Notes under the pieces: generated by a model | Told to the model about the DNA's origin: nothing | The model's input: only the letters and a program-made list of their open reading frames with translations | The model's database searches: none | In this document: in pieces, positions 1 through 64,000 of the stretch | Layout of the letters: the number at the start of each line of letters is the position of its first letter | How positions within the stretch are numbered: position 1 is the stretch's first letter | Source: Levilactobacillus acidifarinae DSM 19394 = JCM 15949 | GTDB taxonomy: Bacteria > Bacillota > Bacilli > Lactobacillales > Lactobacillaceae | Reading direction: 5' to 3' | NCBI RefSeq assembly: GCF_001434835.1 | Contig: NZ_AZDV01000003.1 | Coordinates: 124,001-188,000, forward strand | DNA length: 64,000 nucleotides | Position numbers and translations under genes: made by a program

Positions 1-915
1 TTTAATTAAGCGGTTCAAATTATCGTCAAAAACCTTAGTGGCGTCGTAGCCCATCGAGCGGGCCCGGAAATTCATGGCCGCCGCTTCGATGATGATGGCT
101 AAATTCCGCCCAGTTTTAACCGGAATGGTAATCTTGGGAACTTCAACGTCAAAGAATTTCTGACTTTCGGTATTATTACCCAACCGATCGAAGTGGTTGT
201 CATCGTGCCAGAGTTCCAGGTGGACGATCAGGTCAATATCGGTTTCGCTCCGCACGGCCCCGGCCCCAAAGAGGTTCATCACGTCGATGATCCCAATTCC
301 CCGGATCTCCAGTAAGTGACTCAAGATGGCGGGAGCGGCGCCGACTAAAGTCTGTTCGTCTTGCTGATAAACTTCCACGCGGTCATCGGCAATCAACCGG
401 TGCCCCCGCTTGACCAGTTCCAAAGCGGTTTCACTTTTTCCCACGCCGGAATCCCCGGTAATCATGACCCCCACCCCGTAGATGTCGACCAACACACCGT
501 GAACGGATTGCCGTTCGGCGAGCTTGCCTTCCAAGAAGTTGGTCATGTTACTGAGAACCCGTGACGTGGTAAGTTTCGTCCCTAAAATCGGGATCTGGGC
601 TTCCTCGGCGGCCTGTTTTAATTCTTCAGGTGGGTCGAGCTGGGTCGACACCACAAACGCGGGCGTCTCGGGCTGACACATTTTTTGCATCACGTCCAAT
701 AACTGTTCGTGACTCATTCCCTTGGCAAACGAGGTTTCCGTAATCCCCAACAGTTGGATTCGCTTGGCCGGGTAGTAATTAAAGTACCCCGTTAGTTCCA
801 ATCCGGGACGCGAAATATCGCTGGTCGTAATTTGCCGATTGAGGTCATCTTGACCGGAATAGACATCTAATCGATTAGCCTTGACCAGGTCGGCGACCGT
901 AACGCTTTCTGGCAT
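1..915 (-). CDS. hprK: HPr kinase/phosphorylase, 3' end cut by window edge
   Basis: Bifunctional enzyme that phosphorylates HPr on Ser46 and reverses the reaction, feeding CcpA-dependent catabolite control. The 305 codons present begin MPESVTVADLVKANRL and hold the P-loop GDSGVGKSE and, near the end, the family signature region around EIRGIGIIDVMNLFGAGAV. Family length is about 310-315 residues, so only a few C-terminal residues lie outside the window. The ATG at 913-915 is preceded by TAGGAGGAAA (921-930), which fixes the start. In related lactobacilli lgt follows hprK; that gene would lie outside. Identification is firm. Confidence 0.96.
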   Translation of the reverse strand, partial: MPESVTVADLVKANRLDVYSGQDDLNRQITTSDISRPGLELTGYFNYYPAKRIQLLGITETSFAKGMSHEQLLDVMQKMCQPETPAFVVSTQLDPPEELKQAAEEAQIPILGTKLTTSRVLSNMTNFLEGKLAERQSVHGVLVDIYGVGVMITGDSGVGKSETALELVKRGHRLIADDRVEVYQQDEQTLVGAAPAILSHLLEIRGIGIIDVMNLFGAGAVRSETDIDLIVHLELWHDDNHFDRLGNNTESQKFFDVEVPKITIPVKTGRNLAIIIEAAAMNFRARSMGYDATKVFDDNLNRLIK

Positions 916-1085
916 GCGTGTTTCCTCCTAACTACATCGTCTCATAAAACATACCCTAATTTTAGCACTTTAGCGGGGCTTCTCCTATCAAATTCAATTC
1001 GTTACCACAACCGCGTTAAGAATCGGTTACCGGGTTAAGATAGCGCTTACTTAATAGTTCAGCCCTTACCCGGGGCTAGGACACC

Positions 1086-1457
1086 CTACCCCCGGGCGAA
1101 GTGGTCACTGATGACGGCATTAGCTAACGACATCACGATGGCGACGATCAGCGTCACGCCAAACGACGCAAAGGCGAAGTTACTCCCCACAAACCAGGCG
1201 GTGAGTTCCAGCATAATGGCGTTAAGCACCACGCTGAACAGGCCCAGCGTCAAGATGGTAATGGGTAGCGACAACACGAACAGAATCGGTTTGACCACCG
1301 CATTTAAGATCGCCAGGACTAAGCTGGCCAGTAACGCGATGCCCACACTAGAAACGTAAAACGCGTGCTGGTAATTTCCCGCCAGCGAACTCTGGAAGAA
1401 CCCCGCTAACGCCAGAAAAATCAACGCATTGACTAAAATCCGGGTCCAAAAGCGCAT
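1086..1457 (-). CDS. YvlD/phage-holin-IV family membrane protein
   Basis: Small integral membrane protein of 123 residues with about four hydrophobic helices and almost no soluble part, matching the YvlD/DUF360 (phage holin family 4_2) profile: helices near residues 8-27, 33-52, 55-83 and 88-118. Motif-like stretch NAVVKPILFVLSLPITILTLG is typical of this family. Function is not established; in Bacillus the relative is linked to the envelope-stress yvlABCD operon together with a PspC-domain protein, and here too a PspC gene lies directly upstream (its TAG abuts this ATG), so the two are probably cotranscribed. It is chromosomal housekeeping, not a phage remnant: no other phage genes are present. 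Confidence 0.8.
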   Translation of the reverse strand: MRFWTRILVNALIFLALAGFFQSSLAGNYQHAFYVSSVGIALLASLVLAILNAVVKPILFVLSLPITILTLGLFSVVLNAIMLELTAWFVGSNFAFASFGVTLIVAIVMSLANAVISDHFARG

Positions 1458-1796
1458 CTACTCACCATCCTTATGGTGGACGTCGTGTTCCGTCACGTCG
1501 TGAATCACCTTGCGATCAGCTTTCGGGTTAGTTTGTTGACCCCCCCGACCGAAGCCGAAGAGATCACTGAAGTTAGAACCAGTGGATTGTGAGTCGTCCA
1601 GCGGCATAAACGTCATTAAAATGACGTAGACCAATAGGCCCAATACCACGTGTAAGAACGGAATCGAAATGGTGATAATCACGTAGATCAATCGCAATAG
1701 GTTGGCATTCCAGCCAAAGTAGTCGGCAATTCCACCAAGGACCCCACCGACGAGACGGTTGGTCCGGGAACGCACGAGTTTTTTCTTTGCTGCCAT
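1458..1796 (-). CDS. PspC domain-containing membrane protein
   Basis: Predicted envelope-stress protein of 112 residues. The N-terminal PspC domain (about residues 5-65) shows RSRTNRLVGGVLGGIADYFG followed by one long hydrophobic segment, then a charged, Gly/Gln-rich cytoplasmic tail ending in a His-rich stretch (HDVTEHDVHHKDGE). Two in-frame ATGs exist; AGGAGG at 1805-1810 is only 2 nt from the upstream one (1800-1802) but 8 nt from ATG 1794-1796, so the shorter form (MAAKKKLV) is preferred. Cotranscribed with the YvlD-type gene downstream. In Gram-positive bacteria such proteins respond to membrane stress; the exact role here is inferred only from family. Confidence 0.82.
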   Translation of the reverse strand: MAAKKKLVRSRTNRLVGGVLGGIADYFGWNANLLRLIYVIITISIPFLHVVLGLLVYVILMTFMPLDDSQSTGSNFSDLFGFGRGGQQTNPKADRKVIHDVTEHDVHHKDGE

Positions 1797-1853
1797 TGTC
1801 ATGGCCTCCTTTAAGTCTGATTAAACTTGTCCTATTGGGAAAAGAATAACGAA

Positions 1854-1887
1854 AGCGGCCACTGAAAGCAAGTTTTCAGTGACCGCT
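1854..1887 (-). terminator. Hairpin downstream of phoU region
   Basis: A 14-bp inverted repeat (AGCGGCCACTGAAA at 1854-1867 and TTTCAGTGACCGCT at 1874-1887) with one mismatch. Read on the minus strand it is followed by a T-rich run, so it fits an intrinsic terminator ending transcription that enters from the pst-phoU side before the PspC gene. Confidence 0.65.
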
Positions 1888-1972
1888 GGTTTAAATCTTC
1901 AAATTTCGGTAAGAATTACGGGGAATTACTCCCCGCTTTAAAACTATTAAGTCTAGAAAATCCAGCGCTTCC

Positions 1973-2114
1973 GGGCCAGTCAGAAACAGGCTGGAACGGG
2001 GTGGGCACGGCTTCAAGCCCGTAGCCCAGGTCTTGAAGACCGACCTTTGTCTAAGCCGACTAAAAGACGTCGACTAAGACAAATTTCACCCCTGAGCCCA
2101 TTTCTGACTGGCCC
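1973..2114 (-). repeat. 142-bp multi-branched inverted-repeat element
   Basis: A 14-bp perfect outer stem (GGGCCAGTCAGAAA 1973-1986 with TTTCTGACTGGCCC 2101-2114) encloses GGGGTG/CACCCC (1998-2003/2087-2092), a CTTCAAG/CTTGAAG hairpin (2011-2017/2032-2038) and a 15-bp hairpin (2046-2060/2069-2083) with two mismatches, one of which is G-U only if the minus strand is transcribed. It fills the gap between phoU and the PspC gene. No protein is encoded. Either a structured RNA or a palindromic intergenic repeat; I do not recognise a named family. The flanking 2115-2256 holds nothing I can identify. Confidence 0.6.
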
Positions 2115-2256
2115 TCCAGCTCACACTCGTTATGACAACAACTTGCCTGCATTCTTCCGAATCGGAGGACAATGAGTCGTTATTTTAATCAACAATTAAG
2201 TTTAAAAACAAGCTCTAAATATCAGTTGTCTGCCAACCAGCCTGACGCATAACTGC

Positions 2257-2934
2257 CTAGTCTTCCGTCCCCTCACTAGCCGAGTTCAGTTCCACAATCT
2301 TGCCGGAACGCAGGTAGATGATCCATTCACATACGTTGGTCACGTAATCGCCAATCCGGCTCAAGTCCTGCGCCACGTTTAAGTAAATCGACGCCCCCGT
2401 CTCGAAGGTCGCATCCCGGCTCATGGCGTGGTAGCTCAGGCTACGTACCCGGTGATTCAGGTGATCTAATTGTCGATCCACGTCGGCTAACGACCGGGCT
2501 TCGTGATCGTCCTTGTTGACGTAAGCGGCCAACACGTCTTGGACCATCTTGGTGGTCATCTGTCCCATTTCGGCCATCAATTGTTCCAATTCCGCCACTT
2601 TTTGCTTCTCGCCCATTTTAATCGTCGAGTGGGCAATGTTGCGGGCGTGGTCCCCGGCGCGTTCCAAATCGGAAACGGCCTTTAAAATCGTGACGATTTC
2701 TCGCAGATCCGTGGTCACGGGTTGGTACAACGCAATCATTTCGAACGTCTTTTTTTCCAACGCAATTTCTCGTTCGTTGATGTCGTGGTCGTGATCGATG
2801 ATCGACTGAGCCGTGACCGCATCACGTTCGATAAACGCGTTCACCGACTTCTGGATCACCTCGCTGACCAGCATCCCCATTTCCGTAAAGTCTGCATCCA
2901 ATTCTGCTAATTCGTCATCAAATAACCGGCGCAT
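2257..2934 (-). CDS. phoU: Phosphate transport system regulatory protein PhoU
   Basis: Cytoplasmic regulator linking the PstSCAB transporter to the PhoR kinase; loss of PhoU normally derepresses the Pho regulon. The 225-residue protein matches family length and consists of two three-helix PhoU repeats (about residues 5-105 and 115-205) with the metal-cluster type motifs around ERAGDHARNIAH and DLSRIGDYVTNVCEW. ATG at 2932-2934 has AGGAGG seven bases upstream. It is the last gene of the pst operon, 14 bp after the distal pstB. Confidence 0.96.
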   Translation of the reverse strand: MRRLFDDELAELDADFTEMGMLVSEVIQKSVNAFIERDAVTAQSIIDHDHDINEREIALEKKTFEMIALYQPVTTDLREIVTILKAVSDLERAGDHARNIAHSTIKMGEKQKVAELEQLMAEMGQMTTKMVQDVLAAYVNKDDHEARSLADVDRQLDHLNHRVRSLSYHAMSRDATFETGASIYLNVAQDLSRIGDYVTNVCEWIIYLRSGKIVELNSASEGTED

Positions 2935-2948
2935 CGGTCTACCTCCTA

Positions 2949-3707
2949 TTATCCAAACCGACCACTAATGTAGTCTTCCGTTTGTTTCTTAGCTGGGTTC
3001 ATAAAAATATTCTTCGTTTGATCCACTTCCACCAGTTCCCCGTTCATGAAGAAGGCCGTCCGATCGGCAATCCGCGACGCTTGTTGGAGGTTGTGGGTTA
3101 CTGTAATAATCGTATAATCGTGGCGTAAATTCAAGAGGGTCGCTTCAATTTGACTACTGGAGACCGGGTCCAACGCACTGGTCGGTTCGTCCAACAGAAT
3201 AATCTCCGGTGACACGGCCAGGACCCGCGCGATGCAGACCCGTTGCTGTTGCCCCCCGGACAAGGCCAAGGCGCTTTCGTGTAAATGGTCCTTCACTTCG
3301 TCCCATACGGCGGCCTGTCGCAAGGACTTTTCAACCACGGCGTCGAGCTTTTCCTTGTCGCGTTCCCCGGCAATCCGCAACCCGTAGATCACGTTGTCGT
3401 AGATGGAGAACGGAAACGGGTTGGGCTGTTGAAACACCATGCCAATTTCCTTACGAATCTGGACCGTATCGGCACTGGGGGCGTACAGGTCCTTTCCCTT
3501 GAACTGGACGGTTCCCGTGATGGTGACCCCCGGAATCAAATCGTTCATCCGATTCAACGTCCGTAGGTAGGTCGACTTCCCACAGCCGGACGGTCCAATC
3601 AACGCCGTAATCCCCTTCTCGTCAAAATCCAAATTAATTCCCTTCAGGGCTTCCTTACTCCCGTAATACAAATGTAAGTCCTGGGTCGTTAAAATTTCCT
3701 TACTCAT
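2949..3707 (-). CDS. pstB: Phosphate ABC transporter ATP-binding protein (distal copy)
   Basis: ATPase of the high-affinity phosphate importer. 252 residues with Walker [13 protein letters not shown]-loop [18 protein letters not shown] signature LSGGQQQR and Walker [14 protein letters not shown]. The open frame extends 45 codons upstream into the previous pstB, but MSKEILTTQ (ATG 3705-3707), preceded by GAGGA, gives the normal PstB N-terminus and is chosen. One of two adjacent, clearly diverged PstB proteins; tandem pstB genes are common in Lactobacillales and Bacillus (pstBA/pstBB). Confidence 0.95.
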
Positions 3708-3723
3708 TCTTCCTCGCTCCTCG

Positions 3724-4548
3724 CTAACCAAAGTTCCCCGAAACATAGTCACTGGTAACCTGGACCTGCGGATTCGTAAAGATTTGGCTGGTCGTGTCGT
3801 ACTCCAACACCCGTCCTTGATTAAAGAACGCCGTATATTCACTGATCCGCGCGGCCTGTTGCATGTTGTGCGTCACGATAATAATCGTGTAGTGCTGCTT
3901 TAGCTTCAACAACGTGTCTTCTAGTTGACTAGTCGACACGGGGTCCAGCGCACTGGCGGGTTCGTCCAACAGCAACACGTCGGGTTTCACGGCGATGGCT
4001 CGGGCAATACACAACCGCTGCGCTTGACCCCCGGACAAGGCTAAAGCACTCTTGTCCAGTTCGTCTTTGACTTGATCCCACAACGCAGCTTGGCGTAGCG
4101 AGGTTTCCACGATTTCGTCTAACTTATTTTTAGCGGTTACGCCGCGGAGACGCAAGGCAAACGCAATATTATCGTAAATCGATTTTGCAAATGGATTCGG
4201 CCGTTGAAAAACCATCCCGATGCGCCGGCGCATCTCGTAAACGTCGATGTCGGGCTGGTTAATGTCCACGCCCCGGTACATAATCCGGCCCTTGACCGTG
4301 GCGATTCGGTCGTTCATCCGGTTGAGGGACCGCAGAAAGGTCGATTTCCCGGACCCCGAGGCCCCAATCAACGCGGTAATCTGGTTACGGGCAAACTTGA
4401 GGTCACCTTCATAGATGGCTTCCTTATCACCGTAAAAGACGTGGAGCCCTTCCGTCGACAACACGGTGGGATGCTGCGCATCGGTGGGTTGCACGATGTG
4501 GCGTTCCGGTGTGGTGCCCGGCTTGGCAATATCACTACTCATAAACAT
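3724..4548 (-). CDS. pstB: Phosphate ABC transporter ATP-binding protein (proximal copy)
   Basis: Second PstB ATPase, 274 residues, with Walker [12 protein letters not shown], signature [10 protein letters not shown] and Walker [14 protein letters not shown]. It differs from the distal copy by a 30-residue N-terminal extension and by Ala in the Walker B tail. The ATG at 4546-4548 has AGGAGG (4556-4561) seven bases upstream. It sits 12 bp after pstA and 16 bp before the other pstB, all in one operon. Whether the two ATPases pair as a heterodimer or are alternatives cannot be read from sequence. Confidence 0.95.
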
Positions 4549-4560
4549 AGACGTTCCTCC

Positions 4561-5445
4561 TTAGGCCGACGTTAGCCGTTTGTACAGTCGCTTACCCAGG
4601 TACCGAGCGGCTAAGTTGAAGAGCAGAATCGCAATCACTAAGACCGCGGACGACCCGGACGAAATCGCTTTGGCGTCGGGCATGATCCCTTCCGAGTTAA
4701 TCTTCCAGATGTGGACCGCCAACGTTTCGGCGGGACGCATCGGGTTTAACGGACTGGAGATGTTGAAGGGATTCCAGTCCATAAAGTTTAACGCGGGGGC
4801 ACTTTGACCGGCCGTGTAGATTAACGCGGCGGCTTCCCCGAAGACCCGACCGGCACTTAAGATCACCCCGGTCAGGATGCTGGGCACCGCGGCGGGTAAG
4901 ATGACCCGCGTGACGGTCTCCCAGCGTGAAAGACCTAGAGCTAGGCCCCCCTCGCGTTGCTTGTCGTCGATGGTGTGTAAGGAATCTTCGATGCTCCGCG
5001 TCAAAAGCGGCAGGTTGAAGAAGGTCAACGCGAAAGCCCCGGATAAAATCGAGAAGCCTAAGCGCAACTTCACCACGAAGAACAGGAAGCCGAACAGTCC
5101 CACCACCACGGAAGGCAGCGAACTTAAGATTTCAATCGCCGTCCGAACGACGCTGGTCACCCAGTTGTCCTTGGCATATTCGTAGAGGTAAATCGCCGCC
5201 CCCAGGGCAATCGGAAACGAAATCAACATGGCTAAAATCAACAGGTAAAACGAGTTAAAGAGTTGGACGCCAATCCCACCACCCTTTAAGAAGGCTTTGG
5301 CGGGCGTGGTCAGGAAGTGCCAACTAACTTTCGGTAGCCCACTGACCAGGATATACCCGACTAGGGCCAGTAAGATTAGGACCACCACGCCGGCGATGCC
5401 GTAGAGCACGCCGATTGCAATTTTATTTTGAACTTTAGAATTCAT
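4561..5445 (-). CDS. pstA: Phosphate ABC transporter permease PstA
   Basis: Inner permease subunit of the phosphate importer, about 294 residues with six predicted helices and the binding-protein-dependent permease loop EGGLALGLSRWETVTRVILPAA (EAA motif) that docks to PstB. The frame is open upstream to a TTG at 5472 overlapping pstC, but ATG 5443-5445 directly after the pstC stop gives the usual N-terminus (MNSKVQNK) and is preferred, although its GGGG Shine-Dalgarno core is rather far away (about 14 nt). Confidence 0.93.
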   Translation of the reverse strand: MNSKVQNKIAIGVLYGIAGVVVLILLALVGYILVSGLPKVSWHFLTTPAKAFLKGGGIGVQLFNSFYLLILAMLISFPIALGAAIYLYEYAKDNWVTSVVRTAIEILSSLPSVVVGLFGFLFFVVKLRLGFSILSGAFALTFFNLPLLTRSIEDSLHTIDDKQREGGLALGLSRWETVTRVILPAAVPSILTGVILSAGRVFGEAAALIYTAGQSAPALNFMDWNPFNISSPLNPMRPAETLAVHIWKINSEGIMPDAKAISSGSSAVLVIAILLFNLAARYLGKRLYKRLTSA

Positions 5446-5446
5446 A

Positions 5447-6379
5447 TTATTGGAGACGCCCCTTTCGACCAATCAACCGAATAATCAGGTTGAAGACCAA
5501 CGACATCAGCAGTAAGACCAGGGCCAGCGACCACAGGGCGTTGTTTTGTAACGACCCCATCACGGTGTTCCCAATCCCGGTCGTCAGAACCGACGTCAAC
5601 GTGGCTGCCGGATCGACCAAAGAATGCGGCATCAGCGCGGCATTCCCAATGACCATCTGAACCGCCAGTGCTTCACCGAAGGCCCGGGCCATCCCGAAGA
5701 CCACCGCCGTCATCAAGCCCGGCGTAGCGGCCCGGAGAACCACCTTATAGATGGTCTGCCATTGCGTGGCCCCTAACGCCAATGAAGCTTCCCGGTAGTA
5801 TCGGGGCACGGCACGTAAGGCATCGGCACTCATCGACGTCACCGTGGGTAAGATCATCACGAACAGAACGCAGGTCCCGGATAAGATCCCAAACCCACTG
5901 CCGCCAAAGACCGAGCGGGTAAACGGCACGACCACGCTTAACCCGATGAACCCGTAAACCACGGAAGGAATCCCCACCAGTAATTCGGTTACGGGCTGGA
6001 GAATTTTCGCCCCCCGGTTCGGTGAGATTTCGTTCATGAAGACCGCCGTCCCAATCGCAAACGGGGTCGCTACAATAGCGGATAAAACCGTAATCAGAAA
6101 CGAGCCGACGATCATCGACAGGGCTCCCACTTCGGGCTTACCGTGTGCGTCCGTCAAACTCGGGTTCCAGTTTTTGCCGCTTAAGAAGTCCCAGAGGTTC
6201 ACGTGATTGGTGGTAAACGTGGCTAGTCCCTTAGAGGCCACGAAGCCAATGATGGCCACCACAACGGCCACGATTAAAATCAGGGCGGAAAAGCTTACCA
6301 CTCGGCCCCAGATTTCTAGCTTAGCTGCCTTGGAGCGGCGCTTTAATTCTTGTTCTAATTGTTCAGGTGATTTGGTCAT
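5447..6379 (-). CDS. pstC: Phosphate ABC transporter permease PstC
   Basis: Partner permease of PstA, 310 residues. An N-terminal cytoplasmic segment rich in Lys/Glu (EQLEQELKRRSKAAKLE) precedes a first helix at about residues 27-50; five further helices follow, with the EAA loop YYREASLALGATQWQTIYKVVL. Its ATG overlaps the pstS stop by 4 bp (ATGA), pointing to translational coupling. No anomalies. Confidence 0.95.
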   Translation of the reverse strand: MTKSPEQLEQELKRRSKAAKLEIWGRVVSFSALILIVAVVVAIIGFVASKGLATFTTNHVNLWDFLSGKNWNPSLTDAHGKPEVGALSMIVGSFLITVLSAIVATPFAIGTAVFMNEISPNRGAKILQPVTELLVGIPSVVYGFIGLSVVVPFTRSVFGGSGFGILSGTCVLFVMILPTVTSMSADALRAVPRYYREASLALGATQWQTIYKVVLRAATPGLMTAVVFGMARAFGEALAVQMVIGNAALMPHSLVDPAATLTSVLTTGIGNTVMGSLQNNALWSLALVLLLMSLVFNLIIRLIGRKGRLQ

Positions 6380-7263
6380 GAGTGGGTCCCTCCAATCGGC
6401 GTAACCTGACCGTTAACGTCCCGTGTCACGTGCATCTGACTGGGTGACAGGTAGCCTAATTGGCGCACCAGCGTCTTTTGAATGGTCGGGGATTGAACGT
6501 AAGCGATAAAGTCCTTGGTCAGTCCCGTGGGCTGTCCTTTGGTGTACAGATGTTCGTAGGACCAAATCTTCCAGCGGTTAGTCACCACGTTATCCTCGGT
6601 CGGCGCCACACCGTTTAAACTCACGGCCTGGACCGCCTTGGTCACGTAGGAAAAGGCCACGTAACTAATGGCCCCCGGTGTGGTTTGGACGATCTGACGC
6701 ACCATCCCCGAGGAGTCTTGTTCCTGAGCAGTCTTGGCTTGGTGCCCGGCAATCCCGAATTGTTCGAAGGTTGCCCGGGTCCCACTCCCTTGCGCCCGGT
6801 TGATCAACACGATGGGTAAGTCCTTACCGCCCACCTGTTTCCAGTTGGTCACCTGGCCGGTAAAAACGGCCGTTAATTGCTTGGTGGTCAACCGCGTGAT
6901 CCCGTTCTTGCGGTTCACGATTGGTGTAATGCCAACGACCGCCACCCGATGATCGACCAGACCCTTAGCCCGAATGCCCTTTTGCTCGGCCGCAAAAAGA
7001 TCGGAATCCCCGATCTGCACGGCGCCTTCCTGAATCTGACTGAGTCCGGTCCCGGTCCCGCCACCTTGGACGTTGATAAACGTGCCCAGATGGTCGGCCG
7101 TATACTGCTCACCGGCCGCTTCAACTAAGGGCTGTAAGGCCGTGGAGCCCACCGCCGTGATCGACCCGCCGGCCTGGCTGGCCTGACGTGTCTGGTACGC
7201 AAAGATTCCCAGGGCTACCAAAATCATGAGGAGTAAGCCCTGTAACCATCGTCGTTTTGTCAT
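6376..7263 (-). CDS. pstS: Phosphate-binding protein PstS, membrane-anchored without lipobox
   Basis: Extracellular phosphate-binding component, 295 residues, first gene of the pst operon. The phosphate-binding signatures AVGSTALQPLVE, GGGTGTGLSQI and RAQGSGTRATFEQF are present. Unlike most Gram-positive PstS proteins there is no cysteine lipobox: residues 7-23 form one uncleaved-looking hydrophobic segment followed by QTRQASQAGG, so it is probably anchored by an N-terminal helix or released by signal peptidase I. ATG 7261-7263 has GGAGGG upstream. Expression should be governed by the PhoP boxes just upstream. Confidence 0.94.
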   Translation of the reverse strand: MTKRRWLQGLLLMILVALGIFAYQTRQASQAGGSITAVGSTALQPLVEAAGEQYTADHLGTFINVQGGGTGTGLSQIQEGAVQIGDSDLFAAEQKGIRAKGLVDHRVAVVGITPIVNRKNGITRLTTKQLTAVFTGQVTNWKQVGGKDLPIVLINRAQGSGTRATFEQFGIAGHQAKTAQEQDSSGMVRQIVQTTPGAISYVAFSYVTKAVQAVSLNGVAPTEDNVVTNRWKIWSYEHLYTKGQPTGLTKDFIAYVQSPTIQKTLVRQLGYLSPSQMHVTRDVNGQVTPIGGTHS

Positions 7264-7318
7264 CCCGTTGTCCCTCCTATACCGACCAGTGTGGCCACCG
7301 CCGGTTCTCTCAATTGTC

Positions 7319-7372
7319 AGTATAGCGGGTCTTTGTAAATGTCATGTAGACGTATTGTAAAGGTTATGTAAA
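7319..7372 (-). promoter_or_regulatory. pstS promoter with four PhoP boxes
   Basis: On the minus strand, four hexamers TTTACA, TTTACA, TCTACA and TTTACA lie at 7367-7372, 7356-7361, 7345-7350 and 7334-7339, each exactly 11 bp apart, followed 9 bp later by a TATACT -10 element (7319-7324). This is the Bacillus-type PhoP box layout (TT-ACA with 5-bp gaps, one helical turn) and replaces a recognisable -35. It supports PhoP activation of pstSCABB-phoU under phosphate limitation. Confidence 0.85.
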
Positions 7373-7396
7373 TGTCCCTCAAAAGGTGGGCAACGC

Positions 7397-7423
7397 AAAA
7401 AAGCCGACCAGAGACGTCGACTT
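7397..7423 (-). terminator. Terminator after phoR
   Basis: Minus-strand hairpin AAGTCGAC / GTCGGCTT (one G-U pair) followed by six T residues, directly after the phoR stop codon. Confidence 0.85.
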
Positions 7424-7427
7424 TACG

Positions 7428-8834
7428 TTAATTCTTAGGCGTTGGTGTGGTCGCCGCTTTCCCCGACGTACCAAGCGTTACCGCCGTTGCGGTCCGCGGA
7501 AAAGTCAGCGTCACGGTAGTCCCGACACCCAATTCACTTTGCAAATCCAACTTACCATTTAAGGCCTTTACCAGTTCACGTACGATGGCTAAGCCCAACC
7601 CGCTCCCGCTGACTCGTTGGTTCGAATGCGAGATGTCAGCGCGGTAAAAACGCTCAAACACGCGCAGCTGATCCTGTTGCGAAATGCCAATGCCCGTATC
7701 GGCAATGGTCAGCGCCCAGGTCGTTCCCGTCGTGGTCACACTCAGCGTCACGTTGCCTTGCGGGCGGTTGTATTTGATGGCGTTACTCAAGATATTCTTG
7801 ACGATTTGGTCTAATTTCCGTTGATCGGTCGCCGCCGTAAAATCGGCCGGAATCTGATTATGCAACGTCACCTGGTTCACCGCCGCTAAGGGTTCCAGCA
7901 AGTGAACCTGTGCGGCCAACTGCTGCCCGACCGGAACCTGGTTGATTTCCACGGCGTTACCCGATTCAATATGTGAAATCGCCAACACATCATTAATCAA
8001 TTCCACTAGTCGATCGCTTTGCTGGTCGATGATCTTCAAAAATTCAACCAACTTTTCCGGATCATCCTTGGCCCCCGCCAACAGGGTCTTGGCAAAGCCA
8101 GCAATCGCCGTCACCGGCGTTTTTAATTCGTGTGAGGCGTTGGACACGAAGTCCAGTTGCATCTGTTCAACCGCGTAGACCTCGGTCACGTCATACAATA
8201 AGACTAAGACTTGAAAGAAGTCCTGCGAAGTCGCCGTATAAACCACCTGAACATCGACAGTTCGTTCGTTAGGCGTCCCCGGCAACTTCATCACCCGGTG
8301 TTGCGTCTGCCGTTCACTTAAGGCCTTATTAATTAGACTCGCTAGTTCAAACTGCTGCACGTCCTGGGTAAACGGGTGCCGGCGCGTCGAAATTTGCTGC
8401 TGTAAGAACTGTTCCATCGCCGGATTGGCCAGTTCGACCTTGCGGTACCGGTCGATGACCATGACCCCGATGGGGAGGTAATCGAGCAGGGTCGCAAACT
8501 CCTGGTTCTGACCGGCCATCCGCCGCCGCAACTTACGCTGGTGCGTTTGTAAATAGTTAATCTGCAGGGCCAGTTGATAAAAGGGATCATGGGGGGACAA
8601 CAACACGTGCGCCGGTGCCTCGGCGTGGCGCATCTTTTCAACCTTACGGGTCAAAATGGTGATTCGTTGTTGAGCCCACCGTTGGTACCATAATAGGCCG
8701 CCCCACTCAATCAATGCGAACGACCACCCAATCATCACGGCCACCCCAAAACTATCCGGACGCAGGCACCAAACCAATAGGGTGTTGATCACCAACAGGG
8801 CCACCCCACTGATTCCCAACATTTGCCTACTCAT
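7428..8834 (-). CDS. phoR: Sensor histidine kinase PhoR
   Basis: Membrane sensor kinase of the phosphate two-component system, 468 residues. Two helices (about 7-24 and 29-50) lack a large extracellular loop, then a HAMP-like linker, a PAS domain (about 112-220, NPAMEQFL), HisKA with SNASHELKTP (phosphoacceptor His235), and an HATPase domain with N box ILSNAIKYN, and G boxes DTGIGIS and GSGLGLAI. The short extracellular part fits PhoR proteins that sense via PstSCAB-PhoU rather than by ligand binding. ATG 8832-8834 overlaps phoP by 8 bp. It could be called PnpS in other lactobacilli; assignment rests on the adjacent pst operon. Confidence 0.9.
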   Translation of the reverse strand: MSRQMLGISGVALLVINTLLVWCLRPDSFGVAVMIGWSFALIEWGGLLWYQRWAQQRITILTRKVEKMRHAEAPAHVLLSPHDPFYQLALQINYLQTHQRKLRRRMAGQNQEFATLLDYLPIGVMVIDRYRKVELANPAMEQFLQQQISTRRHPFTQDVQQFELASLINKALSERQTQHRVMKLPGTPNERTVDVQVVYTATSQDFFQVLVLLYDVTEVYAVEQMQLDFVSNASHELKTPVTAIAGFAKTLLAGAKDDPEKLVEFLKIIDQQSDRLVELINDVLAISHIESGNAVEINQVPVGQQLAAQVHLLEPLAAVNQVTLHNQIPADFTAATDQRKLDQIVKNILSNAIKYNRPQGNVTLSVTTTGTTWALTIADTGIGISQQDQLRVFERFYRADISHSNQRVSGSGLGLAIVRELVKALNGKLDLQSELGVGTTVTLTFPRTATAVTLGTSGKAATTPTPKN

Positions 8835-9534
8835 GGGGTGCCTCGAACGTATAACCGAACCCCCGCACCGTCTTTAAGAGTTGCGGGTGTTTGGGATCCG
8901 GTTCAATCTTTTCACGCAAGTGGGAGACGTGAATGTCGACCATGCGGGTCTGCCCACTGTAGTCAAAGCCCCAGACGCCTTCCAGCAATTGTTCACGGCT
9001 CCAGACCTTGCCGGGACGCTTGGCGAAGAAGAGCAATAATTCAAATTCCTTGGGCGTGAGTTCGATGGCCTGCTGGCCGCGTTTGACCTGAAACTTGTCC
9101 TGATCGATGCTCAGACCGGCGATGTGAATCACGTGCCCGTTATCCACGGGAACTTTCGGCGCCGTATCGTCATGGTACCGCCGCATAACGGCCTTCATCC
9201 GGGCCAACACTTCGCGCGGACTGAACGGCTTAGTGATGTAATCATCGGCGCCTAGTTCCAAGCCAACCACGGTATCGAACTCACTGGTCTTAGCCGTAAT
9301 CATGATAATCGGCGTTTTGATTTTCTCCTGCCGTAGCCGCTTCGTAACCTCGACTCCGTCTAACTTCGGTAACATCAAATCTAACAAAATCACATCAAAC
9401 TGTTCGTGTTCCGCCAGCTTCAAGGCCTGTTCCCCATCAATGGCCGTGACCACCTGATAATCTGCTTGTTCCAAATTATACTGTAATAGCGTCACAATCG
9501 CTGGCTCGTCATCCACGACTAGCACTCTACTCAT
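8827..9534 (-). CDS. phoP: Response regulator PhoP (OmpR family)
   Basis: DNA-binding response regulator, 235 residues: receiver domain at 1-120 with acidic pocket DDE (8-10), phosphorylation site Asp52 in LLDLMLP, and Lys in ADDYITKPF; winged-helix trans_reg_C domain at about 135-232 (LTPKEFELLLFFAKRPGKVWSR style, DIHVSHLREKIE, RTVRGFGYTF). It is expected to bind the 11-bp-spaced boxes before pstS. Translationally coupled to phoR and 3 bp after the PDZ protein gene. Confidence 0.92.
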   Translation of the reverse strand: MSRVLVVDDEPAIVTLLQYNLEQADYQVVTAIDGEQALKLAEHEQFDVILLDLMLPKLDGVEVTKRLRQEKIKTPIIMITAKTSEFDTVVGLELGADDYITKPFSPREVLARMKAVMRRYHDDTAPKVPVDNGHVIHIAGLSIDQDKFQVKRGQQAIELTPKEFELLLFFAKRPGKVWSREQLLEGVWGFDYSGQTRMVDIHVSHLREKIEPDPKHPQLLKTVRGFGYTFEAPHE

Positions 9535-9537
9535 GAT

Positions 9538-10692
9538 TTACCCCTCCTGATCTCTGAATAGAACTATTCCGATTTCGTGTGGTGCCCCGGAATAAATGGC
9601 CGTTTCCGTGACTTTTAAGTCGCCTGCCATGTTACGAACCCGTAAATGACAGTAAGTTGGATTGATTAATAACGCCTCGTAAAAGGCCGTTTCGCTGTTG
9701 ACCGCCCGGTGGTTACATTCTAGGATAATGTCTCCCGCCGCTAAATCCAGCTTTGTTGCGGGCGTGCCCGGTCGAATCGCTAAGACCCGCACCCCATCGT
9801 CTACTTGAGAATACCAAAAGGACTGCCGTTGGTCATAGCGTTTTGCTCGCCATAAACAACCCCCGTAACAAACCAACAGGATCACTAAAGCGACCGGTAA
9901 GTCCTGGGGTCGCCAGAACAACCAGCCCATCACTAACAGGGCTAAGCCGGCCAGGCCCACGAGATGGTGTGCCAGCCGTTGATAAACCACCTTAGGCCGT
10001 TCCCGAAAGACCGTGAACCGAACCCCCAACAGCAAGGGTAAGATCATGACGGCAAAGGAATGGCCGTGGAGCGTCAACATCGGCCAAAAACGCCAGGTAC
10101 TACTGAACCAGTCACCCGGAACCAACGTAACTAACGGAATAACCAGCAATTCGCGCCAGGGATAGCCCGCAATGCGCTTGCCCCGTTGCTTGGCATAAAT
10201 GCGCGGGCTGGCAAACCGTCCCCCGTAATGGGCAATCCAGTGTCCCAAAGCCAAAAAGGCAATCACGAAAAGCCAGGCAAAACTACTAGCCGGGGCCCCA
10301 CCCCAGTTAACTCCCAGGGGTTTCAGATCGACCGCTGGGACCAACTGCGGGCCTAAGTAAGCCGTGATTAAGGTGCTCACCACCAAAAGCGTGATGGGTA
10401 ATAGCGTTGTCGGTAAAATGATCAGCGAGATAAACGCCAAAACTTCGTACACCAAGACCCAGACCAGCGGTAAGCTGACCCCCACGATCAGGTTTAACAC
10501 CGACAAACCCACGCCGAGCACCAGGCCCTGCGTCAACATGTGCCGTAACTCGTAATGGTCACTGTAGACCGCGCTACTAAAGTCATGTCGTTCGCGTTTG
10601 ATTCGCGCACGACTGGTCAACCACGAGCGCAGGATGGCTAACCACAAGAGGGGCTGTAAGAAGAAACTGCCCAGGACGAACAATGTCCGCAT
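9538..10692 (-). CDS. Polytopic membrane protein with C-terminal PDZ domain, MinJ-like
   Basis: A 384-residue protein with about six to eight hydrophobic helices in the first 290 residues and a C-terminal PDZ domain (about 295-375; VDDGVRVLAIRPGTPATKL, AAGDIILECNHRAV). This topology matches Bacillus MinJ (YvjD), which tethers DivIVA to MinD in division-site selection and is also found near prfB-secA-hpf. The frame is open 30 codons further, but that stretch crosses the prfB terminator, and ATG 10690-10692 (MRTLFVLG) has AAAGGTG upstream. Being first in an operon with phoP-phoR, an additional sensing role is possible. MinJ function is inferred from topology and synteny. Confidence 0.7.
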   Translation of the reverse strand: MRTLFVLGSFFLQPLLWLAILRSWLTSRARIKRERHDFSSAVYSDHYELRHMLTQGLVLGVGLSVLNLIVGVSLPLVWVLVYEVLAFISLIILPTTLLPITLLVVSTLITAYLGPQLVPAVDLKPLGVNWGGAPASSFAWLFVIAFLALGHWIAHYGGRFASPRIYAKQRGKRIAGYPWRELLVIPLVTLVPGDWFSSTWRFWPMLTLHGHSFAVMILPLLLGVRFTVFRERPKVVYQRLAHHLVGLAGLALLVMGWLFWRPQDLPVALVILLVCYGGCLWRAKRYDQRQSFWYSQVDDGVRVLAIRPGTPATKLDLAAGDIILECNHRAVNSETAFYEALLINPTYCHLRVRNMAGDLKVTETAIYSGAPHEIGIVLFRDQEG

Positions 10693-10726
10693 GAAATCGA
10701 CACCTTTCCAAAAAATAGCTGATTTC

Positions 10727-10776
10727 AGTATAGCATTAAACAAAAACGGGTAACACGTCATTCGCGTTACCCGTTC
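10727..10776 (-). terminator. prfB terminator overlapping promoter of the PDZ-phoPR operon
   Basis: Minus-strand inverted repeat GAACGGGTAAC / GTTACCCGTT (10744-10775 region) followed by a T-rich run ends prfB transcription. Immediately after it TATACT (10727-10732) forms a -10 element with a possible TGTTAC -35 17 bp upstream inside the hairpin, which would start the PDZ-phoP-phoR transcript. Confidence 0.7.
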
Positions 10777-10994
10777 AATCATTATATTTATAAAGCCGCG
10801 GTTAGTCGCCTTCCAGCGCTCAGGGGCTGGATCGCCTGCTCGCCTCCAGGCTGTAGTCCATCATTTTTGATTTAGTCTAGAAGTGACGTAACTCTACTTT
10901 AGCTGTTCCGTTTACTGACGATTAATTTGAAAAAAGACTCAGTCAAGTTACCATCGTAGCTAATTCCCATTAGTATCAGCTACAAAGCACCCAG
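10777..10994. other. Intergenic stretch downstream of prfB
   Basis: No gene seen. It contains GC-rich partial inverted repeats around 10815-10860 (CTGGA/TCCAG) that share only the short string TCCAGCGCT and GTCTAGAA with the element at 1973-2114; too little to call it a copy. Confidence 0.4.
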
Positions 10995-12111
10995 TTAGTC
11001 CGGGTTCTTTTGGCTCAACTGCCATTGCAGGTAAGCATCGATAAACGGATCGAGATCCCCGTCCATCACCGCTTGGCCCTGCGAGGTTTCGTAGTTGGTC
11101 CGGTGATCCTTGACCATGGTGTAGGGGTGGAACACGTACGAGCGAATCTGTGAGCCCCAACCAATATCCAGTTGGACCCCTTCCAGCGCCGCCTTTTCCT
11201 TGGCCTTCTTCTCTTCTTCCAATTCGTATAACTTGGCCCGTAACATTGCCAGGGCCGTTTGCCGGTTTTGCAGTTGCGACCGTTGGGCCTGACTCTGCGT
11301 CACGATTCCCGTCGGTAAGTGGGTGATTCGTACGGCCGACGAGGTTTTGTTCACGTGCTGACCCCCGGCACCGGACGCCCGGTACACGTCGACCTTCAAG
11401 TCGGCCGGATTGATATCTACGTCCACCGAGTCGTCGAGTTCGGGTAAGACGTCCACGGACGCAAACGAGGTGTGCCGGCGGCCGGCCGAATCGAATGGTG
11501 AGATGCGAACCAACCGGTGAACCCCCTTTTCGGAACGGAGATACCCGTAGGCGTTATGCCCGGCAATCAGTAGCGTGGCACTACTCAGCCCCGCTACTTC
11601 GCCAGCCTGATAATCTAAGACCGTCACCTTAAACTGGTGTTGTTCACCCCAACGGGTATACATCCGCATCAGCATCGAACCCCAGTCTTGCGATTCGGTG
11701 CCCCCCGCGCCGGGATGAATTTCCAAAATGGCGTTGTTGTGATCGTACTTCTGATTCAATAATAGGTTCAACCGGTATTGCCGTAACGCATCCTGTACCC
11801 GAGCAAAGTTCTGGTCAAAATCGGCCTGCATCTCCGGGTCGGGTTCCTCGCTCAACAATTCCACGGCCACGTCTAGATCAGCGACCTGATCGGACAGATG
11901 TTGGAATTCTTCAACCTTTTTCTTCATCTCGTTAGTGGCATCAATTAATTTCTGGGCCTGCTGGGGATCATCCCAGAATCCCGGTTCGGCCATCTGGCCC
12001 TCGTTGACGCTGATGCTTTCGTTTAGGGCATCAAAGTCAAAGCGACCCCCTAAAGCCGGTCAGTTGTTCGTGCATGGTTTGAATGGCGTGTTTCGCATCC
12101 GTTAATTCCAT
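10995..12111 (-). CDS. prfB: Peptide chain release factor 2, programmed +1 frameshift
   Basis: RF2, which reads UGA and UAA stops. The reading frame is split: ATG 12109-12111 starts a 24-codon leader (MELTDAKHAIQTMHEQL...) ending in CTT TGA C (stop at 12037-12039); an AGGGGG Shine-Dalgarno-like motif (12046-12051) sits 3 nt before the CTT, as in E. coli prfB. A +1 shift continues at GAC 12036-12038 for 347 further residues, giving 371 in all. The main frame holds the anticodon-like SPF tripeptide (RISPFDSAG) and GGQ (SGAGGQHVNKT). AAAAGGAG precedes the ATG. Autoregulation by RF2 level follows from this arrangement. Confidence 0.97.
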
Positions 12112-12180
12112 TGTATGGGCTCCTTTTAAGTTATTTTGAATTCTCTCAACCCAGTGTACCATCAATTTCCCTGGACATAA

Positions 12181-12213
12181 CAAAACGAGGTTGGAAATTT
12201 TCCAGCCCCGTTT
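12181..12213 (-). terminator. Terminator after secA
   Basis: Minus-strand hairpin AACGGGGCTGGAAA / TTTCCAACCTCGTT with a following T-rich stretch, between the secA stop and the prfB start. Confidence 0.8.
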
Positions 12214-12229
12214 ACACGGTTATGATGAC

Positions 12230-14593
12230 TTACCGCGTGATATTTTGACGAATTTCAGACTTCATGAATAACCGAGTAGCGTCGTATTCGATGTCGGAGA
12301 TCATTTCTTCGAACATCCGGAACCCGTCTTGTTGGTATTCAACCAACGGGTTCAACTGACCGTAACCCCGCAACCCAATGGATTGCCGTAATTGATCCAT
12401 GGTGTCGATGTGGTCCGTCCAGTGGGAGTCAACCACCCGCAGGATAACCACCTTTTCAAATTCTAGCATTTGGGCCGGATCGTAAAGTTGTTTGGACTTT
12501 TCATCGTAGACCTTGTTTGCCAGGTCCATGAAGTAGGTAACGATTTCGTCAGCGGTCTTATCCTTCAAGTCAGCCAAGCTGATTTGATCGGGTGAAACCA
12601 TGGCCGAAATTCCGAAGTCCAGCAACGTATCCAAGTCCCAGTCGGCCTGGTCACCCTGCGTGTGCAGGCTAACGACTCGGCTGACCGTCCGCTTGATCAT
12701 CGGCATCAAGACCCACTTCAAGGACTTGTCTTCCTGAATGATCTGATTCCGTTCACCGTAGATGACGTCCCGCTGTTGCCGCATCACGTCATCGTACTGT
12801 AAAACGTTCTTCCGGGAATCGTAGTTATTCCCTTCAACCCGCTTCTGGGCGGACTCGACCTGCTTAGTGATCATCCGACTCCGAATCACGGCGTCTTCAC
12901 CATCCACGTTCATCCGTTGCAAGAAGTCCTTGACCCGGTCGGAACCAAACCGCCGCATCAAATCATCTTCCAAGGACAGGTAGAATTGGGTCATACCCGG
13001 GTCACCTTGCCGACCCGAACGGCCCCGTAGCTGATTATCAATCCGCCGCGATTCGTGACGTTCGGTCCCAATCACGGCTAAACCACCAAGTTCGACCACA
13101 CCGGGGCCAAGTTTGATATCGGTCCCCCGCCCGGCCATGTTGGTGGCAATTGTGACGGCACCCCGTTGACCCGCGTTTTGAATGATGTCGGCTTCCTTCG
13201 CGTGGTTCTTGGCGTTCAAGACCACGTGCGGGATGTTTTCATTATCTAAACGTTGGGACAGGTATTCGGACGTTTCCACGGCCACGGTCCCGATTAACAT
13301 CGGTTGACCCTTTTCGTGCAGGTCCTTGATTTCCCGGACAACGGCGTCAAACTTCGACTCCAACGTCGGGTACAAGACATCGGGATGGTCCATCCGGACA
13401 ACCGGCTTGTTGGTTGGCACGGAAATAACTTCCATGTTGTAGATTTCCCGAAATTCTTCGGCTTCGGTCTTGGCCGTCCCCGTCATCCCGGCTAACTTGG
13501 CGTACATCCGGAACAAGTTTTGGTACGTGATGTTGGCCATGGTCTTGGTTTCTTCTTGAATCTCGACGCCTTCCTTGGCTTCGATGGCCTGGTGCAACCC
13601 GTCAGAGTAACGCCGGCCTTCCATGACCCGCCCGGTAAAGGAATCAACGATCAAGACTTCACCGTCTTGGACCACGTAGTCCTTGTCCCGCAACATGATG
13701 AAGTTCGCCCGTAAGGCTTGGTCCATATGGTGGGTTAAGGCCGTGTTGTCCGTGTCGTATAAGTTCTTCAAATTGAAGTATTTTTCGGCTTTTTCGATTC
13801 CCGTATCGGTCAACGAAACCGTCTTGGATTCCAGGTCGATCTTAAAGTCTTCTTTTTCGTGTAAGGTCTTCGCGAACCGGTCCACTCGTTTGTAGAGTTG
13901 ACTGGTCCCTTCGGATTGCCCAGAAATGATCAATGGCGTCCGGGCTTCATCGATTAAGATGGAGTCCACTTCGTCGACAATGGCGAAGTTTAACGGCCGT
14001 TGAACCATGTCTTCTTTGTAAACCACCATGTTGTCCCGCAGGTAATCGAACCCGATTTCCCCGTTAGTGGAGTAGGTGATATCGGCATTGTAGGCTTCAC
14101 GCTTTTCGTCTGGCGTCTTTTCGGCGGAGTTCAACCCCACTGACAGACCCATCCAGTTATACAGTTCACCCATTTCGGTCGCATCCCGGGCGGACAGGTA
14201 TTCGTTAACCGTGACCACGTGGACCCCTTTACCAGCAATAGCGTTTAAGTAAACGGGCATGGTGGCGGTCAAGGTCTTCCCTTCACCGGTCTTCATTTCC
14301 GCAATGTTACCCTCGTGAAGCACGATTCCCCCCATGATTTGAACATGGAATGGGTACAAGCCTAAGACCCGGCGTGCCCCTTCACGACAAGCCGCAAAAG
14401 CTTCGGGCAATAAGTCGTCCAAGGTTTCGCCGTCTTGATAGCGCTTCTTAAATTCAGGCGTTTTAGCCTTCAGATCTTCGTCTGAGAGCTTTGAATATTC
14501 ATCAGCGTAAGCGCCAACCTTATCCGCTAATTTACTGAGGCGTCGCAAAGTTCGTCGATCGCTTTCGACCCATTTCTTTAAAATGTTTGCCAT
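12230..14593 (-). CDS. secA: Preprotein translocase ATPase SecA
   Basis: Motor ATPase that drives secretory proteins through SecYEG. 787 residues: NBD1 with Walker [12 protein letters not shown] (Gly103-Thr107), DEVD box [17 protein letters not shown], preprotein cross-linking domain, NBD2 with [10 protein letters not shown] and [13 protein letters not shown], helical wing and scaffold domains. The protein stops at [10 protein letters not shown] and lacks the C-terminal zinc-binding SEC-C tail of E. coli SecA, as usual in lactobacilli. It is the essential housekeeping SecA1 type and sits between hpf and prfB, the common Firmicutes order. Confidence 0.98.
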
Positions 14594-14824
14594 GTGAGAA
14601 TTCCCTTCAGTACTTCGTTTAATTAATCTATTTTAAGTTACCCATTCTTTTGCAATAAATCAACCTACATTTTAACACTAACATCGGCAAGATGAAACTC
14701 TTCTCCCCAGTTAGCGAAGGCTAAACCGTTTTCAATTGCTAATTCGCTATAAAAAACGCAATAGTGCCGAACATTGATCACCTTACTAACGTTAAACCGG
14801 CCCTTTTCCAATCCCTTAAGGACA

Positions 14825-14857
14825 GAAAAAAGCCCAGGACCACCGCCCCAGGCTTTC
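14825..14857 (-). terminator. Terminator after hpf
   Basis: Minus-strand hairpin AAAGCCTGGGGC / GTCCTGGGCTTT (G-U pairs fill the stem) followed by TTTTTT. The remaining gap up to secA (14594-14824) holds no gene I can support. Confidence 0.85.
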
Positions 14858-14872
14858 ACGTGTTCAGTTAAA

Positions 14873-15436
14873 TTAGTCTTCGTCGTTGGCTTCAATCAGC
14901 CCGTACCGACCATCGTTCCGCCGGTACACGATGCTGGTCCCATTGGTTTCAGCATCTTGGTAGATAAAGAAGTCGTGTCCGAGCATATCCATTTGTAGGA
15001 TGGCTTCTTCGTTATCCATTGGCTTTAATGAAACCCGCTTAGTCCGAACGACTTGAAGGTCACTGCCTTCGGTCTTTGGTTCGTCATCCGGCGTAGCGTT
15101 CGGGGCAAAGTCTAAGTTCTTGTAGCCCTTTTCACGTGACTTACGGTTAACCTTGGTCTTGTACTTGCGGATTTGGCGTTCCAATTTATCGGTGACCAAG
15201 TCAACGCTGGCGTACAAATCTGGTGAGGTCTCCTCTGCCCGTAATGTCAAGTATGGGAGTGGGATCGTTACTTCAACCTTAGCCGTCTTGTTTTGGTAGA
15301 CCTTCAGGTTGATATGCGCAATTGCCTCAACGTTGTTATCGAAATATTTCTCTAACTTGCTGATTCGCTTTTCAACGTAATCCCGTATTGCGTCAGTAAC
15401 TTCGATGTTTTCACCACGAATATTAAATGTGAGCAT
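14873..15436 (-). CDS. hpf: Ribosome hibernation promoting factor, long form
   Basis: Binds the 30S subunit near the decoding centre and dimerises ribosomes to 100S particles in stationary phase or stress. 187 residues: N-terminal S30AE domain (1-100, FNIRGENIEVTDAIRDYVEKR) and the C-terminal dimerisation domain typical of long HPF (about 125-185, VVRTKRVSLKPMDNEEAILQMDMLGHDFFIYQDAETN). Own promoter and a leader hairpin lie upstream, so it can be expressed apart from comFA-comFC. Confidence 0.97.
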   Translation of the reverse strand: MLTFNIRGENIEVTDAIRDYVEKRISKLEKYFDNNVEAIAHINLKVYQNKTAKVEVTIPLPYLTLRAEETSPDLYASVDLVTDKLERQIRKYKTKVNRKSREKGYKNLDFAPNATPDDEPKTEGSDLQVVRTKRVSLKPMDNEEAILQMDMLGHDFFIYQDAETNGTSIVYRRNDGRYGLIEANDED

Positions 15437-15453
15437 AAAACTTCTCTCCCTTC

Positions 15454-15550
15454 AGCCAAGAAATCCCTTGGCTTGCTCAGCACTCGAAGGACCACTCTTC
15501 ATAGGTGCTTTGCTTACTATTATTATAATAGAAAGCGCTACGATAGACAA
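15454..15550 (-). promoter_or_regulatory. hpf promoter and leader hairpin
   Basis: TTGTCT (15545-15550), a 17-bp spacer and TATAAT (15522-15527) form a strong vegetative promoter on the minus strand. The transcript leader carries a perfect 7-bp hairpin AGCCAAG / CTTGGCT (15454-15473) just before the Shine-Dalgarno AAGGGAG, which could modulate translation. The spacer holds AGAAAGCGCTAC, which only partly resembles a cre box. Confidence 0.75.
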
Positions 15551-15575
15551 TTATTCTAACGAATTAAAATTCGGC

Positions 15576-16250
15576 TTAACGCGCTAAAGTCAAGCTAGTA
15601 ACCGCTTTCGCGCCCCCTAAATAAATTTGAGCCGCAGCGTGGCGGAGGGTCCGACCCGTGGTGTAAACGTCATCCAGCAACAAAACGTGTTGATTTGGTA
15701 AAATTTTCTCAGCGGCGGGGGCCAACTGAAACGGTTGGGGACTACGCAACCGTTCCTGCCGGGTCTTACTCGATTGGGGCCGCGGCTTGTGGGCGTCATC
15801 GACGGTCAGAACCTGTTGAAACGGTTGATCGGTCAGCCATCCGGTCACCTGATTGAAGCCCCGGGTCAACCAGGTCCCCGCCGTTACGGGAATGGGCACC
15901 AACACATCATAAGTCTCCCGGGCTAAGGCTCGCCGAATGTACGGTTGCATCACCACCCGCAACCGGTAATCTCCCTGAAACTTGTACTGTTGCATATAGG
16001 CTTTAAGGACCGCATCGTAGGGAAAGATCGCATGGTTGACCCAGGCATCCCCCCACCGCACACAATCATGGCAAACCTGGGTCGTCGTTTGCTGCCGTGC
16101 GCACCGGGGACACTGCGGCGCGTGCAAGGGCTGCAGTCGATTCTGACACGCTGCACACACTGCCGGGGTACTTAGAGGTTGCCAGTGCCAGAGGGTCGCC
16201 AACGTGACGGTCGGGGTCACCATCCGGCCACACCACACACAGGTCGTCAT
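15576..16250 (-). CDS. comFC: Competence protein ComFC, phosphoribosyltransferase-like
   Basis: Cytoplasmic protein needed for uptake or handling of transforming DNA, working with ComFA. About 224 residues: N-terminal zinc ribbon with CVWC, CAAC, CPRC and CHDC pairs, then a type I phosphoribosyltransferase fold with the PRPP loop VLLLDDVYTTGRT near the C-terminus. The frame opens at TTG 16256, but ATG 16248-16250 lies 8 nt after AGGGGGA and overlaps the comFA stop as ATGA, so it is preferred. Intact in this strain. Confidence 0.93.
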   Translation of the reverse strand: MTTCVWCGRMVTPTVTLATLWHWQPLSTPAVCAACQNRLQPLHAPQCPRCARQQTTTQVCHDCVRWGDAWVNHAIFPYDAVLKAYMQQYKFQGDYRLRVVMQPYIRRALARETYDVLVPIPVTAGTWLTRGFNQVTGWLTDQPFQQVLTVDDAHKPRPQSSKTRQERLRSPQPFQLAPAAEKILPNQHVLLLDDVYTTGRTLRHAAAQIYLGGAKAVTSLTLAR

Positions 16251-17557
16251 GGGCAACGTCCCCCTAACCGCCGGCCCCGCCGGTTGAGGGCGTTAATCAT
16301 GGCCTGGGCCCGTTGAATGGTCCGGGTCTGACTGGTGGCGTAACAGATAACGTCTCCGCCCGGATGGTCACGCTGCCGACCAACCCGCCCCGCAATTTGC
16401 ACCAAAGCGGCGGTGGAAAATACTAAGTCGTCGCCCCCGAGAATCAGGACACAAACGGCGGGAAACGTCACGCCGCGCTCCAAGATCGTCGTGGTGACTA
16501 AACCGCTGACCCGCCGTTCCCGAAAGGCTTGGACCTTGGCCTGCCGCTGCGGATCGGCGGCGTGGACCGTTACCCCACCCTCTATCCCGGCACGTCGAAG
16601 CGCCTGTTGAACCCGGGCTAAGTCCTTAACGTGGGGCACAAAAAGGAGATACCGTTGTCCGGTTTGCTGATACTGGCGGACCTGACGTAACAAGTTTCCC
16701 GGCAAACGTTGTTGGTCGAGTTGGGATTGCCAATTCGCCACCAGTTTCACCCGCAACGGGGGTAATAAATACCCGTGATGCCGCAAGGGTAAATAGGTCA
16801 CCGCCAGTTGATGCCGACGTATCTGCCGTTGTAGGTCTTGACCGGGGGTCGCCGTTAAATAGAGATGGCTCCCCGTCGGTTTCTGAGCGCGGCGAACGGC
16901 GAGCTGTAACAGCGGACTGGTCGCTAACGGAAAGGCGTCAACCTCGTCCACAATCACCCAATCGAAGGCGGCCTCAAACCGTAACAATTGGTGAGTCGTG
17001 CAGATGGTCAGTGGGCAATAAGTGTACGGGCGCGGTTGGTCACCGTACAACACGGCCTGGGGGACCGCGAAGGCACGGGCCAACCGGGGGGCCAGCTCCA
17101 GGCACACGTCGACCCTAGGCGAGGTCCACGCGACCCGCCATCCCCGTTGTAAGGCCCAGGCCAAGGCGGGGAACCCAATTTCCGTTTTTCCCGCCCCGGT
17201 CACGGCCCAGAGCAGTTGATTGCGTCCAGCCTGGGTCAACCGCAATACCGCCTGTGCGGCGATCCGTTGCTGCGGACTCAATTGTCCCTGCCAGGTCAAC
17301 GGGGAATGCGTCAACGTCGCAAACTGATTCGGCTCCGGAATAGTGTATAATTTAGTATGAGATGTCAGGCGCCCCAGGTTTAAACAATGCCGACAGTACG
17401 GAATCCGGTGCGGCAAATAATCGTTTACCCCGATCCATTGTTGACAGCGTTGGCATTGCCAGCGACCATTAACCTGGCGCAATGCGGGGATTCCGTGCCC
17501 TTCAGGGGGGGCCTGATCTAACGGAAGACGACGACCAAATAGTTGGCTTTTGTCCAT
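16247..17557 (-). CDS. comFA: Competence DNA translocase ComFA
   Basis: Superfamily 2 helicase/translocase that pulls transforming single-stranded DNA into the cell. 436 residues: N-terminal four-cysteine zinc finger (CQRCQQWI...CRHCLNLG), Walker A AVTGAGKTE, DEAD-type box DWVIVDEVDAF, motif III YLTATPG, and C-terminal motifs with TTTILERGVTFP and QIAGRVGRQRD. Operon with comFC. With both comF genes intact, competence machinery may be functional, but other com genes are outside this window. Confidence 0.95.
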   Translation of the reverse strand: MDKSQLFGRRLPLDQAPPEGHGIPALRQVNGRWQCQRCQQWIGVNDYLPHRIPYCRHCLNLGRLTSHTKLYTIPEPNQFATLTHSPLTWQGQLSPQQRIAAQAVLRLTQAGRNQLLWAVTGAGKTEIGFPALAWALQRGWRVAWTSPRVDVCLELAPRLARAFAVPQAVLYGDQPRPYTYCPLTICTTHQLLRFEAAFDWVIVDEVDAFPLATSPLLQLAVRRAQKPTGSHLYLTATPGQDLQRQIRRHQLAVTYLPLRHHGYLLPPLRVKLVANWQSQLDQQRLPGNLLRQVRQYQQTGQRYLLFVPHVKDLARVQQALRRAGIEGGVTVHAADPQRQAKVQAFRERRVSGLVTTTILERGVTFPAVCVLILGGDDLVFSTAALVQIAGRVGRQRDHPGGDVICYATSQTRTIQRAQAMINALNRRGRRLGGRCP

Positions 17558-17635
17558 GAACTCCAGTCCCTTCGTGAGTGTCTCTAGAGAAAAGTCCGAA
17601 CAATGTCGCCTAAATTTTGAAAAAGGGTGTTTTAA

Positions 17636-18298
17636 ATGGAAACCGATTATTTAACCATTCAAGCGGCCGGTCACCACGAGCTGGAAATCAAGAAGTCGCG
17701 GTTCATCGCTGATCTCGGCCGGGCCACGACGGAAGCCGAGGCTCAGGCTTTTTTGGCCGACGTCATCGCCCGGGAACCCAAGGCGACCCACCATTGCTGG
17801 GCCTACGTCCTGGGCGATCACGATCAGATTCAACGGGAAAGTGATAACGGAGAACCCTCCGGTACTGCCGGGGTCCCCATTCTAACCGTGCTGCAACGCA
17901 ACCAGCTGCACAACACGATTGCCGTCGTCACCCGGTACTTTGGGGGCATTAAATTAGGTGCCGGTGGTCTGATTCGAGCTTACAGCAACGCCACGTCAAC
18001 CGGTATCGAAGCCGTGGGCGTGGTCAAGCGTGTCCGACAGCGGGCCATCCAGCTCACGGTCGACTATCCCCAATACGATCGTCTAAACCACTACCTCAAG
18101 GAAAACGACCTGACCGTGTTGCAGACTCTCTACACGTCAACCGTGCAGGTCACCATCGCCGTAGATTTAGCCGCGGTGGACGCCACGCAACAGGACATCA
18201 CGAACTTTCTTAGCGACCGGTTAACCATGACGTTAGGGGCCGTAGACTACCACGAAGTCCCCGTTGAGATCCACGCTAGCAGTCGTCGTGATGATTAA
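17636..18298 (+). CDS. YigZ/IMPACT family protein
   Basis: Cytoplasmic protein of 220 residues in the UPF0029/IMPACT family (YvyE in Bacillus). The signature GEPSGTAGVPIL and RYFGGIKLGAGGLIRAY sit at about residues 80-125; a C-terminal DUF1949 ferredoxin-like domain follows. The family is linked to translation control in eukaryotes, but the bacterial role is unclear. Transcribed divergently from comFA and convergently with tagO; in Bacillus yvyE also lies near comFA and tagO, so the synteny is conserved. Confidence 0.93.
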   Translation: METDYLTIQAAGHHELEIKKSRFIADLGRATTEAEAQAFLADVIAREPKATHHCWAYVLGDHDQIQRESDNGEPSGTAGVPILTVLQRNQLHNTIAVVTRYFGGIKLGAGGLIRAYSNATSTGIEAVGVVKRVRQRAIQLTVDYPQYDRLNHYLKENDLTVLQTLYTSTVQVTIAVDLAAVDATQQDITNFLSDRLTMTLGAVDYHEVPVEIHASSRRDD

Positions 18299-18321
18299 CC
18301 GCCATTTTTTCTTAACGAACA

Positions 18322-18364
18322 AAGCACCGCTACTCACACAGTAAATGTGAGCAGCGGTGCTTTT
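18322..18364. terminator. Bidirectional terminator between yigZ and tagO
   Basis: Strong hairpin AGCACCGCTACTCACA / TGTGAGCAGCGGTGCT with T-runs on both sides, between the convergent yigZ-like gene and tagO. Confidence 0.9.
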
Positions 18365-18367
18365 AGG

Positions 18368-19462
18368 TTAATCTGACGTTTTAGACGTAAATTGTTTCAC
18401 GATACGCTTGATCCAATGTAACAGTGGTTGTCGGTTAGATCCGACCAACCCAATGGCTTCGACGAAGAGTTCCAAGCCAATCATGATGGCGACGGTTAAC
18501 AGGACCGAGCCCCAAATCGTCGACAACGGGTACAGTAAAGCAATGAACGAGAAAATCAGGGCAATCCCGTAAATTACCAGCACCGTTTGCCGGTGAGTCA
18601 ACCCTAACTGCATCAGTCGGTGGTGCAAGTGGTGCTTGTCGGCGTGGGAAATCGGTTGTCGGTTCAAAATCCGGCGAATCATGGCGTACACCGTATCCGT
18701 AATCGGGACCCCCAGGATAATCACGGGGATGATTACGGAAATGAAGGTCACGTTTTTTAACCCGTACAGCGAGAAACACGCAATCATAAACCCGATAAAT
18801 TGGGCCCCGGTATCCCCCAGATAGATGCGGGCCGGAAAGAAATTATAGGGTAAGAAACCAACCATGGCCGCGACCAACGCGAAGATCATGATGGCCACCC
18901 AAGTGTTGGCCAAGTTCAAGAAGAACAGACCGGTGATCCCGGTGGTGGTCAACGCGATGATTGAAACCCCCGTCGCCAACCCATCTAACCCGTCGATCAG
19001 GTTAATGGCATTGACGATGGCCACAATCCACAGCAACGTGATGGGCAGAGCCAATAATCCTAGGTGCCAAGTCCCGATAAACGGTAGCGTAATGTAGCGC
19101 ATCCGCACCTCCGCAACGAAGTACACTTCGAGGGCCGCCAACAACTGGCCAATCACCTTTTGGTGCGGTTTTAATTCATAAACGTCGTCAATCATTCCTT
19201 CGGCCACGATAATACACTCACCGCCGAACAGCCCCCAGAGTTGTTGGGTCGGCATCTGGTCCCGGAGGAGAAACATCGTCGAGAAGGTGAACGCGATGAA
19301 GATGGCCAAGCCTCCCAATGTTGGCATGGGAATCTTATTCACCCGCCGCCGATTTGGCTTATCCACCGCCCCAATCTTAAACGCGAACCGGCGAATAAAC
19401 GGCGTTAGGACCGCGGAAATGATCATGGTAGCAAATAAGCTAACAATAATCTCAAATTTCAT
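18368..19462 (-). CDS. tagO: Undecaprenyl-phosphate GlcNAc-1-phosphate transferase (TagO/WecA)
   Basis: Transfers GlcNAc-1-P from UDP-GlcNAc to undecaprenyl phosphate, the first step of wall teichoic acid and related polymer synthesis. 364 residues, about eleven helices; catalytic motifs DKPNRRRVNKIPMPTLGG, the DD pair in GMIDDVYELKPHQK, NAINLIDGLDGLA and YLGDTGAQFIG, plus the HxH loop HADKHHLHHRL. It supplies the lipid carrier for wall polymers. It has its own promoter and a structured leader of about 110 nt. Confidence 0.95.
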   Translation of the reverse strand: MKFEIIVSLFATMIISAVLTPFIRRFAFKIGAVDKPNRRRVNKIPMPTLGGLAIFIAFTFSTMFLLRDQMPTQQLWGLFGGECIIVAEGMIDDVYELKPHQKVIGQLLAALEVYFVAEVRMRYITLPFIGTWHLGLLALPITLLWIVAIVNAINLIDGLDGLATGVSIIALTTTGITGLFFLNLANTWVAIMIFALVAAMVGFLPYNFFPARIYLGDTGAQFIGFMIACFSLYGLKNVTFISVIIPVIILGVPITDTVYAMIRRILNRQPISHADKHHLHHRLMQLGLTHRQTVLVIYGIALIFSFIALLYPLSTIWGSVLLTVAIMIGLELFVEAIGLVGSNRQPLLHWIKRIVKQFTSKTSD

Positions 19463-19523
19463 AAACTGTCCTCTTTCTATTCTGCAGGTGATGGGGACCG
19501 GCGATTGCTGAACCGTTCCCTAG

Positions 19524-19625
19524 TCCTCGCGTCGCCAATAGCTCCCCCGACGACGAGGACCCTTTCCCCGACAGATTCTTTACATGTCTTTCGCTAATTA
19601 TACAAAGCTACGAAATCAAACACAA
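19524..19625 (-). promoter_or_regulatory. tagO promoter and leader hairpin
   Basis: TTGTGT (19620-19625), 17 bp, TATAAT (19597-19602) on the minus strand. The leader then forms a GC-rich hairpin (TCCTCGTCGTCG 19548-19559 with CGACGCGAGGA 19524-19534, one bulge). No T-run follows, so this is not a plain terminator. Confidence 0.6.
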
Positions 19626-19815
19626 CCGCCAGTTGAAATTGACAATGAAACTTATTAGTTGGTTCGGTTAGTTAATCGAAATTCACAATCTATTCAATTT
19701 GGTTACAAAATGAATGATTATTCAGTAATGTTACCCTTTCAATTTTTTCAACGAATAAATAGTAATGATGGTGCACAACGTTTGAGCGTAAAAGTAATTA
19801 TATCAGGGCTTTAGC
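19626..19815. other. AT-rich gap between tagO and lrgA promoters
   Basis: No gene seen. The stretch is noticeably AT-rich compared with its surroundings and separates two divergent promoters (tagO and the first lrgAB). Confidence 0.5.
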
Positions 19816-19844
19816 TTGTACTAGAAACCTAAAATTCATATAAT
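19816..19844 (+). promoter_or_regulatory. Promoter of first lrgAB operon
   Basis: TTGTAC (19816-19821), 17-bp spacer, TATAAT (19839-19844). The second lrgAB copy has a near-identical layout, TTGTAT-17-TATAAT. Confidence 0.7.
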
Positions 19845-19967
19845 GAATTTGCACGAGGGGGAAAGCCAAAAAGCGTCATTTTTAGAAATCTGTTCGTCAA
19901 CGTTTACTTGTGAAAAAATTATATTCGTGCCGCTCAATGGTCACGGACCAGAAGGGAGATTTTTTAA

Positions 19968-20408
19968 TTGCCTACCCAAGATAAAGTTACATCAACACCT
20001 ACCACCCAAACGGAGAAGCCGTCACCCATTCTAATTCAGATGGGGATCTTCGCTGCTGTGCTGTTCGTTTCTAGTTTGATTTCACCCCTCTTTCCCGCTT
20101 CGTTTCCCGTGCCCACACCCGTTATTGGGTTAGTTTTGCTGTACGTCCTCTTGGCGACGCGCATCGTTAAGCTCCGCAACGTGGAGAAGTTCGGCGATTT
20201 CATGATTAGTCTGATTGCATTTCTCTTCGTCCCGTCAGGCATCCAGTTAGCCGCGAACCTCGATATCTTAAAGGCCGAAGGGGTTCAAATCGTGCTCGTC
20301 ACCCTGATCGCCACCATTATTCTGCTCGTGGTCGTGGCCTACACCACAGCGTTGTTCATCCGCATCGCGAAAAAAGTCTTTCATATGAATACCGACGTCA
20401 ACAACTGA
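19968..20408 (+). CDS. lrgA: CidA/LrgA family membrane protein (copy 1)
   Basis: Holin-like protein of 146 residues with four helices (about 24-44, 48-66, 80-104, 111-137) after a hydrophilic Thr/Pro-rich N-terminus. LrgA/CidA proteins with LrgB affect murein hydrolase activity and overflow-metabolite handling; pyruvate uptake has been shown for some Gram-positive members. The start is TTG 19968-19970, supported by GGGAGA upstream and alignment with copy 2 (both begin MPTQ). First gene of an operon with lrgB. Confidence 0.88.
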   Translation: MPTQDKVTSTPTTQTEKPSPILIQMGIFAAVLFVSSLISPLFPASFPVPTPVIGLVLLYVLLATRIVKLRNVEKFGDFMISLIAFLFVPSGIQLAANLDILKAEGVQIVLVTLIATIILLVVVAYTTALFIRIAKKVFHMNTDVNN

Positions 20409-20436
20409 CCGCCAACGTCAAGAAAGGAAACCCATT

Positions 20437-21243
20437 ATGATTAATTTAGCAGTAACCCCGCACATGGCGGTTTGGGGCAAGTGGCTCGGCGACGCCATGG
20501 GGACCAATGCCGCCGGTGCCTCCGCCGGGAACGCCATCTTCGGTATTTTTCTATCATTAGTTGTCTACCTCATCGGCCAGTGGCTGTTCAAGATTGGTAA
20601 GGGATTCTTTCTCTTCCAGCCCCTGTTCGTGGGGATGGTTCTAGGAATCTTCATCCTGTTCCTATTAGCCAAGGCTTTTGGGACGACCACGGCTACCTTC
20701 TATAAATCCGCTTACCTGCCGGGTGGGAACATCATCTTCTGGTTCTTAAACCCCGCGACCATCGCCTTTGCGATTCCACTGTACCGGCGTAACGATATCG
20801 TCAAGCGGTTCTGGCCGGTCATTATCCTATCGTTGATTGTGGGATTAGTCATCTCGTTATTCGCCATTTACGGCGTGGCTAAACTCTTCCATTTAAACGA
20901 CGTTGGAATCGCCTCTATGTTACCACAAGCGGCAACGACGGCGATTGCGATGCCAATTGCGACCGCGATTGGCGGGAACGCCGCGATTACGGCGATGGCC
21001 TGCATCCTTAACGCGGTCATCATCTACGCGTTAGGGGATTGGCTGGTCAAGTTCTTTAAGGTCAACAGCGACCCCATCGGTGCCGGTCTGGGGTTAGGAA
21101 CCGCCGGGCACACGGTGGGCTCCGCTAAGGCCCTGCAACTGGGTTCCATTCAGGGTTCTATGGCTTCCATCGCGGTAGTGGTCATCTCCATCGTGGTCGA
21201 TGTCGTCGTGCCACCATTCGCTTCCTTAATGGGCTTACACTAA
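20437..21243 (+). CDS. lrgB: CidB/LrgB family membrane protein (copy 1)
   Basis: Partner of LrgA, 268 residues with about eight helices and the conserved core GLGLGTAGHTVGSAKALQLG near the C-terminus and MLPQAATTAIAMPIA in the middle. ATG follows AGAAAGGAAACC. The first 20 residues (NLAVTPHMAVWGKWLGDAMG) are an unusual extra segment conserved in copy 2 as well. Ends before a strong bidirectional terminator. Confidence 0.88.
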   Translation: MINLAVTPHMAVWGKWLGDAMGTNAAGASAGNAIFGIFLSLVVYLIGQWLFKIGKGFFLFQPLFVGMVLGIFILFLLAKAFGTTTATFYKSAYLPGGNIIFWFLNPATIAFAIPLYRRNDIVKRFWPVIILSLIVGLVISLFAIYGVAKLFHLNDVGIASMLPQAATTAIAMPIATAIGGNAAITAMACILNAVIIYALGDWLVKFFKVNSDPIGAGLGLGTAGHTVGSAKALQLGSIQGSMASIAVVVISIVVDVVVPPFASLMGLH

Positions 21244-21274
21244 TCATCGCACAGCAACCTTAAGTTTCAACCTC

Positions 21275-21320
21275 AAAACGCATCCGTGCTCAGCCAAATG
21301 GCTCAGTTCGGATGCGTTTT
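21275..21320. terminator. Bidirectional terminator between lrgB and TauE-type gene
   Basis: AAAACGCATCCG (21275-21286) pairs with CGGATGCGTTTT (21309-21320) around an inner GCC/GGC stem; T-runs on both strands. Confidence 0.9.
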
Positions 21321-21324
21321 GTCC

Positions 21325-22065
21325 TTACTTGAAAAAGATATTGACCCCAAAATAGACGATGACCAGCCCCATGAGTGGGGTCAACCATTTATTGAGCTTA
21401 ACCATGTTCAACCGGTGGAGAAGGAGCGGCGTCACGACCGCACCAATGACCGACCCAATCATCAAAGTGACCCCGGCACTCCAGGCGATGTTGCCGGTAA
21501 ACAGGTGGCTAACCGCCCCGACCAAGGCCATCACACTCAAGACGTAGGTCGATGTCCCGGCCGCGCTCATCGCGGACAGGCCTAAAATCGATAATCCCGC
21601 CACGGTGGGTCCCCCACCGGTCAGACCACCGATCCCCACCATCATCCCGCTGAGAAAACCTAGCCCCACGGCCACCCCTAGCCGTGAACGGCCAGTTGGG
21701 ACCTTCTGGCCTTGGCGTAAGCCTCGAATCACCACGATAGCACCCATCACCATCAGGATGGTGCCGACGACCCAGTCATAAATTTTAGCGGGAATAAACG
21801 GTGAAATTCCCGTCCCCAGAAAAATCCCCGGGAGTGCCGCTAAAATCATGCGGTTCCCCAGGTCGAAGTGGACGTTGTGAATCCGAATCTGAGTCACACA
21901 GCCAAACAGCAGCGCTGGAATTGCCACAATTAAGGACGTGGGCGCTGCCACGGCGGTGGAAATACCAATCTGACTGGTCAGGACCCCGAGATATAACGCG
22001 GCCCCGCCGCCCCCCATCACGCTGATAAACGCCCCGATCAACACGCCATAAACTAAAACTAACAT
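21325..22065 (-). CDS. TauE/SafE (TSUP) family anion exporter
   Basis: Polytopic membrane protein of 246 residues with about eight helices and two internally related halves, each with the TSUP glycine-rich motif: GAFISVMGGGGAALYLGVL and GLGFLSGMMVGIGGLTGGGPTV. The family exports sulfite, sulfoacetate or other organosulfur/organic anions; the substrate here is unknown. A TTG lies 7 codons upstream, but ATG 22063-22065 (MLVLVYGV) gives a normal N-terminus. Its promoter contains a perfect palindrome likely bound by the divergent TetR regulator. Confidence 0.85.
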   Translation of the reverse strand: MLVLVYGVLIGAFISVMGGGGAALYLGVLTSQIGISTAVAAPTSLIVAIPALLFGCVTQIRIHNVHFDLGNRMILAALPGIFLGTGISPFIPAKIYDWVVGTILMVMGAIVVIRGLRQGQKVPTGRSRLGVAVGLGFLSGMMVGIGGLTGGGPTVAGLSILGLSAMSAAGTSTYVLSVMALVGAVSHLFTGNIAWSAGVTLMIGSVIGAVVTPLLLHRLNMVKLNKWLTPLMGLVIVYFGVNIFFK

Positions 22066-22101
22066 CCCGTCCGCTTCCCTTCTCAAAAGTTTCCACCTTC
22101 T

Positions 22102-22130
22102 ATTTAAGTGGAACTGGTTCCATTTGTCAA
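22102..22130 (-). promoter_or_regulatory. Promoter of TauE-type gene with TetR operator in the spacer
   Basis: TTGACA (22125-22130), 17-bp spacer, TTAAAT (22102-22107). The spacer contains the perfect dyad TGGAACTGGTTCCA (22109-22122), so a repressor bound here would block polymerase. The divergent TetR gene is the obvious candidate. Confidence 0.78.
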
Positions 22131-22181
22131 TCCCCGTCGAATAGTGTACCTTAGAGTTAAGTGATTCAGAAAGGACGACTG

Positions 22182-22751
22182 ATGTGTATGCGTCGCGATG
22201 CTCGTGCTAACCGAGAAAAAATTTTAACTGCCGCTACCACTTTATTTGCCCAACAAGGCGTGGCTAACGTGGGGATGAAGGACCTCGCCCGGGCCGCCCA
22301 AATCGGGGTGGGCACCCTTTACCGCAATTACCCCAACAAAGGGGCCCTTTGCATGGCGTTGATCCGCGACGAGATGGCACGGTATACCACCCGTGAGAAC
22401 ATCTACCTCGATACCACCACCGATGAACCCCAGACCCAGTTAGTCACGATTCTTCAGGGATATTTGGACGTGCGCATTGCTCACGAGGACTTCTTCACCA
22501 TTATTGAAAGTGAGACTACCCCGCTAGAATTTACGCAACTCTTACAAACTCCCATCTACCACGACCGCATCGCGTTATTAATTCGGGTGCTCCGACGCAC
22601 CCAACCGAAAAGTTCAGAAGGTTACCTGCAATTCGAGGCCGACATGGTCGCCGCCATGTTACGCAGCCGGGTATTTGCCTTTGAACGCCATCAGCGCCAC
22701 CTGTCTAATCAAGACCTACTCACTTACATTTTAAAGCTCCTTAATCAGTGA
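22182..22751 (+). CDS. TetR family transcriptional regulator
   Basis: Dimeric repressor of 189 residues: N-terminal HTH (about 8-55; NREKILTAATTLFAQQGVANVG, then IGVGTLYRNYPNKGAL recognition helix region) and a ligand-binding C-terminal domain. The frame opens at GTG 22161, but ATG 22182 with AAAGGA upstream is preferred. Divergent from the TauE-type exporter across a promoter carrying a perfect dyad, which suggests local, ligand-responsive control of that exporter. Confidence 0.9.
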   Translation: MCMRRDARANREKILTAATTLFAQQGVANVGMKDLARAAQIGVGTLYRNYPNKGALCMALIRDEMARYTTRENIYLDTTTDEPQTQLVTILQGYLDVRIAHEDFFTIIESETTPLEFTQLLQTPIYHDRIALLIRVLRRTQPKSSEGYLQFEADMVAAMLRSRVFAFERHQRHLSNQDLLTYILKLLNQ

Positions 22752-22768
22752 CCCCGGTCACTGATTTT
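22745..22768 (+). terminator. Terminator overlapping the tetR stop
   Basis: TCAGTGACC / GGTCACTGA hairpin (22745-22763) followed by TTTTT; the left arm includes the TGA stop of the regulator. Confidence 0.88.
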
Positions 22769-22800
22769 TACGTTGGTCTCAACCTCACATCAACGCAATT

Positions 22801-22860
22801 TCTCCCGGTGAGGTTGCCGGGAGAGTCCATCTTGTATTCGGGCGTTAAACCCCATATAAT
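22801..22860 (+). promoter_or_regulatory. Promoter of second lrgAB operon with upstream palindrome
   Basis: TTGTAT (22832-22837), 17 bp, TATAAT (22855-22860). An 8-bp perfect inverted repeat TCTCCCGG / CCGGGAGA (22801-22808/22817-22824) ends 7 bp before the -35; it has no T-run and may be a regulator site. Confidence 0.65.
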
Positions 22861-22956
22861 GGACTCATACCATTGAAAAGGCTTACATTTATAAAGCACC
22901 ATTCTTGCCATTATTTGAATCGTCCGCCGGTCTCGCTTTCGAAAGGAGCGTTTCTT

Positions 22957-23415
22957 ATGCCTACTCAGCCCGCTAAGCCAGTAGCCACCCCCGCAGAAAA
23001 ACCGGCCGCTCCCATTCTGATTCAGATGGGAATCTTCGCGGCAATTCTCTTCGTGTCTAGTCTTATTTCCGGCCTATTTCCACCCGAATTACCGGTACCC
23101 ACACCGGTAGTCGGGCTGGTCATCTTGTACATTCTCCTGGCCACACACGCACTGAAACTCTATCAGGTCGAGAAGCTCGGCGACTTTCTCATCAGTCTAA
23201 TCGCCTTTCTTTTTGTGCCTTCGGGTATCCAGGTCGCGGCTAACCTGGATATCTTGCGCACGCAAGGATTGCAGATCTTCGTGGTCATGCTCCTAGCCAC
23301 CATCATTCTGTTGGTTTGTGTCGCGTACACCACCAAACTCATGATTTGGCTTCGCCAACACGTCTTTCACGGCGATATCACCGTGGACGCCGACGTTGAC
23401 GGTGAAGGCTCATGA
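22957..23415 (+). CDS. lrgA: CidA/LrgA family membrane protein (copy 2)
   Basis: Second LrgA-type protein, 152 residues, closely similar to copy 1 at 19968 across the four helices (shared APILIQMGIFAA core, VPTPVVGL, GDFLISLIAFLFVPSGIQ). The N-terminus is Pro/Ala-rich rather than Thr-rich and the C-terminus is acidic. The frame opens earlier, but ATG 22957 with GAAAGGAGCG upstream is the start. Its stop overlaps the next gene by 4 bp (ATGA), tighter than in copy 1. Confidence 0.88.
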   Translation: MPTQPAKPVATPAEKPAAPILIQMGIFAAILFVSSLISGLFPPELPVPTPVVGLVILYILLATHALKLYQVEKLGDFLISLIAFLFVPSGIQVAANLDILRTQGLQIFVVMLLATIILLVCVAYTTKLMIWLRQHVFHGDITVDADVDGEGS

Positions 23416-24218
23416 TGGCCCTAACGGCAACCCCGCAGATGGCCAGTTGGGGCCGCTGGCTAGGTGACGCCCTGGGAACTAACGCCACCGGAACTAATGC
23501 CGGCAACGCCCTCTTCGGCATTTTTCTCTCCCTGGTCGTTTTCTTGATTGGCCAGTGGTTATTCAAAATCAGTAAGGGCTTCTTTCTCTTTCAGCCCCTC
23601 TTCGTCGGGATGGTCCTGGGCATCCTGGTCCTCGCCATCCTGGCCCACCTCTTCGGGACCGATACGGCCACCTTTTACCGGTCGGCCTATCTTCCGGGAG
23701 GCAACATCATTTTCTGGTTCCTGAATCCCGCCACCATCGCCTTTGCCATTCCCCTGTACCGTCGTAACGACGTGGTCAAACGATTCTGGCCGGAAATTCT
23801 CTTGTCCCTGATAATTGGGACGAGTATCGCACTGGTCTTAATCTACTACGTTGCGCGCGCCGTCGGGATGGACAACACCGGTATTGCGTCGATGCTTCCT
23901 CAAGCCGCCACCACCGCCATTGCCATGCCAATTTCCGCCGCAATCGGTGGGAATCCCGCGATTACGGCCATGGTCTGCATCTTAAATTCCGTGGTCATTT
24001 ACGCGCTAGGCGACTGGCTGATCAAACTCTTTCGAATTAGTCAGGACCCCATTGGCGCCGGATTAGGTCTGGGAACCGCCGGACACACGGTCGGGTCCGC
24101 TAAGGCCTTGCAGCTTGGCTCCATTCAAGGCTCCATGGCCGCCATCGCGGTGGTGGTCATCTCCGTCGTGGTCGACGTGGTCGTGCCCATTTTCGCCATG
24201 CTGGTCGGCTTAAAGTGA
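23412..24218 (+). CDS. lrgB: CidB/LrgB family membrane protein (copy 2)
   Basis: Second LrgB-type protein, 268 residues, same length as copy 1 and nearly identical in the core (GLGLGTAGHTVGSAKALQLG, FYRSAYLPGGNIIFWFLNP). Differences concentrate in helices after residue 130. The pair looks like a duplicated operon rather than a recent exact duplication, since synonymous sites have diverged. Confidence 0.88.
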   Translation: MMALTATPQMASWGRWLGDALGTNATGTNAGNALFGIFLSLVVFLIGQWLFKISKGFFLFQPLFVGMVLGILVLAILAHLFGTDTATFYRSAYLPGGNIIFWFLNPATIAFAIPLYRRNDVVKRFWPEILLSLIIGTSIALVLIYYVARAVGMDNTGIASMLPQAATTAIAMPISAAIGGNPAITAMVCILNSVVIYALGDWLIKLFRISQDPIGAGLGLGTAGHTVGSAKALQLGSIQGSMAAIAVVVISVVVDVVVPIFAMLVGLK

Positions 24219-24223
24219 AAAAT

Positions 24224-24273
24224 GAGGTCGAAACATAATTTGGATTCTATAAAAACAAATTATGTCCCGAACC
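24224..24273 (-). terminator. Hairpin between lrgB copy 2 and kimA
   Basis: CATAATTTG / CAAATTATG stem extended by GGTTCGGGA / TTTCGACC, which pairs fully only with G-U pairs on the minus strand, followed there by TTTTT. It most likely ends minus-strand readthrough from kimA; the plus strand lacks a T-run. Confidence 0.65.
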
Positions 24274-24313
24274 CCTTATGTCAGTCCTCATCAACACCGG
24301 TTGACCAAGACCC

Positions 24314-24374
24314 AACCATACTAAATTGGCTCTGTAAAACCTATCCGGTTTAACAGAGCCAATTTAATATGGTT
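24314..24374. repeat. 28-bp near-perfect palindrome with 5-nt loop
   Basis: Arms 24314-24341 and 24347-24374 match at 26 of 28 positions around loop TATCC, directly after the kimA stop codon. No T-run follows on either strand, so it is not a standard intrinsic terminator. One mismatch is G-U on the minus strand. Confidence 0.75.
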
Positions 24375-24385
24375 TAATTTAAAAT

Positions 24386-26221
24386 CTACTGTTTGAGATG
24401 ATAATTATACGTTGAAACGATGATATTTTCCCGGGAGTTCAGAATCGTTCGCAACCGTAACGCCGTCTGGTTATGCAGTACGTTCTGCCACGGATGCCGC
24501 GGCACAAACTGTGGGACCAAAACCGTCGTGGTAAAGTTACGTTCCGTCGCTCGTTTTGCAATCACGTCGCAGAACCGCAACGTCGGTGTGGCAATCGAAC
24601 GGTACGACGAATGAATATCAACGAAACGAATATCCGGAAATTCTTCCTTAAACTCTAAGGCCGTTTTATGTTCCTTTTTCGGATTTTCATCAAACGACAC
24701 GTGCATGGCAATCACGTAATCCCCGATTGACCGGGCGTAGTTAATGGCCCCGCTGGTTACCCGGGTAATATTGCTGACTAACACGATAACGGTGGCGCCA
24801 TCGTAGTGATGAATCTCAGCTTTAGCCTTGGCCGCCACGCGCAACTGCCGCGCCACGTTCATATAATGTTGGTGAATCCGGTAGAACATCATCAACAACA
24901 ACGGCATGATAATCAGGTACGGCCAGACGTTGCCAAACCGGAGGAACAGTAAGATGGTCACCAGAACCACCGAGATCAAGGCACCCAAGAGGTTAATGGC
25001 GGCTTTACCCAGCCACCAGCCTTCCCGGGTCCGGAACCAGTGAATGATCATCCCAGATTGCGATAAGGTAAACGGGACGAACACCCCAATCGCATACAGC
25101 GGAATCAACAGCGTCGTTTGGCCGTGGAAGATGAAGATTAAGACGATGGCCCCAATGGCTAACGAAATAATCCCGTTAGAATACCCTAACCGGTCCCCCC
25201 GATCAAGGTAGGCGTGGGGTAAAAACTTATCCTTGGCTAAGTTGTAGGCCAGGATGGGGAAGGCCGAGAACCCGGTGTTGGCAGCCACGGCTAAAATCAA
25301 AGCCGTTGACAGTTGCAACAAGTAGTACAGCACCCCATGGCCAAAGACCCCACCGGCAATCTGCGACAAGACCGTTTGACTAGTCTGTGGTCGGATTCCC
25401 ATATAGTAACTCAGGTAGGTAATCCCCGAGAAGAAGATGGCCAGCACGATGGCCATCATCGCCAACGTTGCGGCGGCGTTGTGCCGCTTAGGTTCCTTAA
25501 AGTTCGGTACCGCGTTACTGATGGCTTCGACCCCGGTCAAAGACGATGACCCGGAGGAGAAGGCTCTTAGAAACAGTAACAGCGTCATACCCTGCACCGG
25601 TGCGCCCACCGCTGCCGAGGCGTGATAGGTGACGTTACCCGATACAATATTGTAAAAACCGACGCCAATCATCACTAGCATCATCAGGATGAAGAAGTAA
25701 ACCGGGACGGTTAGAAAGGCGGCCGATTCCCGCATCCCCCGCAAATTCAGTAACATAATCCCAATCACAATTAACACCGAGATCAAAACCGAATACGGAT
25801 AGAGCGCCGGAATCGCCGACGTAATCGCTTCGGTCCCGGAAGTCGTCGACACGGCGACGGTTAACATGTAATCCACTAACAACGAGCCACCGGCGACCAA
25901 ACCAGCCGATTGTCCCCAGTTGGTGCTGGCAACCGCGTAGGCGCCCCCACCGGACGGGTAAGCATGAATAATTTGCTGGTAAGAAAGCGTGATCGCAAAT
26001 AACAGGACTAAAACCAAAGCAGCAACCCATAATTGATACATCAAGGCTGCGGCGGATAAGGTAATTAGGACTGTGGTAATTTGCTCAGTACCATAAGCCA
26101 CGGAGGATAACGCATCAGACGACAACAACGCTAAGGCTTTAAACTTAGTGAGTGCCTGACCGCCCTCGTCCATGGTCTTGAGGGGTTTTCCAATCAAAAC
26201 CCGCTTTAAATAATGCCACAT
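24386..26221 (-). CDS. kimA: KimA-like potassium transporter (APC superfamily)
   Basis: Probable K+/H+ symporter, 611 residues. The N-terminus (RVLIGKPLKTMDEGG, then ALALLSSDALSSVAYGTEQI) and the length match Bacillus KimA (YdaO) closely: twelve helices in about residues 25-440 and a cytoplasmic C-terminal domain (about 465-611, universal-stress-like). KimA proteins are high-affinity K+ importers inhibited by c-di-AMP. The c-di-AMP riboswitch that precedes the Bacillus gene was not recognised here. A general amino-acid permease is the alternative, but N-terminal similarity and the C-terminal domain favour KimA. Confidence 0.8.
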   Translation of the reverse strand: MWHYLKRVLIGKPLKTMDEGGQALTKFKALALLSSDALSSVAYGTEQITTVLITLSAAALMYQLWVAALVLVLLFAITLSYQQIIHAYPSGGGAYAVASTNWGQSAGLVAGGSLLVDYMLTVAVSTTSGTEAITSAIPALYPYSVLISVLIVIGIMLLNLRGMRESAAFLTVPVYFFILMMLVMIGVGFYNIVSGNVTYHASAAVGAPVQGMTLLLFLRAFSSGSSSLTGVEAISNAVPNFKEPKRHNAAATLAMMAIVLAIFFSGITYLSYYMGIRPQTSQTVLSQIAGGVFGHGVLYYLLQLSTALILAVAANTGFSAFPILAYNLAKDKFLPHAYLDRGDRLGYSNGIISLAIGAIVLIFIFHGQTTLLIPLYAIGVFVPFTLSQSGMIIHWFRTREGWWLGKAAINLLGALISVVLVTILLFLRFGNVWPYLIIMPLLLMMFYRIHQHYMNVARQLRVAAKAKAEIHHYDGATVIVLVSNITRVTSGAINYARSIGDYVIAMHVSFDENPKKEHKTALEFKEEFPDIRFVDIHSSYRSIATPTLRFCDVIAKRATERNFTTTVLVPQFVPRHPWQNVLHNQTALRLRTILNSRENIIVSTYNYHLKQ

Positions 26222-26597
26222 GACTATTTACTCCTTATCTCCACGAAAATAATAATTCGAAAATCCGGTCATTGGCCGGGCAATTCAACACCACTCGCTT
26301 TTGCGAATGCAAACGTCATTCTACTACTTCTAGCTCAACATTACCACAATTCTTAGCGTAAGCAATACGCAATTTTACGGGGGCTCCGATCACTTTAGAG
26401 ATTAAAGCGTTCTCACAAGATTGAATGCCGTTAAGGCCCGGTCTCGTAAGGATAATGATTACTCTCTATGGGCCAGCATCAACATTAAAGTGCTCCCATA
26501 TTCTCACCCTCAAGCCACTTTAACGACCGTTTTTAGACCGAACTATCTGGTCACGGAATCGTTTAAATTGTCGGTAATTCCGGATACTTAGCCTAAA
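26222..26597. other. kimA leader region
   Basis: About 375 bp without a gene. The minus strand offers TTGCTT-16-TAATGT as a possible promoter around 26345-26372 and the string CGCTTTAATCT near 26405, which recalls one fragment of the c-di-AMP riboswitch, but the GGGTGAAT-type partner motifs are absent, so no riboswitch is called. Confidence 0.4.
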
Positions 26598-26628
26598 CAA
26601 AAACACCCCCGTCAATCACGGAGGTGTT
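26598..26628 (-). terminator. Terminator after groEL
   Basis: Minus-strand ACACCTCCGT / ACGGGGGTGT hairpin followed by TTTTTGTTT, 28 bp after the groEL stop. Confidence 0.9.
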
Positions 26629-26655
26629 CGAAAATTCTTTAGTTAATAGAACGGC

Positions 26656-28290
<1,635 letters not shown>

Positions 28291-28346
28291 TCACCTCATA
28301 CGAAATTTTTTTAAAAATGAGTTTTTGGATCAATCGTGGGAAAGGG

Positions 28347-28631
28347 TTAGTCGATAACTGCGACTAAGTCCTTTTCGTGTAAAACAAGGTAAGTCTTGTC
28401 TTGATACTTCACTTCAGTACCGGAATACTTGTCAAACAAGACTTTGTCGCCAACCTTAACGCTTGGCGCAACCTTTTCGCCATTGTCCAACACCCGGCCG
28501 TCGCCGACTGCAACAACGTTGGCCGTTTGAGGCTTTTCTTTAGCATTACTTGCTAATACAATGCCGCCAACCGTTTCTTCTTGTTCTTCTGGTTGGTCTA
28601 AAATGACGCGGTCTCCTAATGGTTTTAACAC
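28347..28631 (-). CDS. groES: 10 kDa co-chaperonin GroES
   Basis: Heptameric lid of GroEL, 94 residues, with the mobile loop [20 protein letters not shown] and the core [17 protein letters not shown]. The start is GTG 28629-28631 ([11 protein letters not shown]), preceded by GGAGGG; the frame is open for 42 more codons, but these run back through the CIRCE element and promoter and are not translated. Confidence 0.97.
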
Positions 28632-28678
28632 TTGAATCCCTCCAATGAACTTACTAATCAACTTTAGTTTTAGCACTA

Positions 28679-28705
28679 TTAGCACTTGACTAACATAAGT
28701 GCTAA
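28679..28705 (-). promoter_or_regulatory. CIRCE element (HrcA operator)
   Basis: TTAGCACTT, 9-bp spacer, AAGTGCTAA: the classical inverted repeat bound by HrcA, located between the groESL promoter and the groES start. An extra half-site TTAGCACTA-like string lies directly beside it (28670-28678, plus strand). Confidence 0.95.
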
Positions 28706-28716
28706 TCACAGTTTCT

Positions 28717-28745
28717 AATATATGATTTTTCGTTTTAAAAATCAA
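28717..28745 (-). promoter_or_regulatory. groESL promoter
   Basis: TTGATT (28740-28745), 17-bp spacer, TATATT (28717-28722) on the minus strand, placing the CIRCE element just downstream of the start point. Confidence 0.75.
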
Positions 28746-28750
28746 GGAAT

Positions 28751-28777
28751 TTGGCAAACTTTCTTGGTGAGTGCTAA
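28751..28777 (-). promoter_or_regulatory. Degenerate second CIRCE-like element
   Basis: TTAGCACTC (minus strand, 28769-28777), 9 bp, GTTTGCCAA (28751-28759). One arm is a perfect CIRCE half, the other matches 6 of 9. It lies just upstream of the -35, so HrcA could bridge the promoter. Whether it is bound is unknown. Confidence 0.5.
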
Positions 28778-28919
28778 TCTGTCCCCCATTCTACCTAAAC
28801 TCCGGGAAGGAACGCACTGATTTTGTCCGGTAGGAAGAAAACTTAAGGGTTTGCTTACTATTGGATGTGTTGTCGATAGCTGTTAAAAATTTAAACTTCC
28901 TAACCCGCACCACTTTGTT

Positions 28920-29163
28920 GCTGAAACGGGCTTATTAGGGGCAACGGGTTTTGCTTAACCCCATTTTGGCGATTAGCCCAGCCCATCGCGATTATATGGG
29001 TGCTGGATTTGCGTTTTTATACTTTCGCCATCTGCGGCCGCCGAAACGTGCGACTGACGGGCAGCCGGCTCCGCTTAAACCCAATCGTGGCTTCATCCCC
29101 TAAGCCCAGGGATAAAGCCACGATTGGCCTTAATGCTCACCAGCTAAACGCCCTTCGTCGCAC
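28920..29163 (-). repeat. Structured intergenic element, copy 1
   Basis: Core 29040-29163 matches a second copy at 54512-54635. Nested pairing: GTGCGAC/GTCGCAC (29048-29054/29157-29163), GGGC/GCCC (29059-29062/29150-29153), AGCCGG/CCAGCT (29063-29068/29140-29145, G-U on the minus strand only), CCAATCGTGGCTT/AAGCCACGATTGG (29081-29093/29115-29127) and ATCCC/GGGAT (29095-29099/29109-29113). The left part (28920-28970) shares a GCTGAAACGGGCTTA block with copy 2. It starts about 10 nt past the rex terminator. No protein is supported. 28778-28919 shows nothing else. Confidence 0.75.
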
Positions 29164-29172
29164 TCTGCAACC

Positions 29173-29203
29173 AAAAAAGCCGTAATCCTTTCAGACTACG
29201 ACT
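29173..29203 (-). terminator. Terminator after rex
   Basis: Minus-strand AGTCGTAGTC / GATTACGGCT stem (G-U pairs) followed by TTTTTT. Confidence 0.8.
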
Positions 29204-29208
29204 CCTGC

Positions 29209-29847
29209 TTAATCTTTGTGATTGTAATGTTCCAAGAAGTAAATCAAAGTTTGTAATTCGTTGGTCAGATCCACGTTTTGGACCCGTACTCCCTTCGGCA
29301 CCGTGATCCGTAACGGCGTGAAGTTCAAGATTCCCTTGATGCCCCCCGCTACCGCTTCGTTAGTGACCTCTTGGGCCACGTCCGATGGGATGGTCAGAAT
29401 CGCCACTTGAATCTGTTGTTCTTCCAGTTGCGTCCGCAAATCCGTCATCGGATAAATCGGCACACCACTTTGAATCGTGTTGGCAATATCTTCATTAATA
29501 TCGAACGCCGCACTGATGCGCACGTTACTGTCCTGGTGGAAGTTAAAGTTCAAAAGCGCATGGCCCAAGTTACCGACCCCAATCAGCGCCACACTAGTTA
29601 AACGGTCCTGATTCAAAATCTTCCGGAAAAACTTGATCAAACTTTCGACGTCGTAGCCGTAGCCCCGCTTCCCTAGGGCCCCAAAGTAGGAAAAATCCCG
29701 CCGAATGGTGGCTGAATCCACCTTCACGGCTTCGGAAAGTTCCGTCGAAGAGACCCGCGTTTTATCGGCGTCTAGTAAGATATTTAAATAGCGATAGTAA
29801 ATCGGCAAGCGTTTCGCCGTCGCGCGCGGAATTTTTTGTTCTGTCAA
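29209..29847 (-). CDS. rex: Redox-sensing transcriptional repressor Rex
   Basis: Dimeric repressor that senses the NADH/NAD+ ratio and controls fermentation and redox genes. 212 residues: N-terminal winged helix (about 1-80; [33 protein letters not shown] type) and Rossmann NAD(H)-binding domain with [10 protein letters not shown] at about 91-100. The start is TTG 29845-29847, 8 nt after AGGAGGT; the only nearby ATG runs into a stop. Between groESL and the YdiF-type ABC-F gene, as in Bacillus. Confidence 0.95.
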
Positions 29848-29933
29848 AGCATGTTACCTCCTAATCAATTATTGCCGGTCATCGCTAAAACCACTTCAGT
29901 CCCAACGACTTACAGGCTTAACTTATTCGACAA

Positions 29934-30055
29934 TTGTGAAATCTCATTTCCTATAGATTATAGCATATCAGTACATCTTGTGAAAGAAGTTGCAAATATT
30001 TATCGGATTTTTTCACAATCTGCACGAGTGAGCAGCGCTTTAAATTATTTCACAA
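29934..30055. promoter_or_regulatory. Cluster of Rex-type half sites
   Basis: Between the divergent rex and ABC-F genes are TTGTGAA (29934-29940 and 29978-29984) and TTCACAA (30012-30018 and 30049-30055). These are the two halves of the Rex operator, but spacing does not give one canonical 18-20 bp site. Autoregulation is plausible, unproven. The rest of 29848-30214 is AT-rich without genes. Confidence 0.45.
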
Positions 30056-30214
30056 AGTTCGGCAAAACGCAATTTTTTATTTAATCAATCGTTACGGGGC
30101 GCAACGACGGGAAAACCGGGTTAGTTTCACCCGACAATATTTCGGCTTAACTGCACAATATGCTAAAATATAGAGTAATAATAACCGCAAACTGCGTAAA
30201 AGGAGGTTGGTTTT

Positions 30215-32167
30215 GTGATTCTCTTACAAGTCCAACAAGTGACCCGGCGTTTCGGGGCCACCGTCCTCTTCCACGACGTCAATCTCGACGTTGCCGAACA
30301 CGGACGGGTCGCCTTAGTCGGGCGCAACGGGGCTGGTAAATCCACCCTGATTAAAATGATTGCCGGGGAGACCACCCCCGACGAAGGTCAAATTACCCGT
30401 AAACGGGGACTGACCGTGGGCTATCAAGCCCAAAACGCGGGCCTAAATTCCGACAAATCGATCTGGGACGAAATGCTGACCGTGTTTGCCAAGCAACGCG
30501 CCATGGAACGTAAAATTCACGATTTGGAAGCCCAGATGAGTGATCCGGCCGTGATTGCCGACACCGAACAGTTCGACCAAATCACCAAAACCTACGATCA
30601 ATTACAACAAGATTTTAGCGATCAAAACGGCTACGGTTACCAGGCCGAAATTCGGGGTGTGTTGCACGGTTTCGAATTCGGCGAAGAATTCTACGATAAA
30701 CCCATCAGTGAACTCTCCGGGGGCCAGCGAACCCAATTGGCCTTAGCCAAACGGCTGTTGGAAAAACCCGACCTGTTAATCTTAGACGAACCCACCAACC
30801 ACCTCGACGTGGAAACGTTGACCTGGTTAGAAGGGTACCTCCAAGGATACCCCGGCGCCCTACTCGTCGTGTCCCATGACCGGTACTTCCTCGATCACGT
30901 GGCCACTGAGGTCTACGACATGGCCCGCGGGAGCCTGCATCATTACCCGGGAAATTATTCACATTTCATCGACGAAAAGGCCCAACGCCTCCAACAGGAA
31001 TGGAAGGAATACGATAAGCAACAGACCGAAATCTCGAAATTAGAGGATTTCGTTAACCGCAACATCGTACGGGCCTCCACCACCAAGCGAGCTCAAGCCC
31101 GGCGTAAGCAACTCGATAAGATGGACCGGCTAGCGAAACCCGAGGGCGACGAAAAGGTGGCCCGCTTCACCTTTCGCCCCCACCGGCAAAGCGGTAACGT
31201 GGTCTTGGACGTGGTCAACACCGCGGTCGGCTACGACGGGCAAACCCTGTGTTCGCCGATCAACCTCGACATCAAGAAACACCAAGCCATCGCCATTGTT
31301 GGTCCTAACGGGGTGGGTAAATCCACCCTGCTCAAAACCATTCTGGGCAAGATTCCACCCCTCAAGGGTCAGATCATCTTCGGGACCGGTGTCGACACCG
31401 GCTACTACGACCAGGACCAAGCCAACCTGCACGACAAGAAGACCGTTCTGCACGAACTTTGGGATGATCACCCCACTACGCCCGAGGGCGACATTCGCTC
31501 AATCTTAGGCAGTTTCCTGTTTACGGGCGCCGACGTCGACAAGACCGTCCACAGCCTCAGTGGGGGTGAGAAGGCCCGGCTGTTGCTGACGAAACTGGCT
31601 CTCCGCCACGATAACTTTCTGATGCTCGACGAACCGACCAACCACTTAGACATCGATAGTCGGGAAGTTTTGGAAACGGCCCTCAACGAGTTTGACGGCA
31701 CCATCCTGTTCGTCTCCCATGACCGGTACTTCATCAACCAGGTGGCCAATCAAGTCATCGAATTGAGTCCGGACGGCACTACCCGCTACTTAGGAAACTA
31801 CGACTACTACGTGGACAAGAAGGCTGAACAGGACGCTTATGCGGCCAAGGAAGCCGCCGAGGCCGAAGCGGCCCACCCCACGGTCGCCACGCCTAAGCAG
31901 ACCCAAGTCGACTACCAGCAGCAAAAGGAGCACCAAAAGGCCAAGCGTAAGCTTTCCCGGCAGGTTGAAGCCCTGGAAGGCCAGATGACCAAGTTAGAAA
32001 CCCAAAAGGCCGACATTGAAAAGACCATGAGTCAGCCCGATTACTTCAACGACGTCGCCAAACTGGGCGACCTTCAACAACAGTTGGACGCCACCACCCA
32101 GGAACTCAGCACCGTCGAAGACGACTGGACCACTAAGAGTTTGGAACTCGAAAAATTTACCGATTAA
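30215..32167 (+). CDS. ABC-F family ribosome-associated ATPase (YdiF/Uup type)
   Basis: Cytoplasmic protein of 650 residues with two ABC domains and no membrane segment: Walker A GRNGAGKST (about 36-44) and GPNGVGKST (about 364-372), signatures LSGGQRTQL and LSGGEKARL, Walker B LLILDEPTNHLD and FLMLDEPTNHLD, the ABC-F linker with KQQTEISKLEDFV, and a C-terminal coiled coil (about 565-648). Such proteins act on the ribosomal E site to relieve stalls or give antibiotic protection. Synteny with rex and tsaD points to the YdiF subgroup. GTG start with AGGAGG upstream. Confidence 0.9.
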   Translation: MILLQVQQVTRRFGATVLFHDVNLDVAEHGRVALVGRNGAGKSTLIKMIAGETTPDEGQITRKRGLTVGYQAQNAGLNSDKSIWDEMLTVFAKQRAMERKIHDLEAQMSDPAVIADTEQFDQITKTYDQLQQDFSDQNGYGYQAEIRGVLHGFEFGEEFYDKPISELSGGQRTQLALAKRLLEKPDLLILDEPTNHLDVETLTWLEGYLQGYPGALLVVSHDRYFLDHVATEVYDMARGSLHHYPGNYSHFIDEKAQRLQQEWKEYDKQQTEISKLEDFVNRNIVRASTTKRAQARRKQLDKMDRLAKPEGDEKVARFTFRPHRQSGNVVLDVVNTAVGYDGQTLCSPINLDIKKHQAIAIVGPNGVGKSTLLKTILGKIPPLKGQIIFGTGVDTGYYDQDQANLHDKKTVLHELWDDHPTTPEGDIRSILGSFLFTGADVDKTVHSLSGGEKARLLLTKLALRHDNFLMLDEPTNHLDIDSREVLETALNEFDGTILFVSHDRYFINQVANQVIELSPDGTTRYLGNYDYYVDKKAEQDAYAAKEAAEAEAAHPTVATPKQTQVDYQQQKEHQKAKRKLSRQVEALEGQMTKLETQKADIEKTMSQPDYFNDVAKLGDLQQQLDATTQELSTVEDDWTTKSLELEKFTD

Positions 32168-32172
32168 CGCAT

Positions 32173-32222
32173 AAAAGGTCAGCCACTCCCGAGAAATTCT
32201 CTCGTGGATGGCTGACCTTTTT
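32173..32222. terminator. Bidirectional terminator between ABC-F gene and tsaD
   Basis: AAAAGGTCAGCCA / TGGCTGACCTTTTT outer stem with inner GAGA/TCTC; T-runs on both strands. Confidence 0.9.
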
Positions 32223-32248
32223 CATGGCTAGGTGATCGTAAACTTGCC

Positions 32249-33292
32249 TTACTTCGCCGCGTCTTCGACCCAGTCGAATTCCAGACTTGGGTCGGCGTTT
32301 AACGTGGCGTCCGCAAAGACGCCGTGACGGTACGCGACATTGGCAAAGGCCCCAATCATCGCGGCGTTATCGCCACATAATTTCAGCGGTGCCTTGACCA
32401 GATGCGTCCCGTCGACGGTCGCGAGGTCGTGGTCCAACCGTTCCCGTAAGCCGAGGTTGGCGGCCACCCCACCGGCTAAGATCAGCTGGTGGACCGGGTA
32501 CTCCCGTAAGGCCCGCAACGTCTTCTCGGCTAACACGTCGACCACGGCTTGTTGGAAACTCGCCGCTAGGTCGTGCTTATCAAGCGTTTCGCCAATCTGA
32601 TCGGCGTGATGGGTGGTGTTGATGAAGGCACTCTTTAACCCGCTAAAGCTAAAGTCAAAGTTGTCATCTTTTTCCATCGCCCGGGGAAAATGAAAGGTAT
32701 CGTGCCCCTGGTGAGCCCATTCGTCGACCGTCTTACCGGCCGGATAGTTGACCCCCATCACCCGACCAACCTTATCGTAGGCTTCCCCGGCGGCATCGTC
32801 GCGGGTCTCCCCAATGATCTCAAACTGGTTCTCGGCGGGCATGTAGACCAATTCCGTATGCCCCCCGGAAACCAACAGCGCCATGGCCGGAAATTCAATG
32901 GGTTCCACGTAACGGGCCGCGTAGATGTGCCCGGCCATGTGGTTGACCGGAATCAACGGTAGGTTGTGTGCAAAAGCGACCGTCTTCGCGGCCGTCACGC
33001 CAATCAGTAGCGCACCGACCAACCCGGGACCGTACGTTACCGCGACGGCATCGAGATCGTCATAAGTTACGTCCGCTTCCTGCAAGGCGTCTTTGATGCA
33101 CAGGGTTACCTCTTCAATATGGTGACGGCTGGCCACTTCGGGAACCACGCCGCCGAACCGTTGGTGACTCTTGATCTGTGTCGCCACGATGTTCGACAAA
33201 ATCTTGTGGCCGTCTTCGATGACGGCCACGCTGGTTTCATCACAACTTGATTCAAACGCTAGAATTAAATTTCGCTTATCCGTTGGACTCAC
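32249..33292 (-). CDS. tsaD: tRNA N6-adenosine threonylcarbamoyltransferase TsaD
   Basis: Transfers threonylcarbamoyl to A37 of ANN-decoding tRNAs, with TsaB and TsaE. 347 residues, ASKHA fold: [11 protein letters not shown] at 15-25, metal ligands in HMAGHIYAA (two His), SGGHTELV and C-terminal [13 protein letters not shown] and [11 protein letters not shown]. The start is GTG 33290-33292; its Shine-Dalgarno AGAAGGA is directly adjacent with no spacer, which is unusual, and no other start codon is available before the conserved region. Confidence 0.95.
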
Positions 33293-33344
33293 TCCTTCTA
33301 ATTTTCCCCGGAAAAAACGCGCGGACGCTGCCGCGCGTTACCTG

Positions 33345-33956
33345 TTAATTGTGGGCTTGAGCTTCTTGAGTTTCCTGAGCCGCCGGTGCCGCTTCCAGGT
33401 TTAACACCATATCCGCCGCATCTTCGTGATCCCCAAAGTAGTACCCGCGCTTGACCCCGGTTTGTTGAAAATCCAGGTCCTTGTACAGGTGTTGCGCTTG
33501 TTCATTGGAAACCCGCACTTCCAAGCTAACGGTCTTATAATTCAACTGTTGCGCCTTTTTGATCATGATATTGAGTAAGAACCGCCCTAAGCCCCGATCC
33601 TGATAGTCCGGTAACACGGCGATGTTGGTAATGTGCGCATCGCGGGTGCGTTCGTCAAAGGTACTGCCGATGAACGCCAGTAACCGGTCGTTCTTACGAA
33701 TAACCAGGTACAGGCGATCCTTTTCTCGCCGTAATTCATTCGCGAAGGCCGTCGAATCCCACGGGGCCTTCCCCGCATAAACGGCCCGTTCAATTTCAAT
33801 CATTTCTGGAATGTCGGTGAACAAAGCCTTGGCCACGAAGTACGTGACGTCATGAATGGTGACCTGGTGATTCTTGACCCCCAGGGCTTCTTCACGGACA
33901 ATTTCCCGCCGGCTACCAAAAACGTTTTTATACCAAATTTTAAATTTTTTCAACAT
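33345..33956 (-). CDS. rimI: Ribosomal-protein-alanine N-acetyltransferase RimI-like
   Basis: GNAT acetyltransferase that probably acetylates the N-terminal Ala of ribosomal protein S18. 203 residues; the GNAT core lies at about 38-185 with acetyl-CoA motif LPDYQDRGLGRFLL (Q/RxxGxG/A). An N-terminal extension of about 40 residues (basic, KKFKIWYKNVFGS) makes it longer than Bacillus YdiD. Overlaps tsaB by 17 bp in a tsaB-rimI-tsaD operon. Confidence 0.9.
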   Translation of the reverse strand: MLKKFKIWYKNVFGSRREIVREEALGVKNHQVTIHDVTYFVAKALFTDIPEMIEIERAVYAGKAPWDSTAFANELRREKDRLYLVIRKNDRLLAFIGSTFDERTRDAHITNIAVLPDYQDRGLGRFLLNIMIKKAQQLNYKTVSLEVRVSNEQAQHLYKDLDFQQTGVKRGYYFGDHEDAADMVLNLEAAPAAQETQEAQAHN

Positions 33957-34662
33957 ATGATTGGTTATCCTCTTTTGGGTTCTTCGCGCGCCATTCGGCT
34001 TCCGCTTGGGTCAGACGTAAATAATTCGGAACGAACCGGTCCACATCTTTAATGGGCGTCAGGTGCTGGCCTAACAACCCAATCGTCGCGACCTGCGGGA
34101 GGTTCAGCCACGCGCTGATGGCGGGCGTCGCTGCCGAAATGGTCGTGTGAATCAACTCGCTAAAGTGGCTAGCATCCCCCAGGAACCAGACCGGTTCCGC
34201 GTACTCCTTCACGGCCGTTAGGAAGGCCGTCACGTCGGTATGGGCATCCGGAATCACCGCCACCGGAACGCCGGCTTGAATCCGGTACAATCCGGCGAAA
34301 ACGTTTTGGTTCCGGGCATCGAACATCGGGGCCACTAACGCCCCTTCGACGGGCACGTTGGCGGCCAACGTCGCCAGACTGGAAACGGCGACCAAATCGA
34401 GATCTAGCGTCGAGGCCAGGGCCTTCGCGGTCGTCACGGCAATTCGAATTCCCGTATAGGAACCCGGTCCCGCCGCCACCACGATCCGATCGAGATCGGT
34501 CGGTTTTAACTCAGCCATCCCCAATAACCGTTCAATCTCGGGCAAGAGGTATTCCGCGTGTTTTTGGTGGACCGTTACCGTAATCGTTGCCAAGACCGTT
34601 TCATCCTCTAAAACGGCGACACTTAACGGTCGATTAGACGTATCAATTGCTAAAACTTTCAT
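33940..34662 (-). CDS. tsaB: tRNA threonylcarbamoyladenosine biosynthesis protein TsaB
   Basis: Non-catalytic partner of TsaD in t6A formation, 240 residues. AIDTSNRPLSVAVL at 5-18, LPEIERLLGMAELKPTDLDRI, and the conserved GPGSYTGIRIAVTTAKALA at about 65-83 identify the family; it has the ASKHA fold without the metal-binding His pair. First gene of tsaB-rimI-tsaD. Confidence 0.95.
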   Translation of the reverse strand: MKVLAIDTSNRPLSVAVLEDETVLATITVTVHQKHAEYLLPEIERLLGMAELKPTDLDRIVVAAGPGSYTGIRIAVTTAKALASTLDLDLVAVSSLATLAANVPVEGALVAPMFDARNQNVFAGLYRIQAGVPVAVIPDAHTDVTAFLTAVKEYAEPVWFLGDASHFSELIHTTISAATPAISAWLNLPQVATIGLLGQHLTPIKDVDRFVPNYLRLTQAEAEWRAKNPKEDNQSYVEKI

Positions 34663-34861
34663 CTTTATACTTGGTCCCCCTCAACGAATTGACGCGATCA
34701 GATGTTAAGAGCGGCGCACCAAATTCGCTACACCGCCCGTCAACTGTTCCGCGCTGATGGTCCCGCATCTTATCACGGGACCGTTCCTTGCTATTTATTC
34801 AGTTTACTATACTACCACAAAACTACGGCGGCCACACCCGTTACGGGCGCTTAACCAAATC

Positions 34862-35602
34862 TTAGACGCTTTGCCAGCCCACCGTCGCGATGGCCGCGAT
34901 CGTGGTTCCAATCATAATCCGGTGTTGCGTGGTCGTGGCGTCGCCGTGAACCACTTGACTGGCCACCTGGTGACCGTACTGGACTTCGTTTTCGAAACGA
35001 ATCTGAACGTCAACCGGCTGATGGGTCCGTAAGAAGTCGGCTGGTAAACTGTCCAGTAACCAGTCGAAGTAGTGGGCGTTATTGACGTGACCGTTATTGT
35101 CAATGTCAAAGTACCGCACCCGGTACGGCTTGGTGGTCAGCGTGGCCGTTTCGTCTAACCGCTTGGGCCGCGGTAACCGCGGTAACCGACTGACCTCTTC
35201 ACTCTGATAAGGGGCCATAATCTCGGCCGGAATCGTGACAATCTTTCGGTTGGCGTAGCTCATGGTAACCCAGATACCCTCACCGTACGCCAACGTTTCG
35301 CCGTTAGCATCTAACAGCCAGTATTCCCGGTAAGCAAAGTAGCGGTTATAGGCGGTGGCTTGGGTCTTCAACGTCACCGTCTCCCCGGTCCGGGGCATCC
35401 GCGTGATCTGCACGTGGTACTGGGTAACGACCCAACCAACCCCGAAACTTTGGATAAAGTCGGTGGGTAAGCCCAAATCATTACTTTGATCGTCGGACAC
35501 CAGCACAAACAAATTGATCAACATCGCGACGGTCAAGTGACCGGTATCGTCGGCTTCATAATAAGTGACGCGATGGGGTTCTGTATAGGCTTTAGCGCTC
35601 AT
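34862..35602 (-). CDS. Acyl-ACP thioesterase
   Basis: Releases fatty acids from acyl carrier protein; 246 residues with two hot-dog domains (PF01643). First half begins PHRVTYYEADDTGHLTVAMLI; the second has RYFDIDNNGHVNNAHYFDWLLD, with Asp/Asn/His residues expected for catalysis, and a later W. Bacterial members let cells set chain length or recycle acyl-ACP. The ATG overlaps the rsmI stop region by 11 bp, so it is the last gene of the tmk-darA-holB-yabA-rsmI operon, a position also seen in other lactobacilli. Confidence 0.9.
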   Translation of the reverse strand: MSAKAYTEPHRVTYYEADDTGHLTVAMLINLFVLVSDDQSNDLGLPTDFIQSFGVGWVVTQYHVQITRMPRTGETVTLKTQATAYNRYFAYREYWLLDANGETLAYGEGIWVTMSYANRKIVTIPAEIMAPYQSEEVSRLPRLPRPKRLDETATLTTKPYRVRYFDIDNNGHVNNAHYFDWLLDSLPADFLRTHQPVDVQIRFENEVQYGHQVASQVVHGDATTTQHRIMIGTTIAAIATVGWQSV

Positions 35603-36500
35603 CCGTGGGGTCCTCCTGCTCTTGGTCTAAATGGTGATAAACTCGGTAGACGTCCTGCTTCTTCAAGTGGCGTAAGTTGGCCACTTCCTTAATCGCGGCA
35701 TTCGGTTTCTCCCCGGCGGCAATCAGCCGGTCCACCTGTACCGGAATTGGTTCGCTCAAATCTACAGTATCTTCTTCCGTGGTAGGATGCGGATTGCCCC
35801 CTACCAACACGACAAATTCACCACGAACGGTGTCGGTTGCCGCCCAGTCGGCCAACTCACTCAGACTCCCCCGTAAGAATTCCTCGTAGCGCTTAGTTAA
35901 TTCACGACACAAAACTGCGGGTCGCTCCGCTCCTAAGCCGGCGGCCAGGTTTGCCAACGTCTTCTTCAACCGGTGAGGGGCTTCATAGAAAATCAAAGTT
36001 TCCGGTCGTTGCGCCAGTTCGCCGATTTCAGCCTTTTGGTCCTTCGGCTTACGGTCTAAAAACCCGTAAAAGTAGAACGGTTGCGGCGCCAAGCCGGAGG
36101 CAATCAACGCCGTTAGTCCCGCGTTAGCCCCCGGTAACGGGACCACTGGAATCTGCGCTTGCGCACACGCTACGACTAATTCGTGACCCGGATCGCTAAT
36201 GGACGGCATTCCCGCATCGCTGACCTGGGCAATTTGTTGGCCTGCTTGGAGTTTAGCCAATAATTGGGGGATTCGTTCCTGCGTGTTGTGTTCGTGAAAA
36301 CTAATTTGCTTGGTGGTGATGTCAAAGTGATTTAATAGTTTTTGCGTGTTCCGCGTATCTTCGGCGGCAATCAGGTCAACGGCCTTAAGGGTCTTAACGG
36401 CCCGAAACGTCATATCGTCTAAGTTACCAATGGGCGTGGGAACCAGGTATAAGCGCCCGACCGTCTCGGCTTGAAAGCTCCGTTGTCGTTGCATCGTCAC
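35592..36500 (-). CDS. rsmI: 16S rRNA (cytidine(1402)-2'-O)-methyltransferase RsmI
   Basis: SAM-dependent methyltransferase modifying C1402 in the ribosomal P site. 302 residues, tetrapyrrole-methylase fold: LYLVPTPIGNLDDMTFRAV, SDAGMPSISDPG, and PLPGANAGLTALIASG. GTG 36498-36500 lies 6 nt after AGGAGG (36507-36512, inside the end of yabA) and is favoured over ATG 36494. Member of the conserved yabA-rsmI pair. Confidence 0.95.
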   Translation of the reverse strand: MTMQRQRSFQAETVGRLYLVPTPIGNLDDMTFRAVKTLKAVDLIAAEDTRNTQKLLNHFDITTKQISFHEHNTQERIPQLLAKLQAGQQIAQVSDAGMPSISDPGHELVVACAQAQIPVVPLPGANAGLTALIASGLAPQPFYFYGFLDRKPKDQKAEIGELAQRPETLIFYEAPHRLKKTLANLAAGLGAERPAVLCRELTKRYEEFLRGSLSELADWAATDTVRGEFVVLVGGNPHPTTEEDTVDLSEPIPVQVDRLIAAGEKPNAAIKEVANLRHLKKQDVYRVYHHLDQEQEDPTDER

Positions 36501-36510
36501 AAAATTCCTC

Positions 36511-36852
36511 CTACTGATCGCGATAAATAACTTCTAAACAAAAGGCACACTCTTCGTCTTGCTTCCGCCGGGTGCCATAAAACTCCCGACAAACGTGAAA
36601 CCCCTCTTCGTAGAGTTTCTCCAAGACCTGACGCGACTTAGATAACCCCTGTTGCGTGGTTTCCGGGGCTTCTGGCAAGGTCCGTTGGAGCTCACGCAGT
36701 AGATCACGCAGGTGTTGGTTTTCAATTTCGAGTTCGGCGTTTTGTTCAAAGACCTGCGTAAGTTCGGTTTGCAAGTCACTGAACTGGGTCAGTGTGGTTT
36801 CCAACTGGCCCTTTAAATCCTTGAGTTGATCGTAAACTGCTTGTTTATCCAA
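36511..36852 (-). CDS. yabA: Replication initiation control protein YabA
   Basis: Negative regulator of DnaA-driven initiation that bridges DnaA and the DnaN clamp. 113 residues: N-terminal coiled coil (about 1-60, Gln/Leu/Glu heptads) for tetramerisation and a C-terminal zinc-binding module with HVCREFYG and CAFC. The start is TTG 36850-36852 after AAGGGGTGG. Lies 25 bp after holB. Confidence 0.94.
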   Translation of the reverse strand: MDKQAVYDQLKDLKGQLETTLTQFSDLQTELTQVFEQNAELEIENQHLRDLLRELQRTLPEAPETTQQGLSKSRQVLEKLYEEGFHVCREFYGTRRKQDEECAFCLEVIYRDQ

Positions 36853-36877
36853 ATTGCCACCCCTTTTTCTAAACGAT

Positions 36878-37897
36878 TTAACGCCGTGGAATCTGCGCTA
36901 GAATTTGTAACGTCAAAGCTTCTAAAATGGCCTGAAAGTTTAGGTTGCCGGCTAACTGACCGCGCGTTGCCAAGGTCAACGTCACCACGGCCACTAACCG
37001 GTCAACCCCTAAACGCTGGGCAATCTGCTGACTGGTCTGGGCTACTTGCGGATAAGCCAATGTCTGTGCGTCAACGGCGCCCGTTTGTTGGCGCAAAGCG
37101 TCGTGCCAAATCTGCACGAGCATGTCGAGGACGATTCCCTGGCGATCCCGGTTGGTTGCTAACGGGACTAATTCCGTTTGAACGCGAACGAAGGCCCGTT
37201 CGTCGCCCTGACAGCAAGCCGTAAACCAATGTTCAATACTCTTTTGGGCCGTCGTCAACCAGTCATCAACCATCAACTCTTGGGCCGCCGTCACGCTTTC
37301 GGTCAACGTCGCCAGGAGGTTTTGTTGACTAGGCGCCACGCCCACCTCGGCCAGCGCGGCCGCCAATTCCTTGGGCGCGACCGGCAGGAGGTCCACAATT
37401 TGGGTTCGGGACAGGATGGTCGGTAAGATCAGATTCTTATTGGCCGTCAGTAGCAAGGCCACGGTGTTGCCCACCGGTTCCTCGATAAATTTCAACAGGC
37501 TATTGGCCGCCCCCGTGGTCATTCGTTCGATCTGATCGACGATGAAGATTTTCTGGTTACCTTCAACCGCACTTTTGCTGAACTCAGCCTTCAGGTAACG
37601 TACCTGATCAACCTTGATTCGCTGACCGTCCGGAACGACCCGGATCACATCGGGATGATCTCCCGCGATGATGCGTCGACACTCGGCGCACTGCCCACAG
37701 GGTAACCCGGCCGGGGTAACGTTTTGGCAGAACAACCGTAACGCAATCGTCTGGGCCAAGTCTTGCCGGCCGGTCCCATCCATGCCGTTAAACAGGTAGG
37801 CGTGAGACAATTGCTGCGTGCCAATCAGGTGCATAAAGTGGTCAACTAACTGCGGTTGCAGTCGCTGGGCGGTCGTAATCGGCGTTTCTTCGGTCAT
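36878..37897 (-). CDS. holB: DNA polymerase III subunit delta'
   Basis: Clamp-loader component working with DnaX and delta. 339 residues: AAA+-like domain with the degenerate P-loop FNGMDGTGRQDL, zinc module CQN..CGQCAEC (four Cys at about 62-78), sensor 1 LLLTANKNLILPTILSRTQ (SRC-like SRT). The frame opens 36 codons upstream within darA, but ATG 37895-37897 (MTEETPITT) has GGGGGAG 5 nt before it. Confidence 0.95.
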   Translation of the reverse strand: MTEETPITTAQRLQPQLVDHFMHLIGTQQLSHAYLFNGMDGTGRQDLAQTIALRLFCQNVTPAGLPCGQCAECRRIIAGDHPDVIRVVPDGQRIKVDQVRYLKAEFSKSAVEGNQKIFIVDQIERMTTGAANSLLKFIEEPVGNTVALLLTANKNLILPTILSRTQIVDLLPVAPKELAAALAEVGVAPSQQNLLATLTESVTAAQELMVDDWLTTAQKSIEHWFTACCQGDERAFVRVQTELVPLATNRDRQGIVLDMLVQIWHDALRQQTGAVDAQTLAYPQVAQTSQQIAQRLGVDRLVAVVTLTLATRGQLAGNLNFQAILEALTLQILAQIPRR

Positions 37898-37907
37898 CGC
37901 GCTCCCC

Positions 37908-38237
37908 CTAGAACTGGTGGAACTGTTCAACGGGCAGAACGAAGACCGTGGCACCACCGACCTGAACTTCCACCGGATACGACGAGGTGTTGTCCAACTG
38001 TGCATCTAGGTTAACCGGTGGCGTCATAAATTGCTGCCGGGTATGACTGGCCGTCTTGATTAGGTCTAAAACTTCTGCGACCCGATCATCCTCCAACCCA
38101 ATCATGTACGTGGTATTTCCGGATTTGAGAAAGCCCCCGGTGGTTGATAACCGGGTGGCCCGAATATCGTGATCAATAAACTGATTGCTCAGGCGGTTGG
38201 CGTCCTTATCCTGAACAATGGCAATAAGCATTTTCAT
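37908..38237 (-). CDS. darA: PII-like c-di-AMP receptor DarA (YaaQ)
   Basis: Small trimeric PII-like protein that binds c-di-AMP; output partner unknown in most species. 109 residues beginning MKMLIAIVQDKDA, with the conserved RATRLSTTGGFLKSGNTTYMIGLED loop region that forms the nucleotide site. ATG 38235-38237 follows GGGAGGAA; the longer open frame into tmk is not used. Its presence with a KimA-like transporter in this window fits c-di-AMP-linked K+ homeostasis. Confidence 0.93.
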   Translation of the reverse strand: MKMLIAIVQDKDANRLSNQFIDHDIRATRLSTTGGFLKSGNTTYMIGLEDDRVAEVLDLIKTASHTRQQFMTPPVNLDAQLDNTSSYPVEVQVGGATVFVLPVEQFHQF

Positions 38238-38250
38238 TTGGGTTCCTCCC

Positions 38251-38904
38251 TTAAGCACCAGCGGTAAAGTAACCGCTGGCCGTTTGCTTAATCAAGGTCA
38301 ACGCGGCCGCCACCACCTGATCGGGGGTTTGGGTCGCATCAATCAACTTGATTCGTTGTGGGTTGGCCGCTTGCAAGCGCAAGTACGCCGCCCGCACCCG
38401 GTCGTGAAAGGCCGTCTTCTCAACGTCTAACCGATCGACTTGCTGGGGGTCGCGGTGGGCCTGAATGCGTTGTAACCCCACCTCAGCAGGAACGTCGAAG
38501 TAGATGGTCAGATTGGGGAGTAGCCCGTCCGTCGCAAACTGATTCATCTGCGCTACGGCCTGTTCGCCAATCTGTCGACCAGCCCCCTGATAAGCCACGG
38601 AACTGTCAACGTACCGGTCACATAAGACCAATTGGTCGGCCGCTAACGCCGGTAAAATGGTTTCGGCCAAGTGTTGCCGCCGCGCCGCCGCGTAGAGCAA
38701 CGCTTCGGTCCGGTAGTCCATGGCCGTATTGGCCCGGTCTAAAATAATGGCGCGGATGCTTTCGGAAATGGCATTTCCCCCGGGTTCGCGGGTCACCGCT
38801 AACCGGTCACCCAAAATGGGTTGCAACGCCGCGGTAATCGCGTGCAGGGCGCTGGTCTTCCCCGCCCCATCCGGACCTTCAAAACTAATAAACGTTCCTG
38901 ACAA
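38251..38904 (-). CDS. tmk: Thymidylate kinase
   Basis: Phosphorylates dTMP to dTDP. 217 residues: P-loop FEGPDGAGKTSAL, the DRYVDSSVAYQG motif, and LID region RIQAHRDPQQVDRLD. The start is TTG 38902-38904; no ATG fits, and a promoter -10 (TATAAT) lies only about 27 nt upstream, giving a short leader. It heads the tmk-darA-holB-yabA-rsmI operon after the inserted polysaccharide locus. Confidence 0.95.
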   Translation of the reverse strand: MSGTFISFEGPDGAGKTSALHAITAALQPILGDRLAVTREPGGNAISESIRAIILDRANTAMDYRTEALLYAAARRQHLAETILPALAADQLVLCDRYVDSSVAYQGAGRQIGEQAVAQMNQFATDGLLPNLTIYFDVPAEVGLQRIQAHRDPQQVDRLDVEKTAFHDRVRAAYLRLQAANPQRIKLIDATQTPDQVVAAALTLIKQTASGYFTAGA

Positions 38905-38930
38905 AATTTTTCGACCCCATTTTTGTGTAT

Positions 38931-38936
38931 ATTATA
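38931..38936 (-). promoter_or_regulatory. tmk -10 element
   Basis: TATAAT on the minus strand, 26 nt before the tmk TTG start. No good -35 at 17 bp. It gives the tmk operon its own promoter, needed because a terminator separates it from the polysaccharide locus. Confidence 0.55.
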
Positions 38937-39050
38937 GAAACTAGCTAATTCTAGGCATTGATAAATCTATTGTACTTTAATTCAGAAATGATGTCTATTT
39001 CCGAACCACGGCAATTGCTTGCGTGAGCGCCTTCATTTTGAGATTAACCA

Positions 39051-39085
39051 AAAAGGCCAGAACACCTGGTGGGTCCTGACCTTTT
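39051..39085 (-). terminator. Terminator after the polysaccharide operon
   Basis: Minus-strand AAAAGGTCAG / CTGGCCTTTT hairpin (G-U pair) with a T-run, 9 bp after the GGDEF-like gene stop. Confidence 0.85.
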
Positions 39086-39093
39086 AGCTTACC

Positions 39094-39951
39094 TTAAACG
39101 TCGTATTCGGTTTCCTTGATCCCGGCGTTCATTAGGTCGTACGGGGACTGCATCTTGCTGGAATCCCAGCTAGCAACCCCCACAACCAACCGCACGTCGA
39201 GATTGGACAACTCCTCATCGTTCGCCAACGCCTTCGCAAAATTGCCTTTGATCCGGTTAGCGGCGATGCTCGCGCCACTCGCATCCGTGAACAACAGCAC
39301 CGCCCAGGTTGGGTTACTGCGATCCAAAAGGTACGTGATGTCGTTCGTCCGCATGGCCCCTTTGATGGTCTGCGACACCAGCTGTAACAGCGCTCGTAAC
39401 TGGGCATCGCTCAACATGTTGCGCATTTCTTGAAAATAACGAATCCGCACGATCATGGTGGTTACCGGTAAATCAAAACGCCGGTTCGTTTCCGTGAACA
39501 CCGCGGTATCTTCGATGTAGGAAACCGTGGTCCGCAAGTTGGTATCCTCGTCAAAGGCTCCCCGTTCCACCAAGTCACTTTGCAACTTAGCATTTTGCGT
39601 TTGCAGGCGCCGAGAATGGGCCGTCATGCCGTAAAACGTCAACGACAACAATAACGGAATAAACAACCAGTAGACCAGGGCCCAGGGGACCAGGTCCGCC
39701 TTGATCTGATTTTCGTAAATGACCGTGAGCAACTGGGCAAAAATAAACGCGAGGTTACTCAATAGTCCGGTAATCAGACCCCAGAAGTAGGTGATCAGAA
39801 TCAAACAAATGGTAACGCCCAGGAAGATGGCGTTGAGGAATAAGTAATGGGGCCGCGTGGCGGCCATCCCAATGGCCAGCACACTCATCCACCCCAGAAA
39901 AGCAATCAGGTAGACGTCGGTCAGCCAACTTTCCCGCGTATTTTTATGCAT
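39094..39951 (-). CDS. Membrane protein with degenerate GGDEF domain, probable c-di-GMP receptor
   Basis: 285 residues: four helices at about 12-30, 36-60, 62-80 and 88-108, a short coiled linker, and a GGDEF-fold domain (about 140-283). The GGDEF signature is replaced by SNPTW (212-216), so cyclase activity is not expected. The inhibitory c-di-GMP site motif RxxD is intact as R201-T-N-D204 at the usual spacing before the signature. This pattern matches PssE of Listeria, a receptor that activates polysaccharide synthesis. Last gene of the locus, overlapping the BcsB-like gene by 8 bp. Receptor role is inferred from motif and context. Confidence 0.8.
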   Translation of the reverse strand: MHKNTRESWLTDVYLIAFLGWMSVLAIGMAATRPHYLFLNAIFLGVTICLILITYFWGLITGLLSNLAFIFAQLLTVIYENQIKADLVPWALVYWLFIPLLLSLTFYGMTAHSRRLQTQNAKLQSDLVERGAFDEDTNLRTTVSYIEDTAVFTETNRRFDLPVTTMIVRIRYFQEMRNMLSDAQLRALLQLVSQTIKGAMRTNDITYLLDRSNPTWAVLLFTDASGASIAANRIKGNFAKALANDEELSNLDVRLVVGVASWDSSKMQSPYDLMNAGIKETEYDV

Positions 39952-42076
39952 GTGGCTTCCCCCTTCGTGACCGGTGCAAGACGCCGTGCTTGTTTAGTAA
40001 CATCAAAATCGCAATCAGTAAGATCACGATGGTCCCTAAGGCGATGCCGAGATACACCAGCAGTTGCTGGTTACGGTGAACCCGTTGACGCAAATTGACC
40101 TGCGTGTCGATCAATTTATTTTTCTTGAACCGGTAACCGCGATGATCGTTATCGCGATCCACCACGACGGCATCCCCCGGGTACTGGGCCATATTCTTTT
40201 GGTTACTGATCTGCTCGGCGGCTCTGGCCGCGTCATCCGGTGTGGCTCCCGTGATCACTAATAATCCCTTTTTCGCGTTATACGGTGACCGCAACAATTG
40301 GGCCGTCCCCAAGGTGGCGCCGTAACGCGGTTCGATACTTAATTTCTCGTTAGAGACCAAGCGGGTGCCCGCGGCGTCAAATTGAAAATACAGCTTGTCG
40401 TTTAACGTGCGGATAAATGAATTTTGGCGCGGGGTTCCCAGGGCAATGACGTTATCGTGAGCCAAAACCCGTTGGCTGGGTTGGTCCTGATAAAACGTGA
40501 TCTGCCCCTGATTACTCTGTGCGTAATTGCCAATTAGATTAAATAAGCTACTAAGCGTGCGGTAATCGGCCAACGTCAGGATCTTCGGCCGAACCACGGC
40601 TAAATGATCATAGGTCGAGTTTTGCAAAAATAAATTTGGGTAATTGCTAAATAGCAGATCGTTGCCCGGGGCCGACCGAATATTGGCGGTACTTGCGGGC
40701 TCAATGCTGGCCCAAGGTGTCTGGGTATTCGTGCTGTTGGCCGCCGTTTGAATGGGTAAGTCTAAGGCGATGCGGACGGTAAAGCTATTCCCGAGGGCCA
40801 TTCCCTTGGGCAATTTGACGGCAAACGCATCGTTGTTCGCCCGACGCGCCGTTAACTTGTGGCTGCCAATGGCGGTGTCGTTGATGTAGACCGTCGCCAA
40901 TGCCGAACGGAAATCCACATTTTTGGCGTAGCGTAAGGCCACCTTAATGGTTGAGCCATCCGCGTTATTGCGATCGACCGGCAAACTGACGAAGTAGCGC
41001 CGTTCTTGATGATTGGCGCCCACCAACCGATCGGAAGTGGTCGTCAGTTGGTAATGGTCATCATAGTTCAGTGAGGAGGTGAAGGTCTGACTATCGCTGC
41101 GAACGGTCTCGCTGGGATACGCGGTTTCGCGCATTAATTCCGCGTTAGCCACGTACCGGCCGGCCTTGATCAATAAAGCCCCCGTGGGTGCCGTGACGAT
41201 GAGGTAGTGTTTGCCCTGGGCGTCGTAACGCTTGATGACGGCCTGGTTGGTCACCGACTGGGCGGAGACGTGGCGTTTGAACCGTGCCGGCAGGTGGTCG
41301 TAGGTCGCCACAACGACCTGATAGTCGGCCCGTTGCGCGGTCCGGTCCGCCATCGTGGTGACCGGAATCTGTTGGGCCTCGGTCGTGATGACCCGGGCCT
41401 CGCCGGCTAAGGACGCCATACTGGCCGTGAGCTCCGCGTTACTGGCCTGGGCGGGCACTTCGATGGCCGACTGCCGGTTCACGATGGTGTCCGGTCCCGA
41501 GAAGTGGTCGTAAAACGAGTTCACGTTAGCGTTGGGTTGTTTTACCGTGTACTCGCAGTTCACGTTCGAGCGTGCGTCAACGGTCAACCAGTTGGCTGGC
41601 GTTTGGGCTAACCGGTAGTCGTGTTTTCCGTCACGCGTCAGAATCTGACCACTAATCTTCAACGAGTTGCTGCCACGCAAGAGTCGCAACGGGATCGTGA
41701 CCTGCTTGGTTTGTAGCCCACTTTTAGCCACTGGCCGGAACGAATAGAACTTAGTCCCGTTCACGGAAACCGTGATGTCGGACAGTTGCCGGTCTGCCAA
41801 TTGTGACACCTGATAGTTCAGGTTCAGCGTCGCGTGCTTCATCTGCCAATAATCGACCTTGATGAAGTCACTACTGGTCTCAACCGCCTGACCCGACAAA
41901 CTCATGGTCGTATTTTGTAACGGCTGCGTGTAAGTCTGCGTCGTGGCCTTAGCCGCGGCGCTGGGTCCAGTAAGCAGGCCCATTAACACCACGAAAAGTC
42001 CCAACAGAAGCTGCCCAACACTACTGGTAACGTTTGGTCTTATACCACTTTGCTTGTTGATGAAAAACTTGTTCAC
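39944..42076 (-). CDS. BcsB-like polysaccharide synthase accessory subunit
   Basis: Exported, membrane-anchored protein of 710 residues: signal peptide (about 1-44, ending SAAAKA), a large extracellular beta-rich region resembling the BcsB/cellulose synthase regulatory subunit (LNLNYQVSQLADRQLSDITVS and RLLRGSNSLKI near the start), and a C-terminal helix (about 665-690) with a basic tail. It likely guides the nascent glycan out of the synthase. GTG 42074-42076 overlaps the GT2 gene by 56 bp and has no clear Shine-Dalgarno; a start nearer the hydrophobic core is possible. Confidence 0.8.
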   Translation of the reverse strand: MNKFFINKQSGIRPNVTSSVGQLLLGLFVVLMGLLTGPSAAAKATTQTYTQPLQNTTMSLSGQAVETSSDFIKVDYWQMKHATLNLNYQVSQLADRQLSDITVSVNGTKFYSFRPVAKSGLQTKQVTIPLRLLRGSNSLKISGQILTRDGKHDYRLAQTPANWLTVDARSNVNCEYTVKQPNANVNSFYDHFSGPDTIVNRQSAIEVPAQASNAELTASMASLAGEARVITTEAQQIPVTTMADRTAQRADYQVVVATYDHLPARFKRHVSAQSVTNQAVIKRYDAQGKHYLIVTAPTGALLIKAGRYVANAELMRETAYPSETVRSDSQTFTSSLNYDDHYQLTTTSDRLVGANHQERRYFVSLPVDRNNADGSTIKVALRYAKNVDFRSALATVYINDTAIGSHKLTARRANNDAFAVKLPKGMALGNSFTVRIALDLPIQTAANSTNTQTPWASIEPASTANIRSAPGNDLLFSNYPNLFLQNSTYDHLAVVRPKILTLADYRTLSSLFNLIGNYAQSNQGQITFYQDQPSQRVLAHDNVIALGTPRQNSFIRTLNDKLYFQFDAAGTRLVSNEKLSIEPRYGATLGTAQLLRSPYNAKKGLLVITGATPDDAARAAEQISNQKNMAQYPGDAVVVDRDNDHRGYRFKKNKLIDTQVNLRQRVHRNQQLLVYLGIALGTIVILLIAILMLLNKHGVLHRSRRGKPHA

Positions 42077-43274
42077 GAATATACCCCACCATTCCGTATG
42101 CTGCGACGGCTAACCACATCTGACTATAGACCACGTACATGAAAATAATAATCAGCAGATTGCTGACCGTCATCTCCCCCTTTTCCGTGGTAATCGTCAC
42201 AAACGTGCTAATCACGAATAGGACGATGGCAAACAGCCACAGCGTATTGTTGAATCCCCGTAAGTTCGAGTGTGCGACGCCCGCGACCGACAAGACAAAG
42301 ACCGAATCGGACAGTAGTAACGACGTCATTAATAAGAAGTAGACCGACAAAAAATAGATTAAATCGAACCGAATCGCCCGCCCCGTCTTCCGAAAAATCA
42401 ACGGTAGGTTCTTTAAAATCACGTAGATGTTTCCCTTCACCCAGCGCGTCCGTTGGTGAAACCAGACGTCTAAGGTCTGTGGTTCCTGCTCCCAGGTCAC
42501 GGCCTTCGGTTGAAAATTAATTCGGTAACCCAGGCGATAAATGCGGAAACTGATTTCGGTATCCTCGGCTAAGGCCTTGGTATCCCAGCCCCCGACCCGC
42601 TCTAACAGGGACCGTCGAATCACGTAGTTGGTCCCGGGAATCGTGCAGAGCTTGAAAAGCCGTAAGCGACCGGCTTGGGCCATCCATTGAAACGACAGCG
42701 TTTCAACGTTGATGAACCGGGTCAGTAATGAAGCATTCTTGTTCCGTGTTCGAAACTTACCAATCACGGCACCGTAATGGTCGTCCTGAAGTAACTCGGC
42801 AACCAGAATGCGCAATGCCGGACGTTCGGGCGTGTTATCCGCATCGTAGACCGAAATGACGCTGCCCTTAGCCCGTTTGAGGGCAATGTTTAGGGCGTTG
42901 GACTTTCCCTTGCCCCCCGTGTGTTGGTCCGTATTGATCACTTCCAGGTTACGTTGCGGATAGGTCGCCTGAATCCGGGCTAACAGCTCGGCCGAATTAT
43001 CGCTGGAGTTGTCGTTGATCACAATAATCTCGTAACGGTCGTGGGGATAATCGAAGTTGAGTAGCGCCAACACCGTTTTGACAATCACGACCCCTTCATT
43101 ATGGGCGGGGACCATGATGGTCACGAACGGCGGCACCGCCGGTAATTCTGGTGCGGGCGTGCGGACGTCCTTGAGGTACTGGGTATACCCAGCCATGGTC
43201 AAGATCAGGTTCACCACCAGGATGCCCCAAATAGCCAGAATGGCAATAAACACCAAGACATCTAAAACGCTCAT
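42021..43274 (-). CDS. BcsA-like family 2 glycosyltransferase (polysaccharide synthase)
   Basis: Processive membrane glycosyltransferase of 417 residues: one N-terminal helix (about 5-27), GT2 domain (about 50-280) with VPAHNEG, NDNSSD, metal-binding DAD (144-146), catalytic EDTE (237-240) and the product-binding QRTRW (274-278), then four to five C-terminal helices forming the channel. No PilZ domain follows, unlike proteobacterial BcsA, so c-di-GMP control would have to come from the degenerate GGDEF protein. AAAGGAGG precedes the ATG. Sugar donor unknown. Confidence 0.88.
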   Translation of the reverse strand: MSVLDVLVFIAILAIWGILVVNLILTMAGYTQYLKDVRTPAPELPAVPPFVTIMVPAHNEGVVIVKTVLALLNFDYPHDRYEIIVINDNSSDNSAELLARIQATYPQRNLEVINTDQHTGGKGKSNALNIALKRAKGSVISVYDADNTPERPALRILVAELLQDDHYGAVIGKFRTRNKNASLLTRFINVETLSFQWMAQAGRLRLFKLCTIPGTNYVIRRSLLERVGGWDTKALAEDTEISFRIYRLGYRINFQPKAVTWEQEPQTLDVWFHQRTRWVKGNIYVILKNLPLIFRKTGRAIRFDLIYFLSVYFLLMTSLLLSDSVFVLSVAGVAHSNLRGFNNTLWLFAIVLFVISTFVTITTEKGEMTVSNLLIIIFMYVVYSQMWLAVAAYGMVGYIREQVFHQQAKWYKTKRYQ

Positions 43275-43321
43275 AAAGTCCTCCTTTGCAGTTTAGCGAG
43301 ACAACCCTTGCCTGGTTACTT

Positions 43322-44887
43322 TTACCGCATGAACTTCCGGCGGTAGATCCGCCGTCCCACCACCAAAAACGTGACCAGAACCACGGTAGTCACGGCGAAG
43401 AACCCCAGTAGGATCCAGCCTTGATACTTGAAGTAGTTCCCCAAAACGACTTTATTCTTGCGGGTAAAATGGTAGCGCGGTACCCCGGTCGCCTCCGCCC
43501 CAATCGTAACGGCCCGCCCATTTAACAGATAGGTTCCCCGCCGATAGGCGAAGGTAGCCGAGGCACTGACTAGGCTGGTTTGCAACTGTTGCTGCGGCTG
43601 ATACCAGGTGACGGGTAACGCCTTAATTTGCCGCATCGTGGCCGTCAGTTGCCGCGCCGACGTGGGCATGGCCGTGGTGATGGCCGTGGGTAAGGCCAAG
43701 TGATCCGGCGTCAGTTGCCCGTCACGTTGGGTCTGTAACGACCGCAACGACAAGCCAAACCAGGTTCGATCGTAGGTCGCACCTAGATTGTCGCGTTGCG
43801 CGTAAACGGGCGTCTTCGGGTTGGGCAACAACAAAACGTCGCTGGCCCGTTGAAGACCGTGACGCCGCAATAGTTTGTCCTGGTTCCAATACGCCGGCGC
43901 ACTTAGTCCAACCGGAATCACCTGACGTTGCCCTAACTGGTTTAACTGGGCCACCATCAGCTGTTCCAAGGCGTTGCCACTCTTGGCGTTAGCGGCGTGG
44001 ACCGTGGGCGTTTGCAGAAAGATCACCCCGTTATCCCGCTCGATGGCTCGTAACGTCCGGGTAAAGGCGCTAAAGCCTTGTAAAGCCGTGTTATTGGCCA
44101 CGGTCGTGGTGCTGACGGCAAAGGGAATGTTGGCGGCTGCCAATTGCTGACCCAATTGCCGTAAGCGCCGCAAGTCACTATACGGCGTTACCCCGGTAAT
44201 GGTCAGTAAGGGCCGCTGCGTCCCGGTCTGGTGAAACAACTTGGCGACCGTGCGCATCGCCAGTACTAGGCTCAGACCGTCGTTCGCTAGGTACGGTAAG
44301 TACCCGTAACGCCCCCGCACCGTTCCGTAAGCGTAAGTCGTCCGGTCGGTTCCCTGAATCTGTAATTGACCTAGCTGTCGGTCCCCGTGACTCGGGAGCA
44401 CCGTCAGATTTTCGCTAAATGGCAGGAGTTGCCAGCTTTGCCCCGACCGCAACGTGAATTGTTGGTGATAACGGGTTTGCGGCGTGGCGTGGAGGTGGCG
44501 GGCTTCCGCGTCACTGAGGTCCTGCCCAATGTGTAACTGCCGCCCCGTGAACCGCTCTCGATCCCGGGTAAAGGCCGCGTTGTGCCCGTGATCAGTTGGC
44601 CAATTGACTAGCGTCACGACCCCCTGGTATTTCTGGGTGGTCAGTTGCCCGGCATGGTAGTGCGCCAACGCCTCAGTCTGAGTCGGAACCCCCACGCTAG
44701 CCAATAACCGCTGTAATGTGGCGATCTTGGCTGGCCCGTCCGCACGGGGATTACGCGCATCGTAAACGATGAGGACCCGTTGCGTTTTAATCTGAGATTG
44801 GGCGTGCGCCACGGGCCCGTTCAAGAGGGCTAGTCCCAGACACAAACTCCCGAATAACCCGACGAGGCCTAGAATCCGTTTAGTCAT
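43322..44887 (-). CDS. Exported membrane-anchored protein, DUF2334-like (deacetylase fold)
   Basis: About 521 residues: signal peptide (1-30, ending VAHAQ), an extracellular domain resembling the DUF2334/NodB-like polysaccharide deacetylase superfamily (RVLIVYDARNPRADGP at the start; LLTITGVTPYSDLRRLRQL and IPFAVSTTTV around 230-265), and a C-terminal helix (about 490-512) with a basic tail. Canonical deacetylase metal ligands (HxxxH, DD) are not evident, so activity is uncertain. TTG 44893 is possible, but ATG 44887 lies 7 nt after AGGTG. Overlaps the upstream gene by 8 bp. Confidence 0.65.
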   Translation of the reverse strand: MTKRILGLVGLFGSLCLGLALLNGPVAHAQSQIKTQRVLIVYDARNPRADGPAKIATLQRLLASVGVPTQTEALAHYHAGQLTTQKYQGVVTLVNWPTDHGHNAAFTRDRERFTGRQLHIGQDLSDAEARHLHATPQTRYHQQFTLRSGQSWQLLPFSENLTVLPSHGDRQLGQLQIQGTDRTTYAYGTVRGRYGYLPYLANDGLSLVLAMRTVAKLFHQTGTQRPLLTITGVTPYSDLRRLRQLGQQLAAANIPFAVSTTTVANNTALQGFSAFTRTLRAIERDNGVIFLQTPTVHAANAKSGNALEQLMVAQLNQLGQRQVIPVGLSAPAYWNQDKLLRRHGLQRASDVLLLPNPKTPVYAQRDNLGATYDRTWFGLSLRSLQTQRDGQLTPDHLALPTAITTAMPTSARQLTATMRQIKALPVTWYQPQQQLQTSLVSASATFAYRRGTYLLNGRAVTIGAEATGVPRYHFTRKNKVVLGNYFKYQGWILLGFFAVTTVVLVTFLVVGRRIYRRKFMR

Positions 44888-46379
44888 CGTCAATCACCTG
44901 CCGATCATCCGCGTGCCAGAGACGGTGGTTTAAGAGATCCGCCACCAAAATGACCAACACTAAATTCAAACTGATGGCAGCTAATAACAGGTTTTGTGCC
45001 AGATTCGTCACCCCGGTGGTCAAGATAACCAGCAAGGGCACTAATAAAAGATTCAACAATAACCCCGTCACGAGAAAGAAGCGAACGACCCCGTAAGTTC
45101 GCCGTTGGTGCAGGTCGTTATAGGCCCCGACCCCAAAGACTAACAAGAGTGCCACGACCAGTAACGCATCAAACGCAAACCGCCGGGGAAAGAAGGTTCC
45201 GGCCGTGGTACTGGCTAGCGTGAAGAACTTTACCTGGGCGCCCTTCGCGTGACCACTGTGGGCGGGATAATTCCCCACCGACTTGACCTGCGTGGCCATC
45301 AGGTTGGCCGCCGCCAAGTCCAGTAATTGCCGCAATTGTGGCCAATGATGGCCATAGTAGGTCAATACCCAGCCGACCCCCACGTACCGAGTTAGGTGTT
45401 GCCGCACGTAGTGGGTATCCGGGCTCAACTCGGTAAAGTTGACCGGATAGTAGTCATTTTCGCGCATCAAAGCAAACTGTTGGCTAACGCCCTGCTGGGT
45501 CAACGCCCGACTAGGATCCTTCGTCTCGTGCAATACCCCGTGGGTGAAGGCCTGATAGCGATTAACACTGCGCTGCTGGGGCGTGAGGGCCAAGCCCATG
45601 GTCACGCCACAGTCGACCAAGACCGTCATTCCCAGCACTAGTCCCAACCGTTGAGCGGGATGTTGAAAGACAAAGAAGCCGCCCAGGGCCATGATCAAGT
45701 AGCTGACCGTCAACGGCGCATTTTGCGGTTGACTGGTAATTAACAGCGTCGCACTCAAAAAGTACAGACTCATCAACCGGCCCCGGTGCGTGGTGGTTCG
45801 GGACAAAAGCAGTAAACTGCCCACCATCATCATCGCGGTGATCAACAAAATAGGCGCCACGTAAAAGGAATTGAAAGCCAGCGTCAACGACGTATCGGCA
45901 AAAATCACCACGATCACCGCCGCCAAAACGTAACTGCGAATCCGCCGGTACGGTTGGGTCAACGCCCGCGTCAGTAAACCAACCGCCCCCACGAAGGGCA
46001 GATAGTAGACCAGACCCAAGCAACGTAAATCAAACCGTGTCGAACTAAATATTAATTTATTTAACCCAATCGCTAAACCCACAAATAAGCGTTGCGACGA
46101 AAAGCCACCCAATCCCGCCGACCGGACTTCGTCGTAATACCGCATCAAACCAAGTTGGGGGTTGAGGTACCCGACCACCTGATAACCATCTAATTGATAT
46201 AACCCGTTATTGGCCAGCGTTTGGGCAAAGCTCCCGTTATCGGCTAGGCCGTGGATGGGCGGAATAAACAGGAGTCCCCCGACTACTATAGCGGCAAACA
46301 ACATGGCAAAAACCGCCGGGGACAGCCACCGGGTAACGCCCCGACCGGCGCGTTGAGTCAATTGTCGTATTCGTTGCAT
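44880..46379 (-). CDS. Polytopic membrane protein, possible GT-C type sugar transferase
   Basis: 499 residues with about eleven to thirteen helices. The first extracellular loop (FIPPIHGLADNGSFAQTLANNGLY) carries an acidic/Asn motif in a position typical of GT-C glycosyltransferases, and recalls WsfD-like hexose transferases. Another loop after helix 8 contains the large LMRENDYYPVNF region. No firm family assignment from sequence alone. Good GGAGGG Shine-Dalgarno. It lies between the GH8 lipoprotein and the DUF2334-like gene in a polysaccharide operon, suggesting decoration or export of the polymer. Confidence 0.55.
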   Translation of the reverse strand: MQRIRQLTQRAGRGVTRWLSPAVFAMLFAAIVVGGLLFIPPIHGLADNGSFAQTLANNGLYQLDGYQVVGYLNPQLGLMRYYDEVRSAGLGGFSSQRLFVGLAIGLNKLIFSSTRFDLRCLGLVYYLPFVGAVGLLTRALTQPYRRIRSYVLAAVIVVIFADTSLTLAFNSFYVAPILLITAMMMVGSLLLLSRTTTHRGRLMSLYFLSATLLITSQPQNAPLTVSYLIMALGGFFVFQHPAQRLGLVLGMTVLVDCGVTMGLALTPQQRSVNRYQAFTHGVLHETKDPSRALTQQGVSQQFALMRENDYYPVNFTELSPDTHYVRQHLTRYVGVGWVLTYYGHHWPQLRQLLDLAAANLMATQVKSVGNYPAHSGHAKGAQVKFFTLASTTAGTFFPRRFAFDALLVVALLLVFGVGAYNDLHQRRTYGVVRFFLVTGLLLNLLLVPLLVILTTGVTNLAQNLLLAAISLNLVLVILVADLLNHRLWHADDRQVIDDD

Positions 46380-46408
46380 CCCGCTTCCCTCCTCTTACCT
46401 AGTCATTG

Positions 46409-47545
46409 CTAATAATCGGCGGCATTTAAGGCCGTTAAATTGTTAAAGGAATAGCTTTGCCCGCTCTGTGCATTCCCGATTCCGCCCTGAATCGCCACGT
46501 GACTGGTCACCTGATCTTGCCAAACCAAAGCCATTGCTCGCCGGTAATTGGTCCGATCGTTGACCGTTGCAAAGACCATGGCGGCCAGAGCGTAGTTCGC
46601 CGCCGACTGCCCCGAATCGCTCACGCTACCGGCAGTGGTGTAGCCGTTGTACAGCTTCTTATCCTTAACCTGTTGTTGCAACCAGCTGTGGCTTGCCGTC
46701 TTCAATTTGCCAATCTCGGCCAGATGTAAAAGCACCTCTAGGGCTTCAGACGTGTTCAAAGAACGGTCACTATAGGTCAGTTGTGGCCAGTTAAAGCTCG
46801 CTGCGTACAGGGGAAAAACGTCACCCAGATAGCCACCCCGCACAACCTTCAGTTGTTCTTGGTACGCCTTACGGCCACTAGCACTTCCCTGTTCGTAAAA
46901 CCGGAGCGTCTTGAAGTCAATATAGGCCAAGCTACTAGTTTTGGCCGTTTGGCGACTCTGCGGATTGTAGTAATCGTAAACCTTGCCGTCCTTTAACGCC
47001 CCCGCCTTGAGGGTCGCAAAGTGATTGGCCGCTGCTTGCCGGTAATGGGTCGTTTTGCTCAACGCATCGTACAGATTCAGGGCCTTAATGATCCGCAGAT
47101 CATCCAACGTGGCATTGACCGCAAACCGTTTCTGGCTCCGCGGATCGTAGCGGTAACTGAATTGGCCATGGTCCCCGAAGGTCTTTACCGTGGCACGATA
47201 AAACGTGCGAAACGCCGCAAACTGGTGGTGTCGGGCCAAATAAATCAACCACATCCCCGCCGATTCACTCAACATTTCGTGTCCCGTGGCGCTGGCCGCT
47301 TGCCGCGTGTCCGTGTCCACGTAGTTGGTATACAGGCCTTCTTTGGTCACCAGTCGATTGGCGATAAATGCCGCTAACGAGGACTGGTGCTGGTGATCTT
47401 GAGCCGTATGTAAAATTGCTTTAGTCTTCAAAAACACCCGGGGCGACTGTTGCGGTGCCGCCATGGTCTGGGAACGACTCCGACAACCACCTAACATTAA
47501 GAGTAGCAGCAGGCCACCCAGCCCCAGCCAAATTCGTTTCCCCAT
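46409..47545 (-). CDS. Lipoprotein, glycoside hydrolase family 8-like
   Basis: 378 residues: lipoprotein signal with lipobox LGGC (Cys21) and an (alpha/alpha)6-type catalytic domain from about residue 55. Candidate catalytic residues are Glu94 in MLSESAGMWLIYL and Asp148/Asp149 in NATLDDLRIIKALN, matching GH8 positions (SE-G and DxD/DLR). Synthase loci of cellulose (BcsZ) and Listeria pss (PssZ) also have a GH8 enzyme that trims the polymer. First gene of the six-gene operon. Confidence 0.78.
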   Translation of the reverse strand: MGKRIWLGLGGLLLLLMLGGCRSRSQTMAAPQQSPRVFLKTKAILHTAQDHQHQSSLAAFIANRLVTKEGLYTNYVDTDTRQAASATGHEMLSESAGMWLIYLARHHQFAAFRTFYRATVKTFGDHGQFSYRYDPRSQKRFAVNATLDDLRIIKALNLYDALSKTTHYRQAAANHFATLKAGALKDGKVYDYYNPQSRQTAKTSSLAYIDFKTLRFYEQGSASGRKAYQEQLKVVRGGYLGDVFPLYAASFNWPQLTYSDRSLNTSEALEVLLHLAEIGKLKTASHSWLQQQVKDKKLYNGYTTAGSVSDSGQSAANYALAAMVFATVNDRTNYRRAMALVWQDQVTSHVAIQGGIGNAQSGQSYSFNNLTALNAADY

Positions 47546-47585
47546 TATCCTGTGACCCCTTCATTTTGTTTGGTATGAAATAACT

Positions 47586-47600
47586 TAGTTAACGCTTTCA
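47586..47600 (-). promoter_or_regulatory. cre box upstream of the polysaccharide operon
   Basis: Minus strand TGAAAGCGTTAACTA fits the cre consensus TGNAANCGNWNNCWW at every defined position. It lies 40 bp before the GH8 start codon, within the likely promoter/leader region, so CcpA control is expected. Confidence 0.65.
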
Positions 47601-47652
47601 CTTTAGCATGCTTTACCCGCCAAAGAAATCCGTCTTGGTCAGTTTACCGAAA

Positions 47653-47695
47653 AAAAGACGGTTGACCAACCCTTAGGGCTGGCTAACCGTCTTTT
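47653..47695. terminator. Bidirectional terminator between yaaL and the polysaccharide operon
   Basis: AAAAGACGGTT / AACCGTCTTTT with an inner CCA/TGG stem. It ends the dnaX-ebfC-recR-yaaL transcript and insulates the polysaccharide operon. Confidence 0.9.
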
Positions 47696-47721
47696 GACGC
47701 AAAAATGACATGACGCCATTA

Positions 47722-47985
47722 TTAATCTTGAAATACCGTCGCTGCAATGTGCTTGCTCCGCACGTTACGCCGCCGGGCTTCCCGGTACAAAAAGAGGTAG
47801 ACTTGCCGGGCCAGCGCCGTGTTTGCCGTCATTTCGTTATCGGTATCGGCGATGGCCTCTTGGGTCTGCTTGGCGTGGTCCCAGTTATCCTTAGCGGCAT
47901 CAATGGCCGCCAGGAGCTGATCATCGTACGTGCTGCGCAACGCCTTTAGGTGACGTTGTTGCTTACGTTTTTTTTGTCCAAACAT
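47722..47985 (-). CDS. yaaL: YaaL family protein (DUF2508)
   Basis: Small cytoplasmic protein of 87 residues, highly charged and helical (FGQKKRKQQRHLKALRSTYDDQLL, ending in RQVYLFLYREARRRNVR), matching the DUF2508/YaaL family found after recR in Firmicutes. Function unknown. The frame opens at a GTG overlapping recR, but ATG 47983-47985 lies 9 nt after AGGAGG, which itself overlaps the recR stop. Confidence 0.88.
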   Translation of the reverse strand: MFGQKKRKQQRHLKALRSTYDDQLLAAIDAAKDNWDHAKQTQEAIADTDNEMTANTALARQVYLFLYREARRRNVRSKHIAATVFQD

Positions 47986-47999
47986 GGTCGTTACCCTCC

Positions 48000-48599
48000 T
48001 CACATTTCGGTCCGGCCCTCGACGGCCTTAAACAAGGTCATCTCATCGGCGTACTCGATATCACTCCCAACGGATAGACCGTGGGCTAAGCGGGTCACCT
48101 TGATCCCCGCCGGCTTAATCAAGCGCGACAGGTACATGGCCGTGGCTTCCCCTTCCGGCGTCGCGTTGGTCGCGATAATCACTTCTTTAATGGCCGGATT
48201 TTTCTGTAGCCGGTTGATTAGACTGGTAATATTTAAATCCTCCGGTCCCTTGCCCTCAATCGGTGACATGACCCCGTGCAAAACGTGATACAGGCCGTGA
48301 TATTCCTTCATACGCTCCATCACCATGATGTCCTTGGCCTGTTCGACCACCAAGACATGCGATTGATCACGCGTCTTGTCGGCACAGATGGTACAGGGAT
48401 CACTTTCGGTAATATTGCCACAAATCGAACAAAAGTGCAGATCCCGCTTCGCCGAGATCAACGCCTTAGAAAACGCCGTCACGTCGTCTTGCGCCATATC
48501 AATGGTGAAAAATGCCAACCGCGTGGCCGACTTTTGCCCGATACCGGGAAGTTTCATGTAACTATCAATCAGCTGCGCAATAGGTTCTGGATACTGCAT
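48000..48599 (-). CDS. recR: Recombination mediator RecR
   Basis: Acts with RecF/RecO to load RecA at gaps. 199 residues: N-terminal HhH ([15 protein letters not shown]), zinc finger [16 protein letters not shown], and TOPRIM domain with [13 protein letters not shown] and [19 protein letters not shown]. Between ebfC and yaaL as in Bacillus. GAAAGGA precedes the ATG. Confidence 0.97.
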
Positions 48600-48686
48600 A
48601 GTCTCGTCCTTTCAAAGTTGGAACTGGTCGTCACCGGGCATCATTGGTCACGCCACTAACACCCGCCATGATCGACTCGCGCTGGT

Positions 48687-49013
48687 TTACATGCCGGGGA
48701 TATTCATTCCCTGCGTGTACTTGCCTAAGGTTTGCTTAGTTTGCGCCTCGACTTGGCCTAAGGCGTCGTTAACGGCCGCCACGACCAAATCGGCTAGCAT
48801 ATCGGGATCGTCCGGATCGATAGCTTCCGGCTTGATGGTCAAATCCGTCATCTTCCGTTCGCCGGTGAAGGTTGCTTTGACCATGTCGTCTGGTGAAGCG
48901 CCGGTGAAGGTTTGCGCGTTTAAGTCAGCTTGGTCCTCCGCCATCTTCTTTTGCATCTGCCGCATTTGTTTCATCATACTACCCATGTTACCCATATTAC
49001 CCATGTTCCGCAT
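48687..49013 (-). CDS. YbaB/EbfC nucleoid-associated protein
   Basis: DNA-binding protein of about 108 residues in the YbaB/EbfC family, with the family core [16 protein letters not shown] and [21 protein letters not shown]. The N-terminus is Met/Gly/Asn-rich with tandem NMG units. Several starts exist (TTG 49031, ATG 49019, ATG 49013); ATG 49013 is 9 nt after AAGGGA and is preferred. Between dnaX and recR, the standard place. Confidence 0.93.
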
Positions 49014-49034
49014 ATCCATCCATCCCTTCAAATT

Positions 49035-50858
49035 TTAATCAGTTTTGATATCGACAATGTTTTTACCGAAAAGTTCCTCGGCCTTAGTCACTACCGGATT
49101 AGCCTGTGGCGGCTGGGGGCCCGTTTCGTTCGGTGCTGCAACCGGCGCCCCAGCATCCGTGGTCGGTGCTGTCGAAGACGGCCCCGTGCCATCAGCTACC
49201 GGTTGGGGTTCCGTGTGCGGTTTAAGCTCACTCTTGTGGGCGGTCAGATAGTTCTTACGAATCTCCGGCCACTGGTCCTTAGGCACGAACACAATCGGTA
49301 ACGCGGTGCCGACCATGCGATCCAAACCGTTTTCTAGCGCATCGGTCAGTTCCTGGTCCGTCGTGGCCTTCTGGTACAAAAACGAATAATCGAACGCCAC
49401 GATCACCCCGGAATCGGCCGCCGCCACGGGTTGAGACACCTTCATCACGGCCCGCTGGGTCACGGTTAGGCTATTTAACAAATCTGGCCAAACCTGTTGT
49501 AATTGGTTGAGCTTCTCCCGGGTTGCCGCGCCCAAGACCGGATTGATCTTCGCCAGGTTCACTTCCTGCGTGTGCGTGGCGTTGACCCGGGGCTTAGCCG
49601 CCGGACGTGCGGCGGGCTTGGCGACCGGCGCCTGTTCCAGCTGTTGGACGGCCACCTTCAGTTGGTCCACTTGATGTTGTAACGCCGTAACCGTGTCGGC
49701 CGTGGCCGGGGTTTGTACCGGTCCGCCAGCCGGCGCTGCCGGCGGTGACGCCACCGCGCTGGCGCCTTGCGTCCGCCCGATCTCGGCCAACTTAATGGTT
49801 AAGATTTCCAGGTACACGTCGGGATGCGTGGTAAAGCGCATTTGTTGTTGAATCGCGTTGAGTTCGTTGATCATGGCGTACATGGTGGTTGCCGGGGTCT
49901 TGTCGGCCAGAGCTTGAAAGTCCTCACTGACACTACCCATCTCGGCTTCTTCCACCAGCTTAGGGGCCTGTTGGTACAATAATAGGTCCCGCGCGTAGCT
50001 AATGATGTCCTCGGTGAACCGCTCGGCATCCTTGCCGGCCTCTAAGACCGATTGTAACGTCGCTAATCCCGCCTTGGTGTCGCCTGCTAAGACCTGTTGC
50101 ACGTAGGTTGCCAGCAACTCGTGGGTGACGCTTCCGGTGACCAGAAGCGCATTATCTAACGTGATTTCGTTGTCCCCGAAGGACAGGGCCTGATCCAGAA
50201 TACTTAACGCATCCCGCATCCCCCCTTCGGCGGCCTTGGCAATCACCTTAATGGCTTGCTCATCGTAGGTCACGTGTTTTTGATCCAAGATATAGGTCAT
50301 CCGGTGATAACTATCGCTGGCGGCGATTCGTTTAAAATCGAACCGTTGGACCCGTGAAATAATGGTCGCCGGAATCTTGTGGGGTTCGGTAGTGGCCAGG
50401 ATAAAGATGACGTTGGCCGGCGGTTCTTCCAGGGTCTTTAATAATGCATTGAACGCCCCGGTCGACAGCATATGCACTTCATCGATAATGTAGACCTTGT
50501 AATCGGCCACCGTGGGTGCATATTTGACCTTATCACGGATATCCCGAATCTCTTCAACCCCGTTGTTGGAGGCCGCATCGATCTCAATCACGTCGTTTAA
50601 GGTTCCGGCCGTGATGGCCTTGCAGGTCTCACATTCGTTGCAGGGTTCCCCGTCTTGTTGGTGATGACAGTTGATGGCCTTGGCAAAAATCTTTGCCGCC
50701 GAGGTCTTCCCCGTCCCCCGAGGACCGGCGAACAGATAGGCGTGACTAATTTGATTGGTTGTAATCGCGTTTTTAAGAGTACGGGTAATGACTTCCTGAC
50801 CGATCATATCGTCGAAACGTTGCGGTCGCCAGACCCGATAAAGTGCTTGGTACGCCAT
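49035..50858 (-). CDS. dnaX: DNA polymerase III subunits gamma and tau
   Basis: Clamp-loader ATPase and organiser of the replisome, 607 residues. AAA+ domain with Walker A FAGPRGTGKTSAA, zinc finger CHHQQDGEPCNECETC, Walker B YIIDEVHML, sensor ATTEPHKIPATIISRVQRF; domain III to about 365, then a Pro/Ala-rich linker and a C-terminal tau region. No slippery A-run obvious, so a frameshifted gamma is not claimed. Own promoter upstream. Confidence 0.96.
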   Translation of the reverse strand: MAYQALYRVWRPQRFDDMIGQEVITRTLKNAITTNQISHAYLFAGPRGTGKTSAAKIFAKAINCHHQQDGEPCNECETCKAITAGTLNDVIEIDAASNNGVEEIRDIRDKVKYAPTVADYKVYIIDEVHMLSTGAFNALLKTLEEPPANVIFILATTEPHKIPATIISRVQRFDFKRIAASDSYHRMTYILDQKHVTYDEQAIKVIAKAAEGGMRDALSILDQALSFGDNEITLDNALLVTGSVTHELLATYVQQVLAGDTKAGLATLQSVLEAGKDAERFTEDIISYARDLLLYQQAPKLVEEAEMGSVSEDFQALADKTPATTMYAMINELNAIQQQMRFTTHPDVYLEILTIKLAEIGRTQGASAVASPPAAPAGGPVQTPATADTVTALQHQVDQLKVAVQQLEQAPVAKPAARPAAKPRVNATHTQEVNLAKINPVLGAATREKLNQLQQVWPDLLNSLTVTQRAVMKVSQPVAAADSGVIVAFDYSFLYQKATTDQELTDALENGLDRMVGTALPIVFVPKDQWPEIRKNYLTAHKSELKPHTEPQPVADGTGPSSTAPTTDAGAPVAAPNETGPQPPQANPVVTKAEELFGKNIVDIKTD

Positions 50859-50907
50859 ATCATCTGTTCCTTTCTACCTTTAAATCGTTAAAAATTCGCT
50901 GCTCACT

Positions 50908-50937
50908 ATTATAGCCTTTTTCCGGGGTCGCTGTCAC
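50908..50937 (-). promoter_or_regulatory. dnaX promoter
   Basis: GTGACA (50932-50937), 18 bp, TATAAT (50908-50913) on the minus strand, about 50 bp before the dnaX start. The remaining gap up to the uidA terminator has no gene. Confidence 0.7.
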
Positions 50938-51060
50938 GTCTTCACCCGCCCAATTTAGGGGAAATTAAGCATTCCTTTTACCACAAAATCGCTACTTCCA
51001 GTATAACAACCGTCCCTTTACCAACGACTGGTGATTTGCCACTAAGTTAACCAGCACAAC

Positions 51061-51097
51061 AAAGGTGCCCGTTAGTCGTAACTGGCGGACACCTTCT
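51061..51097 (-). terminator. Terminator after uidA
   Basis: Minus-strand AAGGTGTCCG...GTTA / TAAC...GGGCACCTT hairpin followed by TTGTTGT. Confidence 0.75.
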
Positions 51098-51175
51098 TTA
51101 GTTCATTATTTAACTGGTATATCGTGATAACCGCTCAAACCTCACCGGACGGGCTCGGTTCATGAACTAAACTCG

Positions 51176-52975
51176 TTATTTTTGCTTATACCCCAGGTTC
51201 GGAATCGCGTTCCAACGCCGTGACAGGTAACGCACGACCATCTTTGGTTCGCGGTCGCGGGTAAAGATCCCCTTCTTGTTTCCTTGGACCCGCTGAATCC
51301 CAAATTTCGTTTGGAAATCGGCAAAGTTCCAGAGCTGTTCGCCCACGAAGTTATCAAATTCGTCGAAGACCTTGCTGGTCATCCGGTAATAGTCTTCCTG
51401 GAACTCTTCGGAGAACGGCTCGCCGTAGTTACTGTGCACCCCGGCGATCGTATCAGTCCCGTATTCCGTGTAGATGATCGGCTTATCCGGATAAAGTTGT
51501 TGGTAAAGCGCCAGTTCGTCGCGGGTGGCGGTTTCAGCCTTGGCCAAGTCCCCGGTATCCACGTACCAACCGTAGTAACGGTTCAAAGCAATCACGTCGA
51601 CTAACGAAATGCACTTATCGGTCTCGGCCGTGGTCTGCATAATACTCGTGTAGGTGCACGGACGATTCTGGGGGTCGAGTTGCCGAGCCAGATCGAACAG
51701 GGGCTTGAAGTATTCGTAGGCGCCCTCCGTGAAGTTAGCGGCCTCGTTAGAAATCGACCACATGGCCACACAGGCGTGGTTCTTGTCCCGGTCGATCATC
51801 TCGCGAATCGCCTGTTGGTGGGCCGGCGCGGTCTGCATCACCTGCCAGGTATTATCCTGTTTGCCACTCAAATCGAAACCAAAGGAGGCAAATAAGCCCA
51901 CGGCGGGCACCTCATCGATGACTACAATTCCTTCACGGTCACACAACCGCATCATTTCGTCGGAGTACGGGTAGTGCGAGGTCCGAAACGAGTTGGCCCC
52001 CATCTTCTTCATCAGGTTGATGTCGAGGACGTTCGCCGGTTGGTTCAAGCCCCGACCGTGGATGGCCGAATCCTCGTGCTTGCCGAACCCCTTGAAGTAA
52101 AAGGGTTCGCCGTTAAACAGAAATTGGCCGTTGGTGACCTCAATCTTCCGCACCCCAAACGGTTCGTCGTAACTGTCCACCACTTGATCGTTCTTCAAGG
52201 CCTCCACCCGGGCCGTGTACAGGTAAGCGTGTAGTGGTTGCCACAAATGAACCTGCGGCAACGTCAGTTGGGTATGCTTCCCCGTCCCCGTAGCCACCGG
52301 TTGGCCGGTCGCGTCGAGTAACGTAACCCGCACGCGATCAACGTCCCCCTGAGTGACCACCCGCGTGTCGACGGTCGCCTGATGCTGGTCCAGGTCAACC
52401 TCCGGCACGACGGTCACGTCGGCCACGTAACTCCGCGGCGTGGTGTAGATTTTAACCGGTCGTTGCAGACCCGCATAGTTGAAAAAGTCAAAGTTTTCGT
52501 CGAGGTGGCGGACCAATTTACCGTCGGCATCGTGCGTTTCGGAATAGTGCGCCACCGGCAGACTGGTGTAGTCCAGCATGTTACTCAATTTAACCGTCAG
52601 ACGATTTTCCCCGGCGACTAAATTATCATTAATGGCAACCTCAAACGGCGTGAATCCGCCCTTATGGTGGGTGATTTCCTGGCCGTTTAGGTAGACCCAG
52701 GCCTCGTGCGTTGCGGAGCCGAACCGCAAGATCAGCCGTTGGCCCCGTAAGAAGTCGGCCACGCTAAAGGTGGTTTCATACCAGACGTAACCCACGTGTT
52801 CGCGGACTTGTTGCTGGGCGCTTTGGTCGTTAAACGAAGCGGGGACCGCCATCACGTCCGTGGTCGGCAGGGGGAGCGTGGCGTCGACGGGGGCGCCTTC
52901 GGTTTCCAGCATGAATTTCCAGAGTCCCGATAAATCGAGGACGGTTCGCGTTGCAGTGGTGGTTGGGTAAAGCAT
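51176..52975 (-). CDS. uidA: Beta-glucuronidase, glycoside hydrolase family 2
   Basis: Cytoplasmic enzyme cleaving beta-D-glucuronides, 599 residues. Sugar-binding N-terminal jelly roll with VWYETTFSVADFLRGQRLILRFGS, immunoglobulin-like domain, and TIM barrel with acid/base WSISNEAANF (Glu) and nucleophile IYTEYGTDTIAG (Glu). Length fits bacterial GUS (about 600). The frame opens 13 codons earlier; ATG 52973-52975 with GGAGG is chosen. No glucuronide transporter is next to it. It lies between SRP RNA and dnaX, which are normally adjacent. Confidence 0.93.
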   Translation of the reverse strand: MLYPTTTATRTVLDLSGLWKFMLETEGAPVDATLPLPTTDVMAVPASFNDQSAQQQVREHVGYVWYETTFSVADFLRGQRLILRFGSATHEAWVYLNGQEITHHKGGFTPFEVAINDNLVAGENRLTVKLSNMLDYTSLPVAHYSETHDADGKLVRHLDENFDFFNYAGLQRPVKIYTTPRSYVADVTVVPEVDLDQHQATVDTRVVTQGDVDRVRVTLLDATGQPVATGTGKHTQLTLPQVHLWQPLHAYLYTARVEALKNDQVVDSYDEPFGVRKIEVTNGQFLFNGEPFYFKGFGKHEDSAIHGRGLNQPANVLDINLMKKMGANSFRTSHYPYSDEMMRLCDREGIVVIDEVPAVGLFASFGFDLSGKQDNTWQVMQTAPAHQQAIREMIDRDKNHACVAMWSISNEAANFTEGAYEYFKPLFDLARQLDPQNRPCTYTSIMQTTAETDKCISLVDVIALNRYYGWYVDTGDLAKAETATRDELALYQQLYPDKPIIYTEYGTDTIAGVHSNYGEPFSEEFQEDYYRMTSKVFDEFDNFVGEQLWNFADFQTKFGIQRVQGNKKGIFTRDREPKMVVRYLSRRWNAIPNLGYKQK

Positions 52976-53046
52976 AGATGATGACCTCCGATTGGTTAAG
53001 ATTGGCCCCCACACGGTTGTGCCGGGGACGTTTATGGGTATACTAT

Positions 53047-53075
53047 AGATAATTCGGTGGCGAATTACTTGTCAA
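53047..53075 (-). promoter_or_regulatory. uidA promoter with palindrome in the spacer
   Basis: TTGACA (53070-53075) with TTATCT at 17 bp or TATCTA at 18 bp. The dyad AATTCG-GTGG-CGAATT (53051-53066) fills the spacer; a bound regulator there would block transcription. Confidence 0.6.
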
Positions 53076-53139
53076 TTATCGCCTTTTTTTGTTAATTTAT
53101 GCTTTTTATGTAACCGCTATCAAGATTGGAGGGTTTCCC

Positions 53140-54324
53140 ATGTCCCCGTTCACCCGGACCGCGCGCCTGATTCAAACCACCCTAGGACTCGACGTTCGCT
53201 GTTACGACCCGACCGGTCAACTCAGCCTGAGCCTCAATAATCCGGTCGTCACGGCCCCCCATCAACCCCAGTTACCCGACCTCACCCACATCGATCAGTT
53301 GACCCACTACACCGATCCCTGGCAACTCAGCTACCTTTTGGTCCCGTTACCCACCGGCACCTGCGTGGTGGGCCCCTTCACCACCACGACTCTGACCTCC
53401 CAGGTCATCACCACGGTTCTGGCCCAAAACCATCTTACCGTTAGCGAGCAGCACCAACTCACCCAACTCTACGACGCTCTGCCCATGCTTAGTCCCGCGG
53501 AAGTTACCGCCACCGGGACCGTGGTCGTCAACCTTTGGCGCCAACCCCCGTTAACCCCAACGTGCCAAACGTTAACCGCCAACCCCCAAAACACGTCGCC
53601 GGCCCCACTCCCCAAACTCGGTTCCCCGGATACCACCGCCATCGACCACCATTACCAGGTCGAGGCCGCCCTCATGGCGACCGTGCGCGCCGGAAATACG
53701 GTGAAAATTGTCGATTATTTTCGGCCCATGACCGCCATGCTAACGCTCTTTCAAAACCGTCTCCCCAACCAGCCGCTACGCTCCTGCAAAAACATGTGTC
53801 TGGTCAGCAACACCCTCAATCGAATCGCGGCGCGTCAAGGTGGCGTCCATCCCGTTTATCTGGATAGTATTTCGGAAAAATACGCCTTACTGGTGGAACG
53901 CCAACGCACAATTACCGGGCTCAAGCAGCTAACCGTGGCCATGCTGACGGACTACACCCAACTGGTCAAGGATCACGCCACCACCGGCTACAGTCCCCTG
54001 ATTAAACGCACCGTGGACTACGTGACGCTTCACCTTGGACACCCGCTACGGGTCACAAGCATCGCGACGGCACTCAACGCCAGTTCTACCTACCTCTCCC
54101 GGCGTTTTAAAGCCGAAACGGGGCAGACTTTAACTCGCTTCATTCACACCCAACGAATTCAAAGCGCTCAGACCTACTTACTAAACACCACCACGTCGAT
54201 CACCACCATTGCCTTGTTAGTGGGGTTCCCCGACTTAGCCAGCTTCACCAAACAATTTAAACGATTGACCGGACAAACGCCGCGCGACTACCGGCAACAC
54301 CCTCGGTTTGAAAATGCCCGGTAA
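53140..54324 (+). CDS. AraC family transcriptional regulator
   Basis: 394 residues: an N-terminal sensor region (1-280) without a clear cupin signature, and a C-terminal double-HTH AraC domain (about 290-388; LRVTSIATALNASSTYLSRRFKAETG and SITTIALLVGFPDLASFTKQFKRLTGQTPRDYR). The N-terminal part resembles regulators of the YSIRK-associated type found in lactobacilli. Divergent from uidA, hence probably its regulator, although AraC proteins usually bind direct repeats rather than the palindrome seen. The frame opens at 53089, but ATG 53140 with GGAGGG fits best. Confidence 0.85.
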   Translation: MSPFTRTARLIQTTLGLDVRCYDPTGQLSLSLNNPVVTAPHQPQLPDLTHIDQLTHYTDPWQLSYLLVPLPTGTCVVGPFTTTTLTSQVITTVLAQNHLTVSEQHQLTQLYDALPMLSPAEVTATGTVVVNLWRQPPLTPTCQTLTANPQNTSPAPLPKLGSPDTTAIDHHYQVEAALMATVRAGNTVKIVDYFRPMTAMLTLFQNRLPNQPLRSCKNMCLVSNTLNRIAARQGGVHPVYLDSISEKYALLVERQRTITGLKQLTVAMLTDYTQLVKDHATTGYSPLIKRTVDYVTLHLGHPLRVTSIATALNASSTYLSRRFKAETGQTLTRFIHTQRIQSAQTYLLNTTTSITTIALLVGFPDLASFTKQFKRLTGQTPRDYRQHPRFENAR

Positions 54325-54435
54325 TTTGCGGAGCTGGTCCAAACAAACTTGCTAGAAGCGACTATCCCGTTTCCGCTTAACCCCAAAAAGACAAACATTC
54401 ACGACCAGGATATTTGTCCATCTCTCCGCGACATT

Positions 54436-54635
54436 GCCGAAACGGGCTTACCAGGAGGTTCCGCTTAACCCTACTGCATGGGTTACCATCCCCGACCTCT
54501 CCGCCGCCGTAGCCGAAACGTGTTCCTGACGGGCAGCTGGTTCCGCTTAATTCCGCTAGGGAATTCATCCCTAAAGACCAGGGATAAATCCCCTAGCGGC
54601 CTTAATGCTCACCAGCTAAACGCCCTTCGTCACAC
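54436..54635 (-). repeat. Structured intergenic element, copy 2
   Basis: Core 54512-54635 parallels 29040-29163. Stems: GGGC/GCCC (54531-54534/54622-54625), AGCTGG/CCAGCT (54535-54540/54612-54617), CCGCTAGGGAATT/AATCCCCTAGCGG (54553-54565/54587-54599, one G-U on the minus strand), ATCCC/GGGAT inside. The left block GCCGAAACGGGCTTA (54436-54450) and motif TTCCGCTTAA recur (near 54370, 54460, 54541), suggesting tandem sub-units. It begins about 15 nt past the SRP RNA terminator. 54325-54435 holds no gene. Confidence 0.75.
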
Positions 54636-54651
54636 TCTTGTATGCAAAAAA

Positions 54652-54677
54652 CGCCCGCTCCCTTACGAGAACGGACG
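54652..54677 (-). terminator. Terminator after SRP RNA
   Basis: Minus-strand CGTCCGTTCTC / GGGAGCGGGCG hairpin followed by TTTTTT. Confidence 0.85.
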
Positions 54678-54691
54678 TACTTAATTTTCCA

Positions 54692-54780
54692 ATAACTTGA
54701 AGCACAAAGTGAAACAGACTTAGTGCTGCTTCCTTCCGGACCTGACACGATTCGTGAGCCCACCCTTGCTTCAAGGCCTT
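54692..54780 (-). ncRNA. ffs: Signal recognition particle RNA, small bacterial type
   Basis: On the minus strand the conserved SRP core GTCAGGTCCGGAAGGAAGCAGC (shown here in part: GGTCCGGAAGGAAGCAGC) sits at the tip of a long hairpin closed by CCTTGAAGC / GCTTCAAG. About 89 nt; no Alu domain, so the 4.5S type. It lies between tadA and (beyond the insertions) dnaX, the usual Lactobacillales order. Exact ends are estimates. Confidence 0.95.
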
Positions 54781-54799
54781 AACGGCAAATACTAGTGTA

Positions 54800-55351
54800 T
54801 CATGATTTAGAAGACGTGTCTAGCGACTTTTCAGCTGCCACCTTTGCCGCGGCCTTTCGGGCCTTCTTGGCCGCCTTTTGTCGTTGCCGGGCCGCCTTGA
54901 AAAAGGTCACTAAACGTTCACCCGCGTCTTTTGCCAGTAACCCCTCGTAAACCGTGACCGTGTGGTTCAACCGCGAATCCGTTAGCGTATTGTACAGGCT
55001 ATCCACCGCGCCCGCCTTAGGATCACGCGCGCCATAAAACACCGTAGGGATGCGGGAATTGATGATGGCCCCACTACACATCAAACAGGGTTCGATGGTC
55101 ACGTAGAGTTGGCAATCTTCTAATCGCCAACTACCGAGGGTTGCACAAGCCTCTTCGATCGCCCGAATCTCGGCGTGGAGGGTCGCATCGTTGGCGTGTT
55201 CCCGAAAATTGTGTCCCCGGCCGATGATGTGCCCCTCATGGACGATCACCGCACCGATGGGCACTTCCCCAATCCAAGCCGCTCGGTCGGCCTCGAATAA
55301 CGCTTCTTCCATGTAATGCTGTTGGGCAGCAGAATAAGTTATCTGACGCAT
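54800..55351 (-). CDS. tadA: tRNA-specific adenosine deaminase TadA
   Basis: Converts A34 to inosine in tRNA-Arg(ACG). 183 residues: zinc-binding catalytic HAE (59-61) and PCLMC (88-92), with the GAVIVHEG and substrate loop residues typical of TadA. A basic Lys/Ala-rich tail (about 150-183) makes it slightly longer than E. coli TadA. Upstream of the SRP RNA gene. Confidence 0.95.
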   Translation of the reverse strand: MRQITYSAAQQHYMEEALFEADRAAWIGEVPIGAVIVHEGHIIGRGHNFREHANDATLHAEIRAIEEACATLGSWRLEDCQLYVTIEPCLMCSGAIINSRIPTVFYGARDPKAGAVDSLYNTLTDSRLNHTVTVYEGLLAKDAGERLVTFFKAARQRQKAAKKARKAAAKVAAEKSLDTSSKS

Positions 55352-55375
55352 TCGCGCCCACCTCCTGGTCCTAGG

Positions 55376-55981
55376 TTAGTTTTGCGTACTTTCCAAGATA
55401 TAGTAGCCCTTGTCTTTCTTTAAAATCTGACAATTGCCAAACGTCTCGGTCATGTGCTTCTTAGCCGACGGCGCCCCCTGCTTCTTCTGAAGCACCACGG
55501 TCAACGTTCCACCAGGCAACAGGTGTTGCGCGGCATCCGTTAACATACTCGTGACCACGTCCTTACCGGCACGTACCGGTGGGTTGGTCAAAATCGCCGC
55601 GTACTTGGTTTCGCCTAAGGCCGCATACTGGTCGGATTCCACAATCTCAACGTTATCGACTTGGTTGGCCGTCGCGTTTTGGTGCGCCAAAGCTAAAGCC
55701 AGCTCGTTGACGTCGGCCATGGTCACCTGCCGGTCAGGAAACTTCTTCGCCAAAGCGAGGCCAATGGGACCGTAACCGCACCCGAGGTCTAACCAGCCTC
55801 CAGCCGGCGTTTTGTCAGCGTTAAACGCGTCTAATAAGACCCGCGAGCCATAATCAACGCGTGCCTTAGAGAAGACCCCGTTGTCGGTGGTAAACAACAA
55901 TTCGTTACCTAATAGGGTGAACGGCCAGTGGCGTTCTTCGTGTACAACATCCGGATTTTGTGTATAATAGTGATTAGTCAT
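55376..55981 (-). CDS. Class I SAM-dependent methyltransferase, RsmC-like
   Basis: 201 residues; MTS/RsmC C-terminal-type Rossmann methyltransferase with motif I WLDLGCGYGPIGLALAKKFP and the catalytic NPPVRAG (NPP[FY/V]) that points to a guanine-N2 or similar base methylase of rRNA. Lacks the second, inactive half of E. coli RsmC, as in Bacillus YbxB. ATG 55979-55981 with AAAGGTGG 8 nt upstream is preferred over GTG 55993. Close upstream of tadA (24 bp), so cotranscribed. Confidence 0.9.
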   Translation of the reverse strand: MTNHYYTQNPDVVHEERHWPFTLLGNELLFTTDNGVFSKARVDYGSRVLLDAFNADKTPAGGWLDLGCGYGPIGLALAKKFPDRQVTMADVNELALALAHQNATANQVDNVEIVESDQYAALGETKYAAILTNPPVRAGKDVVTSMLTDAAQHLLPGGTLTVVLQKKQGAPSAKKHMTETFGNCQILKKDKGYYILESTQN

Positions 55982-56056
55982 TTTCTCGACCACCTTTTAG
56001 GTTTATTTTACCGTAGTTTCCGGACTGGTGGGAAATAAAATAAAATTAACGTGCTG

Positions 56057-56142
56057 AGCACTATATTTAGTAGTTATTGTATTCGCCAACCACTAAATAT
56101 GGTGCTTTTTTCGATTGAATTTTCGCTAATCTGGTGTACACT
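56057..56142 (+). promoter_or_regulatory. Two NrdR-like boxes and nrdHEF promoter
   Basis: AGCACTATATTTAGTA (56057-56072) and ACCACTAAATATGGTG (56089-56104) resemble the NrdR consensus (ACACTATATATAGTGT type) and start 32 bp apart, three helical turns, as expected for paired NrdR sites. A TTGAAT-16-TACACT promoter (56115-56120, 56137-56142) follows, 38 bp before nrdH. Confidence 0.7.
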
Positions 56143-56180
56143 AAACACATTAGAAACAAATTTTAGAGGATGTGGCAACC

Positions 56181-56408
56181 ATGAAAGTAACGATTTATTC
56201 CAAGAACAACTGTATGCAATGCAAGATGACCAAGCGTTTCCTTACCGAACATAACGTGGCCTTCGAAGAACGTAATATTAACCAGAACCCCGAATATGTC
56301 ACCTACTTAAAAGCACAGGGGTTTCAATCTCTACCGGTCGTGGAAGCACCCGGGCACAAGGCCTTCTTTGGCTTCCGGCCAGACCAACTGCAACAAATTG
56401 CGGGTTAA
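56181..56408 (+). CDS. nrdH: Glutaredoxin-like protein NrdH
   Basis: Electron donor for class Ib ribonucleotide reductase, 75 residues with the redox motif CMQC (about 11-14) and the C-terminal FFGFRPDQL typical of NrdH. ATG 56181 is favoured over an upstream GTG; GAGGA is about 10 nt before it. First gene of nrdHEF. Confidence 0.95.
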   Translation: MKVTIYSKNNCMQCKMTKRFLTEHNVAFEERNINQNPEYVTYLKAQGFQSLPVVEAPGHKAFFGFRPDQLQQIAG

Positions 56409-56503
56409 TTAACGTTCCGACAACCCCGTCTTGGCGACGTCGTTTCGGCTGACGTCGCTTTTGTTTTGACTAAAATTCGGTGTGAGAAAGGAAGAGCGCG
56501 CTT

Positions 56504-58669
56504 ATGAGTCTCAAGAACCTCAAAGACGTTACTTATTATGATTTAAATAACGAAATCAACATCCCCGTGGATGGCCAGATTCCGTTGAACAAGGACCAGG
56601 AAGCTTTACAGGCCTTCCTGAAGGAAAACGTCGAACCCAACACCAAGCGGTTTGATTCCTTAAAGGAGCGCTTCGACTACCTGATTGCCGGCAACTACGT
56701 GGAACCTCAGGTAATCAATCAATACCCCCTGAGCTTCATCGAAGACCTCTACACTTACTTGCGGGCCCAGAATTTCCACTTCAAGTCCTTCATGGCGGCG
56801 TACAAATTCTACGCGCAATACGCCCTAAAGACCGACGATAACGCCTACTACCTGGAAAACTTCATCGACCGCGTGGCGATGAACGCCCTGGACTTTGCCG
56901 GCGGTGACCAACAATTGGCCCACGATTTGGCCGACGAAATCGTCCACCAACGGTATCAACCGGCGACACCAAGCTTTCTAAACGCCGGCCGGGCACGTCG
57001 CGGGGAACTGGTCTCCTGCTTTCTGATCCAATCCACCGACGACATGAACACCATCGGCCGGACCATTAATTCCGCGCTACAACTCTCCCGTATTGGGGGC
57101 GGGGTCGGCATTAGCCTCTCCAACCTACGGGGTGCCGGCGATCCCATCAAACACATCGAGGGCGCCGCTTCCGGTGTCGTGCCCGTCATGAAGTTACTCG
57201 AAGATAGTTTTTCCTACTCGAACCAATTGGGCCAACGCCAAGGGGCCGGGGTCGTCTACCTCAGCGTCTTCCATCCCGATATCATCGCCTTTCTAGGGGC
57301 CAAGAAGGAAAACGCCGACGAAAAGATTCGTTTGAAGACCTTGTCGTTAGGGGTCACGGTGCCCGACAAGTTCTATCAACTATGTGAACAAGACGCCGAC
57401 ATGTACCTCTTCAGCCCCTACGATGTCGAACGGATTTACGGTAAGCCGTTCTCCTACGTGGACATTACCGCCGAATACGACAACCTGGTCGCCAACCCCG
57501 AGATCCATAAGAAACAACTTAAGGCCCGGGAACTGGAAACCGAAATCGGCAAACTCCAACAAGAATCCGGTTACCCCTACATCGTGAACATCGATACGGC
57601 TAACCGCGAAAACCCGATCAAGGGGCGCATCGTGATGAGTAACCTGTGTTCCGAAATCATGCAGGTCCAAACGCCAACCACCTACGATAACAAACAAGAA
57701 TACGAAAAGCTGGGGACGGATATTTCCTGCAACCTGGGGTCGACCAACATCGTGAACCTGATGGCGGCCCCCGACTTCGGGCACTCCGTGGAAACCATGG
57801 TCCGCGCGCTAACCTTCGTGACCGACCACTCCGACATCGACGTGGTGCCGTCCATCCAACACGGTAACCACCTCGCTCACACCATCGGTTTAGGTGCCAT
57901 GGGGTTACACAGCTACTTCGCTAAGAACCACATGATGTACGGCTCCAAGGACAGTATTGCCTTTACCAGCGTCTACTTCATGTTGCTGAACTATTGGACG
58001 TTAAAGGCCTCTAACCAGATTGCCAAGGAACGCCACGAAACCTTCCACAACTTCGCAGAGAGTAAATACGCCGACGGGTCCTACTTCGACCGTTACACGG
58101 AACATGACTGGCGGCCTGAGAATGCCAAGGTACAGGGCCTCTTCAGTAACGTTTGGTTACCCTCCCCTGACGACTGGGCCCAACTCAAGGCCGACGTGAT
58201 GCAAGATGGCCTTTACCACCAGAACCGCATGGCGGTCGCCCCCAACGGGTCGATTTCCTACATTAACGACACCACGGCCAGCCTACACCCGATCATCAAC
58301 CGGATCGAAGAACGGCAGGAAAAGAAGATCGGGAAAATCTATTACCCGGCCCCTTACCTCAGTAACGACACCATGCCGTACTACAAGTCGGCCTACGATA
58401 CCGACATGCGGCGGGTCATTGACGTTTACGCGGCGGCCCAAAAGCACGTGGATCAGGGGATGAGCTTGACGCTATTCATGCGGTCCACGATTCCCGCTGG
58501 CCTGTACGAATGGAAGAACGGCCGGACCGACAAGATGACCACCCGTGACCTCAGCATTTTACGCAACTATGCGTACCGCAAGGGGATCAAGTCCATCTAC
58601 TACGTCCGGACGTTTACCGACGACAATAACGAAGTCGGGGCCAACCAATGTGAAAGTTGCGTTATCTAG
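56504..58669 (+). CDS. nrdE: Class Ib ribonucleoside-diphosphate reductase alpha subunit
   Basis: Reduces NDPs to dNDPs aerobically. 721 residues, typical of NrdE, lacking the ATP-cone activity domain of class Ia. Active-site pieces: SCFLIQSTDDMNTI, NLCSEIMQ, and the C-terminal redox pair CESC two residues from the end, which is reduced by NrdH. Good GAAAGGAAG Shine-Dalgarno. In operon with nrdH and nrdF; the nrdF Shine-Dalgarno lies just beyond its stop. Confidence 0.97.
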   Translation: MSLKNLKDVTYYDLNNEINIPVDGQIPLNKDQEALQAFLKENVEPNTKRFDSLKERFDYLIAGNYVEPQVINQYPLSFIEDLYTYLRAQNFHFKSFMAAYKFYAQYALKTDDNAYYLENFIDRVAMNALDFAGGDQQLAHDLADEIVHQRYQPATPSFLNAGRARRGELVSCFLIQSTDDMNTIGRTINSALQLSRIGGGVGISLSNLRGAGDPIKHIEGAASGVVPVMKLLEDSFSYSNQLGQRQGAGVVYLSVFHPDIIAFLGAKKENADEKIRLKTLSLGVTVPDKFYQLCEQDADMYLFSPYDVERIYGKPFSYVDITAEYDNLVANPEIHKKQLKARELETEIGKLQQESGYPYIVNIDTANRENPIKGRIVMSNLCSEIMQVQTPTTYDNKQEYEKLGTDISCNLGSTNIVNLMAAPDFGHSVETMVRALTFVTDHSDIDVVPSIQHGNHLAHTIGLGAMGLHSYFAKNHMMYGSKDSIAFTSVYFMLLNYWTLKASNQIAKERHETFHNFAESKYADGSYFDRYTEHDWRPENAKVQGLFSNVWLPSPDDWAQLKADVMQDGLYHQNRMAVAPNGSISYINDTTASLHPIINRIEERQEKKIGKIYYPAPYLSNDTMPYYKSAYDTDMRRVIDVYAAAQKHVDQGMSLTLFMRSTIPAGLYEWKNGRTDKMTTRDLSILRNYAYRKGIKSIYYVRTFTDDNNEVGANQCESCVI

Positions 58670-58689
58670 ACGGTAAAGGAGTGCAAACT

Positions 58690-59697
58690 ATGGCAGCAAT
58701 GAATCAAGACGGCAACTACGAAGCGATTAACTGGAACGCCGTGTCCGACGAGATCGACAAGGCAACCTGGGAAAAGTTGACCGAACAGTTCTGGTTAGAT
58801 ACCCGGATTCCCGTGTCTAACGATTTAGACGACTGGCGGACTTTAGACACCGACCACCAGTGGGTCGTGGGTCACGTGTTTGGCGGGTTAACCTTATTGG
58901 ACACCCTCCAATCCCAAGACGGCATGGCGGCTCTGCGACGAGACGTGCGGACCCCGCACGAAACGGCGGTCCTCAATAACATTCAATTCATGGAATCCGT
59001 CCACGCCAAGAGTTATTCGACCATCTTCTCGACGTTGAACACGCCGGATGAAATCGACGAAATCTTCAACTGGAGTGACACGGAAGAGTTCTTGCAGAAT
59101 AAGACCAAGCGGATCTACACGCTCTACCACGACGATGAACATCCGCTGAAGAAGAAAATCTCCAGTGTCTTTCTGGAAACCTTCTTGTTCTACTCCGGCT
59201 TCTTCACGCCGCTGTACTACCTGGGCCACAACAAGCTGGCCAACGTGGCCGAAATCATCAAGTTGATTCTGCGGGACGAATCCGTCCACGGGACCTACAT
59301 CGGCTACAAATTCCAGCTAGGGATGAAGGAACTGGGCGACAACGAACAACAGGCCATGAAGGACTGGATGTACGACTTCTTGTACAAGCTCTACGCCAAC
59401 GAAGAAAAGTACACTCACCTGATGTACGACCAAGTCGGCTGGACCGAAGAAGTCTTGACCTTTATTCGCTACAACGCCAACAAGGCGCTGATGAACCTGG
59501 GCCAAGATCCCCTCTTCCCCGACACCGCCGAAGACGTGAACCCAATCGTCATGAACGGAATTTCGACCTCCACGGCCAACCACGACTTCTTCTCGCAAGT
59601 CGGTAACGGCTACTTGCTGGGAAACGTGGAAGCCATGAGCAACAGCGATTACCAGATTGGTGAACCAGATGATCCGGAAGATCCACAAAAGAACTAG
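58690..59697 (+). CDS. nrdF: Class Ib ribonucleoside-diphosphate reductase beta subunit
   Basis: Holds the dimetal-tyrosyl radical cofactor. 335 residues with ferritin-like helices carrying metal ligands (ESVHAKSYS and RDESVHGTYIG) and a conserved Tyr region near the first. ATG 58690 follows AAAGGAG; the longer frame overlapping nrdE is not used. No nrdI gene accompanies it here, so the flavodoxin for Mn cofactor assembly must be elsewhere. Confidence 0.97.
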   Translation: MAAMNQDGNYEAINWNAVSDEIDKATWEKLTEQFWLDTRIPVSNDLDDWRTLDTDHQWVVGHVFGGLTLLDTLQSQDGMAALRRDVRTPHETAVLNNIQFMESVHAKSYSTIFSTLNTPDEIDEIFNWSDTEEFLQNKTKRIYTLYHDDEHPLKKKISSVFLETFLFYSGFFTPLYYLGHNKLANVAEIIKLILRDESVHGTYIGYKFQLGMKELGDNEQQAMKDWMYDFLYKLYANEEKYTHLMYDQVGWTEEVLTFIRYNANKALMNLGQDPLFPDTAEDVNPIVMNGISTSTANHDFFSQVGNGYLLGNVEAMSNSDYQIGEPDDPEDPQKN

Positions 59698-59730
59698 CCC
59701 TCGCTTTTAAATTGCATTTAGTCACAAATG

Positions 59731-59769
59731 ACCCGCCCTAAGCAAAAACTGCTTGGGACGGGTCGTTTT
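59731..59769. terminator. Terminator between nrdF and metF
   Basis: ACCCGCCCTAAGCA / TGCTTGGGACGGGT hairpin followed by CGTTTT on the plus strand; convergent genes on both sides. Confidence 0.9.
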
Positions 59770-59779
59770 AAGTTAACGG

Positions 59780-60643
59780 TTAATCATCCACCGCCACCGG
59801 GGCAAACAGTGACGCCGTATTGTCATAGATATGTTGGGCGGTGGCCGCCTGATTTAGGGTATACAGGTGCACCCCCGCTACGTCGTGGGTCACGAGGTCG
59901 ACGATCTGGTCCACCGCGTAGGCTAGGCCGGCTTCCCTTAAAGCCACCGGATTGGTGCGGTACTTATCCAGAATCGCCACGAACTTCGGCGGTAGGCTGG
60001 CCGCACAATTTTGAACCACGTGCAGGGCCTGCTGGCGGTTAGTGATCGGCATGATGCCCGCTAAGATGGGCACGGTAATTCCGGCCAACGCACAGGCTTC
60101 CTGAAACCGATAAAACTGGGCGTTATCGTAGAATAGCTGCGTGATCAGTTGGTCACACCCCGCGTCAACCTTGGTCTTGAGGTGCCGAACGTCATCCACC
60201 CGGTTTTGGGAGTCCGGATGAACCTCAGGGTAACAGGCCCCTGTCACCCGAAAGTGCGGATTGACCTGCTTAATAAATCGGGCCAGGTCACTGGCGTGGG
60301 CAAAATCACTTTCCGGTGCCGTCCCGTCCAGGTCCCCCCGTAAGGCTAAAACCTGGTCAATGTGCGCCGTTTCGAGTTGCGCCAGGATGCGGCGCACCTG
60401 CGCTTTGGTCACGTAAGCGGCGGGCATGTGCACCATCGTCGGACACCGTAAGTCCTGCCGAATGGTTTGCGCCAACGCAATCGTGTTTTGTTCGTAGTCC
60501 AGTTGGTGATTACTGCAGGTCACGCTGACAAAGCTGGGCGTAATCCCCTTCAGCTGAGTCAACGTCTGCGTGAGTTTGATCGTCCCCGCCGGTGAACTGG
60601 GGGGAAAGACTTCAAACGACAACTCTGGTTTAGTTGGGCCCAT
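59780..60643 (-). CDS. metF: Methylenetetrahydrofolate reductase
   Basis: FAD enzyme making 5-methyl-THF for methionine synthesis. 287 residues, TIM barrel: FEVFPPSS near the N-terminus (catalytic Glu), VTCSNHQ, VLALRGDLDGT, CDQLITQLFYDN and AGIMPITN. Follows metE by 2 bp with GAAGGGGG at the metE end as Shine-Dalgarno, so the two are coupled; MetF supplies the methyl donor for MetE. Confidence 0.95.
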   Translation of the reverse strand: MGPTKPELSFEVFPPSSPAGTIKLTQTLTQLKGITPSFVSVTCSNHQLDYEQNTIALAQTIRQDLRCPTMVHMPAAYVTKAQVRRILAQLETAHIDQVLALRGDLDGTAPESDFAHASDLARFIKQVNPHFRVTGACYPEVHPDSQNRVDDVRHLKTKVDAGCDQLITQLFYDNAQFYRFQEACALAGITVPILAGIMPITNRQQALHVVQNCAASLPPKFVAILDKYRTNPVALREAGLAYAVDQIVDLVTHDVAGVHLYTLNQAATAQHIYDNTASLFAPVAVDD

Positions 60644-60645
60644 TT

Positions 60646-62907
60646 CTAGTCCCCCTTCGGTTGCAATTCGGCACGGATTGCTTTCGCAGCGGCCGTCAAG
60701 TTGGCCACACTGGCCTTGGCCTCGGTCACACCACGGGTCTTCAACCCACAGTCGGGATTGATCCAGACCTTTTGTTCGGGGACCTTCGCTAAGATCTGGT
60801 GAATCGTGGTCGTGATTTCGGCAACTGAGGGAATCCGTGGCGAATGAATGTCGTAAACGCCGGGCCCCACCTGTAGCTGGAAGTGCTCCCGTTGCAAAGC
60901 ATCAAGAATCTCCAGGTTCGACCGTGAGGCTTCAAACGAAATCACGTCGGCGTCTAAGTTCTGGATAGCCGGGATGATATCGGTGAATTCAGAGTAACAC
61001 ATGTGCGTGTGAATCTGCGTGCCCGGTTGTACCCGGCTGTGGACCAGTCGAAACGCGGGGACGGCCCAATCGAGGTATTCGGAATACCAATCGGATTGCC
61101 GTAACGGCAACTTCTCGCGTAACGCCGCCTCGTCGATTTGAATAATCTTAATCCCGTTTTTTTCTAGGTCGAGGACCTCGTCTTGAATGGCCAACGCAAT
61201 TTGAATCGTGGACTCGCGCTGGGAGATGTCTTCTCGGGGGAACGACCAGTTCAGAATCGTGACCGGTCCCGTTAACATCCCCTTGACCAACTTATCGGTC
61301 TGCCGTTGGGCAAAGGTCGACCACTTGACCGTGATGGGCTGGTTACGCGCCACGTCACCCCAGATGATGGGTGGCTTCACGCCCCGCGTCCCGTAGGATT
61401 GGACCCACCCGTTGCGACTAAAGAGGTACCCGTCGAGGTGTTGGCCGAAGTATTCGACCATGTCGTTACGTTCGAATTCACCGTGGACCAGTACGTCCAG
61501 CCCGATGTCTTCTTGCCACTTCAACCATTCCTTGATGTGCTCCCCGATGAAGTGGTCGTAATCGGCCTGCGAAATCTCGTGTTTCCGGAATTGGGCCCGC
61601 GTGCGTTTAACGTCTCTGGTCTGTGGAAACGACCCAATCGTAGTTGTTGGCAGCAGCGGTAACTGAAATTCCCGTTGCTGAATCTTCGCCCGTTGCGCCA
61701 GGGCCGGCTGGCGGGTAAACGAGTCGGCGGTCAGGTGGGCTATTCGGTCGTGAACCTTGGGGTTTGGTTGAACCCGGGGCTGGGCAAAGAGGGCTTGATT
61801 GGCCGCAAAGGCTGTCGTTTTCTGTCCGGCCAAGTTAGCCTGTAAGTCGGTCAACTCGCCTAATTTTTCCGTGGCAAACGCAAAGTGTTGTTTGACCGGG
61901 GCCGGGAAGGTTTCGTTAGCCACCGTGAACGGCACGTGGAGTAACGAACACGACGTCGAGATCACCAACCGTTGCACCGGTAACGTCTTCAGTAGGGCCA
62001 GCGTTTGGGCATAATGGTTCCGCCAGATATTTTTCCCGTTGACCACCCCGGCGAACAGCGTTTTATCGGCCGGAAAGCCCGAACGAACTAAGTCGGCGGT
62101 CTTCCGGCCCTCGTGGAAGTCTAAGCCCACGCCCTCAATGGGTAAGTGAATCAGGTCCGTATAAACGTCCCGGACGTCCCCAAAGTAGGTCTGAACTAGG
62201 ACCTTCAAGCCGGATTTTTGGGTCAAGAGTTGGTCGTAGAGGGTCTTAAACAGCTCACGCCGGGTCCCGGTCACGTCCTTGACCAGTTCCGGTTCGTCGA
62301 GTTGAATCCAATCGGCGCCCTGAGCGGCTAACCGCGCAAAGATGGTCTGATAGGCCGCGACCAGGTCGGTCACAAAATCGGTCGGTTGACAGTCGTGAAA
62401 CTCACTGAGGCTCAATAACGTAAACGGCCCCACGATGACCGGACGGGTCTGAATCCCCGCATCCTGGGCTTCCTGGTACTCGTCAAAGATCTTGCTTCCC
62501 ACTAGTTTAACCTGCGTCGTCGCCGTAAATTGCGGCACCAGGTAGTGGTAATTGGTATTGAACCACTTCTTCATGGGCAACGCCTTAACGTCGCCGTGGT
62601 CCCCTTGATACCCCCGGGCCAACGCGAAGTACCGGTCCAACGGCGACAGGTCTAACGCGTCGACCGCGTCGGGTACGATGTTCAGTAACGTGGCCGTATC
62701 TAACGTGGTATCAAAGAACGAAAAATCGTTGCTGGGAATTCCATCGATACCCGCAGCCTTAACGAGTTGCCAATGTTTCAAACGTAGGTCACGGGCAGCC
62801 TGTTGGAGTTGGTCGGCCGTGATTTGGTGTCGCCAGTATTTTTCGGTACTGAATTTTAGTTCCCGGTGTTCCCCGAGACGTGGAAAACCAATAATTGATG
62901 TTGTCAT
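60646..62907 (-). CDS. metE: Cobalamin-independent methionine synthase
   Basis: Transfers methyl from 5-methyl-THF to homocysteine. 753 residues, two TIM barrels; C-terminal zinc ligands in HTHMCYSEF (His, Cys), the VSFEASRSN (Glu) region, and [10 protein letters not shown] (second Cys). N-terminal [18 protein letters not shown] is typical. ATG 62905-62907 after GGGGGA is preferred to a start 5 codons upstream. Divergent from the LysR regulator across a MET-box-like palindrome. Confidence 0.97.
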
Positions 62908-62990
62908 AAAAATCCCCCTCAACGGTTAGTGCTTGTTTCTAAATTACCACCGGACTTGGCAATTGACTAATGCTTAAAATCAGGGACTCG

Positions 62991-63009
62991 TTATAGTTTC
63001 TCACTATAA
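62991..63009. promoter_or_regulatory. MET-box-like operator between metE and lysR
   Basis: TTATAG-TTTCTCA-CTATAA, a perfect 6-bp dyad with a 7-bp spacer, resembling the TATAGTTT-N-AAACTATA box of MetR/MtaR-type LysR regulators in Streptococcaceae. TATAAT -10-like strings for the LysR gene overlap or follow it (63005-63010, 63017-63022). Confidence 0.7.
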
Positions 63010-63047
63010 TAAGCTTTATAATGAAACTTAATCCTAGGAGGTCGCCC

Positions 63048-63986
63048 ATGCGTATTCAACAACTCAAGTACCTAGAAACCATCGTTCGGACCGGTTCCAT
63101 CAACGAAGCCGCCAAACAACTATACCTCACCCAACCCAGTCTCTCTAACGCCGTAAAGGATCTGGAAAACGAGATGGGGATTCAAATTCTCTTGCGCAGT
63201 AAGTTAGGCGTGACGCTAACCGACGACGGCCGGGAGTTCATGGTCTACGCCCGCCAAGTATTAGACCAAGTACGCCTACTGCAGGACCGTTACGCGAAGC
63301 AACCCCTGCGAAAACAGGCCTTTTCCGTTTCAGCTCAGCACTACGCCTTCGTGGTTCACGCCTTTGTCGATCTGCTCAAAACCGTCCGGGCCGACGAATA
63401 CCATTTTACGTTGCGGGAAACGGAGACCGAAAACATCCTCAGCGATTTAACCAGCTTCAAGAGTGAGCTGGGGATTCTCTACCTCAACAATTTCAACCGC
63501 CAGGTCATGCAAAAATTATTTAAAGAGCAATCACTCGTCTTTACCCCCCTCTTCACCGCCCAACCGCACGTCTTCGTGGGACGCCAGAACCCTCTCACGC
63601 AAAAAAAGTCGGTCACGTTGGCCGACCTGACCGACTACCCTTACCTGTCCTACGAGCAAGGGGACAACCACTCGTTTTACTTTTCCGAAGAAATTCTCAG
63701 CACCCTCGAACGCCAGAAAACCATCAAGGTTAGTGATCGCGCCACCATCTTCAATTTGATGGTCGGCCTCAACGGCTACACCATCAGTTCGGGAATCATC
63801 AGTAGCCAACTCAACGACGATAAAATTGTCGCCATCCCCCTAGCGGTCCAGGATGCCATGACCCTCGGCTGGTTAAAACACCGCCAAATTGAACTCAGCC
63901 CGCTAGCCCAGTCTTACCTGACCATGCTCAAGGCCCACATCCGGGGGTACGGATTTACCATCATGGGAGAAGACGGCTCCCACTAA
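63048..63986 (+). CDS. LysR family regulator of methionine/sulfur genes
   Basis: 312 residues: N-terminal winged HTH (1-60; MRIQQLKYLETIVRTGSINEAAKQLYLTQPSLS type) and a periplasmic-binding-like effector domain (about 88-300). ATG 63048 is 6 nt after AGGAGG. Divergent to metE-metF with a LysR-type palindrome between, so it most likely activates metEF, perhaps with homocysteine or O-acetylserine as effector as in MetR/CysR relatives. The target is inferred from position. Confidence 0.88.
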   Translation: MRIQQLKYLETIVRTGSINEAAKQLYLTQPSLSNAVKDLENEMGIQILLRSKLGVTLTDDGREFMVYARQVLDQVRLLQDRYAKQPLRKQAFSVSAQHYAFVVHAFVDLLKTVRADEYHFTLRETETENILSDLTSFKSELGILYLNNFNRQVMQKLFKEQSLVFTPLFTAQPHVFVGRQNPLTQKKSVTLADLTDYPYLSYEQGDNHSFYFSEEILSTLERQKTIKVSDRATIFNLMVGLNGYTISSGIISSQLNDDKIVAIPLAVQDAMTLGWLKHRQIELSPLAQSYLTMLKAHIRGYGFTIMGEDGSH

Positions 63987-64000
63987 CCGTTACCGGTGGC

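Follow-up and report, generated by a model that had tools for sequence, protein, structure and literature searches.

A Pss-type exopolysaccharide operon with a putative c-di-GMP receptor in Levilactobacillus acidifarinae and its relatives

The polymer of Listeria, reported as ManNAc-Gal (PMC5039582, citing Koseoglu 2015), requires pssC and pssE for its production, and the PssE domain binds c-di-GMP with a Kd of 0.79 µM (PMC4125290). The Listeria hydrolase PssZ, represented by structure 6R2M, was initially called GH8 and is now described as a GH126 enzyme, a family with five invariant residues (Glu84, Asp136, Arg139, Tyr194, and Tyr307 in the numbering of CPF_2247; PMC7479077). In Bacillus subtilis, both RxxD residues of YdaK are reported to be required for polymer production (PMC5422440), and little or no effect of the polymer has been described for wild-type Listeria and B. 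subtilis in the laboratory (PMC10172500, PMC5422440). The precedents found for c-di-GMP-linked polysaccharides in lactobacilli are the gts locus of Lactobacillus acidophilus and, mentioned alongside it, a degenerate EAL protein of L. plantarum, Lp_2714 (PMC6123363); of the two, a review (PMC11753222) names L. acidophilus gts. No report of a Pss operon in lactobacilli was found among the literature matches listed, whose coverage excludes subscription journals, and no binding or glycan experiment on a lactobacillus protein of this type was found in the literature. Here, we describe an operon located in a 64,000-nucleotide stretch of the L. acidifarinae genome, the whole of which is referred to as the window. 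Judging by its genes, the locus belongs to the already known Listeria Pss synthase kind; what is added here is its breadth in lactobacilli, the proposal that its deacetylase-like protein is inactive, and the joint disappearance of c-di-GMP enzymes and the RxxD motif.

Gene content and setting of the operon

A preliminary description of this DNA had proposed a tight six-gene operon with terminators on both sides, and coordinates, co-direction, spacing, and two stems all agree with this claim. In the ORF list of the window, six open reading frames (O1 to O6), all on the minus strand, fill exactly positions 39094-47545 between recR-yaaL and tmk:

47650..47694 (about), minus strand: intrinsic terminator between yaaL and O1 (sequence and fold, z -6.1 for 47656-47725)
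46409..47545, minus strand: O1, GH126-type hydrolase lipoprotein, 378 aa
44880..46379, minus strand: O2, GT-C-like hexosyltransferase of the WsfD family, 499 aa, multi-pass
43322..44893, minus strand: O3, exported membrane-anchored CE4-like protein, 523 aa
42021..43274, minus strand: O4, processive GT2 synthase, PssC orthologue, 417 aa
39944..42076, minus strand: O5, BcsB/PssD-type subunit, 710 aa (PF03170, E 4e-32)
39094..39951, minus strand: O6, PssE/YdaK-type receptor, 285 aa
39340..39351, minus strand: putative I-site motif R201-T-N-D204 of O6 (sequence motif)
39047..39084 (about), minus strand: intrinsic terminator after the O6 stop (sequence and fold, z -4.6 for 39030-39096)

Neighboring genes are separated by gaps of 29 or 47 nt or else have called overlaps of 8 to 56 nt, and the terminator between yaaL and O1 consists of a strong stem with a U-run. 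No consensus promoter was found upstream of O1 on the operon strand. Riboswitch control was rejected, no Rfam family reaching its gathering score in 36500-49500, as was the idea of viral ancestry or viral cargo, a single search of viral contigs for the O5 protein having given no match. In the 2.92 Mb genome, the window belongs to contig C25. Just past tmk, as part of the ordinary neighborhood, lies a c-di-AMP receptor gene (PF06153).

The synthase core is formed by O4 and O5. O4 is a processive GT2 enzyme (PF13641, 2e-32) with no PilZ domain among its Pfam matches, as had been claimed, and the PF03170 match of O5 bears out its assignment as BcsB-like. In O4, D88, D144xD146, E237-D238, and Q274-R-x-R-W278 (the QRxRW motif) are each invariant in 37 sequences, that of the window included; the protein shares 98% identity with its counterpart in Levilactobacillus zymae DSM 19395 and 65-66% with the Listeria GT2, PssC. 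O2, which occupies the PssA position of the Listeria gene order, had been taken for a GT-C-like membrane protein and matches NCBIfam WsfD (NF051875), a hexose transferase family, with 351.6 bits at a cut-off of 80. O3, at the PssB position, combines a ThuA/GATase1-like domain with a CE4-like (DUF2334-related) domain. Its description as DUF2334-like held in part: a remote relation and a CE4-like part with a NodB-like fold speak for it, but O3 of the window has no match in Pfam, and both metal-binding histidines are absent. At the ligand places, which we take to be those of a metal-binding Asp and two His with the role they have in CE4 enzymes, the window protein carries G234, Q294, and V298, and among 48 Pss-type O3 proteins compared, the Asp occurs in 14 and a His at either ligand place in none. 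On these grounds, an active deacetylase was rejected, and O3 is proposed to be a catalytically dead deacetylase. For its N-terminal domain, many GATase1-like and GH42 domains were returned at similar Z, and no function is read from this likeness.

The preliminary description had assigned O1 to GH8, an identity that was rejected. O1 matches no Pfam family up to E 1, PF01270 (GH8) included, and fits GH126 instead, with the solved structures 3REN (CPF_2247; E 8e-26) and 6R2M (E 1e-5) as its matches. The earlier label arose because PssZ itself was first called GH8; the 3REN entry was likewise deposited as 'family 8'. In the alignment to 3REN, E94, D148, R151, Y208, and Y318 of O1 fall on the five GH126 invariant residues (numbers counted by hand, one offset fitting all five), and they are conserved in 31, 31, 31, 30, and 31 of 31 sequences, respectively, the window included. 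A lipobox, LGGC, was recognized by eye in O1, and the lipobox pattern occurs in 23 of the 31 O1 sequences.

Distribution of the operon and the RxxD motif of its receptor

The BcsB protein of the operon was found in 39 of 201 sampled Lactobacillaceae genomes, representing 16 of 40 genera. All six genes stand in order in 26 of the 38 Lactobacillaceae stretches fetched besides the window (two of them with a split gene), O1 is last in three (L041, L056, L072), O2-O6 occur with O1 absent from the stretch in four (L058, L063, L066, L067), and five are disrupted or truncated at a contig end (L044, L049, L059, L061, L075). A genome-collection scan returned the exact order O1-O6 in 65 of the best 80 of 358 relatives, and these best 80 include Pediococcus acidilactici, P. 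pentosaceus, and Ligilactobacillus salivarius; the remaining 15 deviate through split or doubled matches, contig ends, an extra GT2, O1 in last place, or, in two Listeria, the lack of O1. Listeria cossartiae and L. farberi carry O2-O6 without O1. Paenibacillus loci show all six genes, and other Bacilli have a five-gene form, O1-O6-O3-O4-O5 (e.g., L107). The order O2-O3-O4-O5-O6 is that of pssA-E in two Listeria records (L213, L219) and in the Listeria-like loci L127-L129, so that the suspected kinship with Listeria pss is upheld as orthology to pssA-E by gene order and by sequence. The arrangement is far from chance and recurs across relatives. Within Levilactobacillus, where BcsB occurs in three of eight sampled members, the operon sits between recR-yaaL and tmk in 9 of 12 loci (L141-L147, L150-L153, L191); of the exceptions, L142 shows one side of this site (contig end) and L146 and L147 neither. 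Beyond these loci, both flanks were seen only in L148, from an uncultured Lactobacillus, and in L069, whose contig is that of L141. Transfer of the operon from one lineage to another may have occurred. Genes of the operon that are split or interrupted were observed for O3 in L046, O2 in L053 and L056, O5 in L075, and BcsB of genome G610, which contains stops; they suggest loss in progress or assembly errors. In one genome without cyclases, a 275-aa ORF of unknown kind (L135:7819-8646) lies between O4 and O5.

O6 had been described as a degenerate GGDEF protein, and three observations concur. Its GGDEF match remains below the Pfam cut-off (19.3 vs. 23.8 bits), the motif itself is lost, and the predicted structure (mean pLDDT 85.9, pTM 0.56) consists of four N-terminal helices followed by a GGDEF fold, for which a fold search returned 3ign, a GGDEF domain with c-di-GMP (TM 0.80 by target length, rmsd 2.2); by sequence, O6 has no match among solved structures up to E 1. 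The window protein reads RTND-ITYLL-DRSNP, placing RxxD five residues before the lost GGDEF motif, and the receptor of the Listeria-like locus L127 reads RTSD, five residues, DKDDA, as described for Lmo0531 (PMC4125290). RxxD is present in 33 of 37 Lactobacillaceae O6 proteins (window included), and GG[DE]EF in 0 of 78 O6 proteins from the best 80 of 358 relatives.

The absence of an active cyclase or phosphodiesterase from the window, noted in the preliminary description, was corroborated: a search for GGDEF and EAL genes turned up none in the window apart from O6, and the sole further match on the contig is an EAL gene at 221110, outside it. The same description had proposed searching the genome for c-di-GMP enzymes, and one intact-looking cyclase and three intact-looking EAL proteins were found there; a genome devoid of such enzymes, the first outcome it had named as refuting, was thus not observed, and its main reading, with c-di-GMP gating offered as an inference, is supported. 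The cyclase (374 aa) has an intact GGEEF motif and, by eye, no RxxD at the I-site place; its gene is divergent from a neighboring EAL gene (L138:8962-11063; C5:118000-137000 of this genome). The protein encoded by that gene and two further EAL proteins look intact and a fourth degenerate, as sorted by eye using motifs that we take to be diagnostic. The other GGDEF matches of the genome are O6, the c-di-AMP enzyme GdpP, and a degenerate protein of another synthase locus.

Against the single GGEEF cyclase of this genome stand three synthase loci, every one of which has a degenerate protein of c-di-GMP type to itself. One of the two additional loci (L136:6617-10138; C9:49000-68000) encodes a degenerate GGDEF protein (298 aa, without RxxD by eye), a GT2 (432 aa), and a true GH8 (PF01270, 7e-33). 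Proteins closely related to its GGDEF-like protein occur in 5 of 201 family genomes, or in 14 of 201 at E up to 0.001, and three weak relatives adjoin a GT2 that is 56-58% identical. The other locus (L137:8836-11561; C2:43000-62000) is gts-like, with a degenerate EAL protein bearing a membrane helix, a small membrane protein, and a GT2.

Across the 201 genomes, a GGDEF match with E below 1e-15 is present in 38 of 39 operon carriers vs. 45 of 162 others (Fisher p 1e-16, ignoring shared descent). A cyclase gene with GG[DE]EF lies within 10 of the 38 operon stretches, where about one would be expected by hand arithmetic. In the genus Furfurilactobacillus (L049, L050, L051, L053, L075, L179-L181), such a gene follows O6 directly, within tens of bases, yielding a seven-gene cluster with its own cyclase. 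For a comparison of receptors with their hosts, 98 loci were merged to 78 distinct receptors whenever the last 200 residues were identical, and RxxD was scored from aligned columns; a pattern demanding a particular next residue returned 69 of 78 in the best 80 loci, five of its nine misses holding RxxD by eye. Left out were L059, L061, L176, and L178 (no receptor; contig or stretch ends), 27 of the 80 best loci whose genomes lacked a cyclase search, the Listeria-like loci L127-L129, Paenibacillus-like loci, and the five-gene Bacilli. RxxD together with a cyclase was found for 64 receptors, neither for 10, a cyclase without RxxD for 4, and RxxD without a cyclase for 0 (Fisher p 8e-10, ignoring shared descent), where cyclase status denotes a hand-entered match with E below 1e-15, not motif-checked for each protein, in a search covering the GGDEF and EAL families. 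A tree of O4 and O5 requires at least three changes in cyclase status and at least four in RxxD.

The ten receptors with neither belong to Candidatus Paralactobacillus gallistercoris, three genomes of the Ligilactobacillus aviarius group, and six genomes of f4, a non-Lactobacillaceae family of the same order. These six are each 99-100% complete; GGDEF matches up to E 0.01 are absent from five of them, and the sixth gives just one, at 0.001. In Candidatus P. gallistercoris, the sole GGDEF match (6.5e-6) lies at the place of its O6, and the absence of a cyclase is less sure because this genome is a metagenome bin of 87% completeness. No EAL match was found in any of the ten, whereas ten comparison genomes each have at least one. 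RxxD is missing despite a cyclase in L058, L063, and L066, all of genus g20, and in L131; RxxD is therefore not retained in every c-di-GMP-proficient host. In the g20 receptors, the Arg is replaced by Ala (L058, L063) or Gln (L066), and in L058, the Asp by Asn as well; these genomes keep cyclase and EAL proteins, and their stretches contain no O1. We read the overall pattern as retention of RxxD because c-di-GMP uses it, followed by its decay once the signal is gone, with the synthase being retained for its product.

Proposed function and alternative readings

Taken as a whole, the locus is very probably a Pss-type, synthase-dependent exopolysaccharide operon, gated by c-di-GMP via O6 and likely to yield a ManNAc-hexose product. 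O4 would polymerize the sugar chain at the inner face of the membrane and pass it out together with O5. O6 would lie beside the synthase in the membrane, and we infer that c-di-GMP, bound at the RxxD site, switches the synthase on; the signal would be made by the single GGEEF cyclase and cleared by the EAL proteins. O2, being of the WsfD/PssA type, might attach a hexose side group, and O1 might trim or release the chain. O3 could act as a structural or guiding part, and the polymer is proposed to stay N-acetylated because O3 is catalytically dead. The most likely product would be, as in Listeria, a chain of beta-1,4-ManNAc bearing hexose branches, a polymer that may confer cell aggregation and stress tolerance.

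A ManNAc chain is our best guess, and a reasonably probable one, because the synthase is so similar to that of Listeria and because of the epimerase pattern. PF02350 (Epimerase_2), which we take to be UDP-GlcNAc 2-epimerase, the usual source of UDP-ManNAc, is present in this genome and in 39 of 39 operon carriers, counting G165, where it occurs only as two pieces (1e-57, 1e-52). Among 41 non-carriers of the same genera, it is strong in 33 (E below 1e-100), weak in 2, and absent from 6; the difference (p 0.005) ignores shared descent and concerns a family common in these genera that serves other pathways, so that its mere presence is a weak test. In genus g33 (Loigolactobacillus jiayinensis), PF02350 occurs in two of two carriers vs. 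none of three non-carriers. The gene adjoins the operon, upstream, downstream, or divergently, in L040, L045, L059, L070, L132, L135, and L221, i.e., in 4 of 38 Lactobacillaceae stretches, 2 of 9 at the order level, 1 of 4 fetched later, and 0 of 20 at the class level; the 4 cases of adjacency among the best 80 of 358 relatives come from four species that this count already includes.

That the operon encodes a genuine Bcs-type synthase for cellulose or beta-glucan, bereft of its PilZ domain and regulated otherwise, appears unlikely. O5 is indeed BcsB-type, and O4 matches the catalytic subunit of cellulose synthase (7lby, 7.5e-20), though it matches another GT2 equally (6yv7, 6.6e-20). O4 falls far short of the cellulose synthase equivalog (91 vs. 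699 bits) and also of PgaC (176 vs. 422 bits), PilZ is absent, and the hydrolase is GH126 rather than GH8; a cellulose synthase was rejected on the low equivalog score, the missing PilZ, and the orthology to PssC, an enzyme whose polymer in Listeria is reported as ManNAc-Gal (PMC5039582).

The remaining alternatives concern O6. It is quite improbable that the polymer is constitutive, with O6 as a structural subunit only and RxxD as a relic: the ten receptors that persist in genomes without cyclase and EAL matches imply that O6 can be kept without these enzymes, and four receptors lack RxxD despite a cyclase, but a relic would be expected to erode whether or not the host has a cyclase, and RxxD is found in 64 of 68 receptors of cyclase genomes, while GG[DE]EF is found in 0 of 78. 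That O6 senses another ligand here, such as c-di-AMP or a nucleotide sugar, we regard as very improbable; receptors without RxxD do survive elsewhere, and a PF06153 gene lies beyond tmk, albeit in an ordinary neighborhood, but RTND agrees in position and spacing with the I-site at which PssE and YdaK take up c-di-GMP (PMC4125290, PMC5422440). Returning to a c-di-GMP-gated Pss synthase, we lean slightly towards the broader view that it was freed from c-di-GMP several times, in at least three groups, in which RxxD decayed and the operon was kept, and that a wider range of lactobacilli, including Pediococcus and Ligilactobacillus salivarius, makes a Listeria-like ManNAc polymer. If this is true, receptors without RxxD either keep the synthase switched on at all times or respond to a new signal, and the two receptor states form a ready-made series for studying how a degenerate GGDEF protein gates a polymerase.

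Comparison with known systems

The Listeria-type Pss operon is widespread in Lactobacillaceae and predicts a defined polymer and a defined switch in these bacteria. It provides hosts other than Listeria for the study of the Pss machine, with natural receptors both with and without the c-di-GMP motif; hosts apparently devoid of c-di-GMP enzymes keep the synthase and lose the docking motif, so that the control step becomes directly testable. Proteobacterial bcs loci share a GT2, a BcsB-type subunit, and a hydrolase with the operon, the bcs hydrolase being a GH8 enzyme. They differ in that c-di-GMP is bound by a PilZ domain fused to BcsA (PMC4125290). The gts locus of L. acidophilus (GtsA, GtsB, PdeB) shares a GT2 and a degenerate c-di-GMP-domain protein and is c-di-GMP linked (PMC6123363), but its receptor is an EAL protein, and BcsB, WsfD, and hydrolase genes are absent. 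The ydaJKLMN operon of B. subtilis encodes GH126-type, degenerate GGDEF (with RxxD), DUF2334, GT2, and BcsB-type proteins and fits the five-gene form of Bacilli (PMC5422440, PMC13274460). In contrast, the locus described here has six genes, with the receptor last instead of second and a WsfD gene that is absent there. The DUF2334 Asp and both His are kept in 10 of 16 five-gene-type proteins (truncated L120 dropped; L111 included though its operon has a WsfD gene), whereas both His occur in 0 of 48 Pss-type proteins. Closest is pssA-E of Listeria monocytogenes, with the same order as O2-O6, a GT2 of 65-66% identity, and in PssE, a degenerate GGDEF protein like O6 whose RxxD precedes the lost motif by five residues. 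The hydrolase PssZ belongs to GH126, as O1 does; O1 comes first in the operon here, while it is absent from the Listeria pss stretches, and the single cyclase of L. acidifarinae compares with three in L. monocytogenes (PMC4125290).
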